Below the pieces are notes generated by a model. That model saw only the letters and a program-made list of their open reading frames with translations. It ran no database searches and was not told the origin of the DNA. A stretch of DNA of 64,000 bases, from positions 50,118,758 to 50,182,757 of the forward strand of contig OX485805.1 in assembly GCA_950295325.1 (NCBI GenBank). Direction: 5' to 3'. Of the stretch, positions 1-64,000 are shown in pieces. Position numbers and translations under genes: made by a program. Positions within the stretch are counted from its first letter, which is position 1; each line of letters starts with the position of its first letter. This DNA is from Polytrichum commune. Lineage: Eukaryota; Streptophyta; Polytrichopsida; Polytrichales; Polytrichaceae.

Positions 1-105
1 CCTCTAGTGAGAAGGGTCGAGAGGCCGAATTCTTGGTTTCTTGCGACTAGATTGGTGGAAATCGACGGCCTCTCGACCTTCGGCCATAGTGTGAAGCAGC
101 CCTAA
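1..105. repeat. Right end of a PIF/Harbinger-like MITE, cut by the window edge
   Basis: Bases 1-102 match the inverse complement of the left end of the element at 5051-5627: the stretch around the GAGAGGCC boxes, the TTGGTTTCTTGC block, and the terminal GCCATAGTGTGAAG. It ends in CCC followed by TAA (103-105), the same three-base target seen at the complete copies. The left end lies outside the window. The family assignment is inferred from the TIR start and the TAA target. Confidence 0.6.
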
Positions 106-1844
106 GTCCGTTTTAGACCACATTCCCATGACTAGGGCTTTTAAGGATTGATGTGGATTTCTCATGGTCGTGGTCTTTGAACTTCGGACCTAAGACCGTG
201 ACAATGAGCATTCCTAAATCAATTTTTTTCATAGCCCTTGGTCACGTGTGTAAAATGGTCCTAAACCTCTCATCCATTCGAATAATTTTTATTCCTTCTA
301 AGCTATTTTGACCATGTTATGGACAATTTCAACTCTGAATACAATTTTAACCAATGGATTGGCTCAAGGATTGTCTCATACGCTTTCAGTTCCCAAGATT
401 ACCAAGATTGATATGTGCAATGAGATTGCCTTGGCGAACAAGTTGCCTCTTTTTGCCCATGCAAATTATGTTGGATTAAAAGAAGATCACAAACACTTGT
501 AAGATTTTTTATTTGTCCTATAGCAATTGCAATAAAGGACAAGAAGAAAAGAAAAAAGGGAGAAAAAAAGGAAGACGAACAAATTCTTGCATTCTATTAT
601 TGTGGTAACAAATATTCAAATGAAAGAAAATTGACGGTGTTCAAGAGTATATATATAATACTGTCGAACTTTGGGGGTGATACACAACCAACTATAGTTT
701 GGTAACTTCTATTGCGGAGGGTAAATCGGATCTATCATGATTTGCCTTGCTAGCAACTTCTGAGTGGAACTAAGATTTATGTAAACATGGACAAAAGACT
801 TATCTAAAACTAAGAATGCATCTGAGAGAGTTTTCTTTTGCACAATTGAGACATGCACATTATAAAACAAATCATTCAGAAAAAGAAACTAGAAGAATAT
901 GATGAATTTTTTAATTAAAGAAAATTGAATACAAAATCTAATTTGATAAATAGATATATCTAATTTAATATGTAAATATAAATTACATATATAAAATTAT
1001 AATAAATCCACATCTAAAATTGGGTGCTATCATTTCTATCATAGGGTCCATAGATAGGACTGCATATATAAATATCAATGTGTCCAAAACTTGTGAATAA
1101 GTCTAGATTTGCTTATAACACAATCGTGGTCACTAGGTGCACATAGTGAAGAAGCTATATAAGGATGTGGTATTGGATAAGGTGAGTTAAATAGATCTTG
1201 AAAGAGGAGCAAAATAGCAAAAGCATAGAGGCCGAGGTTGGATAAACACAATTTTTACAATGATATTTTGTTACTTTATTTATACCCTCCCATTTGTTTC
1301 CATGTATGATTTTGCACTACAAGCTAAGCTACTTCTTCACATGTTTCAAAAACTTCATAGTTTTCTTTTTCATTCATTTACTTATCTCGAATCTCCACAT
1401 GTGAAACAATAAATCAACACCATACAAGTACGGAACTTACAAATCCGAAAATCATGAAAAATGAAAATTAGAACATGTGCCGTGTATGTGTACAATCTAT
1501 CACGGCAAGCTCAAATTTAAGCCATGGCATATCATCTAAATGATTCTCTCTTTATAAAAATTAAAATGAAACATGTCATGTGGTGTGGCGGAAATCGAAG
1601 ACTTATACTCTAAGAAGTCAAAAGTGCAAGAGTAACCCTCGACGTTTAAGGAATTTCCTTATATGAAAAGTGGGAAGAGAGAGTAGACTTCAAGTTTGCC
1701 TCACTAGGTGAGCTTATCGAGAAACATCATGAATCGTCTTAAGGGGCGTGTAATTCAAGCTTGGCGAGCGAAAAGCCCCCGTGGGGCTCCTTGTGTAATT
1801 AAGGGTTAAAAAGAGACACGTCAAGTTTTTGCACGTGTACTTAA
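106..1844. other. Gene-free AT-rich stretch with one dispersed repeat
   Basis: No ORF resembles a known protein and no splice-supported gene is seen. Roughly 1010-1130 is a diverged direct copy of 30,525-30,660; both share TATCATAGGGTC and GAATAAGTCTAGATTT. This marks an unnamed dispersed repeat. The remainder is AT-rich sequence without recognisable structure. Confidence 0.5.
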
Positions 1845-2416
1845 GGGGGTGTTTACACCATGGACTATGAAGTCGTCCCCATGCCCTGTAAAATCTGTGA
1901 TTGGCTGTTGAATTTGTCCTAGGACCACTTCGTTTTACACCAAGAAAAATATGTTAGAGTGACCATGGAGTTTGAGGTTCCCAAAAGACATATTTTGAGG
2001 CCTATAGTATCCATAGACATGGTCCAATGGGTTTTGTAATGGGAGAGGCAAAAAAGGTGCTCTGCTAGAAAAAGTAGGGGCCCATGGCAGAACAATATTG
2101 TTATAATAAAACGTTAATGAATTTTTTTTGGAGAAGAGAAGTTGAAGAGAAGAGAACACAAGAGAATGGTCAAACTTGATTTTATTTATGTATTTATTTA
2201 TTTATTTAATTTTTCTTTCAAAATTCCCTTTTTGGACACATGTTTAAAATAATCAGCACGTTCATTTTTAGGGTGCATGGTGATTTCTCTTGGTCCACAT
2301 ACAAAAAGCCCTAAGGCTTTGTAAATTGGACCATGGAAGTTGGACCATCAAGTTAGAACATGAAAAAAGGTCATCTTCCATGATCCAACTTCATGGTCCA
2401 TGGTGTAGACCGACCC
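1845..2416. repeat. 572-bp TIR element (MITE)
   Basis: The left terminus GGGGGTGTTTACACCATGG at 1845 is the imperfect inverse of the right terminus ending in GTCCATGGTGTAGACCGACCC at 2416. The similarity continues inward through CTATGAAGT / ACTTCATGG. The left flank is TAA (1842-1844) and the right flank TCA (2417-2419), an imperfect three-base duplication. The size, lack of coding capacity and TIRs fit a PIF/Harbinger-type MITE. It shares the start and target type, but not the internal sequence, of the elements at 5.05 and 7.0 kb. Confidence 0.6.
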
Positions 2417-2635
2417 TCAATAGTAGCTTCCATTTTTTCTTCATGCCATGATTTGTTTGGATTCAAAATGAAGAACAACCAACCCTTAGTATTGCAAAGT
2501 TGTAGGTGGACACAAGTAAATGTGCTCAAAATATGCCAACCACGCAAGTGTATGAAAATGTTCATTTGTGCTACCTACTTCCATTTCTAGGTAGTTGTAT
2601 TGATAACAACCTTATCTAAATTTGATTTGGTCCCG

Positions 2636-3190
2636 GGTACGCAACTCCCATATAATACGCAGGAGGCATTCGCATTAAAACGGGTTAGAGGAAGGCTTTT
2701 GTAAGAATTATATCAGATTATACACAAATAAAAGGACCAAGAAATTGGGTGAAGATGTAGGAAAAGTTGGGTTGCATAGTTATTTAAAAAAAAACTCCAC
2801 AATGTATATAAAAACTAAAACGCTTATCTTTTTAACCTATGCCTATACATAATTTCAAAAGATCCACACGAGTGGTTGCCTCCAATTCAATTTAAAAGTC
2901 ATTGGTAATGTTTTATTTATAATAAAGAATCTTAATTCTTAAATCAAAAAGCCCAAAAAGTTGGAGGTCTGACCTATGGTTTATGTATTAAAAAATCATA
3001 TAATTAGGGTTTATGCAATTATATGCTTCAAGGTATATTCATTTACTATATATAATTACATTTTTTGATTCCTTATTAGAAGGGCTACAAGAGTTTCCAA
3101 CATTGAAAAAAAATATATCACTTGAGATTGGACTAAAATCCATTATAAGTGATTATAATCAGGACCATATAATACGGGAGTTGCGTAGCC
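2636..3190. repeat. ~555-bp TIR element with TACGCAACTCCC ends
   Basis: GGTACGCAACTCCCATATAAT at the left is mirrored at the right by its inverse with two substitutions, TAATACGGGAGTTGCGTAGCC. The interior is AT-rich and non-coding. No convincing target duplication was found, so the superfamily is unassigned. Confidence 0.55.
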
Positions 3191-5050
3191 AAGAATTCGG
3201 TAATCAACTACACTATCCAAGTTGGTTTAGTACCTCAATATAATTGAAGACTTGGGTTCAAATACACAATGAGGGCGCCCTTGATGCTAATGTCCATACC
3301 AGGTACTTTGATCATAGATGTCATATATATGAGTATATTTGACACCATGCAATATTAAATCCTAATCCAAACTGATGTTGGTCTAGAGTCCTCTTTTTTT
3401 TAGGGCATTTGTAACGAGGATTTCACATTCTTAGATACCAATAGGGTATGGGTATTTGACGGTGTTGTTATTTTTGGATGCCATTCGACTCTATATACCA
3501 TGCAAGATCCTTTGTGCCAAGGTAAAGTTGTCCTCATATCAAAATGGTTTAGCGTGCTATCGACTAAATGACAACTTGGGTATACAAAGATTCTTTCACT
3601 TCGAGATACCCAACAATTATTGATATTTGGATGGTATACAATTTCGATACCCATAGGTACGTGCTTTATGCCATTATTGATACCACACAGTCACCTATAT
3701 CCCTTAATACATACGAGTCCAAACGCATAAATATGACTTCTAATTGTAGCCCTAGCTATGATGACCACAAAGTTGAAGAACTTATATAATGATGTCAAGA
3801 GTGACCCCAACAAATAACATATACTACTTATTAATGGAATTCTAAATGGCGTTGAACCAAAGAAGAAGAAGATTTGTATTGATTCATCTATATATACGTG
3901 CAAAGATGTTATAAGAAATGAGCCTTTTACCATCCACTTGGGGGGGGGGGGGGGTTCCCATTGAGGTCACATTCTTAGATGATATTTGCTACAAAATCAA
4001 CCTCATTGTGGGCGAGGGTCTTCAAAATAATGAAGGTGTGTTGTCCCCCTTTTGTGGAAGCATTTCTTACACAACCTTGTTGAGCTGGTAGATCCTAGCA
4101 TTTAGCCATTGTGATTGGTCAAAGTGGTGCTTTTCTTACAACGTGTTATATCCTTTCTACACTGTCACCATGATTGGCAAAAATGGTGTTATTTCTGTAT
4201 TTAATGCCGCATATGATTAGTTGTTTATAATATTGGCTCACCTCATGGCATTGGTGCACTCAATTGTTGACGGTTTTAAAATGAAGATTAAGTGTTGTCC
4301 AAAGGTTGGTTTTATGTTTAGGCACTGCTACCTTATGGCCTATGTACAAAATTTATACGAAGAGTTAGAATCATATTTTAATATTATTTAGTAAATTACC
4401 TTGTAACCTCAAGGTGTCAACAAAGTATGCTAATATGTGAGATCGATGATCAATATGCTAAGCATGTATTTGATCCGTGTAGTGTTGAGTGGGAAGATGT
4501 CAAAGTGAACATGATGAAACATGCGGACGTAAGAAATCACCAATTTGTCAAGAAATAACCGTTGGTGAGCGTTTTATGCTTCCACTTCTTTGTCAATTTT
4601 TGTGCTTCCACTAAGAGAGGGGGTGCTAATCCCATCCCCACCCCAAAAACGCACCCTATGCAAGATTCCTATCCCCACAAATGAAGGGCATTTAGAATTG
4701 CCCTTTTGTTGGGACAAAGCTATGGGTGGGTCACTTATATGTGAAGCTTGTATTTGGAATTGGGTGCATGTAAAAGTTACAAGGGCTTGAATTTGTTGCA
4801 TGTTGGGTGGAGTGTTGTTGGTTTTTGTGTAGGAGCGGTTTTGGCCGAGCGTTGGGACAGTTTGGGGAGCCATTTGCAATGGAAGAAAAGTGTGGGGCTA
4901 GGGGAGGATTTGAGTAGTATGGGGCAAGTGACTTCAAGAATCTCTAGTGTGTTCATATGATATACAATAGGTTCATTATATTTTGGTTTCCACCACATCT
5001 AGGCCGATTGTATATACCACTGATCCACTTGGACTCCAAATACATGCTAA
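3191..5050. other. No gene recognised
   Basis: AT-rich sequence with only short random ORFs. A 15-base G tract lies at 3940-3954. No protein family, TIR pair or tandem array was recognised. The TAA at 5048-5050 is the target duplication of the next element. Confidence 0.5.
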
Positions 5051-5627
5051 GGGGCGCTTCACACTATGGCCATAGGTTGAGAGGCCATCGATTCCCACCA
5101 ATCAGATTGCAAGAAACCGAGAGTTCGACCTCTTGACCCTTCACACTAAGGCCAAAGTCCAAAGGCCGTCGTAATTCTAAATGATTACTTTTTGAAGAAG
5201 GCGACGGACTCTCGAAAGAAGTTTGGGACGGACAGGAATGGAAACCCAAACTATGCTCGAGAGGCCATCGGTCTTTTTTCATTCAAGAAATCAACCATCG
5301 ACAAGATCTTGGTTGTTAGATTGGAGGGGTTGTTTTGCACAAGGAATAAAGCGGGATGCTCCTTCTTCATGGGATGGGTTTGGACTTTGGGCTTGGCCTT
5401 TGGAGGCTTCACACTATGACTGCCCAAGTCGAGAGGCCGTGGGAGTTCATGGCCAAAGGTTTGGACTTTGAGCTTGGCCTTTGGAGGCTTCACACTATGC
5501 CCGGCCAAAGGCTCCAATTACTATATTTTCTTGCCTATTTTCAACCCATTTCTTTGGACTCTCAACAAGGTTTGGCCACTCAATCCCACGGCCTCTCGAC
5601 TTGGACAGCTATAGTGTGAAGCGGCCC
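5051..5627. repeat. 577-bp PIF/Harbinger-like MITE with internal TIR duplications
   Basis: The left end GGGGCGCTTCACACTATGGCC pairs with the right end reading GCTATAGTGTGAAGCGGCCC. The element is flanked by TAA on both sides (5048-5050, 5628-5630). Internally, blocks containing CTTCACACTATG recur near 5147, 5409 and 5490, and a CTTTGG-rich segment is repeated twice. Part of the TIR has therefore been duplicated within the element or elements have nested. It is the best complete match for the fragment at 1-102. Confidence 0.75.
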
Positions 5628-7004
5628 TAAGTTGGCCAAAGGATTGGTTGAAGCACCCACTATTTTATTAGGCTTGTTGGAGTTGTCATTCGATTCAACT
5701 GGAGTTTTGGTTAGGAGTTGGTTGTTCCATGTGCAACACCTTCCACGTGTGTGGTAAGTTTGTGCATGCATGCTTGAAGATGGTGGGGAGACTTGAACAA
5801 GGAACATTCTGTATCGATCTAGTGAGCACCCCTTAACATGCTGGAGTAAGTTTGGCCCTCAATGAACCAATATGCAATTGTGTTTCTTCGTCCAAACCTC
5901 TTCAAGCATGGGCCCAAACCTTACCAAACACATGGAAAAGTAATGTATGCAAAACAACCAACATCCAACCAAAAGCCTCATGGACTTAAGAGATATCTTC
6001 AATCAAGTCCACATAATCTTCAAAAAAAATGTATGACCCAGTGGCTTAATACCTGAAAATATAGCAGCATAGAGGTTGAGGGTGGGTATAAAGAGGTGGG
6101 GATTTGATGGCTTTGGTCATGGCCCCTGACCAGGATTAAGGTACGTGGGTGTAATTTGGTTCTTTTTTCATGTTCTCCAACTTCTACCGACTAGATTTAC
6201 ACAAACAAAACATGTGTTGCATTAGCAAATCTATGATGAAACTTCTGCAAAAACCAGACTGAAATTCAGACTTCCCCTTATTCAGTTATGGTTGTCGGAA
6301 GTGCATGTTTGCCACTTTCTTAATTAGATATATAGGTCCTCCCAATCGTGTTCACTATTGAGTGTAGAGTAATTATTAACATTCGAATACACAGTTCAAT
6401 CTCTTTTGAACATGTGTCTTTATGTTGTTGGTTCTTTGGTCCACACTAAACCACGTACCAAGCTAATCTAGGGGACTGGTTAAGAAAACAAGCCACTTAA
6501 GACCCATCTAGTTTAGAGCTTGTTGCAGAGCTTGTTGTTGGTTGAGCCAACAAATGAACCTTATCACGGGATGCCGGTGTCCCATAATACAGTGGTTAAA
6601 CCTTAAAGCACGTGTCGATGTCAAAAATGGTCAGTTGAAGGCGATCAAAGTGATGTTGAAATTATCTCGATGTCATGTATATGCTCTGTTGTTCGAAGTT
6701 GGTTTTCGTTTTCGATCACTTACAACTACAAAACCAACCATTAAGGAGGCTCCGATTTATTTGGGACATTCGTGTCCTGCCATAAGGTTGAAATAAACGA
6801 CGCAAATGAGTGTGTGTCGTGTGCTTTGATGAATAATTTGATTTGTTTGAGTTTTATCCGGTCCATAATGACAGTTGTTTTACAAGGGACCAAAACTTAG
6901 AAGATTCATTTTCTTAATGGGATTTCTTCCTCGCATAAGCTGCCTAATATTTTGTTGACAAGTATTTGAATACGTCTTCATGTTTATAATCACAAAGCAT
7001 CTTA
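5628..7004. other. Non-coding; carries one half of an inverted dispersed repeat
   Basis: 6270-6520 is a diverged inverse copy of 46,545-46,800. Both carry the order TTATGGTTRTYGGAA, GCATGTTTG, ATAGGTCCTCCC, CAATCTCTT and AAGAAAACAAGCCACT. The repeat has no coding capacity and was not identified. The rest of the interval shows no gene. Confidence 0.5.
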
Positions 7005-7504
7005 CGGCCACTTCACACACGAGACTGAGAGCCCATGACCATTTACACTTTAAGCACTCTCATTGGTGGAAAAGGCGGAGCCGGTCCAAGTTCGCTTCAC
7101 ACTACGCTTGAGGGACCAACGGAGTAAGTGAATGCAAGGTGGATGTAAAGTCTACATGGATTCCTACACGGCATCACATGGATCATGTTTCATGGTCACT
7201 TGAAGTATTTTCAAAAATCATCTCTTGGAGGTAGGCCTAACACAAAACCAAGAGACCATGGCACTCCGAATGCTCACAACCATTGGTTTATTGAATTTTA
7301 TCATGTGTGAGGACCCGCATGAATAGAAATTCATTGAAATAGAATTTGGTTGAGGGCCCGGTCACATATGACTTCACACTACATTGGAGGGTCTGTGACC
7401 ACACTACATGAGTTTGGAGGTGTGTTGGGACGGCCTTTGGACACTTTCTAATGGGCTCTCACAATATCATGGTCACGGCTCTTGGCTCATGTGTAGAGTG
7501 GCCC
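7005..7504. repeat. 500-bp PIF/Harbinger-like MITE, copy A
   Basis: The TIR starts CGGCCACTTCACACACGAG and the right end is the inverse of GGGCCACTCTACACATGAG. It is flanked by TTA on both sides (7002-7004, 7505-7507). Over nearly its full length it is the inverse of the element at 45,790-46,276, sharing the CATGTAGGAATCC and CTCCGTTGGTCC blocks among others. Two full copies with separate TWA duplications are good evidence of mobility. Confidence 0.8.
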
Positions 7505-7629
7505 TTATATCAAGTATAACCTCTCCTAGGCCCTTATATAGGCTCTTGAGATGGTGTTGTCTTCCAACTTTTTCTTATCAATTGGGTGGGACCCGATTAG
7601 AACATTAGATGGGGACGCAATTTGGGTCA

Positions 7630-7862
7630 CTACACCAACTTATGATATATATATGTAGTGTCACTTGCTACTTGGAATTACACAACGCTATAAATTTTTA
7701 ATGCACATCTCATTCTTTCTACGAACAAAGGTCGAATTGGTTGTTTGGACATTATAGAACATTAATATCTTTACTTGGTAAAAGAATCACACTGCTAGTC
7801 AAAATATACAGGAACGTGTAACTTTAAATAGTAAGTGACACTAAATACCATATTTAGTGTAG
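7630..7862. repeat. 233-bp MITE with CTACACYAA ends
   Basis: The left end CTACACCAACTTATGAT and the right end ATACCATATTTAGTGTAG are inverse, and the pairing continues into a GTGTCACTTGCTA / TAGTAAGTGACAC block. The same terminal motif family recurs at 44,603-45,004 and in the nested pair at 47,048-47,668. It is non-coding and no clear target duplication was found. Confidence 0.6.
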
Positions 7863-8128
7863 ACATTCAATCGTCAAAGGTCGACATGGCTTAAAATTTG
7901 ACTTGTATACACACAACTTCTAGGAAGTCTTAAGATTGTATTTCTATGCTTATAGATTTTGTAATAGAAATTTAATACATTCTCTTATCTCAAGAGGAAA
8001 ATAAAAAATGGTAATATGTGAAATTGGTGATTGATGTACCATATGTGTATATGCATGTAGGTCCTATATTTGAACCTATATCATCGATTTCATCTAGGCT
8101 TTCCACTGCGCTCAAAAACATATAGTTA
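7863..8128. other. Short non-coding spacer
   Basis: No feature was recognised. The TTA at 8126-8128 belongs to the target duplication of the next MITE. Confidence 0.4.
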
Positions 8129-8511
8129 GGGCCGGTTCATACTATGTCCAAGTCGAGAGGAGAAGCGTCACTTTTCTGGACTAAACTATGTCGAGAGGAG
8201 AAGCATCTGGGCTGAAAAAATATATTAAAATAATCCATTGTCATATTTTGAATATTTCAATGAAAAAAACTTCGGACTCTCAACGGAAGTTTGGGTCGAG
8301 CATTTTGCTCGACCCAAACTTTGCTCGAGAGGCCGAACTCTTGGCGCCATAACTTCCTAAAAGTGCTGCCAGCTAGGCTCTTTTGGAAGCGATGCCCTTT
8401 GGACTTCGGCCTCTAGTGTGAAGGCCGAGAGGACGGACTTTGGACATTTATGCAGTTTCACTGTTCCAAACGCTTCTCCTCTCGAAGTTTGGCCATAGTG
8501 TGAACCGACCC
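8129..8511. repeat. 383-bp PIF/Harbinger-like MITE
   Basis: The left end GGGCCGGTTCATACTATG and the right end GGCCATAGTGTGAACCGACCC are inverse, and TTA flanks both sides (8126-8128, 8512-8514). The interior contains further inverse GAGAGGAGAAGC / CGCTTCTCCTCTCG blocks, so the whole element could fold into a long hairpin. It shares the CACTATGGCC and GAGAGGCC boxes of the 577-bp family but is shorter. Confidence 0.75.
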
Positions 8512-8883
8512 TTAGTTTTAGATAGGGTCATCTTTGACAGTTTTTTCAAAGAATAGAAGTATGTAGCCAAATATATTGTTTCGAGCATGGAGAGGCCTCT
8601 CAATCACTTTAGGGTTAATGAAATTCCAACTCATTTGCATGGTAAAGCTTCAAGTAGTGAATAAGCTTTCAACTCTACATACAAAACTATGCAAATACTA
8701 CTCCCTCGTGAATAAACTTAGAGAACGCAACCACGCTTTGGAACTCAAGTTGTAAGGTTCACCCCCTCATTACTATCACAAAAGGCGTAAGAGGTTCCAA
8801 CATTTCATGAACATTCAATTAGTAAATTGGAATGCCTCCACATACCCCTAACAAGAAGTCAAAAGAGTAATGAAACACATGCC
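8512..8883. other. Non-coding spacer
   Basis: No gene, TIR or repeat unit was recognised here beyond the flanking target duplication at 8512-8514. Confidence 0.4.
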
Positions 8884-9343
8884 GTAGCTCTCTAGCAACT
8901 TGGGCATAAAATATTTAATTTTAATGGTGCCTAAATTTTTGGGAAATGAATATCGTTGAGTGTCCAAAAGAAAAGAGATAACATTCAAAGAGTGCATGAA
9001 TTCACAATAATCTCTCACAAACACCAAAGTAGCATAGTCTCTCACAAAGACCACTCCGTATAACTCTCACACAAAGCAATGTTGCCAAGCAAAACCCTGA
9101 CATACAAGCAAAAGACAAACTTTAGGGTTCAGGGAATGTTGGTTAAGGGGAGTGTTTAGGTTAATCGTAGCCGTTATAGATGAAATCAGGAAAACCATCC
9201 GTGAATTATAAAAATGACTTCAATGAATGTCTGACTTATTTCAAATTATTTTTTGAATCTATCGGATTTTGGAATATTGTTTTTTGGGTTGCCTAACTTA
9301 CTTTTGCACTTTAATTAATGTGCCCAAGCTACTAGAGAGCTAC
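8884..9343. repeat. ~460-bp TIR element, one arm dispersed
   Basis: GTAGCTCTCTAGCAACTTGGGCA at 8884-8906 is the near-perfect inverse of 9321-9343. The right half (about 9121-9343) is a diverged direct copy of 36,196-36,437, including the GGAATGTTGGTTAAGGG and GGGTTGCCTAAC blocks. It is non-coding; the limits may extend somewhat further outward. Confidence 0.55.
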
Positions 9344-9998
9344 ACTTTACCAAACAACTATCAAATACCTCACATAGTATATATTAAATAAACAAAAAAT
9401 GAACAATGAACAAGCCCATGTGAACCCCCCCCCCTTCATGGCTTGGTGCTAGGGTCACTCTAGGAGTAGGGAAAGGTGGGAAAAAAATATTGTTTTTATT
9501 GTTTTTATTTTATTTTTTAGTTCTTACCACATTTTGGTTTCTATGCTTTTTGAGTTATTTGTATACTAGCACGTTGATTGTAACTTAGCTAACTAAAGTA
9601 TGGGACATTGGGGAGGAGTTGGGATGAACTTAGCATATATGTCAAGGCACTTCTATTAGTTTCATTCATATACTACGCATATCTTATGTCTTTATATGGT
9701 TTTAAATGTTGGTTAGATTTAGGGTACATGGATTGTTCATTCAAGTACTTACTAAGTCATTCATTGTTCAAGGTTAGCTACATTCATTTGTGCAATTAGA
9801 TTGACCCACACTAATTTATTGATATTTCACACTATTTTGAACATTTATTATCACAACAAGAAACGTGATTTTTTTTTCCGGGGTGGGGTGGGGGGTATGA
9901 GCCCAAAATGAGTGCTCATATTTGTTTTATGTTTAGAATTTAATTAGAATTGCAATTGGAGTGTTATTGAAACAATCAAAAGTATAAAAAGAGTGAGG
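9344..9998. other. No gene recognised
   Basis: AT-rich sequence with a C10 tract at 9425-9434 and a short G-rich run near 9880-9895. The only ORFs are short and look random. Confidence 0.45.
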
Positions 9999-10014
9999 CT
10001 TGGTGTGCAGGAAT

Positions 10015-10578
10015 GCTATCTTGTGAGCGGTGAGCAGTGAGCAGTGAGCCGTCAGCAGAAAATTTGAATTTTTATTCTTCAAATTTTTCAATGAAATGTA
10101 TGATATAGACCCTATGACCGTGGAGAATTTATGGTTTCATTCTATAAAATCTGCATATTATTTAACAAAAATTAATCAAGGTCCTATTTCCTTTTTTTGA
10201 GTTTTCGTGGATAAATACTTAAAATTTTAATTTACATTCTTATCCCTTATTTTATGTTCCCTATTATTTTGGAAGTTTTTTTCCTAAATTTTTTTTTCGT
10301 TTTCTTCCGTTTCTTTTTATGGATGGTTTTTTCAAAAGTTTATAATTTCTTCCACTCCACGGTTATAGGCACCATCCATAGTTAAACGTACCATCTACTT
10401 TTAGTCATATTTGTAAAGAAACTATACGAAGAGTCCTACTCGGTGTAAGAATTAAGTCAAATATTCTGATTTTTTTTTTAAAATCAATTTTTTTTCAAAA
10501 ATTTCAAATTTTCTGCTCACTGCTCACCGCTCACTGCTCATCGCTCACTGCTCATCGCTCACAAGATAGCGTCGCTGG
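10015..10578. repeat. Non-autonomous TIR block (MITE-like) at the left end of the composite element
   Basis: The left TIR begins GCTATCTTGTGAGC and runs through five heptamers into AGAAAATTTGAA. The right TIR begins TTCAAATTTTCTG and runs through seven heptamers into CACAAGATAGC at 10,570, with a variable seven-base tip to 10,577/10,578. The interior is AT-rich and non-coding. It could be an internally deleted derivative of the larger element, since its right half shares the CCACGGTTATAGG block with the end near 16,170. Confidence 0.7.
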
Positions 10579-10625
10579 GTGCATAACCTCATTATACGTA
10601 TATGTAGGTGTCATAATTGTGAACC
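10579..10625 (-). pseudogene. Fragment of a second SWIM-protein gene copy (near its 3' end)
   Basis: Read on minus, this encodes APTYTYNEVM, matching the sequence just before the C-terminus of the gene at 11,119-12,912. It is broken at GTTATGCACC, directly against the TIR block ending at 10,578. The missing C-terminal continuation of this copy is found at 16,276-16,320 on the opposite strand, beginning with the same ten bases. Confidence 0.65.
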
Positions 10626-10642
10626 ACTCAAACCGCTCACGG

Positions 10643-10950
10643 GCTGAGTTAAGGCCCACAATCTACAAAAGCAAGGAAATTAGATATTAGAAATAGTCAA
10701 TATGTAGGTAGCTACTAGGTTTTGAGACATCCGCCTGTAGATGCGAGTTGTGTAAGAGACTGGTATTAGGTCTGGATCAACCCGGGTTCGAATCCGGTTG
10801 GTAACATTGACTGGTGCTATCCCAAATTGAGCTAATGATAAAGTAGGAATAATCTATAGGTGGATACCAAGAAGAGGTTACTACGCGGATGTGCGTAGAA
10901 TCTTCTCGATTATTTTTTATTTTTAGAAACTTATTATTATTTATCCGTGT
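10643..10950. repeat. Candidate tRNA-derived SINE
   Basis: It contains GGGTTCGAATCC (about 10,784), an exact match to a Pol III B box, about 20 bases after a weak A-box-like TAAGAGACTGG. The end of the segment is AT-rich and T-rich. Flanking copies of GAAYCAMTCAAACCGCTCAC occur at 10,621-10,642 and 10,951-10,972 and look like long retroposition target duplications. It is not a tRNA gene: no acceptor stem or cloverleaf can be drawn. It interrupts the composite transposon. Confidence 0.45.
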
Positions 10951-11118
10951 GAATCAATCAAACCGCTCACGGTTGGGTCATAGTCTAAATAGAATTGAAG
11001 GTACTGAATCATTTGAAATACTTTCAGTCCATAGTTAATTTTTATTATAATAATCTAAACCAAAACATGTCATTTATTGACATTCAAATATATGTTGCTT
11101 AATAGAACACTTGCAATA

Positions 11119-12912
11119 CTACTCACATTCTACAATATCAGAAAGTTCAAGTAGTCGCATGACCTCATTATAGGTATATGTAGGTGCATGAATGAACTTG
11201 TCACTCTCGTAATCCACCTTGCACAAAAATCTAAACACATAATAAAGTTGTTTATAATACACCCATTTTCCTTTTTTTCCCGATGCATGAGATGACATTT
11301 TCGTGAAATCCGGGCATGTGCAATGCGAGATGTCGCCAATTGTGACATGGTAGGTAATATCTTGCTTGGAGACAATGTTGATTATCACTCCAAAGCCCGG
11401 ATATGAAATGGCAGTGACCCCAACCACATAGTAATCTTCCATGAGTCCGGTGCTCTCCCATTTGTTTTTGTGATCCGCCAGCGGTGCTGTTGGATTACGA
11501 CGCACTGTCTTCCCAAACCTGAATGTAGGGTGGACATCCAGGTTTGGTGGCATACAAAAATGCAAGCGAAGGTTGGGAAGAGTTGCGATTGTTGAAAACC
11601 TACGACGAGGGGACAGTGCCTCCCTCTGCTGTAGTTGAAATTCAACATCTTCAAGTGTCAAAACCTCCTCTCTCGATAGATTGGTACCTATCTTCACCGG
11701 CCATGTGTTGGGTACTATAGGCCAATCCAACAAATATTTCTTTTTACTGCCACTCCCACAACGTTTAATATCGTCAAGGCAAAACCAAAATTCATACTCC
11801 ACATTGTTGGGAGAACAAAATTCCTTCCTGAGCCCTTTGTATGTTGGAGCATATGTGCCATGTTTCCCAATCCCGACTTTGGTATTGCACATAGTCCCTG
11901 TAATGGCCTGCAGTGCCCAACATTGTTTGGTTGAGTTGGGTGGCAATCTTGCAATGTGCCACTTAGAAGCAAAACAATCAGTCTCTAACACAGATGTGGT
12001 ATGAGCCACACCATGAATTACAGAATTCAATGATTCCTCTATGCGTTGACGAGTTGCTCGGGTGTTGGGATGAGGAATGAAATAATTCATTTTGTCGGGT
12101 CGATAAGAGTCACAATCAACACCCGGTGATAGGTTGAATTTGCGTTTAGTGGATCCAAAGAACTTTGACCCTTCCAATGTACAATATCTAGTGTTGACGT
12201 CTTCTGTCCCTAGATAAGATTTCATGGCATCAACCAACATTTTTGGATCTTCACATCTGGCAGCCGCTTTGAATTTCAAGGATGCCGAATCAAGACTTTT
12301 ACCATCAAACCCCCTTTCAACCATGTCCGGTAATTTGCAATTTGCATGAAGGCACGGATCATGTCATCCACAGTAACTTTATATACACAAGTCATCTTGT
12401 TGCCGGACTGTTGGAGCCATTTTTTGTGTACAGTCTCTGCAAGGTTGCATGTTGGCATTTCCGCATGTTGTTCTATTGTCATATCCTATGAACAACATAC
12501 AAATATGAGGATAATAAAAATATAAGATATATATAATAATGGAAGAAAAATGAATGACATTGGATAATGAATTTTGATATGTACTTACAAATAGCATATG
12601 ACCACCCCATTGTTTGTAACGAAAGTGCCAAAAACCCAACCACTCTGAAAGGCTAAGGATGCCTTCTTTCGAGGCAGATCCGGATGATAACCACCAAGAA
12701 CAAATCACATTATACTTAGTCTCGGCGTCGTCCATTGTTTTCGCGTCTTTGTAATCCTTGCATATTTGCTTGTGTTGAAACTACAAGAATGGTTTGATAT
12801 ATTTTTGGGTCACCTTATCCAAGCTCGTAGACCAATGGAAAAGACATGTACGCTCATGTGCAACCATGGAGAAATACGCCACACAATACGAAAAAGAAGA
12901 ACAATCTTCTGA
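11119..12912 (-). pseudogene. SWIM-type zinc-finger protein of a Mutator-like element, decayed
   Basis: Exons run about 12,912-12,589 and 12,485-11,119, with a GTAAGT donor at 12,588 and an AG acceptor at 12,486. The blocks AEMPTCNLAETVHKKWLQ, EWLGFWHFRYKQWGGH and CTCPDF belong to a MULE-associated family known to me from plant genomes. The C-terminal part resembles a SWIM finger, where a CxC is followed by CxH. Here CTCPDF keeps the first pair, but the second pair reads Y-K-Q instead of C-K-H. Two lesions are visible: an in-frame TAG at 12,781-12,783, probably an ancestral CAG, and a frameshift in a G run near 12,316. The second exon is 1,367 nt, one short of a multiple of three, so a one-base deletion is likely. 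A third copy of the 3' end lies at 16,276-16,440 on plus. Confidence 0.75.
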
Positions 12913-13341
12913 GGCGGAGATGGAGGTAGGTTGTACGAACGAAATCGTAAGAAAATAACTTTAAAATCAAAATAAATTAGGAGGTATGTAATGTATACTA
13001 TATTGTGCACGCCGAGAATACAATTCCAACGGTATATAGCATGAACAAAATGATTTTGTTTTGCATGTTTTAGAGCCAAAAAAAAATTAGAGCATCTTAG
13101 ATTCTTCTAAAATCTTCAAAAAATGAAGATTTTATGCAGGAAATCTAACCATATTAATTTCAGTAGACTTTGGCGATTTATGTAAAATTGATATCATCTC
13201 CAAAAATTCTGAAAACAATTGGACTAAATGGCAAGGCTACAATCTATGCACTTGATTTTTTTCGGAAATAAATTAGAATATTTGAAAACGTTATAGCAAC
13301 TCTGGAAAGTGACTCAAATCAAGGTGTATTTCTCTTCCAAA

Positions 13342-13834
13342 TGGGTAGCCATTAACGGCCACCCTTTTTATGATGCCAACTTCTGTGTTTCAGTTTAGGG
13401 TGGCCGTCAACGGCCACCCTTTGTATCATGCTAACTTCTATTTTCTAGTTTAGTGTACCCTTTCTTGGGTTTCAGTCTTCATTTAACAACATAATTTTTT
13501 GAAATAAAATCACATATATACATATATTTCTTATGTCTGTTCCATCTAAAACACCCTTGGTTGCATCTCAGATTTATTGGTATATGTGTTTCTTTTTTCA
13601 TGTATATACTCATTTCCACCCTTATTGGAATTTCATATTCTTTTCTATATATGTTTCTTTCTTCATATATACACTTATTTCCTTCATTTTTTTTCCTCCA
13701 ACAAGGATGGCCGTTAATGGCCAGCCTTAGTGAAATCTCATTTTATTTTCTATATGTGTTTCTTTCTTCATATATATATTTATTTCCTTAATGTTTTGTC
13801 CTCTAACAAGGGTGGCCGTTAACGGCCATCCTTA
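13342..13834. promoter_or_regulatory. Four palindromes between the two divergent element genes
   Basis: Copies lie at 13,342-13,367, 13,397-13,421, 13,703-13,728 and 13,808-13,834. The consensus GGGTGGCCGTTAACGGCCAC is part of a 26-bp perfect palindrome, and each copy deviates at only a few bases. Copies 3 and 4 sit in a ~102-bp tandem repeat with ATATGTGTTTCTTTCTTCATA. Their place between divergent transposon genes suggests a shared promoter, or binding sites for an element-encoded protein. This is inference: no TATA box or start site was fixed. Confidence 0.5.
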
Positions 13835-14005
13835 TAGAAATTTCAAGTTTTTTTGCATATGTGGTTTTCCCTTATGCATACTCTCACTTTCATAAATGTT
13901 TTTGTATATTATTTTAGTTTGCATATGTGATTTCTTTCATATGTATATATTTTTCTTTTAATTTATTTTTATCTTTCATATGGATGATATTTTTGTGCTT
14001 TAGAT

Positions 14006-15633
14006 ATGGAAGTTGTACCTCTTTCTGAAGATCAATTGGAATTGCAATTGCATACATTTTTAAAGAAAAAAACTGTCAACACAGCTTCCCGTTTTGAACG
14101 GTTGAGGTATCAACCAAGGGCAAAATCAAAATTCAACATTTCACTATGTCGAATGGTTGCATTGCCTGTTGTTAGGTCTTTTTTGAAAAATAACGTTATA
14201 AACTTGGCTGCATATTTTGTTGCTTGTGGTTGTATGGAAGGCAATGGGATTTTTTCGTGGCCTTAGAAAACAATGAGGGTAAAATAATAGATGTTACCGA
14301 TAGTATTATTGAATCATGGAGTAAAAATTGGATACAAACAAATGATGCATTTGAAAAAATATTGCAAACTGATGAGGACCTCAAAGTTTTTTCTGGCAAA
14401 ATGTTCATCGTGTGGGATGGAAACCACCGTTTACAAGCATGGTTGCCCATTATTAATCGAGATCATACACATGATCATGCTTGATATTATTCTGTTGAAA
14501 GTATTATTTTGGATGTCAAGGGAGATATTGCAACCATGTTGGCAACTTTACATGAAGTGGTAATTCCTTCATTCTTCTCTTTTTATTTGTTCGGTTGATT
14601 TGATTTTTTTAAGTTTATTTTTTTATTATATGTTTTTTTTCCTGGGCTTATCATTGGTTGTTTTATTTTGTCATGAAGAACCAAAATTCCCATGTTTGTA
14701 CGAATCTTGTTCATAAGTTTTTCCGCATTCAAAGCATTGCTGGACAACTACTTTCATATTTTAAAAAAGTTGTCTCCAAAGAAGATCTTACTCCCGCTGA
14801 TGCCAAACAAAAATCCAAATATAGGACTTGGTTCCTTTTTACTGTTGAGGCTCTTAAATGCTTTCTATACTAGGTTATTTTTCTAAAGTATTAGTTTTTC
14901 ACGCATTTTTTTTCTTGTATATATATATATATATATATATTATATAAATATATATTTTATTACATCTTATTTTTATTATGTGTGATTTATCATACTCTTA
15001 TATGTTTTTTCCTTGGTGTAGCAAGAGTTGGGAGATGTTGCTGCTACTGCTCAAAAGAAATATTATGAGAAATACCCTGATTTTACACATTGGACTTCAA
15101 GTGCAGTGTATGAATTTGTTTCCAAAGCTGTGAAGAGGGTGAGATTGACTTCCCATTTGGAACTAAAGAAACAACTTCCCATTGAAGATCCTAGTCATTC
15201 TCCTATATTCTTAGAGCAGGTGAAGTCTCATTATGAAACTCACGATGAGAATCCTGAGATGACTCAAGAAAAACTTTGGATGTTAGCAACTTCGGCTATG
15301 GATACATCTATGAAGATTAAGTGGTTTGAATGGTGGAACAGTTCACCCACTCTTCGTGAGGCTCTCAAGTTTCCGAAACCAAAATTCAATGATATAGAGT
15401 TTCCTAAGTGACTTGATAAAGCTACTTGGTGGGCTCAGGTGATAATTTTTTGTCTATATTTTTTGAAAAAAAATATTTTTTCAATTATTTATTTTTTCTA
15501 ATTTTTATTTTGTATTTGGCAGTTGGCTATTGAGACTGAGAAGCTCTTTGATGCTACTGTGGCTGATATGCATGTGTCCATCAATTATCTTCCAGATGGT
15601 ATGGATCCTTTGCCCACTATTTTTTATTTTTGA
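14006..15633 (+). pseudogene. Second gene of the composite element, function unknown, decayed
   Basis: Four exons can be reconstructed: 14,006-14,559, 14,679-14,873, 15,022-15,438 and 15,523-15,633, all joining in phase 0. Recognisable stretches include KMFIVWDGNHRLQAWLP, TMLATLHEV, LEQVKSHYETHDENP and WFEWWNSSPTLREALKFP. I have seen this family next to SWIM/MULE proteins but know no function for it. Lesions: a T run at 14,250-14,255 lost one base (exon 1 is 554 nt where 555 restores phase). TGA at 14,482 and at 15,409 sit where Trp is expected. TAG at 14,871 abuts the donor of exon 2. The start is uncertain: an AG acceptor precedes 14,004, so an upstream exon is possible. The product would be about 425 residues. 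Confidence 0.65.
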
Positions 15634-16221
15634 TATTTGATTTTCAAGAACTTCAACAATTTAAACCTACTAGCCGATTTATATCTACAATTCACTTTTG
15701 TTGTTCTTTATGTTTTGGACTTCGTAAATGTCACCCTCATGATGATGTTATGATGTATTCAAATTTTACATTGATGTGTATTATAGTGAGACATTCTAAC
15801 ATGCTACACTTATTTTGAACATGAGTTTGCTTACACATTGTCTCCAATTACATTATTATTATGTCAACAGTTGAATGTATATTAGTTCATTTTTTATACA
15901 AAATTGTTATAGCAACATTCTCAATTGTTGTTCATTTGGACTATAGACCCTTACATGTAATTTCACAATCATAGGCCCCCAACGGATTTACAAACCATAA
16001 CCGGGAAAAAATTGAAGGCTCACAGGTTCACACTCGCATGCTCACATACTAGCAACCCCGAGTCGTGTACATATTGGTATTTTTCATTGCTCACTACTTG
16101 CAATCTAGCATTCATATTGTTTGTCCTCCCCAATCTTCTTATTATTGAACCCTAAAAAATTGTTTCTTTAGGCCACGGTTATAGGATACTAAGGGTCCTA
16201 TTACCAAATATTTTGTTTTCT
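15634..16221 (+). other. Non-coding interval between the second element gene and the inner right end
   Basis: No ORF matching the element genes was seen. From about 16,165 the sequence resembles the right half of the MITE-like block (CCACGGTTATAGG also at about 10,358), so this is subterminal element sequence. Confidence 0.45.
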
Positions 16222-16275
16222 TCACCGCTCACAAATTACCGCTCATCGCTCACCGCTCACAAGATAGCACTCCCC
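16222..16275 (+). repeat. Inner right end of the composite element (TIR with heptamers)
   Basis: Heptamers GCTCATC, GCTCACC and GCTCACA run directly into CAAGATAGC. A seven-base variable tip ACTCCCC follows to 16,275, then GTTATGCACC. It has the same orientation and order as the end at 10,509-10,578. Confidence 0.65.
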
Positions 16276-16440
16276 GTTATGCACCTACTTGAACTTGTTG
16301 GTGTTGTGGAATGTGAGTAGTTGTGCAAGTGTTGGTTGTAACCACATGTATAAGGATGTCAATAAATGACATGTATTGGTTTGGATTATTATAATAAAAA
16401 TCAGCAATGGATTGAAAGTGTTTAAAATGATCCATGGCAA
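16276..16440 (+). pseudogene. C-terminal tail of a second SWIM-gene copy plus its 3' flank
   Basis: 16,276-16,320 encodes VMHLLELVGVVECE followed by TAG, matching the end of the minus-strand SWIM gene (VMRLLELSDIVECE). The 3' flank from 16,321 to about 16,440 is the diverged inverse of 10,990-11,118, including AATAAATGACATG and TTATTATAATAAAAAT. It begins with GTTATGCACC, the ten bases that also bound the fragment at 10,579. Confidence 0.7.
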
Positions 16441-16565
16441 TAAGGCCCTTTCACATGTGCTTCATTCAAAATACTGGCAATTTACAATTGAAAATATGCA
16501 ATTAATTTGTCAAAATTCTGGTTATGTACCCTAAACCTGTGTGTCTTTACTAAATTTAGAGTTAT

Positions 16566-16647
16566 TGCTCATATGTTACTGCTCATTGCTCATGTGTTAC
16601 TGCTCACCGCTCACCGCTCACTGCTCATCGCTCATAAGATAGCTTCC
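16566..16647 (+). repeat. Outer right TIR with heptamer repeats
   Basis: Iterated GCTCAYY units, at first spaced by ATGTGTTACT and then tandem, lead into GCTCATAAGATAGC. This is followed by TTCC and the candidate target copy CTCGGTGTG at 16,648-16,656. Confidence 0.6.
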
Positions 16648-16656
16648 CTCGGTGTG

Positions 16657-19600
16657 TGAGGGGTTAGAAGATGTTTTTTTTCTATGGTTGTCATGTGGTT
16701 GTTGTAGTTTGGACAAAGGCCGTGCCAAATGGTGGCATTCTTTGTGAGGTGTGTTGAGTAACATGTGTTCAGAGGGGCGATGCGGTGGGTGTAATAGATA
16801 ATGCGATTGGTGGTGTAGCCCTTGTTGCTTTGGTGGTAGTTGTGTGTGGGGAGGTCTTGTAAGAATTTGTGGTGAAGAGTGTGATCTTGTGAGGTATTTG
16901 TGAGGTTGAGAGTGATCCAAGGGCCGAGCAGCTACCATTGTCATCTTGGAGTGGTTGTTTGTGAGGGCGGTGTGGATGTCAGTGTTGTGTTGTCGATTCA
17001 ATCCAGTGTCAAAGGGGCGTTGTCTGGCAAGTTGGTGTTGGGATTGTTCTTTGGAGCCGATGCAAGGAGCTATGCAGGTGGGAACTCGGGTTGGTAGAGG
17101 CAAGGGGTGTAAGTTGGAAGGAAACCTAGCAAGAATATGAGAAATGCTAAACACATTGTTGTATTGGACCTCTTGGTGCACACTTTGAATGAAGGGCTCC
17201 CTTGTTTGCAGGAATCATTTGTTGTTTGCCAATGTGTATGTGTCTTGCTATATGTGTCTTGAATAGTGTTGTGTTGTTGTTGTTGGTAGTAGTTAGGGTT
17301 TCAGCGGTTGTAGTTGTAGTTAGGGTTTCACAAATCCATGGTTGTTGAATGCGGGTGGGCATATGGATTTGATCTATGTTGCTATGCTTATCTTCTTGTA
17401 GTGTGGTGTTGTGTTGGTGTGTGTGCTTGTCTCCATGGTGTTGTTTTTTGTGTTGCATTGGTTGTGCTATGTTTGTGGCGTCATTCTTCGTTGTGTCTTC
17501 TAAGTGGTTCCTATTGTGGCATTGCGCCTCCTGGCTAGAGCCAGAGCACTCACAGTTGGGCCGCATAATCCATCCACCTTATTAAAAATGATCAATGGAA
17601 GATGGAGAACCAAGAATAAAAAAATTAACTGAATAACAAACGCATAACTCATTCAAACAATATTCAACTCTTCCTTTCATTTTTCCTCTTGCTCCCTCCT
17701 TTTTCCTTCCCCATCCTATAGAGGACCACACTACCCCGCCCATAGCACTAAACACCCTGCCCCTCTCCTTTCTTTGTTCTTTCCCTCCAAAAGGAAGATA
17801 TTAAGTTATCCTTACCCTGAAGCTTGGTAAAACATGATCAGCACAGCAGAGGAACAGTCTCTTATTCACATTGGTTAACAAAACACCAAGTGTTCATTGT
17901 ATTTTATTTTTATTTTGTTATGACCAAAACTGTGCACATGTACAGTTTCAGTTTCAGTTTCAGTGTCGGTTTCGGTTTCGGTTTCGGTTTGACAAAACAA
18001 TGCAGGCAACATTCAGCAAGAATAAGTTGTTATTTCATTCAAGAGACAATAAAATTGCAATACTCCAAGTAGAGCCATGAATACCCCTGTGTAAGGCATG
18101 ATGTGAAGAAGGCTTAAATGATTCAGAAAATACTACCTTCTGCACATGATGACGTGTCTTCGGATGTAACTTATGGCAAATCTTGCCTAAATCTGTTGGG
18201 CAAACTGATCTCTAAAACCAAGTCAATGCATTCACCTTCACTTTACATAGAAAAGACATTAGAAAGGTCAGCAATGGATCTGAAGGTTATTTCAGAATCC
18301 TATCAAGTAGAGAAATGGATGGGTAGTGTTGGCAGGGGAACTGTGACGTTGCTCAAACTGGACACTAAGAAATTATTGTGAAAGACGTAGATTTTCCAGT
18401 GCCAAATCCTATCCGTGATGCAGGAACTGTAGCCTGGAAGCTACAAAGTTTGGCCAAGTAACAAAAATTTGTTCACCATCCTTCTCCAGGGGCCTTTCCT
18501 CCCTGGTGTCTTCTTGTAATCTGTTTTAAGGCCAGGTTGTCTCACTTTTGAGTATTATCTGCAGCTAGGTACTACAAAATTGATTAAAAACGTACAGAGA
18601 CATGAAATCTCCACAAGGGTGCAGGTATCAAAATACACTCTCCATACGAATTTTGTGTTTCCACAAATCCTATCTAACAAGAGGGTGACTCCTAAGGATG
18701 AAAACAAAATGGGAAAAACAGAAATTGTTATACAAATCATTGTAACAAATTCCATCAACTGTTTCGAGGATGCAGTATATATTTTGCAAACATTGTAGTC
18801 CAGCTTTTAATTCCCTCATTCCTCCATCTTCAGAAGTTGATCCATGTCATCATGCTCAACCTGTCTCCGAGGAACATCTCGTACACTGGTACACATGAAT
18901 CGACCTTCCCTTAAGTCTTACCACTGTACTTTAAAATCATATTCATGCTGACAAATGGTGATGAATAAGAGATTGACTACAGAAATGGATGCTATAATAT
19001 CTTATCTAGAGCTGTGGCCGAACATGGAATCATAGTCTCCCAAACAATGTATAGTGGAGGACTAGTAAAAAGTGATTGAAATCAAAGCACTTAACTGAAA
19101 TTACTTTTTTCTTTATATCCACATAAGAAATTGGAGGAAACACCCCTACCAGAAGGTGGCGTGTTGCCTTGGTGTAACAGCACTGCAAGGTCTACCTAAC
19201 CTTTCACGACCAGGGGAGCTTTCTATGAGTTTTCCATCTATATATAGGAAAGAAAGAAGTATGGACAAGGAATGAAGAGACATATCTTGGGGCCGGCCCA
19301 ATTGAACGGCCAAAATGATGCTTCAATTTATCAATGTACAAGGAGCATCTTCCTGTGTAATGTATGAACTAACCTGAGGGAGGACAGGAAGCAATGACAA
19401 TATTGCTGCCCAAGTGGATGGCCAGAATCACGGGCTGGAAGTAAGAGTCCCCTGTATTGGGACATTGAATTTAAACACAACTAGGGACTGCTACTCCAAA
19501 ACATCACACTCTGCTATGTGGGCCTGGGACTGGGGTGGTGTTTCACTTTAGTACACTGCAGTGTACATGGGAAGAAAAGTTACCAAAAAACTCTCGCCTT

Positions 19601-20237
19601 AAGCTCCAGAGAGGATTGAATTGACAAGTCAAAGAATGATCTGAACCTGCACAATGAACACCATAAATGAATAACAATACCCAAGAGTTGAAGCATTGAT
19701 GTATACAGAAAACTTTGGTCAAAACCAGAGTCGGGAACACTCAAAACCATGTAAAATCACCAACCTTCACTTATTCAATTGTCAAACCTCATATTCCTCT
19801 CCAGTTCCAAAAGTTGTCAGGAGGGTTCAAGTATGCTTCACTAAAACATATAGACTGCATCTAGACTGTAAAGCATACAGCGCTTCACTCACCATGGGGA
19901 TAGTAATTCAAGATATGATACTTGACCCTCTACACATTTTTGACCAAAGCATAAAATTCTCACCAACACGGAAATCTCAGATTCTGGGTCCAGCATTGCT
20001 GGGACCAAACATAACTAAATGACTCCCAGAAAACCATGGACAGAAACAGAATGTCAAACTCTCATCTTCCCCTTGTCTACGCTCTATTCAATGCCATATC
20101 AACGCCATATCATGCAATTATGCTACACTTTCATTCTATCAATAGATTGAAATAAAAGACTTGATCACTTGACTTGAGTTGTCACCTTTTATGACATCTC
20201 AGAAGATTTGCAAAGTGCAGGCATATAAATTCCTCCA
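16657..20237. other. Gene-free interval downstream of ATG9
   Basis: 16,660-17,560 is GT-rich on plus (CA-rich on minus) with imperfect GTT/GTG repeats; its long ORFs are low-complexity. 17,580-20,237 has more even composition but no recognised protein. The part nearest 20,237 presumably holds the ATG9 3' UTR, because that gene ends at 20,238 reading leftward. No polyadenylation site could be fixed. Confidence 0.4.
17944..17990 (+). repeat. Hexamer minisatellite (TTCAGT / TTCGGT)
   Basis: Three TTTCAG units, one variant, then TTTCGG units in direct tandem, about eight units in all. The block switch from CAG to CGG shows one C/T-type variant spreading along the array. Confidence 0.7.
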
Positions 20238-23200
20238 TCATCCTCCCCCGTTCTCTGTTCCTGCTAGTCCATCAGCTGCCCCCAACGCAAAATCTTCATG
20301 TGGCCTTTGGTACACATCCCCAAATGGAAACTCCAGACTTGCATTCTCATCCTCTGAAATTTGGCTACTGGCAAAAGCACCCCTTATGCGTGGTGCCAAT
20401 GCAAAACTCCGATCAGGATCCTCCTCACTTTCATAGGGTGATTCCTGACTTTCTCCCATGTAGCCCCCACCAAACATTGGGGGCTCAAAAGAACTTGCTG
20501 GCAAATCAGTTGACCCTGCGCCCATCCTGGCCTTTGGCACCCACCATCTGCTATCTCCTGCTGCATTCATATATCCCTGGTTCCCAAGAATTTCATTTGA
20601 AGAAGCTTGCATATTCACACCTACCTGACTACTCAACCTTTGGGTATCAGCACCCCCAGTCACTACTATCCTATCAATATTTACCCCACCTCTGCGACTA
20701 CCACCATCCACGACTAAACCCCTGAGCCTTTCGTCAGTTGATAATTCAGAATCTGCACTTTGAGCTGATTGTGATGCAGTGTAGAACTTATCAAGCCAAT
20801 AGAGCTGATTGGCAGTATCAGGAACAGGACTTTCATAAAAATCCTTTCCTTGACTACGCCCTGCCTCAAGGTCTGGTATCATTTCGTTTGTTGAATATGG
20901 AATAGTGAAAGGGACAAGGTTTCCAAATCTATCCCGTACACTAGAGGGTTCAGACCGTACATATGGACCATGACCAGAGGTTGGCTCCCCCCAGGGTCTG
21001 AGCTGATTGGAAGGTACATGAAGAGAAGAAAACATATGTGCCATTGCCGGGTCATTATCACAATTCTTGTGGCGAAAATCAGCCAGTACAGACATAAACT
21101 GTTTGCCATTTCCATCTGGTTCCCAATTAGGATAGTTGGTTTTGAAGCTGTTCATACCAAAAAGAAAGTCAGTTCAGACAATAGAGCCCATGTACAACTC
21201 TGAAACCACAAATCTATAGTACCCAACACTCATACTATCATAAGTAGATATAGCAATATCTGAGATTGCCACCAAGCTTGTATTCACCTTCTGATATCTG
21301 GGATATATGCAAGCTCTGACCAAAAAGCTCTACTTAGAAAAACGGAAGTTTTCATTTCTGCTTGAGATGCAATGTACGTTCCAAGCATTTCACATTTCAG
21401 TCAAGTTAACAAATCCTCCTAATCATATTAATTCTCTGAGATTAGAACTTCTTGATAATGTAAAGGAACAGCGCCATCATACCTCAAGAAGGACTTCTCC
21501 ATCTTGCCTTGTGCGCTACGCCGATCCTTGCTAGTATGAAATGGTGACCCATACTTGGAGTTCCCATGGTGCTCAAAGTCAAAGACACTTAGGCTGAAAC
21601 AAACACCAGCACACCCAGGTTAATGAAACAAATGGCCCCTCGTCTTAACAGTAAAGAAAGTAGAACTTCAGAGCAAACTAGAAGCACTGTACCCTCTTCC
21701 CAATCCCGAATAGTGAACATATGTGATCACCCACTACCACCTCAAACACTCTTGACCTTAAAAGGACACCAATACTCCATGCTTGTCTATACAATCCAAC
21801 TCATCACAACTCCAATTCAGGTGGTACTGGAATAGACACCCTTGAGAGGTACCAACACCAACCTCGTATATTTCACCATATATGTAATGATGCCATGATG
21901 GAATTCTGAAGCTAAAACATCAGATGCAGAACAGAAAGGTCAAACAATAAGACTAGAATACAAACCTGCAGACATCGCCGACCCCTTCTATACGAACGGT
22001 GAAGTCATGTACAAATTGCAGCACATCATCCACGCACTGTCCAACCACAAGAACTAACAGTCAGCTTTAAGAACATTAAAACACACATATGGAAATCATG
22101 TCATTTGAGGCTTGCCAAATTCTTTACTCATCTATAATATACACTTTGTAAAATCGAGACATCAGGGGCTTACCTTGGGGAAAGCGAAGATAAGGATAAA
22201 CGGGGTTACAATAATAGACGAGATTTCTTCAAAGAAAAGTGTGGCCTTGTACTGCATAAGACAAACAAAACGAAATAACTTGAGTGTATGCATGGCATGT
22301 GCCTCTCAACAATATATTCTTACTGCAAGCACTATCAGAATATTTTTAAAAGCACTATAGACAGCCCCACAGTGACCACTAGCCATCATAACTTCAGAGG
22401 GCCATGAGCACCTTGAGTCTTCCAAGTTACAGAAAACAAACTAGCCCTTATAGATGTGAACATCATAAATCTAAAGTTAGATACAGCCCAGTAATCAAAC
22501 CACAACTTCTCCACGGTATACCTGAAAATGACCCTCAAACTCTGCACGAACAGCCTCAGTGTTCTCGGCACCCCGCCAGTGCTTCGGCATGTAATGAGTT
22601 TGCTTTGTAACTTGTTGCATTACACCCTTTGGATCAAACACTTGATACTCCTCCATGATTAATGACCTACTGATTTGTAAGATTGATGCAAAAATAGCAG
22701 TGTACCAGAACAGCTGGCGACTTCCAATCTGTCAAAGGAACAAAGGAAAACATCAAAAAGCAAGTATGTTGAGAAAATATGGTTACACCTACCATAGAGC
22801 AATAGTTTGCAAGCATTTCCACGCAAAACAATTTTTTGTCATGATATGAAACAGACCCAGAATAACCAGAAAATTCTAATATGGCTTCTGAGTATGTTTG
22901 GGTTTACAACTTTGACGCTGTCAACTACAACTCATGCACCAAAAACTAAAAACATCCTGCTACCTGTGGACAATTGGGTGATATTTATTCCAAGTTTCTT
23001 CCCTGCAATATCCACAGTGCCCTTCCCTGCAGAACTTCTGAGCATATGCATCTAATCTTTACAAGGCCTTGACCAACACAAATTTGCCTCAGTTTTCTGA
23101 GCAAAATTATCAAGAAGCACACCAGGAATGGCCAAAATAGACAGACACCAGCTTCCACGTAAAATACCTTCCCAGTTTGAGAGTAAACATTGAGGGTTAG

Positions 23201-26200
23201 GAACTGAACATAAATCCCAATAAAATGACTGATACAGCCTAAATCTACCTAAACATCAGTACACATATAATACACACACGAGTTCTTACATGGCCTTCCA
23301 TCAGCGATTCGTCAATGAGAGCAATCCCAATAAGAATGGCTGCAAAAGCTCCTGTTACATACGCAACAAGTTTGGCAATCATAGATATGATTGGAGATGG
23401 AAACTGCTTCACATACTCCACAGCATGTTTGTAGCTTGTATTTAGACGATGTTTGAACATATGCTCCAACTGTAGTAGGAAAAAACACATTACAATTTAG
23501 TGCTGCCTCTTTGCATAAATAGAACCCCAAATACCCTGACCACTCATTCCATCATATTGTAAGGCTGCATCTGTTCAAGACATGGTTCAAACATTACTCA
23601 CACAGCTTATATATTTATGGACAAAGTCTGTGACAAATTTGCTCTTAATAAAAGCTGAACTGATTACAACAAAAAGTGGAGGTCTGGATGTAAATGTACC
23701 TCATTGAATTCTCGAAATGTCCACTTCGCCAGATTTGACCACCGCCGAGAGCCCGCAGCAGAAGGATTATGGTAGAATAATTCAGCATTCCGCAGTAGAA
23801 AGTAGAAGGCCATGAAGACTACATAGAAAGGTGATAGTATCAACATAGAAATGCCCAGCCATTTAAGCCTTTGCCGCAGCCGTTCGGGGTTGTTGGTGAA
23901 GTCTCTCCGAATTAGAAAATTCCTGCAAAATAAGCCTCCAAATTTTATTTGATGGCCTCTTTTCAATGAAAGGATATCTATCACACATAGCAATCATCCT
24001 TGGTAGGATCCAAACAAGAGTACCTCTTACAAAAAAGTATCCCTTTATTTGTCCAACTTTGTGTCTTTGAATTTAGCTGTGTACATGAACTTTGAGTGTT
24101 TATTCAAGACACAGAGTTCAACAAATAAAGGTATAGCTTTGCAAGTAAAAACATCTTGAGTAGACCGATTGACCTCCTCTCACTAATATGTATAACATGA
24201 GCAAGTGCCCACCAGAGTCTCAAACCAGGAAATAATTGAAGGAAATCCTATGCAGGAGGACTTACCTGTCGAACATATAATGAAGAATACACCAATTGAG
24301 GCTCCACTCAACCATCTTGGATAAGACAAGTCGCTTCCTGTCTTGACTAAGCATAGGCCCGGCACCTGGCACCCATTGAGGAAGATCCAGGCCCAAGACT
24401 CCCTTATTAAGCAGGCCAATTAAATAGTTCTCCTTACGCATTATGCGGCTCACTATGTCATGGGCTGAGAGCTGGCGGACAATACAGAGCCGTTCACGTT
24501 GTTGCAGCTGTACAATTTTGTCCACTAGTACTGGCCATGTCATAGTTTGTAGCTCATGCTCGGTCACCCCAAGACTGCAAACATAAACCTCCCATGTGTA
24601 AGAAAAGAAAAACACACTTAAAGTGAACAAAGTAAACATTCCGTATACCCTTAACAGTCATTGACACTATCATACAACCTCGATGATAGGAGACTACCAT
24701 CTGGCTGAGTGATTGCATATACCCTCCCAAGGCCTATACAACAATGCATGAATGAACTTCATAAAATCTTTAAGACTAGACAATCAGAGCATTAAGATTT
24801 GATGTGATACCCTTGTGGTACCATACCTCTTATTGACAAGAGTATAAAACAGATGCCTAACATTGTGTACGTGACAGAGGCTTTAAGAGATTCAGTAACT
24901 GTTCCTTAAAAAAGGACATGATTGACAGCAACATGATTAAAGATCTTCCACACAATGTATACCAGATAGATTATTGTGTACTTTTCAAGCTTCCTCTTTC
25001 TAAATGTGAACCTCTCTGCCTATAAACAATTGAGAGGTATAGATATGAGGAGTGCCATGATTGGATTAAAAAATGCACCCAAGTGAAACCAAAGATCAAA
25101 ACAGTAGAAAATCCCTCAGAAATAATGTGGTTCCACTTTTCCCACAATCAGTGGTGAATAAACGAACAGCACAACTGACTTGTCAGAGATTTACCTATTA
25201 TGAATGAAACTCCGAACCTCGAGAGTATCTCGCAGTTGAGTGAAGAACCGCACGAAACAGAACAACCAATATATTGAGAAGAGGACGAGGTAAATCACAT
25301 AGAAAGCCTTCAGGGCAGTAAACGGAGTAAGAGGATGCTTGTATAGGGCCTCGTTTGCCAAGTCACAATTCTGTACATGGCCTTCATTGATAGCATCAAT
25401 GCCACATTTGGCACTTAGTAGCCCAGCCCAATTTACATACAAAAGCAGGAAACCCGAGAAGCTAATGGTAAATGCCAGTGAGACAAGCTCACACAACCAT
25501 TGTGTGCAAATACACCAAAAGCCCTTGTCACAGTAATATTGGTATACCCGCTGAAAGAACCCATCCAGGTCTGTTATAGCACCCCACTTAGAAGTCTCGC
25601 CTCTGAAAAAATCAGGAGGGCTCGCAGGATCCTCTTCACCTCCATTAAGACGGTGGTAATCAGGCAGCTCCAGTTCGACCTGTAATTTCCAAGTTTTAAA
25701 AATCAACATGAATATTTAGGGACTTCAAAGAAAAGGACTCGAGACGTACGGACTTGCACCAGTCACTACTATCTGAGCGGGACGCAGAAGCCCATGCATT
25801 ATGCTGGAGCATCACTATCATTCACTCTCTTACAAATAAAGATGTATGCTCTCTAACAAAGAGAGCTCAGAAACTAGCCTAACTAAAGATTCAGGACTTT
25901 GGCCCATTATATGCTCTCTCTGCTAAAGATTTCTCATGCTATGTTTAGATTGAGTTTCCAAGAACTACTGTTGCAAAAGGATCACTAAAACTGCACCTTG
26001 AAGTCATAACAACCCTACTGTGAACACAGATTTGAATTGCACCCACCTCTACAAGTGGAAGTAGATGCTACACAATGAGCACTATAATTGAAATTCGACA
26101 TCAAACTTTGCAGATAGAACACAAAGTACAGCCTATCCATATATTATTGTTAAAAACCCCTCAAAAGTGCACAACTCTAACTGTAGATCAACTGCAGGAT

Positions 26201-26360
26201 GGTTAAGAGAGGGACCGACCACTTCATGCTGGACACCTCTTAGAGCTCGATTGATGCGGAACATAACCTGAGGCAACCAGCGGGCAGCACCAGCATTGCC
26301 AGCGCCACCTGGTCCGAGGTCCCGCAGCCAAGGTTGCGGCAGACCTGCCTCCCTACGCAT
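20238..26360 (-). CDS. ATG9: Autophagy-related protein 9 (ATG9), complete
   Basis: Multi-pass membrane protein of autophagy: a lipid scramblase on Golgi/endosome-derived vesicles that feeds phagophore growth (known for the family). Ten exons on minus: 26,360-~26,220; 25,679-25,195; 24,574-24,266; 23,922-23,700; 23,469-23,290; 22,728-22,522; 22,251-22,174; 22,036-21,966; 21,593-21,483; 21,147-20,238. Phases match throughout, giving about 904 residues. The core matches plant ATG9: RKENYLIGLLNKGVL, SRRWSNLAKW then FREFNE, VKQFPSPIIS, THYMPKHWRG, KYGSPFHTS. Hydrophobic segments lie in exons 2 (two), 4, 5, 6 and 7. The disordered C-terminal exon ends with a conserved LEFPFGDVYQRP-like motif. An in-frame TGA 18 bases upstream supports the first Met, but Met33 is also possible. 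The exon 1 donor is ambiguous by one codon (GTGGTC or GTCGGT). No stops or frameshifts were seen. Confidence 0.95.
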
Positions 26361-28668
26361 GCCTACTAGCCCTTGTCACCCACAGAGCCTGTGTCTCATT
26401 GAAATTCCAACTTGGGGCCGTCTCACATATTATCTACATACTGAACAGTATGAACAATGTCAGACTCCAAAACTTTATGCTATTAAAACTTATCCCAAGA
26501 TATTATGAAACAATGTCGCAGCTGAAGACAACGTAGAAGAACTCCTTGCAAACTAGGCGGTCGTGATAGGAGCAGATATTTGAGTTCAAAAGACATCTCA
26601 ACAGTAGAAACGAGACACAGAAGCAACAAAAGTATTCTGGATCGACAAGAATATGTAGACAAAACTCCAATTAAGCAAGTAATTCTGTCAGAAGCAAATA
26701 ATTCAACTCCAATTACCCTGCGGGCAGGGTGGACAGGTAATAAGTTTTAGTGTCAATAGATCCACAACAACATCAATCCAAGCCCTAATTTGTTGGCTTC
26801 TGGACAGAAACCCTAAACGAAGACACAGCACAAAACACCAATGTAAACTTTTATGGAGAGAGGAGAAAGAAGAGAAGGTACAAGAAAAGACCTTCATTAG
26901 GTAGTGAACTACCGTCCAGGTTTTAGATTGTTCTGCATGTTTCTAATTTTGATGTGAGGAAAGAAACCATAAAATAACTTCAAGAGAAAATTGAAGACAG
27001 AAACGTTCAAAACCAGAATATGGACATCGTCAGTCATGGTCCGAGGTGTTGAACCAATAGAATAACCAGGAAAGACAGCCTACTGGAAAACAGCATTTTC
27101 AGGTTTTAAGAGCAAAATTCGTCAGAGGTCTGACCACAGCACAATTGTCCGTACTCAAGGATAGCGGACAAGAAGGTTCCGCATGTGTGGATAGCATCAG
27201 CGGGATAATTCTATCCAAACCGATGGAATTGAGCAATTCAATCCAGTAGTATCGTATTTATCGTTTGAAGATCTCATGCAACGCAGAAGACAAAGTTCCA
27301 ATTGAAGGTGACCCTCGGTACTGTAGCAGGATGGACTGGATCAAAGAGGAATCTCGTACATAAGGAATTATTAATAAAAGGTGAAGAAAGGGGTTGAAAA
27401 AAACATCTGATCCAGAGACAATCGTATGGACGTTGCCCTCAAGTCAGGGCGGCCACAGCCCATGCAAAAATTTATGCAGGACGAAAGAGATCGAATCAAG
27501 CACTCAGAATCACCAACCAATTCCCTAAACCGAAGCGTCCAGGAGGTTTCACTAGAATTGATTAACTCTGATGCAGTTCTCGGTTCCCAATGTGCAACAA
27601 AAATTCCAGAAACGGCAAGAAGCGGGCGTGCACGACTATTTACCATCAAATTGGCTAAGGTATCATGCACAGCGAATACTGCACCTCCTTTCAGATGGCT
27701 AACAACCACAGCAACAGCTTGCAAAACTATAATATCAAACTAGCTGCGAGCACGCACATCCAATTCCCGTCATATTTTCGCCAATTACGCTGCCTACTCA
27801 TCTCCGAATATCACACAACCATCTCCCAGGCTCTCACCAACCAACACCGACACCGAAACCACCTAGGGTTTCATGCCACCACATCATCATCACGCATACT
27901 TCCACTTCCAAGTCCCAATTCCAATCCCAATTCCAATTCCCACTCCAATTGCGCCGTCCACACACAACTAACACCCCAACACACCACACTAGAACAACCA
28001 AAACAGCCGTCCTCCTCCTCCTACTCCTCCAATTCCTTCTCCTCACAAACTAACCTAGCGTTAATGCATGATGATGCCGCAAGATGCCGCGGCCCGCGCT
28101 TCTTCGAAGGCACGCAACAACCACACACCAACAGCAACAACAGCAACTCCCCGCCGCCGCTACCGCCGTTCCTCATGGATTCCGTAATTCCCACCGCTTC
28201 CAATTCTCACGCCACGCGACCTAAAATCGCACAAACCCTGCGTAAGGTTACGAAACCCTCGTCTCGTTAATTCGTTCGTCAACCCCCCCTTCTTCCTTCC
28301 CTCTTCCCTTCCCCTCTTTTCTTACTAAGCCAGATTTTGTCCACCACAGGGCGTCATTGATGGCTTGTTGGAGAGCGGCGATCCAGCCGTGACGAGCCGT
28401 GAATTGGCGTAGAGGCACGAGGGGCGAAACGGCATGAATGGCGTCGCGATGTTAAGTAGGGTAGCCGATGATGATGGTGGATGGATGGTGATGCATGTGC
28501 TTGGCCCGAGATGCTTCGGGCTGGCAAGGGGACAAGCCGAGCCGGGGGGCGACGACTCATTGGCACCGAGGGAAGAATTTTACTTGCTGGCGGAGAAACC
28601 CAGCGGCCGGCCGGGCCACCCGGCGGGGAGGATCTATGTTGCCCGCTATTTGGGTCGCCTCTTTTGGG
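26361..28668 (-). other. ATG9 upstream region and GC-rich block
   Basis: It probably contains the ATG9 leader and promoter. An AG acceptor-like site about 35-40 bases before the ATG hints at an intron in the 5' leader. 27,830-28,330 has CCA/TCC-rich, low-complexity sequence. 28,340-28,670 is strikingly GC- and CpG-rich against an AT-rich background and may mark the start region. ORFs across the block are not protein-like. No start site could be placed. Confidence 0.4.
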
Positions 28669-29780
28669 TTGGAGGTAACAAATAACTAAGGCAAGTTATG
28701 TTAACTTAACGATAGTGGAGTGGTGGTGTGTTCCAAGGCAACCACCAAGCCTTCCCTTCCGGAAAGGGCAAGGAAGTTTTCTATATATTGTGGTCCGCAA
28801 TGCAAGGCTCCGTGGCCCTTGTTCACACAATTGCCCCCCCCCCCTCCCTCTTTGGGTCTTATTGAACGTCAACTTTTGACGCCGATTTCCGACCCTTAGA
28901 TCTAGGGGAGATCGGCATCTCGTATGATGTGATGCGGCGCTTTTAACAACGTGGAATTTTTTACAATACAAGGATCCCGCCATTTACGAAGGGAAGTTTG
29001 TGACACGGCTTTACGCCTTTTGCTTAGGACATTTTTTTGGTTGGAGGTGAATAATATGTGTGTGAGTTGGTTTTATTGATGGTAGAGTGTTGGAATACGG
29101 TGAAGTTCAAAGGCAACAACAAGCCTTCCGGGAAGAGGAAGGAAATTTTCCTATTGTGGGCCAAGGTGCAAGGTTCCGTGGCCCTTGTTCACACAATTGC
29201 CCCCGGCCCCCCTCCCTCTTTGGGTCTTATTGAACATTAAGTTTTGACGCCGATTTCCGACCCTTAGATCTAGGGGAGATCGGCATCTCATACGATGTGA
29301 TGCGGGGCGTTTAACAACGTGGAAATTCTTACAATTCAAGGAGCCCGCCATTTACAAAGGGAAGTTTGTGAAACGGCTCTATGCCTTTTGCTTAGGACGT
29401 TTTTTAATTGGAGGTGAATAATATGTGTGTGAGTTGGTTTTATTGATGGTGGAGTGTTGGAATACGGTGAAGTTCAAAGGCAACAACAAGCCTTCCGGGA
29501 AGGGGAAAGAAATTTTATTTCTATTGTGGGCCAGGGTGCGAGGTTTCAAGCCATCATGCAGGCCCTTTTTCCACACAATGTCTCCGTCTTTGGGCCCTCA
29601 TTGAGCGTATAGTTTTGGCTCAGAGTTTCAAGTGTTGGATCTAGAAGATATCAACGGTCCATGCAAAAGCTCCTCCGGGTTCACATTATGTTGTGTAGGA
29701 TCCCCCCCCCCCCCCCACTTACAAAGGGGGTTTTGTGGTTGGCCTTTATGCCCTCTATTTTGGATCTTTACCGTGGAGGG
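28669..29780 (+). repeat. Three tandem ~368-bp units
   Basis: Units begin near 28,669, 29,037 and 29,405, each with TTGGAGGTRA. Each then holds AAGCCTTCC..GGAA, CCTTGTTCACACAAT, TTTGGGTCTTATTGA and TTAGATCTAGGGGAGAT. Units 1 and 2 are closest; unit 3 is more diverged and includes a C15 tract (29,702-29,716). No coding capacity. Related units reappear at 32.58-33.43 kb. Confidence 0.75.
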
Positions 29781-32575
29781 CTTGTTATTCCAACATAAAA
29801 CAAGTGGATTTCAACAAAGGTAGAAACTATGATTGTGAATAGCTCCAAGGTGGAAATGTCTAAGATATAATTTCATATTGAGAAAGAAAAAGAGAAAGCA
29901 TAAATCTAGGATTCTAAGAGGTCACAACAAATCATGCAAAAAGTTAGGTAGCTAAAAAAAATCACAACAACTTGTGGCAAAAATCACCAAACCAAACCAA
30001 AAAACAAAAAACAAAAAAACAAAAAAAACAACATGCAATGATACTTTGGTTGATTGACAATTAAGCTACATGCCTCACACTCTCTCCCATATTTGTATAG
30101 AAGCAACATCCATTCCTTGCATTTATAGCCTACTTGACATATGTCCTCTTTGGATTCAAAGAAGGTTTGAAGAACAAGCACACCCAGTTGCTCTACTTCC
30201 TAAAAGTTTTTTGCACATGAAATTTGTTTCATCTTCAACAAATTCAAGATAACGAGGATGCTAGGCTTTTTGTTTGTTGATTTGGTTACAATAATTGAAA
30301 AATCATAGACTTTGTGCTCTCATTGGGGTCAGTTTCATGCAAGTCTAGGGTCTCATACTCTTCATATTCTTCTTTGTTTTATGTCCTTGTATGTGACTTG
30401 AATAAGATTTGTGCAATTCATGGCTCCACATCCCTAAGCAACATGATTAGATATTCCCTCTATATATGTATTTTTTGCAAATGACATAGTGTGCATGTAA
30501 CTAGCATGTGTTACAACAAGAGATGCAATCCACAACTAAGAATAATTGTTGTCATTTTTATCATAGGGTCGGCAAATAAACGTGCACATGTAAATTTTCC
30601 ATTTTGTCCAAAATCCATGAATAAGTCTAGATTTACCTAAAATATAGTTAGTTGTGATACAATCAAAATGGCAATCTATTTACTGAATTCTCTTTTGAAA
30701 TCATGCTTTTGTGGCCTTTGTAGCACAATCAATATTAGTTGGTTGCAACTTGGGTGTGTAATTCGAAGGGACATAAGAGAGACAAACCCATAGATATTTC
30801 TTTACCATCTCACAAAGTTGTACACTTAAATGGATGCTCCAATAATGTACTCTCAATATCAACTTATGAGCTATCAATAGATCATAGATTTACATTGCGA
30901 TTCATATTATGGAGAAAATATTTTCTCTGCAAAAGCTAATATGTTTATTGTGTAGAGTAATGTTACATAAATTTGTGAAGTGAAAACCTATTTATATGCA
31001 TTTCTCTCGTCCAACACATGTAGGTGGAAGTGACCATGATGTTGTGCTAATGATGTTCACTTGAAGAGGTAGTGATTTGATGATGGCAACTAATGACTTT
31101 CTCTTATCATACATTTCCAAAATATGTATATGTTTAACATCTATAGCCTCCTACATTCTTTCACTAACGGTTGGAACAACCATTGAAGACCAATATGATC
31201 TACGTTACAATTAGTTTGGGTGGAATGAAATAGATATTTACCATATACATCCCACATGTTGTCATGAGCTTCCTATGATGCTCCTAGTCAGATGACACCT
31301 TTGAAGTTACAAATCATGGATTTTTGGTACGACCAATTGAGATGTGAGTGTATGAAAAAACACATCCATTGTAAGATCACTTTAGATCTTTTTGGCAACC
31401 TTGCTTCAACAAGAAGTTAATATTCTATATGTTAAATGATAGGTTACGTTGATGGAACATTCAAAGGTTGTCCTTCTACACAAATCCATTTGAGGACCTC
31501 ATGATCACATATCTCATCCTGGAGTTGTGGATGTTTCTCAATACTATTCAAGTGATTTTTCTCTAGCAAGGGTGACGTTCCCCTATCAATGGCTTGTTGT
31601 AATATTCTTCAAAAATCCCTTGTGGTGTAAACCACTCAGTCGACGATTCACGAGATAGGTTGTCAAATTGGCTACAAATGTGTGCAAGGGTCTTATGGTA
31701 GATTTTTAAGTATTTGAGAGTAATTGAAAGGTTTCGATGTTGTGTGATTGCAACCTAAATTAGTGGCCACAAATTTGTATATGTGAATTTATATATTTTT
31801 TGCTTTTGAATCGTTGTCATCATCGTGTTCTTTAGTGTTAATGACAAATAAAATAGCGTTGGGATCAATACATGGACGGCTGACACATCTCTTTGATGCA
31901 CCTTCATGCTTATGTTCCATAGCCTTTGTACATATAACTTCGGCGATGATTTCGGCAACTCTATGAAGTTCTAGACTGTGATCAACAATTGTCACCCGCT
32001 CAAAAATTGTTGTCGACGTCAGCTATGTTGGAGTAATCTACCACCCCTTCCACAATTCAACCACACTTAGAATCTTGCACGTGTAAATAAATTAAAATTT
32101 GAGATTTTACATATGTACTGTATTCAAGGTCTCACATGTAATAAATTGAAGCTCATACATGTATTTTGGTAGTTGAAATTCAAATATAAAACTATTTAAC
32201 ATTGTTGGTCTCATAAAGTGAGAATGGTTCAAATTCAAGTTCTCAATGGCAATCCGGATCTACTAGAAAGAAAGTTTCTAAGTGTAAGATTGCAAGCCTC
32301 CAAGTTGCAAAGCCTAGATGATGAAGACACTGCCTATTCCCTAGACAACTTATACATTGTAAACATGCCATTAAGTTTCATAATTCTCACATGCTAACAA
32401 TCATAATACATATTGATGCTTATAAAGCGCATACACCCACTCCTCGTGAAACAATAGAAAATCGGAAGCAAGGTGGATGAATTACTGCAAATTTGGCAAG
32501 CGGATGAATGAAAATTGCAACTATTATTTGTAGTGCCGGACACTACCATATGGTACTATTTGAAGCCCCCTATGA
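29781..32575. other. Gene-free interval splitting the 368-bp array
   Basis: AT-rich; 30,525-30,660 is the second copy of the dispersed repeat at 1010-1130. Nothing else was recognised. Since array units flank it on both sides, this ~2.8 kb may be an insertion or unrelated sequence brought in by rearrangement. Confidence 0.4.
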
Positions 32576-33430
32576 TAAGTAATAAGCCTAGTTTTTGATG
32601 GTGGAATGGTGAAGTACCTTATCGAGTGTGTAGTTTTGGAGTGGATTTCCAATTGTTAGACCTAGAGGTTATAATGATCCATATGATATCATGCAAAAGT
32701 TCCTTTGGGGTCGAAATTATGTGGTGTAAGGATCCCGCCACTTACAAAGAGAACTTGGTGACAAGTCTTTATGCCCTTTATCTAGGAGTTTTCGGGGAGG
32801 TAACTATTTACCCTAATTATCGATGGTGAATGGTGGCGTGGTGGAGTGTTGTATTCTAAGGCCACAAACCCTGGGAAGCATAACATTATTCAAATCCATA
32901 ACAATGTTACATGGGACTGTCAGTGTTCCACAGAAGAGTCCCCATGTTCATTCAGACCGTCTGTGGGAATATTATGCGAAATATTGTCAATCCCACAAAC
33001 AGTAGTATGGATCTGAATAATGTTACGAGGAAAGGAATTTCTATTTTATTTTTGGTTTTGGGTCGGGGTGTGAGAGTTCATGCCATCATGTGAAACCCGA
33101 TTCCCACAACGCCCCTTTCCTCAAGCCTTACCAAGCATAAAACTCTAGCACATGTTTTGGACCGTTAGATCTAGAGGAGGTCGACGGTCCATGTGATGTC
33201 ATGCAAAAGTGCCTCCGGGCTCAACATCGTGATATCACATTGTGTACGTATCCCACCACCACTTACAAAGGGGAATTTGTGGCCGGGTTTTACGCCCTTT
33301 ATTTAGGGCCGCCTTTTGGAGGTAGTTAATAAGTTACATTATTGATAGTTGGAGTGGTGGAATGTTGTAACTTGTCTCGAGGCAAACTTGAAGCCTCGAG
33401 AGGGGAAGGACGTTTTCTATTGTGGGCCGG
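32576..33430 (+). repeat. Diverged units of the ~368-bp array
   Basis: At least two degenerate units with the order GTTAGACCTAGAGG, ATGCAAAAGT, GATCCCGCCACTTACAAAG, TTTATGCCCTTTAT and GGAGTGTTG. One is interrupted by the MITE at 32,881-33,030. A third starts near 33,325 and is cut off near 33,430. Confidence 0.65.
32881..33030. repeat. ~150-bp MITE inserted in a 368-bp unit
   Basis: CATAACATTATTCAAATCCATA at the left is inverse to TATGGATCTGAATAATGTTAC at the right. The flanks join an AAGCCTTCC..GGAA-type block of the host repeat (CCTGGGAAG | GAGGAAAGG) that is uninterrupted in units 1-3. The insertion therefore post-dates the array. No certain target duplication. Confidence 0.65.
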
Positions 33431-33572
33431 CGGGGTGCAAGGTTTCATGCTTTTTCCGGCTATGGGGCGCGTGACGAGTGGGTGAACCTATTCACCTTGA
33501 CCCATTCTTTCACATGGCAACTTGGAGTTTGTCATTTCTCATCAATGTTTTTTCTATTTCATGCCCTTGGAG

Positions 33573-34036
33573 GGCCACTTTACCACTATGGCCAAGGGCC
33601 GTGACCATGAGGTTGTGAAGGCCCTTGAAACTCGTATGAATGAAGGTTGTACCATGGTAAATTGAAATTGGGTATTCCGTGGTCATGGACCTTCGAGTAT
33701 AGTGTAAAGACGTACACACCCATGTTTCCAATGTTATTTTGTTCACATGGCCTTTCTCTACAGTCGATCGTAATAAATCAAGGGTTGTGGAATTTTGATG
33801 TGTCATAGTCCTAGTTTTGCGTTGAACTATTTCGACACAAAATACAATAGATGGTGAAACATTATCTATTGCATGTTACAGAGGTTGTCGTAGAGGTTCT
33901 TCATCCATTCAAACCTCCTTGGTCCTTTAGGCCCTCAAGCTCTAGTGTGAAGTGAATTAGGACGGTCTTGGCATTTTTCATCAATAAGAGATTTTAAATC
34001 TCTTCAGTCACGTGCCTTTAAACTCTAGTGTAAAGT
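33573..34036. repeat. Degenerate relative of the 500-bp MITE family
   Basis: The left end GGGCCACTTTACCACTATGGCC and the right end TCTAGTGTAAAGTGTCCCC are roughly inverse. Internal GGCCCTCAAGCTCTAGTGTGAAGTGA and GGACGGTCTTGG resemble blocks of the elements at 7005 and 45,790. No target duplication is visible. Confidence 0.45.
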
Positions 34037-36167
34037 GTCCCCAAACACCACAACGGCCTCTCTATTCCAAGATTAAAAAAACACAAGAATCCCTCGACTT
34101 TGCCACGTGTCAACCGTGCATTGGTTGAGACACTCTTGAATCCCACGTGGAAACTACATCCTAGGACTTAGTAAAGATAAAACATAGAACCCTCTACCGC
34201 ATGTCTTTTCAATTGTTGAATGCACGTGCGTTCGCAAATATCAAGGCTCCCCCCCCCCCACCCCACCTTGTGTAAATTGCATGGATTATCCCAATTAGTG
34301 TGTGTTATTGTTCGGAGTTATGCAATGCTATAATGTCTCACATAATAGTAGCACACGTTATTTGGGTTAATCGATGTAATTAAAGGTGGACGACGGAAGT
34401 TTGATCTAACAAACAAACTACTTGTAAGTACACTCCAATTGAGGTTCCGTGCTTTTTTCTAGAGGGAGTGTGGCGAGTGGATGAATGTACCCATTATTCA
34501 TCTTGACCCATTCTTCACATCGGTGTGAACTAGGCGGCTTCCAAGTTCATTGATCATCATCGTCGGGAGCTTAATTTTTTATTTAATTTTTTTGTATTTA
34601 TGCTCCTTCACGGGTTGGAATGCATGTGAGTCTGTAGATATTATTGGGACCATGGGCCCATCCTTGTGTGGAGCTATCCGGTGTTGGTGAATGAGGTTGT
34701 GGTATAGACCTTTGTATCATTCCTTTCCTTGTTTGTGCATGCATGCGTCCCAAGGAAGTTGGCGTTTAGATCTATCCGTTTTTCAAACGAAGAAAAATCT
34801 CATATAAAAAAATAAGCATAACTTACATATTAATATAGTCGTTCCAAGTGGGATGAATTGGCCACAAACCTAAAAGAAGACAAGTTTTTTTTTGTTACAC
34901 TCCCCTTTGTTCATTATTGGATGAGGTTGTGTAGGTGGAAGGACGCCTTGGGAATTGTTGAGTACCTACAAAGTGTACCTCTCATCCACCCACATTAAGT
35001 TAAAGTACATAAAACTTGTTACATGACTTTTGTGTTTGAAACTCAAGACCTATGAGTTTTTTCATATACTTATGTGAGATCCAGAGAGAGCTGACTTTTC
35101 AATGCTTTTTGCAAAGCTTGAACTTCCTCTTTTCAGAGGCCTAATCCTTCAATGTCTTCTTCATTGCAATGCAAGGGTGGGTGGGTGGGAACTTTTTCAT
35201 AACCCTCATTACCTCAAGTCTAACCTTCTCATCATGTCGTTTTAAGGCTAAGTATGCTCAATGCTCATTGCAAATGCTCATGTCTAATTGTATGTAAACA
35301 ATACAAGCATGTAACAATACGATATACTGTACTTTCATAAGTATTTGTATCATACTTAGGGTTTCAGTGCTCATACATGGTTCCTAAGTATCCAAAAACA
35401 AATTGTGGCTGACCCCATCATACCTTTGTAGATCTAATTACCCATCTTCATGCATTGTTCCAACAAGGATGTACCCTATCTAATATATATATGGAAAACA
35501 TACCAGGAGATATGCCTAGTAGTATCAACCAAAAGAAATGCATAAAATGTCATATTCATAATACTTCGTAGTATTGAGAGTGTGAAGGGCCTGCCTCACC
35601 TATGCCCATGCAACCAACCAACAAATAATTGAGGATTAGTTATGTACACGAGGTAAATAACAGCAGGACCCAGTTGTTATCCATGTCACACACATTAAAC
35701 TTACATTACATGCATAGTAGTATTTCTAATAGTAACACTCATTACAAAATGTCAAATGGGTGTTCAAACCTGTTCTTTAGCCATGATTGTATCACCACAA
35801 GTAGAATGCTCTCCTTGGTGAATAGCCTTAGTATCCTCTACTTCACTTGGCACACGTATCTAGTATCCCAGTAAGTGTGCTCTAAGTTACCTCACCAAGC
35901 CCTTGTGCGAATGGTAAAAAAGAGCCTCTTTTAGGGTTTACGGGTTTATATTGGAGATCTTACCCAAGGTAAGTTCTGTACAACCCTAATTTTACCACGT
36001 GTTAGGGATGTGTTCTACATCCTTAACCCTAGTCTCCTTGTACCATTCATCTATGCTTATGAAAACTTAGTCCATATAGTAACTATATTTTTCATCCATG
36101 TGTACATGATAGGTATAAAGTAAAGGAATGCAAGTTTAGACTGAACATATCGCTTTAAACAAGAGCA
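34037..36167. other. No gene recognised
   Basis: AT-rich; a C11 tract lies at 34,249-34,259. Around 34,290-34,330 lies a stray piece resembling the terminal arm of the MITE at 47,048 (AATTAGTGTGTGTTA, GGAGTTATG). No protein-like ORF. Confidence 0.45.

Positions 36168-36195
<28 letters not shown>
36168..36195. repeat. (GA)n microsatellite
   Basis: About fourteen uninterrupted GA dinucleotides, directly preceding the dispersed repeat copy at 36,196. Confidence 0.9.
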
Positions 36196-36202
<7 letters not shown>

Positions 36203-36437
36203 GGTAAGGAATGTTGGTTAAGGGAAGTGTTTAGGTTTATTTATAGCTACCATAGATGAAATTAGGAAAACCATTCATGAATTATTGAAATAAGTTGGAT
36301 GAATGTCTAACTTGTTTTAAATGATTTTGTGAATTTGCCCAATTTTGGAATATTCCTATGTGGGTTGCCTAACCTACTTTCGCACTTTAATAAATTATTA
36401 GACATAAAGGTGCCAAAGTTTCTAGAAAGCTACGGTA
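36196..36437. repeat. Dispersed copy of the right half of the 8884-9343 element
   Basis: Direct-orientation, diverged copy of 9121-9343 ending with TCTAGAAAGCTACGGTA, the terminal arm of that element. The left arm was not found here, so this is a truncated copy abutting a GA microsatellite. Confidence 0.55.
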
Positions 36438-37364
36438 TCTTGAGGGGGGGGGGTCTTGCAATTTCTATTTTTAATCAAAGAAGTCCATACCCCTCCCCAT
36501 CAAAGCATGTATTAATAACATTAAATTCCAACCAACACATAGTAAATCCCAATTCAACATCCAACCTTTGTTTCCAAAATTTTGGCACACATCATATGAC
36601 TTGACCCTATTGACGACATGGTCCTTTAAGCCAACCCATAAGGAAGACACGCTCAACTCTTAATTGTCCAAGGAGCACAAACTTAAAAGTCGACTTGAAG
36701 GTGAGTTTGATTCTTCGAAAGTTCACCAAATAAAATGAGATTTCTCAAATCTACTTTGCATTCCACTCTACACATGTGACAATTTTTTTAGAAAAAATGG
36801 ATCCATGAATTTGCATGTTCCCTATTAAAAAGATACTCATAGAGGGGAAGACATCATATACGAGTGGTGCAAATCAAGATATGGTTGACCATGATGAAAA
36901 TAGACGCGTACAATAAAGGGTTAGCTTTCAATAGTTTTGTTCCTTATTCAATTGGCAATGTGTATTATCATGATGATAGTAGTAACATGTGATTTGTAGG
37001 AGGGAAAATGGACGTTACGATTATCACACCTCCGACATAAGATTGTTAAACTTACTCACAAGTTGGATTGTGTGACACCGATACAAAACTCTACATTCGA
37101 GACGGACAAAAGTCAATGCCGTCAAAGATTCATATATTTTTATTTCACGTACTTGTCAAGGACTATGTCAAAAGGAGCCCCCGAAAGGGGGATCGGACTC
37201 AATGTTAACAAACTTCGAATTCCGAAACAAACGTGGTTGTATAAAAATGTTGTAGTTTGTTGTGCGTACGGTGCGTGTGTGTGTGCTTTTTCCTCCTTCC
37301 TTTTCTTTATAGTGCAAGAAGCCAAAAAAAAGGCTTATATGATTAACTTGGAGATATCAATAAA
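36438..37364. other. No gene recognised
   Basis: AT-rich, with a G10 tract at 36,444-36,453. The ORF at 37,063-37,446 shows no recognisable domain and runs into the satellite, so it is not called as a gene. Confidence 0.4.
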
Positions 37365-38160
37365 CTTGATCAATTGCTCATCCAAGAGCATAAGGATCGT
37401 CATAACTTGTTACACATTTTTCATTCGTGGAGGCGTAGTGTCATAAAAAATTTCCCGATTTTTGTTCAAGAGTTGATACATTATGTTTAATAATCAACTT
37501 TAGTAGGTGGCTCATCACCCAGTCCCATGTTGTTGGTTATCTAGTCCATTGTCAATTGCTCGTCCAAGAGTAAAAGGGTTTTCATAACTCCTCATTGGTT
37601 TTCATCTATATATTTGCAAGATCATTCATAATCTCTGATTTCTATACATAAGTTGCGGTCATGATTGATAACTAGCTCAAAGAGATGGATGACCAACTGT
37701 TTTGCAGATCATTCATCCACTCTCATTTCGTTGGTTACCTAGTCCATAGTCAATTGCTCATCCGAGAGTAGAAAGGTATTCTTAACCCATCATTGATTAC
37801 CATCCATTTTTTCATCCATATAAGTACAAAATCATTCATAATCTCCAAATTTTGCTCATGAGTTGCAGTTATGGTTGATAATAAACTCAAAGAGATAGAC
37901 GACCAAATCATTTATGCAGCTCGTCATCCACTCTCCTCTCCATGGTTATCTAGTCCATAGTCAATTGCTCATCCAAGAGTAGAAAGGTTGTCGGAACTCG
38001 TCATTGGTTTTCATCCATACAAGTACAAAATCATTCAAAATCTCCAAATTTTGTTCGTGTGAGTGATGGTTATGGTTGATAACTAGCTCAAAGAGATGGA
38101 TGACCAACCATTTTTGCAGCTCATCATCCACTCTCCTCTCCATGGTTATCTAGTCCATAA
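37365..38160 (+). repeat. ~200-bp satellite, about four units
   Basis: The landmark GGTTATCTAGTCCAT followed by TCAATTGCTC..CCAAGAGTA recurs near 37,531, 37,730, 37,940 and (partly) 38,142, giving spacings of about 199, 210 and 202. Units also share CATTCATAATCTC and CTCAAAGAGATGGATGACCAA. A partial unit starts near 37,365. Confidence 0.75.
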
Positions 38161-41100
38161 CTAACACTCCACATCTGAATAACATGGAAAAACATGCACA
38201 CTATTAACCAAACAAAGTGCGAGATCCCTAATGCAAATTGTATATGTGTGGTGATACCACACTAATCTACCACACAAGCTTATTCACACCATTGATATTG
38301 GCTCGTGGCTTATACATATCAACCATGTTGAGTTTCCGCATGCACTAAAAACCATACTATTCTATGCTCTTGATCGTGTTGTCTCAAGTGTGCTATTGAG
38401 AACCTCGTGGTTTTGAAACCCCCACATGCTACCAACAATGACTAAATCGAACATAAAAGGGGCATAATATCTCATACCTCATGTTGTCTTATACTTCAAT
38501 TTATTTGGGAAGTCTCGATATCGATTTCGATAGTACCATGATAAGAAGCGACGTCCACAAATCTTCTTGTGCACTTTTCAATCCATCAAGTAAATCTCTT
38601 ACTTTTTTGTTTGTGAATGTAAACAATTACAAAGCTCGTCAACCAATACATGTGTGGACAAGGGATGCCCATTGATATCACTATTTTTTTAGCTCTTCCA
38701 TGTTGAGGGTCCGCAATTCTATGCTTTAACTGTGGATATAACATGTTCCTCAAATTGTATGTAAACGTTTGTAAACCCTAAAGAATCTTCACATATGTAT
38801 ACTTTAGGTTTTCAAGTTTTATTGATTTGTTTTTTTGTTTTTGTTTTTTGATAGGCGTGTATGACCGTCAAAAATTGCTAAGTTCCTTGTGCATGGAAAG
38901 TCGGCTTGTGTTGACCAAACATGAATTCGCGTGCCTTGTCTCAGGCTAAGGCTTAACTTACCGCCAATGTTTTATTTTGTTAAAGTTTCAAAGGTAACCT
39001 AATTGACACTTATGTGTTTCTATGGCGGGTTGACATGGAAGGGGAAGATGATGGTTTGAAGTGATAATGCATGTAATAAAATGGTATCCTTAAGGATCCA
39101 CGAAGCTTGGACTGGACTTGTCAATGCACAAAAGTATGTATTTGGGCTACATACTTTGATTTGCAATTTTTCTTTTTCTTTTTTCTTTTTCAAAAGAGAC
39201 TCTATCAAACTTCAACTTAATCTTCGAGTGCAATTTTCAAATAAGTTGAATACCTTAAATGCTAATGAAGATTTAAGCTCAAATACAGAGCATGGGTTCC
39301 CTCGGATGCAAAAACATTCTTTATTTTTTATTTATCATTGATGCAAAGTCCGGGTGTATCTTGTTTTGATCCTTAACATGAGACCGCAAAGACATGTTGC
39401 GTAGTCACATGATATGTCACAAAAGAAAAAAGAAAAAAAGTTTTTTGTCGTACATATGAAGAGGAGCAAGGTATCATATATGTATTAAAATTAACAAACT
39501 TGACGAACTTCAATGACGAGTTAAAGCCTAGTTGACACCATACATATGGATTGTGATCGTTTTAAGCAATGTGTGGTCGATTTAGCAATCCCCTAAACCT
39601 AAATCAAAACATGGTTTTTGAACTTGGTGAAACATGTATGAATTTTGTATATGGATGTATATTAAGATTGTGCATCCTTGAAGTGTTAATATGGCCCTCT
39701 ATGCACTAGGTGAAGTTTGTATGCTAGCTATTTACACATCCAAAAACTATAATCCCCCCCCCCCCCGGCAATGGATGCAAAGCTTGAAGTTTCACCACAC
39801 ATACAAAGAAAACACATATGACCTCTATATACGATGGCTAGGGTTGTGCATCACCCAAGTGTATTTTAAGGTTCTTTGTGCACAAAAATTGTCCTCAAAT
39901 TTGAGTGCCCTTGTCTTTGGTTGTTGTAGGGTCGCCTATTCACTAGGAGAAAACTTGTCCATTGTAACTCATAGCAAGAAAATGTATAAATATATCAACC
40001 GGATGTTTTTAGGTGCATGTTTTCCTCAAATATGTAACCAAAAACCTCATGTGTGCAACAAAACTAGTTTATTTATGTATTTCTCGTCACATGTTACAGT
40101 TGACAAGTTGAAAGGGATGGTTGGAATGGACAAACTTTCTCCTAGTGATTGGAGATGCTCAAGTTCACATAATGTGAGTGAGTTAAAGTTGCAACTCAGA
40201 GCCTCCTCCTCAAAATACAAATTACCACTTCTTGGCATGATTCAGTAGGCCAACGTACTTATCAACTTACTCTCTTACCTACCTATTACCTATCCCTCTG
40301 TATATGCCCAACAATTCATTAATTTCCAAAAAGAAGGCTTAGGTGGTCCGTAAAAACAATTATGAAAAATCAAGCAAACATGTATGAATTTATTTATTTA
40401 TTTTATTTTCTAGGCATATAAGATACTCTACATACAAATCCATGTACTATTACTTATTTTTCATTCATTCACCGTGGCTAAGTATGTGATTTTGACCTTT
40501 AGGGTTTAAGGTTAAGCCTTGGTATGCTAACTAGGGTAGTGAACAATCTCTTTTGACGTCTTGTGCTTCTGTTTGGTAGACGTTGTTCGAGAGTTTGCAA
40601 GCATGTCTAAGAGGGAGAGGCCAATCACTCAAATGTTCCATTATGTTGATAAGGACAAGAGATTACTGAATGTTGCAAATGATATTGAAATTTGGAATGC
40701 ACCAAGTTTCCTAATATTTAAACATTTTGAGGATTGTTGTTCCTTTCATTTAGGCCATCTGACCCAGTCATTTCCATAAAAATTCATCTTTATTATCTTA
40801 TTATCGTTTTCCGCCCAACATGCTATAAACCTACAGTATACATGTGAAACATCTTCTTTCTTTGAGATAAGTTGTAATTTTCACAATTGGAAAGCTAAGT
40901 TGGAGTTGACTTTTTGGATATGCAAGATGTCTTATGTATGGTTGCACTTGTCATTTAACTTAAAGGTGTTCCCTTCATCAACGCCATCATAGTTAGGGTG
41001 TAAGACATTAGAGCAAACAAAGGACAACGGTCATTATGATTTAACTTGTTTACAAGAGATTCTATTGCCGTGCGGGTGATTATTGAATGTTGGTGAATGC

Positions 41101-41540
41101 ACGTTAACACCATTATTGTGTTAGAACATGTACTTTGTTTGTCCCGCCCTTGGGCCATTGCATTTGGTTTCAAATGCATGGATGCCCCCCATTCAAGTCA
41201 TTCCCTTATTTGCAAAGCATGAGAGCCCTACCCTACCTACCATTTGAGATTTATGAAACTTGAATGTATTGAGTTGTTAAAATGTTTGTATAATGCCATT
41301 CAAGAAGTGAAATTGACCGTTTTATTTAGATTTAAGTAATTTCTCAAATATAACAAGTAATGCTTTGTCATGTAGACCTTGTAAAGTGCTTTAAAAAAAA
41401 ATCATAATATTATTTAAATACCAATAAAGCTTGAAAATGGTGCCTCCAATAGCTGAAGTCATGCCAACATTTAACACAATCTCAAAAGGTGGAATGCAAG
41501 TCCGCCGTGAGCCAAATGCAACGGTGCATGGTTTTCAACC
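38161..41540. other. No convincing gene
   Basis: It includes a C13 tract (39,754-39,766) inside an ORF at 39,691-40,248 that has no recognisable domain. A stretch at 40,578-40,779 preceded by a TTTGGTAG acceptor-like site encodes EFASMSKRERPITQMF. It could be a captured exon fragment, but no family was recognised. Confidence 0.35.
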
Positions 41541-42566
41541 ATGTTTATGAAGTTTTTAGCAAATTCAAACAACTTGTTGAAGGATACAGGGGATCTACAT
41601 GCACCTTTGACAAAGAGATGCAACCCCGATGCAATTGTTTGTTCATCTAACTTCTACAAGTGGTATATCATGTTCCCACTCAACATGTCAAGGTTTTGTA
41701 CTCTACACACCGCCCAATCCGACCTACCTGTCCAATTATCATATGCCCTAAGAAAATTGTTGTTTTCATGGCTACGGTTTGAGATCAACAACAAAGTTAC
41801 CACAAGCACAAAGTGTTCAACAACCATCGGTTTCCAGTTGATGTACTCCAATCTTTTCAATCGCATGGTGGTTTTAGAGCACAAGGGAACGATGGTGTCA
41901 AGTTACATTGATCTACTCACCGACTACCGAGTTGCAAGATATGCAAAGACATGGAGGAAAACACGAGCGAAAACATGGACAAAAGAAATGGGACAACATT
42001 GGTCGGTTGTTGGGGTCCGGTCCCATATGGCCATAGTTTTGTCCATAGTTGTGGTTTGTGGTTCGAGGTGCGAATGGATTTCATGGTTGTGGTTGGGCCA
42101 CTCCTTCAACTTCGATAATTGTGCATGCCCTTCCCTTTTGTCTTTGTCTATGGACTTTCCTTCATGTCCACCTATCTGCTCATGTACTTGCCTACATACC
42201 CACCCAACCTCATTCTTTGCAAGCAAATTTAATCCCATACAATGTGATTTTTTTTCGTTCGAGGTGCTAGTGGATTTTATGTTTGTGGTTGGGCCACTAC
42301 TTCAACCACAAATGCCTTTTGCTCTCACCCTTACATACTTGCAAACCCACTTACCTACACAACTTGGTCTCATTCTTGAGGTGGTTGAACCCCTAAAGGT
42401 TGAAGCTAAATATACCCAAAATCATCTAAAGTGCTCAGTTCAATTCAACGACTTATTTAAGATAACATCTACTTCTCATGGTGGATATGACCGTATGGAT
42501 GGCATCTTTGGAAAGTTAGAATTGTTCAAATCAAATTTGAACAATTCATATATCTTACAATTATAA
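41541..42566 (+). other. Long ORF of doubtful coding value
   Basis: An open frame of 341 codons from Met to stop, unusually long for this AT-rich neighbourhood. Its first ~140 codons (for instance SYIDLLTDYRVARYAKTW) look the more protein-like. From about 42,050 the frame runs through the dispersed repeat units that continue to 45.2 kb, and composition becomes C/S/H-rich there. No domain was recognised, and no promoter or splice support was seen. It may be a remnant of a repetitive element. Confidence 0.15.
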
Positions 42567-45190
42567 TGTACATATGAACCGTGGTATGGTTGAGTAAAGA
42601 TGGTTGTCTAGACCCAAAAAAATAGTCACTCTCGATCTTAAAGGGTTAAAATTGGAAGTTAAATTGACCCCAAAGTCATGTTTCAAAATGTTGATTGAGA
42701 TTGTGCTTGTGGTTGAGTTTGTGTAAGCACACTCCAACTCCCAAAATTGTGAATGCCCTTCATTCAAGTCCTCGTTACCTACCAATGTATTTGCCTACAT
42801 ATATACTCACCCGTGAATGTGGTTTGTAGTTGGGCTCAATGCTACTATTGGGGTTACTATAACCTCCATAATTGTGAACACCCTTCACTCAAATCCTTAC
42901 ATACTATCGATGTACTCACCTATATACAAACATTTGATTTTTGAGTTGTAGTGGGTTTCATGGGGCCACACACAACTTGAGATCAAGCTCAAGCTTATAC
43001 CTTTAGTGGGTCAAAATGTAACATTTTGAGCCCTTAAACACCGTGAGCATGTGAAACCTAAGCAACTCATCTTGCGTTAACAAATTGTCTCGCAAATTCT
43101 ACTATAATGACATTTTTTTCCAAATTCAATGATGCATGACAATTTTCACTGACGCAAAGACAAGTCGCCTAGACCTCGCATGCTTGCAGTGCTCACATGT
43201 GCCTACATTGGTGTTACTTTGACTCAAGGCTAGTCCCCACTTTCTTCATATTGATTTTCAAGCTCATCCCCAAACTTGAACTCTTAGAATTTGCACGGCT
43301 AATGACTATAAGTTAAAGTTTGGACTTGTACTTAAAAAATATATATATTCAATATAATAAATAACCAAAGCCCCATGATCTCAATAGGTGCATATGAAGT
43401 CCAAATTATTTCACCTTGGCCCTCCAACCATGCAAGGTGCTAAGCTATGCGTGGCTACCCCAAAGTGCATGCATGCTACTCCAACGTCAAAATTGTGAAG
43501 ACCCTCCATTCGAGTCCTCACAAACCCGCCCATAATTACAAGTTGGGCTTCGAGGTGCAAATGGAATGCATGGTTGTAGTCGAGCTCAAACATGTGTTAC
43601 TTCAAATACAAAACCGTGACTACCGGTCACTCGAGAGTTAGAGTCCTTGCATACTTTAATACCAACATAGTCCTTGCATACCCTAATACCAACATACCAT
43701 TTACAAACTCACATATGATTGTGGTTGGTGGCTCAAGGTGCTAGTGTGGGTCATGGCATTGAGTTATTTATAATAACTAAATTACACTAGGTGATAATTA
43801 ATACTAATTTAATACTTAATTGTACAATTGTACAATTGTATAATACTAATAAATAATATAACATTTATCCCCCCTTAAATACAAGAATTGTGAATAGGTA
43901 TCTTCACTCAAGTCCTCACATACCCGCCACCTAGATACCCGCCCATGATTGGGATTGTGGGTCGAGCACTCGTGGAGTTCATGGGCTCAAGTGTAAGTGC
44001 TATTTGAACTTCACTTGGATGGGGTACCTTCACTTATATACCTGCCTACATCTCAGGGAGTGCACTATTCATTAAAACCAAGCATCACGTGCGTGCATGC
44101 CCCTTATTAAAATACCCATGTATACATTTTATTTTTGCTAAAATCAAGCAATATACTTACAAATCTCATTGCTTCAAAATACATTTCCATACGTACACAA
44201 GGGTCCAAAAACAAATACATAAATTGTATATAACATGTGTACAAATGTTTGGAAATGCAAAAATATGGCCCTATTGTATGTATAATATCAAATCATGGAT
44301 TTTTAGTTATAAAGTCGTTACTTAGTGGATGAAAAAACACATGATTCTTGGTCCAGGTCTGACTTGAACGCGTAAACGAGTAAATTCGTACTTTACATAT
44401 ATTTTTCTATAGCCTCATGTATATCTACTTCTTGCTTAATAGCAATATGTCTCTTGTACGTACATTTTGTACATGCTTGTTTTAAATAATACCCCTTTTG
44501 TGCACCCACGTGTATAAATACAGTACTTGAACAGTGCACTCCCTGGGGCCTACATACCCGTTTTGCACGACCCGACGTCATTGTGATTTGTGGCTCGAGA
44601 AGCTATATTAAATATTGTATTTAGTATCATATGGTATTTTATAACATTCTAGTAACTTTTCTAATGACACTTCTTGTGAATGAGTTTACAATTATTGTCA
44701 TCTCAACTTACTTTAAGTTCATGTGAATGTCAATTATTGAAACAAAGTTTGATACATTTCTACATTTCAATATTTATGTAATGAAACTTTGTCATAATTT
44801 AATTCAAATTTGGATGAAAAATCACTTAGTAAGTGACGATAATTGTAACATTATAAATCTATAATGTCTGAATGTGTTGACAAGGAATACCAAATAAATG
44901 TTAGGCTTTCATTTGGCATTGGTGACACTACACGGGCGGTTACAATTAGTACTGAGCAAGACAAATAGAATTGGTGACACTAAATACAATATTTAGTGTG
45001 GTAGAGTTCATCGGGGCTCGAGTATAAATGCTATTCTAGCTTCAAGAATTGTGAGTCCTACATACCGCCCGTGTTTATGGTTCTTATGGTTGGAGGTGCT
45101 AGCGGAGTTTATGGCCGTGTTGGACTCAAAACTTCGAGTGTAAGGTAGACGTGTTCAATTCATATACTTATCTTAATCAATCACCTATAT
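42049..45190 (+). repeat. Decayed array of related units
   Basis: About ten positions carry a version of GGTTGTGGTTGGGCC or TGTGGTTCGAGGTGCTAGTGG. Most are followed or preceded by CCTTCACTCAAGTCCTCACATACC: near 42,052, 42,257, 42,690, 42,821, 42,934, 43,540, 43,718, 43,951, 44,581 and 45,071. Spacing is irregular (about 110-600), consistent with an old tandem array broken by indels and by the MITE at 44,603. Confidence 0.5.
44603..45004. repeat. ~400-bp MITE, CTAYACTAAATA family, copy B
   Basis: The left CTATATTAAATATTGTATTTAG and the right CTAAATACAATATTTAGTG are inverse. Over its length it aligns in direct orientation with 47,148-47,546, sharing TTTACAA, CAACTTACTTT and GAAACARAGTTTG blocks in the same order. 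Confidence 0.65.
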
Positions 45191-45789
45191 TTGAGTGATA
45201 TGTGGTTTGGTGTGGCTCCAAGAATTGGTACCAAGAAGGCATGTCTTTAAAATCCATTGGACTGCATACCCAAAACATGGTAACATTCTAAACTCCATAG
45301 TCAAGCATAATTGGGATAACCTATATGACCATACAGTGAGCACGAGAATTTTCACTTTAATAATGACTAAGATATTCATACTATACGAACTTTGAGAATG
45401 ATAAGGAAAGTGATTATGGCCTCGATTTGGATTTACTAATCGTTTCATACAAATCATATCCTAGGAGAAGTGGGCTAGTTGGAAAAACTAACCATTCAAT
45501 ACCCATCCCTCTATCTTTTTAAATGCTTCTTCAACTCCAAGAACCTTGAGCATGTGTCACCCAACTCCTTACCCATCCACCACCTACCCCTATTCATACC
45601 CGCCTAAATTCCAAGCCAACCAATTATCCACTTGTCTCAATGTACATGTCAAAATCCCGAAGTGTTTAAGGGGATATTTTTGGACATAATTGGTCGAGTT
45701 CCTAGTGTTTCCAATCGCAACCGGTTACACATGTTGACATCCTTTGGTTTTCCTTATTAATTCAAGACATATTACATAAACTTATCTAA
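45005..45789. other. Non-coding
   Basis: The first ~190 bp is the last unit of the decayed array. 45,195-45,400 weakly resembles 46,606-46,790. No gene was seen. TAA at 45,787-45,789 is the target duplication of the next MITE. Confidence 0.4.
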
Positions 45790-46276
45790 GGGCCACTTCA
45801 CACACAAGCCAAGAGTTGTGACCATGAAATTGTAAGAGCCCAAAAGAAAGTGTCCAAAGGCCGTCCCAAGATCATGTAGTGTGGTCATGGATCCTCAAGT
45901 GTAGTGTGAAGTCATATGTACCGGGCCCTCAACCAAATGTTGCTTCAATGAATTTCTATTCACGCGGGTCCTCACACGTGATAAAATAGAATGAATCGAC
46001 AACTATGAACATTCGGAGTGCCATGCTCTCCTGGTTTTGTGTTAGGCCTACCTCCAAGAGGTGGTTTTTGAAAACAATCCAAGTGACCATGGAACATGAT
46101 CCATTTGATGCCATGTAGGAATCCATGTAGACTTTACATCCATCTTGCATTCACCTACTCCGTTGGTCCCTCAAACGTAGTGTGAAGTGAGCTTGGACCG
46201 GCTCTGCCTTTTCCACCAATGAGAGTGCTTGAAGTGTAATGGTCACGGGCTCTCAGTCTCGTGGGTGAAGTGGCTC
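45790..46276. repeat. 487-bp PIF/Harbinger-like MITE, copy B (inverse of 7005-7504)
   Basis: Ends GGGCCACTTCACACACAAG and GTGAAGTGGCTC are inverse; TAA flanks both sides (45,787-45,789, 46,277-46,279). It is nearly full-length homologous, in inverse orientation, to the 500-bp element at 7005. Confidence 0.8.
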
Positions 46277-47047
46277 TAAAGCAATGAGTAATTTTCCTCC
46301 TAAAGTATTGAACTCAAACTCGTTATTTCCTCAAACTCAACAAGTTCATATGTAAGTGGGGGTCGATGCTTTGGCCGGGTTGGTTGTATTTTGGGTTCAT
46401 TCTGCAATTGAACTTTCAGTTTGTGCCAAAAGAAAAAGAAAAAAAAAGGAAGAAGTAGTAGTCGACGCTCCCCTTTCATTGGTCTAAATATCCCACAAGT
46501 CAACCCACTTACGGTAACACACCCCTGAAGATATCTAGCTAGATGACCACATAAGAATGATGGGTCTCGAGTGGCTTGTTTTCTTAACCGGACCCCTACA
46601 TTTGATTGGTACATGGTTTAGTGATGATTAAAGAGCAAACATCACAAAGACATATGTTTATAAGAGATTGGACTACATATTCCAACCTTAAATTAACTAC
46701 TTTATACTTGATAGTAAACCTAGCTGGGAGGACCTATGTATCTAGCTTTAGTAATCAACAAACATGCATTTCCAATAACCATAACTAAATCATGGGAGGT
46801 CCAAATTTTAATTCAAATTTTGCATATGGCAATGGATCATAGATTGGCTAATGGCAACACGGGTTTTGTTTTGTAAACGTACTTGGTAGAAGTTGGAGAA
46901 CATGAAAAACAAACCAAATAACCCTCTCAGCCTTACCCGCTACTCTACCGATTTAACATTTAACCTATACAAAGATATGCCCACCTACCTAGAGATAAAC
47001 CTGTCAAGAGGACTTGCATGTACACAACAATGCATCTTCCTAGAAAC
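46277..47047. other. Non-coding; second half of the inverted dispersed repeat
   Basis: 46,545-46,800 is the inverse diverged copy of 6270-6520. No protein-like ORF was seen. Confidence 0.45.
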
Positions 47048-47668
47048 TACACTATTTTGTCTAATTAGTGTGGGTTACCATTTGGAGTTATGTGTTGCTA
47101 TAACTTTTTTTTACTAAGAATATCATTTAAAAACCAAATAACATAAGTACACTAAATATGATATTTTAGTATCACGTGGCATTTAATATCATTGCGGTAA
47201 CTTTTCCAACGACACTGTCTATGAATATGTTTACAAATACTATCACCCCAACTTACTTTCATGTCATCCAAATGCCAATAACTGAAACAGAGTTTGGTAT
47301 AATTTGCACCCTAACAAATTTGTGATGAACTATTGTCATGGATCATTGAAATCTGGATGAAAAAACCACTTAGTAAGTGATAATTCTTGCAACATTGTAA
47401 ATCTAAAACACCCAATTTTCTTTTTACAAGGAATGACAAATAATATTAGGTTCACATTTAGTGTGGGTGACACTATACTGCGGTTTACAATTAGTATTGA
47501 GCAACACAATGAGAATTGGCGACACTAAATACCATAATTAGTGTAGTTATTATGCACACCGAAGAATATGATGTAGCCTAGTTGGTAAAAACCGATAATG
47601 CCGGTAAAAAGTTGTAGCAACACGTAACTCTGAACGGTAACCCACACTAATTAGACAAAAAGGTGTAG
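47048..47668. repeat. 621-bp outer MITE with ~55-bp TIRs
   Basis: CTACACTATTTTGTCTAATTAG..GTGTTGCTA at the left is inverse to the right arm GTAGCAACACGTAACTC..CTAATTAGACAAAAAGGTGTAG. Another element (47,148-47,546) sits inside it, so the uninterrupted host element would be about 220 bp, close to the size of the 7630-7862 copy. Confidence 0.6.
47148..47546. repeat. ~399-bp MITE nested in the outer MITE, copy C
   Basis: GTACACTAAATATGATATTTTAG at the left and ATACCATAATTAGTGTAG at the right are inverse. The body matches copy B at 44,603-45,004. Flanks are CATAA and TTAT; no exact direct duplication is evident. Confidence 0.65.
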
Positions 47669-48082
47669 CCCGTCCACGATATACCCGACGATATACCCGC
47701 CCGTATACCAGGAAGCATACCTGGAAGCTACCCGGACATCATGATTTGAATGGTACGCTTCTCCCGCTTCCCCCCTCGAATCTACACAGGCACGACAAAA
47801 TTCATAGATCATTTCTTCTCTACACAAACCCTGAGAACGAATTAGGGTTTAAGGTGGGGTTTAAGATTCGCACATGGAGCTAAAGTTCGGAGAATAAGTA
47901 CAGCTGATGCGCTGAATGTGCACAAGCATCTCGGTGTGGTTTATTGAGTTGGTGGCTCCCGACTGATCGGAACAGCGGTGCACAATTTTGTTGTTGCTGG
48001 AATTGAAGGCAGCATGCACCGACCCAAGCGACGGCGTAGGGTTTAGGGTTTGGGGATTTGGGGGTGGATTGGTGGGTGCGGG
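47669..48082 (+). promoter_or_regulatory. Promoter and leader of the lysine-rich gene, with telo-box-like motifs
   Basis: GTAGGGTTTAGGGTTT at 48,036-48,051, about 30 bases before the ATG, contains two AGGGTTT telo-box repeats, and TTAGGGTTTA recurs near 47,842. In plants such boxes are enriched in genes for ribosome biogenesis and nuclear housekeeping. No TATA box was fixed. Confidence 0.5.
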
Positions 48083-51000
48083 ATGGCAATCGCGGAGGCG
48101 GACGCAAAAGTGACGGAGTTTGAGAAGTTGGTGCGAATCTTCGTCGATACCAATGTGGACACGCACTTCATCGTGTCGGTGCCACGCACCACGACTGTCA
48201 AGGATCTCCGAGGTTGATTGGATTTCTCTCCTTCTTATTCCTGTTTGGTGAATTTGAGCGGAGGGTTGAGTGTTTTTGAAGCAACCGTGCCGTGGATGCA
48301 CTTGGTGGTTTTGTTTCGATTAGTTTTGTTTCTGCAGAGTGAGGGAAATTGGTGGAATTAGGTCGCGGAAATGAAGCGTTTGGTTGGTTTTGCCGTCTTC
48401 TTGTATGGTGAATTTGGACGGAGGGTTTACTGTCTTGAAGGAATCCTGCCATTGCTGCACGTGGGGGTGTTGCTTCGCTATTTTATTTCTGCAGAATGAG
48501 GGAAATTGGTGGAATTAGGTCGCGGAAATGAAGCGTTTGGGTGGATTTCCCCTCTTCTTGTGTGGTGAATTTGAACGGAGGGTTTAGTGTTTTGAAGGAA
48601 TCGCGCCATTGCTGCACTTGGGGGTATTGTTTCAATTGTTTTGTTTCTCCAGAATGAGGGAGATTGTTGGAATGAGGTCGTGGAAATGAAGTCGTTTGGT
48701 TCTTGCGATGCGTACCTGCGGTTGCTATAGGTGACGTGATACGGGGAATCCAAATCTGCTCTGAATTTGAATACTTCTCGGTCATGTACAGAGCTGATGA
48801 CGATGACACATAGGCACTGCTACCCCGATGGTGGAGATGTCATCATTGGCAAGCTTATGGTATGTGCAATGCTCACAAGCCCATCACGGATTTCATAGAA
48901 ATAGCCAGTTTACTTTTTCAAGCATTGCAAAATCCTGCTGTAAAATTTCTTGAGAAGAGAAGCAGATTCGAGGATTTCAACGAGGGAATTCAGTTTTTAA
49001 GACCATTTGGAGTGCTTCTTGCACTATATTTTTGTCTTGGAGAAGCGATATCTAGGGGCCTTTTATTATTTTTACTAGGCTTGGGCCTGAATTGACGCAC
49101 TTCGGAATTGTTCTGAATTGGCAGTTGCCGGGTGGTGAGCATGGATACTATATAGCAGACTTCCTTCGGGTAGGCCAAGTTTTTGACAAATGGGAGGGCA
49201 AGGTTTTTGCGGAGGTGAGGCAGTACAATCCTCCTTCAACTGATGGTCATGTGATTTTTGGGGTCCTTCAACCGGTGCTCAGTTACAGAAGCAAGCCTTC
49301 GCCAAGTAATTTACAGTTGTTGCCACTTCCAAACCATGTGGACTCGCTATCTCTCGGGAAAGAAGAACCTACAGATACTCCAGAAAAATGTGAACCCCAG
49401 ATATCTGAGAATGCAGAACAATTTAAGACCCCACAGCCCCAGCGTGGGAATAGTTTGCATGTTGCAGATGCATCTGCTTGTGAAGCAGTAGGGGTATCTG
49501 TGGAGGCAGATGTTTTGGTGGAGTTTCAAACACCATCAACTCAAAATCCATTACTTCCTGTTGCATTGCCACTCAACCCTGCTGGGATGCTAGGTTTGGG
49601 AGATACCAAAGAGCTCAAGAATCCTGGCACTACTCCAGCCAAGAAAGAGGCGGAGACCAAAGTAGCTGTGTCAACAGGGAAACCGCCTCGGAAGAAGAAG
49701 GGAATGAAGGACACAGAATCAGGTATTTCAGACAGGCATGTAGATCTAGGAATGGATCACTCAAGTCCAATGGCAGTGGCTGAGGAATCTTTAAGACCTG
49801 AAACCAGTGCTGGTAGCAAGAAAAGAGGTGCTTTGGAATGTAGTGAAAGGGTTTCTAAATTCCAGAAGCTCATTGAAGCTGAAGTTGTTGGCTTTCCACA
49901 GATGAAGGATTCAATTAATGGTGAAATAGAAAACAAGGATAGGATGAATCGAGTTGATAACAATGAAGAGGTGGGTAGTGATAACAAGGGCACAAGTGCT
50001 AGAACCAAGAAGGCTTCATTTGCAAAAATCCAAATGGATCCCTCTGGTGAATTGAGTGTCAGTCCTAAATCTGGTGCTAAAATCAAGAAAAGAAAGCAGA
50101 AGGTTGTACAGAAGGAAGAACCCGCGGAGAATGGAGGGGGAAACAATATTGCAAAGGATGATCTTAAAGTTGAAGATTCAACTGTTGAAAAAGCTCCTAC
50201 GCCGATGGCAAAGCCGATGTTGAACCCCCCATTTGAAGTTAGCACCAGCATTACATCTGTTTCGGGCAAGAAGAGGAAAAAGAGAAGACAATCTGAGGCG
50301 GACCTGATGAAAAGTCCAGGTTTGGAAGCAACTAATTCTGACAGTCAAGCTCCCGTTGGAGAATGTAAGCCAGATACTAAAGTCAGCAGGCTTGAGAGAC
50401 TTGCACTGAAGCAAAGTAAGGTAAAACAGAAGGCAAAGGAGGCTGTGGTTGTGTTAGAATCAAATGCCAGTTTGGGTTGTGGACAGAAGGACGAGCCTGC
50501 AACTATTGACTTGGCTGCATGTGCTTTGAGTCCCCAGCTGGAACACATCAAACCTGAATTGAGGGTGGAGGAAGAAGATACCTCTGCATTCAGTATAAGG
50601 AAGAAGAAGAAGAAGAGAATCAAAAGTGCCTCACACATGGTTGTGGACCTTTCCAGTGGTCTACTGGGCGATGCACCCATGGATCTCCCACCAGGTAGTG
50701 AGTCCAGGATTGGAAAGGATGAATTGGAATCTACAGATAGAGAGGTGCACCCATTAAAAGTTGCCTCTGAGGAGGATTCCAAGAAGATTGACATGGCGGA
50801 GACTCCTGCAGGGGGTGAGCATATTGTTGATGGTCGTGAACTTGAACAAAGCATCCCTCAGGAAATTGATGCCGTGGCTCCCTCTCAAATGAGTCTGCAA
50901 GCATTCAGTGATCTGGCAGAGGATAAGCTAACAGAAAGGCAGGGGCCTTCGAATTTAAGGTATGGTAGATGATGCTATGTGATTTGTTGTGTGGTTTCCA

Positions 51001-54000
51001 GGTGGAACATTTACTGACTATTGAAGTTGTACCTTGATGGTATGGCAAATGCAGACAAATGTTGGGCACTAAGGTGGGCCGAGGCGAACCCTCAATAACT
51101 TCAGAAGACAGAAAGGAGAAGAAGAAGACAGGTGGAAGTGTTAGCAAGGATACTGAGGGGCCAAGTCAGAGCCTTAAGAGTGCTGAGAAGCGCAACAGAA
51201 AGTCAGGGATGGAAGGTTTCGGGTCACCTGTCTTTACTGCTTCATTTTTACAGAGGAAGGGTAAGAAATCATCAAAAAAGCTGATGAGCAGTGACGATGA
51301 GAGTCTACAGCAGGTTAAGAATGATGAAGAACCAACTAGAAGCACTGCTGAGAGCTCCAGAGCAAGCGATCTCAAAGGTGCTGACCACGAGGAAGTAGGA
51401 AGCCAGGTAGAAGCCGTTGGTAAGAATGGCAGAAAGCAGAGAATGTCACTGATAGTGGAAAGGGCAGAATGGCAGGTAAATGGTTCCGATGCAAAAGCAG
51501 AAACTCAGGAGGAATTCGCTAAAACTTGTTCACCAGAGGTCTTCTCCCAGGATCAATCTTTTCAAGTCAACCCCACACAGGTGAAATACTTTCTGGCGAC
51601 AAAGTAACTTATGAAATCTGATCTACAGCAAGTTTGATAGGGTCTATACTAAATTCGTGAATGCAGCCTCAAATTGTTTAAACTTGTGTGCACCTGTTAG
51701 GATGACTTCTGTGTAACCTCACCAAGTAGGCCAGTGCCTGTGGATATACTGTACGGTTCTAGTCCCAATCAGTGGGTCTCTGGCACACTGGGTTGCAGTG
51801 AAGTACTCAATTTTATAAGGTACAATATTGTTAGTGCAATCTCGTCTTTCCACAAATTGCACATATTCAGTACCCCTTCTAGCAGAGATTTGCAACTCTC
51901 CTCCATATGACGTCAGTGCTGAGTTTCAAGCTGATTTCTGAAGTCAGAATCTTCTGATCCTCCAGTTCATTATCGTACTAGTTTGAGGTGGTAAATATGC
52001 TATGGAGTTACTAAAATCAAAGTTGCTTTATGTGATCCACCAGTTTTGAAAAGGCTCTTGCATTTTGCATCTTCTCAACCCATATACTTATTTGTAATCT
52101 GATTATTACCTACACTCACATTGATGTGCTCTTATTTTGAAGCAGATTCACAAGCCTTTGTCAGGGAGTGTGACAGAGGAGTCTGATGATGAAAGTGACG
52201 CCAAAGTGTTTGAAGGCACAGATAAAGTGCAGACACAAGAAACAAACAGTACACATTCCTCTTTAAAAGAGATCAAGAAATTGGAGGAGACAAGCGATGA
52301 TGGGAGTGAGGATTCAGGCATCCCCAAGTCTATGGAGTCTCCCCCCATGGCAATCAAAGTACCTGATGTGCCCAGTAAGAACAACAAAAACCTCCCACAG
52401 AGGTTCAACAATGTGTTTCTCCTGAAACTGCAGTCCACTAGGAGTCAGATAGACATCCTCGGTGTGGTTGTTGCTTACCCTGGTTTTTGTTTTTAGCTGT
52501 CCAGATTAATCAATGAAGGGTGGGAATTGGCCACCTAATAATTAGCCTAGTGGGAAACTTTGGAATCTGCAGCATCTATTGAAGCACTTGATTTGTGTTG
52601 CAGTTTTTAAGATGGGAAGTATAGGAGGCAGCGAAAGAGGCAAGCGTCGTGCCTCAGGATTGGGTGCAGAGATTGAAGCAAAGTGAGGCCTTTGCTTTTG
52701 TTACCATCTATTTGTTCACTTTGTAAGATGTGACCAGCTGAAGCATGGTAGTTTCAACATTTGATTTTGATGCATAACTTCACTTCCAACTTGGTGCATT
52801 ATTGCATGATCAAGCCCTTTTCTCCATTTTCTGACACTCAGTACTCATGGAGTTGCAGGTTTGCACAATTTATTGATAGCCAAGATGGTCTAGATGAGAT
52901 CATGGGCATCTCCCTCAGCCAGCGCAAGAGCAGTGTACCAGTTGAACACTCTAAGAAAATTGGCTTGGAGGGAGCTCTTAACCTGGAAGCCACATTATCT
53001 CTTGCTGCAACAACTTTTGGAAGTCCAGTGGAACAATTTGTTTCTACACAGGATAGTTCAATGGGGAATCTTACAAAAGTAGAGACTGCAAATGTTAGAA
53101 AGCGCAACTCAGCTGATGTTGCACAGCTACTTGAGAAGCCAGTGGCAAAGCCTTTAACTGCAACATTCAAGGTTCCAAAATCTGTTCCTGCTGGAAGGAC
53201 TTCAAGTGCAAAGAAGGGTGGTATCGAATTAACAGGACAGCAAACAAAGACACCACCTGCTTCGACAAAAGAAATGCTAGTCTCAAGCGCTTTGAAGGAA
53301 CCAGCCGCAGAGAAAAATAGTGCATTAGACAAGGAGGGCAACTCTGAAGACTCCTTGCAACCAGCTTTGAAGAGTGACGTTCCTTCAGGGTCAGTTTGGA
53401 AGGAACGGAGTGCTGATCCATTTTTAACTCCTCAGAGGGAACAAGAAAGGTGTCTTGATTATCACAGTGCTGCAGAAGAGAGTAAACAATTCTCTGAGCA
53501 ATCTAGTGGGAAGGTAGTGACTCCATTCTCTCTTTTTGTTATTCTTTCATTGACTTAAACATACAATGGCCACAGACCTGATATGTAGATGCGTGTCCGA
53601 TCTTTGCTCGTGGCTTAAGTTTTTGGGTGAGTAGATGTTCTTGGAGTAATGAACATTTCAGGTCAATTTCTGAAAGAGGGTGGAGTTTAAAGGTTCTCCT
53701 TAGATCTTCATGCAGCAATATTCATATGTGTACATGGCTTTTTTGAGGTCTTAAAGATGGGGTCATCACCTTTATTTACCTTTATTTACATGGCCTGCAG
53801 ATCAAGAAAAAATCAAAGAGAAAGGAAGATCTGCAGTTTATGATTGTCAACAACACAGATCATTTGTTGGAAGACGACACTGGAATCAAACTCTTCGTAA
53901 CTAGTGAGGAGCAGGGATCTGCAGGGAGGGTCAAGAGAACCTTGAGTGGAGGCGGTGGAGAAGATACGAGTATTACTGCAATTGGTAGTGAAAACTTGTC

Positions 54001-55263
54001 CCAAAAGCTTGCGAAGGAAACGGAAGAGGAAAAAGTGAAGAGGGAGAGCATTGAAGTTGGTGTAAATGAGAGTGTAGAGATGTCAGGGCTTGAAAGTGGT
54101 GGAAAGAAGAAAAAGAAGTATAAGAAGAAAAAGTTCATGGCTGAAGAGTTGGAGGGTAATGAGCTCAACATTCTTTCAGAAACATCAATGGACCAAAGTG
54201 AACGAGAAACAGAGGAACTCTACTTGAAGTTAGAGAAGGCTAACAGGGACCTTTGGCTACATCAAAGTGCATCAAGCTCTAAGAAAGAAAAGGATACACA
54301 CATGAGTGGTGAAGTAGTCAAGGTCGAAAATGTTGCACAAGGTAGTCCAGAACAAGGAGTAAAAGAAGCCGATGATGCAGGTACCAAGCAGTCCATCGCT
54401 GATGATGTTGCACAAGAAAGCAATGGAGGTGATATTAAACAAAATCCTCATCTCTTTGCTGGAACTACAGAAGCAAGTGATAGGGAAGAGGATGTGATTC
54501 TTTCTCAAGGTAAGGTGTTCCATTACTGAACAAACTATAGAATGAGTTTGGCCACAGTTCATAAGATACTGCTCATGATTTTTTGCACCACTTCAGCTTC
54601 TTCCTGGCAAATGCCTTGTTGCTCAAGTTTCTGTATTATATTTAGTAATTTTCAATGTGCATTTGTATGAGTTGGTTTTTTTTTTTAGTGTGCATGTCAA
54701 CCTGTGTCAATCGAGGAGTAATCCGTTAGCTGGATTACAGGGACGGTGTCCTGAGCTTGCTTATTGGAGTATTGAATTGTCAAGGTTAAATGCATTTTTC
54801 TTGTAGTAAATAATCTGTAGCAAGTTTGCTTTGGTTTGAGCTGCTTCTATGAATTTTTCTGGTAAAATGGGATTTTTACTGGCATTGCATTTCTCCAGAT
54901 AAGTTAGCTGAAAGGGAGCATGAAGACAATTTCGCAGTAAATCTTCCAAGCAAAGGTGATGATATTTATGATTTTGTCTCTGGAGATGAGGAACCCACAG
55001 CAAAAGATTCGAAGCCAGCAGAGAAGAGGTCTGTATCCAAAGCCAAGCGTTTGGATGAAATTTCAAGAAGGGCAACTGAAATGGTTCTGGATGATGAGAT
55101 GCTTTATGTGGCTGACCTTGACCCTGGTTCAGCCAAAAAATCAAAGAAGGGCAAGAAACCTCAAAAGCGGACTGTGAAAACACGGGGAGCACTTCCAATT
55201 GCAGTTGTAGCTGCGCTTCAAGGGGTTACTGTGGATTCTTCTGACAAAGGCAAGGGAACTTAA
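48083..55263 (+). CDS. Lysine-rich, probably nuclear protein with possible ubiquitin-like N-terminus (~1,560 aa)
   Basis: Nine exons with matching phases: 48,083-48,212; 48,792-48,859; 49,125-50,959; 51,055-51,580; 52,146-52,461; 52,604-52,682; 52,859-53,513; 53,801-54,509; 54,899-55,263. Together 4,683 nt, 1,560 residues. Residues ~10-120 alternate hydrophobic and charged (LVRIFVDTNVDTHFIVSVP, then YYIADFLRVGQVFDKWEG) in a way that suggests a ubiquitin-like beta-grasp fold; this is inference. The rest is long, disordered and Lys/Ser/Glu-rich, with basic clusters such as KKRKKRRQ, RKKKKKRIK and GGKKKKKYKKKKF that look like nuclear or nucleolar targeting signals. EGALN and RRATEMVLDDEML are among the few ordered-looking stretches. 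I do not recognise a named family. Exon 1 begins at the first Met after the telo-box region. The exon 5 donor (G|GTGTGG) is the weakest junction. Confidence 0.75.
48247..48700 (+). repeat. Tandem triplication inside intron 1 of the lysine-rich gene
   Basis: GGTGAATTTG..CGGAGGGTT recurs at 48,247, 48,417 and 48,564 (spacings 170 and 147). Each unit carries TTTCTGCAG or TTTCTCCAG, then a GTGAGGGA-like or ATGAGGGA stretch and GGTCGYGGAAATGAAG. Each therefore contains an acceptor-like site within the intron. Confidence 0.75.
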
Positions 55264-55458
55264 GCTGCTTCAACAAGAGAGGGCCTATTTGTGGTGACAT
55301 GGAGTTTATGTGGAAATTTTTTTATCTTTCAAAATTTCATACTTTTATATAGTTCTATTAAGCTTCCTAGACAGATTTAAGTTCTCAATGAATGAAATGA
55401 AAATGAAATCGATTTTAAAGACCGGGAAGCTGAAAAGGCTAATGAGACTGAAAGTACA

Positions 55459-55734
55459 TCAGGATGGTTTGAAACCAGTTAATTCTCTAGAGTGGCGGAG
55501 TGTGGTAGCCTCCATGAGATAGAGGCTAATGCTAACTTGTTGGTCTAATTTAAAGAAACACTTGAGGCTCCCTGGAACTACATTCTTAAATAGTGATGGA
55601 AACCTATCTCTAATGGGGTTGTATAGGGGGCATTCCAAAACGAAATGTGCCTCATTTTCAACTGCATTATAGAAGCAAAGCAACCAATACTTATTCTTGC
55701 TACTTTCCAGTATTCTTATGGTCAATAGTGGCAC
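55459..55734 (-). pseudogene. 3' fragment of a non-LTR retrotransposon (LINE)
   Basis: On minus, an ORF contains ENEAHFVLECPLYNPIRDRF, the Cys-bearing C-terminal motif typical of plant LINE ORF2 (zf-RVT-like region). Only the tail is present, antisense to the neighbouring gene. A second, more decayed copy lies at 59.7-59.95 kb. Confidence 0.65.
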
Positions 55735-56132
55735 ACATTTGGTTTGACAATAGATCCTTTGTAAAGACTCATGGGCTTAACTTATATAGCAAAGGACCTT
55801 CAACCTAAATAAATTCACTGTTCATCTTGTTTCTCACGGATACCTCCCTTGCTATATATTTGGGCCGATGGTACACAAGTTACATCTGTCAAAATTTCCT
55901 CAATGGTGCACACGTTTTTCAAATTCTGGTTGTTAATGTGTGCTATTGCTTTTTAGGGGTTCATGGACTTGTCAAACTCTTGTGAACTCTGAATTGAGAC
56001 ATAGTACATGTATGGTAAGGTATGGAAGGTAGTTGGAAGTCGTGTCCCTAAATCTATCAAGGTATATGGAGTTTAGATTGCTTCCACAGCCACTGGCTAG
56101 TATCAGCTCACATTCTACTTCTCAATGTGCAG

Positions 56133-56389
56133 ATGGTGATGCACTTGGACAAGCAGAGGATCAGGGAGAATTGCCACCAAAGAAGGTCAAGAAAAGTTCA
56201 ATTAAGAAAAGTTCAACTAAGAAAAGTTCAATCCCGAAGAGTTCAATTCCGAAGACAAGCAAGACAACGAGTTCTGGAGGGGATGGCAGAACATATTGTC
56301 CTGTAGGGTGTGGCAGATCATACTCGCACAAGACATCTGCGTGGTATGTCCACAAAGTAGTGTGCACTGGAGCTCCTAATCAAGGCTGA
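56133..56389 (+). CDS. Possible alternative 3' exon with a Cys/His zinc-finger-like end
   Basis: An AG acceptor at 56,131-56,132 opens a phase-1 frame: DGDALGQAEDQGELPPKKV, then four to five repeats of KKSS/PKSS, then a compact end with YCPVGCGRSYSHKT..VHKVVC. The spacing is C-x3-C-x5-H-x7-H-x3-C. The phase fits splicing from the donor at 54,510 (end of exon 8) or from GGTGATG at 54,956 inside exon 9, which would give the lysine-rich gene a second C-terminus. It could instead belong to a separate short gene. The similar Lys/Ser composition favours the first. No transcript evidence is available. Confidence 0.4.
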
Positions 56390-57753
56390 CAAAATGGAAG
56401 TTCTCAACAGATGGTGAATTCAAGGTATCTGAATCTAGTTTTGGTGAAGGGGCCCTTATTCCTGCAAAGACTGTTCAGATCTAGTTTGAATTGATATCTC
56501 ATAGGGATTGTAGGTGTTGACCTTCAGTTTAGCAATTTTCAGAACAGTCCTCTTTGAAAGGAATGAGAGGGTGAGATGCAAATTAGCATTCTTTGTATTT
56601 CCAGGCTGCCTAACAAAGTTAGGCATCTGGGTTGGATTTATTCAGTAGACCAACACAGTAGATTCACATAGCAGTCCTTAAGAAACTGAGTTGAAAATGA
56701 GGGCTTGCAAGTGATGGAGTTAACGGTATTGGGCACACAATCCATGTTGAACAAGGCTAGATCTCTCGAATTTGAACCTAAGGCTGGTGATAGCATGTCT
56801 TTGGTGGGGTTTTTACTTGCTATGGATCTCCTAGAGAGCAAGATAGTTACCATATACGAGTGGCTTCCTTGAGATGGCTCGCTTATGGCAATATGTTTCT
56901 AGCTTCTGTGATAGTGTAGCCAATACCCTCACCAATGGACCGCCTGCTTGATGACAAATGTCTCATTTGCATTTATTCTGCCTCATTTCATTAGATGACT
57001 TGCTCCTTATATTGTATTATTTCCATTAGTCTTTCAAACCAATCAAATTTGATTGATGAATGAGAGCATTCACTTGGTGCATGCGTTGGTGAAGCACTCT
57101 CTTAGACCTGTATGTTGCTCATGAACATGGTCAAGTTTCTTCATATTCTAAGTACTGGGTATTTTTTAAGGCGTTTTGGATTTGTGTTGTCCATATGGAT
57201 GCGATCATGGGTATTTTTTAAGGCGTTTTGGATTTGTGTTGTCCATATGGATGCGATCATGTTAAGTCACATCACATCAAGTCTTTGTTGATCAGAACTT
57301 TGTTCAAACTGTGAATAATATCTGTGGACCAAGTTAACTTGGAGTAAGTTAACCATTCTGTCCATGAGCAAAGCTCTGCTCCTTGAGCTCTACAACAAAG
57401 AGTTCTGATACATCCAACTTTGCAGACACTTTGACAGTTGCATTGACTTGGGAATTGTCACATCTGCTTAGTGATTGTGAAACACCATAGGCCCTCCCAA
57501 TTGAATTCACAAAAGCTTAATTTTGGCCATCCTTGACTCCAAGCCTTGCAATGCACCACTCAAATGTAGGTGTCTGACCACATAAGGCTCCCATACCTTG
57601 ACAACAATCCTTGGAATCGCTTTGAGGATTTGAAGAATACATCGACTTTGGAAGTCAACGTTACAAGCTTATGAACAAAAGGAAACAATGTTACATAAAA
57701 TTGATGTGCACACAATTAGCTGAGGAAGGTAGCCCCAGTGTGTGGTCGAGGGG
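56390..57753. other. No gene; contains a perfect 52-bp tandem duplication
   Basis: 57,157-57,208 is repeated exactly at 57,209-57,260 (GGGTATTTTTTAAGGCG.. to ..GATGCGATCAT). The rest shows no gene. A minus ORF near 56,638-56,853 has no recognisable domain. Confidence 0.6.
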
Positions 57754-58325
57754 GGCCGGGGATTCGTGGCACTCAAGTAAAGTCATCCGGTAACAAAAAT
57801 TGGATGAATCCATCAAGAAGCTTGGATGGAGCTTACTTTAGTGAATCACCTATGAGTTGGCATGTAAGACCCCCTTGTTCTCTCATAGCTATTATGAACT
57901 ACTAGCTATTTTGTAAATATCAATTAGTTAGCAAAGGGCCATGATGTGGCTTTGGATGCTCTATGCCTAATTTCTAACCCCTCATGAGTTGTCACCAAGG
58001 CCATGATGTGGCTTGAATTCCACGTGGTTATATTGATAAATATTGCAAGTTGTCAATGTGTGCAATATTTGGTAAGTGGTTATGACGTGTCGTCATCGCC
58101 ATTTTTTTAATTTCTTTCACAACTCTTTTATTTTGCATGGGTGTAATTGCTTACACATTTGCAAAATTCAAAACTAAGACATATCATTTTATGATAAATT
58201 GGTTAACTATAAAAATAAGTTCAAAATAATAACTATTGTCATTTCTCTATTATCTAAGTATATATATGTTGAGAGAAATATAATATAATATATTTGAAGA
58301 GATATAATATACATCATATTATTTT

Positions 58326-59109
58326 AGAGATAATATCATATGTGATGATGATAAATCATTACACTACATCGGATAGATTATAGTCAGAACTTAGGATTTT
58401 CTGAGTATACCCCATCTATAATGTTATCCCACAAGTCTAATTCGAATTAAAATAACATTTATTTGTACATTATATTATCTTAAAGATCAGATTTATCTTT
58501 ATGTATATCATTTTTTGGGATATATTATATACTTTATCTTCATCGTTTCACTTTGGTCGTTTTATGAACATTACACTCATTTATTATTATTTTCTTTTAT
58601 ACCTTATCGTAATATTATTACAAAAATCATCATCTCAACTCCTTTTAGTTATAATAGATGATGCAATATATTTTTGGATTTCTTTAGATACCTTATCTTG
58701 TAATTTGTATATTTAGAGATAATATCATATGTGATGATGATAAAGCATTACAGTACATCGGATAGACTATAGTCAGAACTTAGGATTTTCTGAGTATACG
58801 CCATCTATAATGTTATCCCACAAGTCTAATTCCAATTAAAATAAAATGTATTTGCACATTATATTATATTATCTTAAAGATAAAATTTATCTCTATATAT
58901 ATCATTTTTTGGGATATATTATATACTTTATCTTCATCGTTTCACTTTGGTCGTTTTATGAACATTTACACTCATTTATTATTTTTGTCTTTTATACCTT
59001 ATCTTAATTTTATTACAAAAATCATCATCTCAACTCCTTTTAGTTATAATAGATGATGCAATATATTTTTGGATTTCTTTAGATACCTTATCTTGTAATT
59101 TGTATATTT
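58326..59109 (+). repeat. Tandem duplication of ~390 bp
   Basis: 58,326-58,714 (389 bp) and 58,715-59,109 (395 bp) are direct copies differing by a few substitutions and small indels. Both start AGAGATAATATCATATG and end before the TTTGTATATTTA junction. The junction is exact head-to-tail. Confidence 0.85.
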
Positions 59110-59709
59110 ATGATTAATTCTATATACTGTGTAATTTATTTTTAAAATTTTTTTGCGACCACCACAAATAGATTAATAATAAATATATTATAAATTGACC
59201 CGCAATAATCATATTTTGGTAATTTTAGATGATTTTTTATTCATTTACTATATATTCCCTATCTTACAACCCATCAAACATATCCAATTAAAAGTTACTT
59301 AAATAATATAGTACAAGGTTATTTATTTCTAGACTATAGTTTATCTTGAGCAATTGATGATCATAAGAATTTGCACCTATAATCATGAATATTATATTTG
59401 TGTGTGCTTCAAACTTTACGAAGAAAGTCGTTATAGGCTTAATTTGGATTTGCTAGCAACCTTGAACTGGTCGCGTGTTTTATATCATAGGAGAGGTGGG
59501 CTAGCAGAAAAATTAAACAATTGAGACCAATGTACATTAGTACCAGTAATGGATCAAGTTGCAATAGGTACCCCACAAACTAACCATCCCAAAAGTATTT
59601 TTTTGTTTATATAAATAAGCTTTGTAAAAATAAAATAATATTGTTTTTAAAATCCAAGAAGCGAATGGCTTATGGCAGTAGGTGTACATCAAGATGGTGT
59701 CAAAAAAAC
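59110..59709. other. No gene recognised
   Basis: Very AT-rich sequence without repeats or protein-like ORFs. Confidence 0.4.
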
Positions 59710-59960
59710 TAATTTCCTAGAGTAATGAAGTGTAGCGGCATTTGTTAGATCTCATAATGTATCATAGAAGAGACACCATGTTGTATCAATTCAATGGTCT
59801 GATTGGAATTGACACTTGAGACAACTTAGTCTAACATTATGAAATAGGAAAATTAATTTATCTCTAATAGAGTTGTAGCAGGGACACTCCAACACAAAAT
59901 ATGTTTAATTGTCAACTGCATTTGGGAGACATAATTAACATATTCATGTTGTAATCTTAG
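59710..59960 (-). pseudogene. Decayed LINE 3' fragment
   Basis: On minus one frame reads TYFVLECPCYNSIRE, matching the FVLECPLYNPIRDRF motif of the fragment at 55.5 kb; a stop directly precedes it. The DNA also shares TCTCTAATRGRGTTGTA with that fragment. Confidence 0.55.
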
Positions 59961-60381
59961 AGATGGAAATAGAAAACAACATGATCAAGCATCGTTCACA
60001 TCAACAATTTACATTCACAAAAGATCACAATTTATGATGCGAGTAAGAACGAATGCAAAATTTGTCTTTGATACGGCAAAAAATTACCGGAGAGCTCGGA
60101 TTACATCATCGATGGATTCTCGAGGAGCACAACGAATAGCTTACGAATTGGAACGAGACCTACACAACATTGATGTGTTTCAAAATTATTTTGAGGGATA
60201 GTATGGTGATTATGGTAAGTATCAACATTTCACACTGAGATAACTTAGAATGATAAGACATTGTAAATTTAAAGTTTCATGGATACTATTGGATAATATA
60301 TTGTTAAGATCGTGATTACAATAATGTGATGTGCAGGTATGTGGACAAAAAAAAAGAATTTCTTATGCAGGATAAGACACA
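59961..60381 (+). other. Unassigned, possibly upstream part of the MULE remnant
   Basis: One frame (about 60,080-60,200) reads RARITSSMDSRGAQRIAYEL and stops shortly after. It could be decayed transposase sequence, but no motif is diagnostic. Confidence 0.25.
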
Positions 60382-60658
60382 AATTCATCCATAGAATCTT
60401 ACCATGACACAATGAAAAGATGGTTAGGTTTTACCACCAAGGAATTGCGAGGTCGGCGGCTCGATTGACTTATCACAATGTTGACAATTACAATTCATAA
60501 TCATTATACACATCGTTTGGCAATGAAGAAAGCGGGATTGATCAAGAATGACATCATGACGCTTAAAGTTCGAGAAAACGTCAATTTGTCTTACTTCATC
60601 GACGATGAGTGGATTTTCGAAAAAGATGCGCGAAGACGGACTCTCAACTTGACATAAT
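60382..60658 (+). pseudogene. Fragment of a MULE-type transposase
   Basis: The reading frame gives SSIESYHDTMKRWLGF, TKELRGRRLD, HRLAMKKAGLIKNDIM and NVNLSYFIDDEWIFEKD. This is the segment following the catalytic core in a plant MULE-like family I recognise by pattern (xxES-YH-x-KRW-x..RGRR-x-DWL). An in-frame TGA at 60,466-60,468 replaces the expected Trp. No flanking DDE motif or SWIM finger survives. Confidence 0.55.
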
Positions 60659-61195
60659 GGTCAAGGAAAGTCTCAAAATTTTAAAAAATTCAATCTTTTT
60701 GTGAATATGCGCTATGATAATATATTCCGCGAGTTTACGAAAAGCAAGATCGCGGATATTCGCGGATTCTTTCATTTCGTACCGTTCGCGAGTAAATGCG
60801 GGTGCAAGAGCAGACATATATGGCAACCTCGACTTGGCTATCCGGTTACGAATTGGTTTGCTTCGTTTGAACGCCGTCCACGTTGCTGGATCAAAAAGAG
60901 CATCAGCCCACGCCGCAAAGCCGAAATTACCTTTGACTGAATGGATAAAAAATAATGCAAGAGGGGGTAATTCCTTTGGTAAAGGATTTTCAGCCGCGTC
61001 GCGAAGCATATTGTCTCATTGTCGCTCGGCGGCGATAGCCCACCTCTACTTTGCTTTTGGGTCTTGCCGTTTCAGCCTCGCAACTGGATTGGACAAAGCT
61101 CGAAGATTGTTCTTTGATTCTCCTCTACCGTGGTTGTACGTGTTCTCGTGGGGCCCTCCTTTGCCACCGCCTTTAACATCAATAAAACAATGATC
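60659..61195. other. CpG-rich stretch with overlapping open frames, unexplained
   Basis: Two long frames overlap here: minus 60,644-61,009 (121 codons, including NPLPKELPPLALFF) and plus 60,714-61,193 (159 codons). Neither shows a domain I recognise. CpG is conspicuously more frequent than in the surrounding transposon sequence (for example TTCGCGAGTAAATGCGGG). This suggests low methylation, recent arrival or real coding constraint. Confidence 0.25.
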
Positions 61196-61789
61196 ATTTA
61201 GTAATTTTTTTTAATTTTTGTTTACTTACGTAATTTCTTTTACACTCCACCCAAAGATAATAGAATTTTTTGCGGGCACCTTCTTCTCGGATAGCCCAAT
61301 GCACATCCATTTGAGCAACCCCGTCGGCGGGGAGCTCATTTTCTCGTAAATGCGGCAAACCTTCGGAGGCTTCATCTTCATCCATTGGGTTGCAATTTTC
61401 TTCCTCTTCTTCATTTATTGCATTATTTTCCCCTATTGCTTCAATAAGAGTGATGATGAAGCCAAATTCAACTGAATAGGTGAAACATCTATAAAAAAAT
61501 AAATTATAAGATAAGGTATCGCAATTTTTTTAATTTCATGGATTACAACAATCAATACACCGGATAGGGTATTACAAAAACAAATTACAAAAAAAAAACC
61601 ATCTTTGTCATTCAAAGAGTAGCAAAGATGGTTAAATCATTACCTTGTGAATGACCTTGCACTGTTGTTGTAATGATACAGTCCGAAAGTGCAATGTTAA
61701 CTATTGTTGGGAGAATCGGGTCAGTGTTGAGAGCCATTCGAAGTTCTGTGGTTACCGGAGATAGAATAATTGGAATAAATACCATAATT
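61196..61789 (-). other. Exon-like blocks on minus, gene not identified
   Basis: 61,789-61,644 is bounded by GTGCAG and GGTAATG and reads PIILSPVTTELRMALNTDP. It can join a block starting at 61,488 (ATAG acceptor), which ends at a TAG (61,433-61,435). Alternatively, a second frame from 61,488 reads on with EEEEENCNPMDEDEASEG to a GTAAGT donor at about 61,228. Splice signals are good, but no protein family was recognised. It may be a remnant of the element's own gene. Confidence 0.25.
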
Positions 61790-63177
61790 CTGCACAAAAA
61801 TTCAAAAAAAAGAACACATAGTCAATGATGGATGAATTTACTTAGACGCCAAAAACACCAAGCTATTCTAAGTTACCCTCTACATATAACCCCATGTCCA
61901 TGAATGATATCAAACATACATTTCATAAGGTGGAAACCTCAACGAACTATTCTATTGCCGAGCAATGTATCTTGTTTTTCAAAGAAATGAAAGTGGAAAA
62001 TGGCATTTGAAAGATCAATTTACTTTGCAGGGGTTCAAGTGAAGATGAATCAGATCCTTAGACAGAAAGAGAGGGAAAGACGATGTTGAGCGAGGGCAGA
62101 CATGAATAATATAGGAAACTTGTTTGAAACAGAGACCTTCATTGAAACAGAAACCATAGTCAGTCTAGATACTAGTGTTTACAAGTCCAACTGGTTATAT
62201 GTTGCACCAGGACCTCATATTCTAACATGTTTTAGAAGTTTCTGAATCTCAACTTAATGCACGTGGTATCTTGACACATGTGTTATGAGCATGCCATGTC
62301 CAAGTGCATCAAACAACAACAACATGAGCTTACATCACCAAAACAACAGCTTCCGAACACACATCTACTTCTTCCCTCACTCCTACACCGCAACGTGAGA
62401 ACCTTATTCTTGGTGTTGATTTCATGATGATTCAAGAAAGAGAAGATAATATCTGTACCAAACATACATTTTCAATAATCCTCATCCCTGAGTAGTACTG
62501 CAACAATAACCATTGGGATTTTGAGCATGTTAATTAATACTGCCAATCCAGGTGCATCAAACAGAAGCTAAGCTAGCTGTAAGCTTGACAAAAGCTAAGC
62601 TTCATATTTTTGTTTCATGACTACTAAATACATGAAGCTAAGTGATATCCTGAGTACTTTAGTTTCAAACAGAAGCTAAGCTAAGTGACTAAAACATGAC
62701 CAATACTCAACGATCCTCCTTCCCTCACTCTTGCTCCTCAAAAGTGGGAGTTTGCACATGAAACCAATGCAACTTGACCTTCATCAATCCTGCGAAAACC
62801 ATTGAGACATCTGAACAAATCCAAGCTATGACTTGAGGTCTAGTAGCAACTGCAACTCAAGTAAGGTAGCAATTCATATGGCATGTATTATGTAGAGAGG
62901 ATCTTCCAGACGTAAGGAGATGGGTGAGTGATTTGATAGGGCAGAGCAAATAAGTGCTAACATTTGCTACAAGACACAAAACAATATATTGGAGAGAAAA
63001 AATGTGAGGTGAAAGTGTAAGAGGAATACTCAAGAGGGGAGAGAAGAACCCGGAGAGTTGGGAAAGAGCCGCTTACAAAAAGATGTTTGGGTGAGAGGAC
63101 AAGGAGCCGGCGACGTAAGGAAATGTCTAAAATGTTTAGCTCATCCGCAAAGATGGATGAGCTCTCACTAATGAGAA
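61790..63177. other. No gene recognised
   Basis: 62,550-62,700 has three to four copies of CAGAAGCTAAGCT or its inverse, a short local repeat cluster. Otherwise ordinary non-coding sequence up to the right inverted repeat. Confidence 0.4.
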
Positions 63178-63203
63178 TACTTGAGTGCCACGAATCCCCG
63201 GCC

Positions 63204-64000
63204 GTGATTGGACTACGTGTTACAAATATGTTAACTTTTCTAAGTTCAGTAGTCAACGTAGTTAAAGAGGGTGGGGGGTGGGAAGGGGGGGGGGGGGGGG
63301 AAGAGTTATAAGATCATATAAGAAGAGAAACTTTGCTTCAATAGTGGATAAGGTATTCGATTGAGCTCCAAAAATAATGAGGAGAATTTATTGCCAATTG
63401 CGTATTTCATATCGTAGGAGAAATGAATTGATTGAACAAAGAAGTATGTAAGATTCGTCCACTTTATGTACCAAAATCATACATTTGGGGGTTTAAAAGT
63501 ATGGCATTGGTACACAATGTTGGTCTTGGGTATGCCTATGTTACAATGTTGGCTTTTTTATCACATCACATTCTAACATAGAATATGATCATCTTGATTA
63601 ACTTGTACATGCACTTGGTGACCAATTGGTGAACGAGGATGAGGGTGTTGTTTCTTGCACGGGTAGGTCACTCTAAGGCATTTTTGTGCACCACGTGCGG
63701 CTGGGGGGTTTTTTGTTTTGGGGCTATTTACCTTCAATGGTTGAATTAAAGCCTCCCTATAATTACTTAAATTTCAAAAGTGGCCCATTTGTTTGCACCC
63801 TTCCATTACTTATATTGTCCAAGTCAATGCAATTTTTTGTACTCTATATTCCTTTTAAGTAATAAAAGCTTATCTACTTCCTAACGCATTAACGAGTGTT
63901 AAGGGAAACCATGGAAACAAAGAAGGGTACAAACAATATTATCATTGCAAACAAAGTTATGAAGAAAACACATAGGAGACCATAGCAAACATACTAAACA
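63204..64000. other. No gene recognised
   Basis: It contains a G16 tract at 63,285-63,300 and AT-rich non-coding sequence to the window edge. Confidence 0.45.

What the first reader, a model, noticed from the sequence alone, without database searches (positions are those of the whole stretch)
10008..16647. Two-gene divergent transposon with SWIM protein and an uncharacterised partner protein
A minus-strand SWIM-type gene and a plus-strand gene of unknown function are arranged head to head inside ends that share GCTATCTTGTGAGC and heptamer arrays. Both reconstruct into multi-exon genes with consistent phases. The partner protein has ordered, Trp-rich stretches (FIVWDGNHRLQAWLP, WFEWWNSS) and no function I know. 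A paired gene set kept together suggests a two-component transposition system.
Basis: partly seen in the sequence, partly recalled or inferred. Interest (0 to 1): 0.8.

Follow-up and report, generated by a model that had tools for sequence, protein, structure and literature searches.

The report
Plant transposon with DNA-methyltransferase-like partner
The window holds a broken copy of a large jumping-gene family whose intact members carry two back-to-back genes, a transposase and a partner protein that resembles bacterial DNA-tagging enzymes and sits next to arrays of mirror-image DNA sites, which hints that these transposons may chemically mark or protect themselves.

Summary
The two divergent genes are real and recur as a unit: 92 of 101 scored relatives of the SWIM exon have the partner exon upstream, head to head. 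The window copy is dead and composite: a 570-bp non-autonomous element (10008-10577) inserted into the left arm of a ~12-kb-type element, the part from that insertion to the right end was then inverted, and 3.4 kb of transposase gene and 2.3 kb of partner gene are missing. Complete relatives (12.4 and 14.3 kb) have 10-bp target duplications (4 of 4 with both ends read). Their partner (about 1,066 aa) ends in a beta-class N6A/N4C DNA-methyltransferase-like domain (PF01555 over cut-off in one subfamily) with an altered catalytic motif; its 'ParB-like' start rests on a motif only. Three partner types each have their own intergenic palindrome array, and partner plus array were exchanged between similar transposases. 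ParB-methyltransferase accessory genes are published for algal transposons, so the kind is known; the SWIM/10-bp-TSD context, the palindromes and the exchange are what I add. Best reading: a sequence-specific accessory (anti-silencing or self-marking) protein, not a second transposase subunit.

The parts
10002..10007 (.). left remnant (GGTGTG) of the target-site duplication of the original insertion; the other copy reads GGTGTGTGAG at 16651-16660
   Evidence: that four bases were lost is inferred
10008..10577 (+). independent short non-autonomous element (MITE-like), 570 bp, ends CAGGAATGCTATC... / ...GATAGCGTCGCTG, inserted into the left arm of the larger element before the inversion
   Evidence: query 10008-10572: 40 scored of 587 candidates match 476-565 of 565 bases at 86-100%, the window itself included; boundaries
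10578..10587 (.). 10-bp duplication GGTGCATAAC made by the short element's insertion; second copy, inverted, at 16276-16285
   Evidence: present once at this place in L003, 627-636
10578..16275 (+). main element from E1 position 627 to its right terminus (16255-16275 GCTCACAAGATAGCACTCCCC), inverted relative to its own left arm
   Evidence: collinear with L003/L005/L006
11119..12485 (-). second exon of the SWIM transposase gene (decayed; 414-aa frame 11119-12363)
12589..12869 (-). 3' remnant of transposase exon 1; the remaining exon 1 and upstream sequence are deleted (E1 2920-6287 absent)
   Evidence: left boundary by proportion from E1
13343..13839 (.). intergenic array of type-a palindromes (core GGCCGTTAACGGCC, partly decayed)
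14045..14559 (+). partner gene exon 1 (decayed), with the WDGNHR motif
14676..14870 (+). partner gene exon 2
15022..15438 (+). partner gene exon 3
15523..15630 (+). start of partner gene exon 4; the rest of exon 4 and the methyltransferase-like exons are deleted
15622..16275 (+). right arm and right terminus with heptamers (15622-16260 = E1 11989-12627, 96%)
16276..16650 (-). left arm of the element (E1 262-636), inverted; its terminus GAGGGAAGCTATC reads from 16650 downwards
   Evidence: 93% to L003, 97% to L005 over 16276-16613
16651..16660 (.). target-site duplication GGTGTGTGAG at the far flank

Best explanation
The window copy is a dead, internally deleted and inverted derivative of a large two-gene DNA transposon. 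SHOWN: full relatives of 12.4-14.3 kb make 10-bp target duplications and carry, head to head, (1) a SWIM-type protein of about 1,170 aa, taken to be the transposase, and (2) a partner of about 1,066 aa with a C-terminal beta-class N6A/N4C DNA-methyltransferase-like domain. Between them lie tandem arrays, long palindromes in three of five subfamilies, whose sequence goes with the partner type. INFERRED: the partner binds its cognate intergenic array through its N-terminal part and marks or protects the shared promoter region with its SAM-binding domain, which keeps the element expressed against host silencing. It would work like VANC of Arabidopsis VANDAL elements but with a bacterial-type module. 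The transposase moves the DNA without it as a structural subunit.
For: Head-to-head recurrence 92 of 101. Methyltransferase: PF01555 E=1.1e-7 (L038, profile 1-216 of 221) and 1.5e-8 (L039, 163-216), over the cut-off; PHROG DNA-methyltransferase families for L039 at 3e-5; profile hits to DpnA (9e-8), CcrM (0.0033), RsrI (0.0045), MboIIA (0.084). 10-bp TSDs in 4 of 4. Palindromes: 213 GGCCGTTAACGGCC sites (control 2) and 724 GTGCGTTAACGCAC (control 0); 46 of 50 listed type-a sites lie upstream of type-a partners and 0 of 50 upstream of type-b, 43 of 50 and 0 of 50 the other way. Module swap: E1-B transposase 92% but partner 38%; E1-X transposase 45% but partner 60%. dN/dS 0.08-0.26 between L018 and L020. 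Published analogues: PMC12477816 (ParB-methyltransferase gene), PMC5735166 (VANC).
Against: Motif IV is not canonical in any copy seen (EYPD 7, DYPD 2, DYPN, DLPE, DVPE of 12; DIPY and DIPD in the two type-c copies), so catalysis may be lost. The ParB-like label has no statistical support. X and D, whose partners are type-a-like, have arrays that are not long palindromes. L024 shows no transposase within 9.4 kb. Among young copies the methyltransferase exons are not visibly constrained (dN/dS 1.1-1.8 on few changes) and E1-E2 look neutral. No binding, methylation or expression data exist here; partner and array are physically linked, so association alone does not prove binding.
Confidence: 0.55

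Rival explanations
1. Two-component transposition: the partner is needed for the DNA reaction itself (end pairing, targeting or integration), as mudrB has been proposed to be in MuDR (recalled, not looked up).
For: The pair is kept in 92 of 101 cases and in 5 of 6 subfamilies inspected; a DNA-modifying or DNA-binding partner could act at the heptamer ends.
Against: No transposase-like domain detected in the partner; the arrays that go with partner type are intergenic, not at the ends; one transposase type (84-92% identical) goes with three very different partners (32-38%), unlike an obligate complex.
Confidence: 0.2
2. The partner's methyltransferase domain is catalytically dead and the protein is a DNA-binding regulator (repressor or activator) of the bidirectional promoter.
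For: Motif IV lacks DPPY in 12 of 12 aligned copies and in the two type-c copies; motif I and the palindromes remain.
Against: The domain is kept across subfamilies (dN 0.31-0.43 with saturated dS); one copy keeps D-I-P-Y.
Confidence: 0.2
3. The partner is passive cargo: a captured gene carried along (Pack-MULE-like) without a role.
For: Many copies are decayed; several fetched copies show no methyltransferase exons (W, E6, L005).
Against: Orientation and position are the same in subfamilies whose transposases are only 42-52% identical; dN/dS 0.08-0.26 between L018 and L020; 283 distinct places after merging two capped lists.
Confidence: 0.05

Closest known systems
[quoted passage not shown] its refs 50, 51 not read)
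   Same: DNA transposon of more than 10 kb; second gene on the strand opposite the transposase; about 1,100 aa (1,104 there, 1,066 here); N4C/N6A DNA-methyltransferase domain; ParB-like region (there by domain, here by motif).
   Different: Here the transposase is SWIM-type with 10-bp TSDs, not Sola1; a green plant; motif IV altered; subfamily-specific palindrome arrays and module exchange, which that section does not report.
VANDAL elements with VANC anti-silencing proteins (PMC5735166: outline, abstract and section 9 read)
   Same: Transposase more conserved than the partner; partner targets in noncoding DNA, often tandem repeats that vary between related elements.
   Different: No DUF1985/DUF287 found in the partner; it has a methyltransferase-like domain; no functional data here.
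Mutator-like elements (MULEs) with a second antisense gene (PMC6446971: passages read)
   Same: TSD length 8-11 bp, TIRs, SWIM finger, optional second gene in antisense.
   Different: PF10551 (MULE) does not match this transposase; the words ParB, methylase and methyltransferase do not occur in that paper's main text.
Bacterial ParB_N-N6_N4_Mtase fusions (C12 and C10 contigs of this assembly)
   Same: Same domain order, ParB-type domain first, methyltransferase last.
   Different: Canonical DPPY, not in a eukaryotic transposon; hhalign, run with the C12 protein, links only the motif-I segment (39% probability, E 0.0003).

Membership tests
Mutator-like elements (MULE) | 8-11 bp target-site duplication | tested here: met
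   10 bp in 4 of 4 elements with both ends read: CCAACTAAGT (E1; up to 12 bp shared, depending on where the ends are drawn), GGGGTGCTAT, TTGTTAGCTC, TAGGTATTTC
Mutator-like elements (MULE) | terminal inverted repeats | tested here: met
   47 bp at 91% in E1, 42 bp at 95% in L014x
Mutator-like elements (MULE) | MULE/DDE catalytic domain (PF10551) | tested here: inconclusive
   no Pfam match; hhalign with three sequences a side gives 0.1% (no positive control); AlphaFold pLDDT 46; Foldseek no meaningful match. A D..D..E order is visible only by eye.
Mutator-like elements (MULE) | SWIM zinc finger | tested here: inconclusive
   PF04434 9.8 bits against a cut-off of 19.6 in L003, 8.7 in the window; C-x-C...C-x-H present in L003 by eye
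beta-class N6A/N4C DNA methyltransferase (PF01555) | profile match over curated cut-off | tested here: met
   type c: 32.4 and 35.3 bits against 26.7; type a alone is below cut-off (18 and 12 bits), but a profile of six copies hits DpnA at 2.6e-5
beta-class N6A/N4C DNA methyltransferase (PF01555) | catalytic motif IV [DNS]PP[YFW] (recalled) | tested here: not met
   0 of 12 aligned copies; DIPY and DIPD in the two type-c copies; not found in the one type-b copy checked
ParB/Srx domain (PF02195) | profile match | tested here: not met
   no ParB family among matches of 11 exons; genome-wide PF02195 gives 4 hits, all on small contigs C10, C12, C23; hhalign 0.1%. A WDGNHR motif is all that supports it.
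Transposon ParB-methyltransferase accessory proteins (Ectocarpus type) | methyltransferase gene on the strand opposite the transposase in the same element | tested here: met
   E1 and X carry matches to exons 1-7 opposite the transposase;
Transposon ParB-methyltransferase accessory proteins (Ectocarpus type) | sequence homology to the published proteins | not testable with these tools
   I had no copy of those sequences
VANC anti-silencing proteins | DUF1985/DUF287 domains | tested here: not met
   Pfam scan of 988 of the partner's 1,066 aa shows only PF01555
VANC anti-silencing proteins | sequence-specific loss of silencing on own element | not testable with these tools
   needs methylome and expression data

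The most novel reading that the evidence does not exclude
These elements carry an exchangeable self-marking cassette: a methyltransferase-type partner plus its own palindromic target array between two divergent genes. The cassette is swapped as a unit between nearly identical transposases, as specificity modules are in restriction-modification systems, and it lets each subfamily write a private DNA mark (6mA or 4mC) on itself to escape host silencing or to distinguish self from rival copies.
Probability: 0.25. Interest if true: 0.87.

Novelty: new variant of a known kind. Interest (0 to 1): 0.62.

Why it matters
Whether eukaryotic transposons use bacterial-type N6A/N4C methyltransferases to mark themselves is, as far as the papers I saw go, proposed but untested; the cases named there are algal. 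Here is a family with hundreds of copies in one genome, with candidate target palindromes for three partner types and natural partner swaps on similar transposases. That makes partner-target specificity directly testable. If the marking reading holds, it would be a second, independent invention of VANC-like sequence-specific anti-silencing, built from a prokaryotic module.

Tried and rejected
ParB by profile: Pfam, PDB hmmsearch, genome-wide PF02195 and hhalign against four bacterial ParB domains all failed. In one search the unrelated-looking DUF5531 matched 4 of 11 exons weakly (best 0.013). AlphaFold of exon 1 (11 rows) gave pLDDT 40 and of the transposase core (5 rows) 46; Foldseek on the latter returned mostly tyrosine phosphatases at TM about 0.13, nothing at E<=0.001. 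hhalign of the transposase with three MULE-like loci of the same genome failed (very shallow profiles, no positive control run). PDB search with the transposase profile gave a snake-venom lectin-type chain at 0.0005 and weaker unrelated hits, taken as chance. Viral contigs: 51 and 34 pattern stretches, none confirmed. Phage tblastn of the type-c partner: three methyltransferase hits at E 0.1-0.8. A long open frame at L008 was mostly a run of N, not a gene. Paper searches for this combination: (listings seen); the only paper I opened that describes such a gene is PMC12477816. Its refs 50 and 51 were not read: the Bostrychia paper is not held; ref 50, which I recall as a 2011 review by Iyer and co-workers, was not looked up. 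Type-b motif IV was not found in the one copy checked.

In one search the partner list was the union of two capped lists (148 and 150, 283 after merging); the 101 transposase matches are those scored out of 3,139 candidates, that is, the closest relatives of the window. One search used the first 50 listed places of each pattern, of 213 and 724, on C1-C2 and on C1.
Full report
WHAT IS IN THE WINDOW. The window lies at C3:50118758-50182757 of a 407.8-Mb assembly in 64 contigs. A 146,561-bp contig encodes a green-plant rbcL; I could not name the species. The 14-mer terminus occurs four times within one mismatch, against 0.08 expected.

THE WINDOW COPY IS COMPOSITE. Aligned with other copies and checked base by base, the stretch resolves as follows. 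Window 10008-10577 is a separate 570-bp short element; with 10008-10572 as query, 40 of 587 candidates were scored and match 476-565 of 565 bases at 86-100%, the window itself being one of the 40. It is followed directly by GGTGCATAAC (10578-10587), a 10-bp word present once at that place in the uninterrupted arm (L003 627-636) and recurring inverted at 16276-16285. Window 10578-16275 runs collinear with the element from position 627 to its right terminus, apart from deletions; 16276-16650 is the left arm (262-636) turned round. The simplest history: the short element inserted into the left arm with a 10-bp duplication; then the piece from the short element's outer end to the element's right end was cut and rejoined in reverse, with loss of four bases at one junction (GGTGTG at 10002-10007 against GGTGTGTGAG at 16651-16660). 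That history is inferred; breakpoints exactly at two termini suggest that the transposase did the cutting. Two deletions removed E1 2920-6287 (most of transposase exon 1) and E1 9732-11988 (rest of the partner). The copy cannot code for either full protein.

COMPLETE RELATIVES. E1 (L003+L009) is 12,395 bp with a 47-bp TIR (length). L014x (L014+L030) is 14,280 bp with a 42-bp TIR (length). Both, with L005 and L006+L012, have 10-bp target duplications, 4 of 4 with both ends read; in E1 up to 12 bp are shared, and the element ends were set by the other two. The ends of E1, L005 and L006 are GAGGGAAGCTATC... and ...GATAGCACTCCCC, with heptamers inside. E2, B, C and D were not read at both ends. 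The SWIM gene in E1 is exon 1 (712 aa to the intron, boundary placed by eye) plus a 455-aa second exon.

THE PARTNER. The best-preserved copy I read, L013, has eight exons with GT-AG introns and an open frame of 1,066 aa. Exons 5-7 resemble beta-class N6A/N4C DNA methyltransferases: PF01555 at E=0.003, below cut-off; a profile of six copies hits adenine methyltransferase DpnA at 2.6e-5 and aligns with CcrM over positions 18-235 (E 0.018); adding type c gives DpnA 9e-8, CcrM 0.0033, RsrI 0.0045, MboIIA 0.084. Type-c partners (L038, L039), with this domain in one 577-aa frame, pass the curated cut-off (E=1.1e-7 over the whole profile, 1.5e-8 over its last quarter) and L039 matches phage DNA-methyltransferase families (best 3e-5). 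Genome-wide PF01555 finds 38 matches, 5 over the cut-off: three on small contigs and two chromosomal, the type-c pair. Motif I reads DxTASTG in 7 of the 10 rows that reach it and DLFVGTG in L039. Motif IV, normally DPPY (recalled), is EYPD in 7, DYPD in 2, DYPN, DLPE and DVPE in one each of 12 aligned copies, and DIPY or DIPD in type c. So homology to SAM-dependent DNA methyltransferases is well supported and activity is open. The N-terminal region carries a conserved VWDGNHR-x-x-AW motif that recalls ParB, and bacterial ParB_N-methyltransferase fusions with the same order sit on small contigs of this assembly, but no profile method links the two. I keep 'ParB-like' as a label only.

THE PAIR RECURS. 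Of 101 scored SWIM-exon matches, 92 have a partner exon upstream on the other strand within 20 kb (24 found with the window's ParB-like exon, 68 with that of subfamily B), 1 has one downstream on the same strand and 8 have none listed. Five hundred random rotations gave a mean of 0.66 and a maximum of 4. The sample is the closest relatives only (101 of 3,139 candidates). Examined one by one, E1, B (L032+L031), X (L014x), C (L045+L038) and D (L046+L020) are head to head; L024, with 9.4 kb upstream in L047, showed no transposase.

PARTNERS ARE EXCHANGED. Identities (partner exons 1-3, stitched from translated matches): transposases E1-B 92%, E1-C 84%, B-C 87%, but partners E1-B 38%, E1-C 32%, B-C 33%. 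Conversely transposases E1-X 45% and E1-D 44%, but partners 60% and 60%. If the partner merely evolved faster, E1-X would not be expected to exceed E1-B. DNA similarity of E1 and B covers the left arm and transposase gene and stops in the intergenic region at E1 5568 (B's right end was not fetched). So array plus partner appear to have moved between elements; I built no trees.

COGNATE ARRAYS. The intergenic region of E1 has 7 palindromes with arms of at least 10 bp (core GGCCGTTAACGGCC or variants, 105-bp period), B has 11 (4 on GTGCGTTAACGCAC or a one-base variant, in 65-bp units; 7 on GGTCGNNCGACC or a variant, in 32-bp units), C has 7 (6 variants of GTGCGCTRGCGCAC, about 104-bp period); 20 shuffles each give means of 0.15-0.35, at most 2. 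X and D have none, but tandem arrays of 117-bp and 373-bp units. Genome-wide the type-a core occurs 213 times (reversed control 2) and the type-b core 724 times (control 0). Of the first 50 listed sites, 46 of 50 type-a sites lie within 7 kb upstream of a type-a partner and 0 of 50 of a type-b; 43 of 50 type-b sites lie upstream of a type-b partner and 0 of 50 of a type-a. The rest have no listed partner near; the lists are capped.

SELECTION (NG86). L018-L020: 0.08 (exons 1-2), 0.17 (3-4), 0.26 (methyltransferase exons). Four closer pairs among L013, L014, L016, L021, L026: 0.27-0.47 and 0.19-0.27 for the first two blocks, but 1.1-1.8 in the methyltransferase exons of three of them, on very few changes. 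E1-W 0.48 and 0.28. Against: E1-E2 0.71-1.15 and W-L005 1.03 and 0.43, as in decaying copies. Between subfamilies (four pairs) dN is 0.30-0.52 with dS saturated. The gene was kept by selection while active; many copies are now decaying.

MECHANISM. The element's two genes share one intergenic region that holds tandem sites specific to the partner type. [quoted passage not shown] I therefore favour an accessory that binds its array and marks or shields the promoter (inferred, not shown). A dead methyltransferase acting as a DNA-binding regulator is close behind. A structural second subunit of the transposase is less likely, because similar transposases go with three very different partners and the arrays are not at the ends.

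WHAT IS KNOWN. [quoted passage not shown] The general idea is therefore in print. I saw no description of it with a SWIM/10-bp-TSD element, of matching palindrome arrays, or of partner exchange in the listings of searches; the two papers it cites for green and red algae were not available to me or not looked up. MULE membership is likely from TSD length, TIRs and a SWIM-like finger (MULE TSD range 8-11 bp, PMC6446971, passages read), but the MULE domain itself was not detected, so I do not file it as a proven MULE.

Noticed in passing
L038 100-1264 (C1:9657599-9658763): Open frames upstream of the type-c ParB-like exon read like a protein kinase (GRGSYGVVWK, HCDLSFTN, GDWG by eye); Pfam Pkinase only E 0.21. 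Possibly a third gene or an N-terminal extension of the partner.
   Followed up: partly
G000 contigs C10, C12, C23 (L040-L043): Small contigs carry bacterial-looking ParB_N genes, two of them fused to N6_N4_Mtase; probably contaminant or associated bacteria in the assembly.
   Followed up: partly
window 9896-10007: Repeat, 98% identical and inverted at L005 338-449, that ends exactly at the element's insertion point.
   Followed up: no
L007 358-7531: Two partner genes in inverted orientation in one locus, with a long imperfect inverted repeat around them: a nested or fold-back copy.
   Followed up: no
[quoted passage not shown]
   Followed up: partly
L016 207-1011: A second, 35%-identical ParB-like gene start beside a type-L013 element; its type was not determined.
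   Followed up: no
window 11005-11187: A direct duplication of about 180 bp inside the left arm (E1 478-660 and 1054-1236, about 82%), seen in 5 of 5 loci compared with the window.
   Followed up: no
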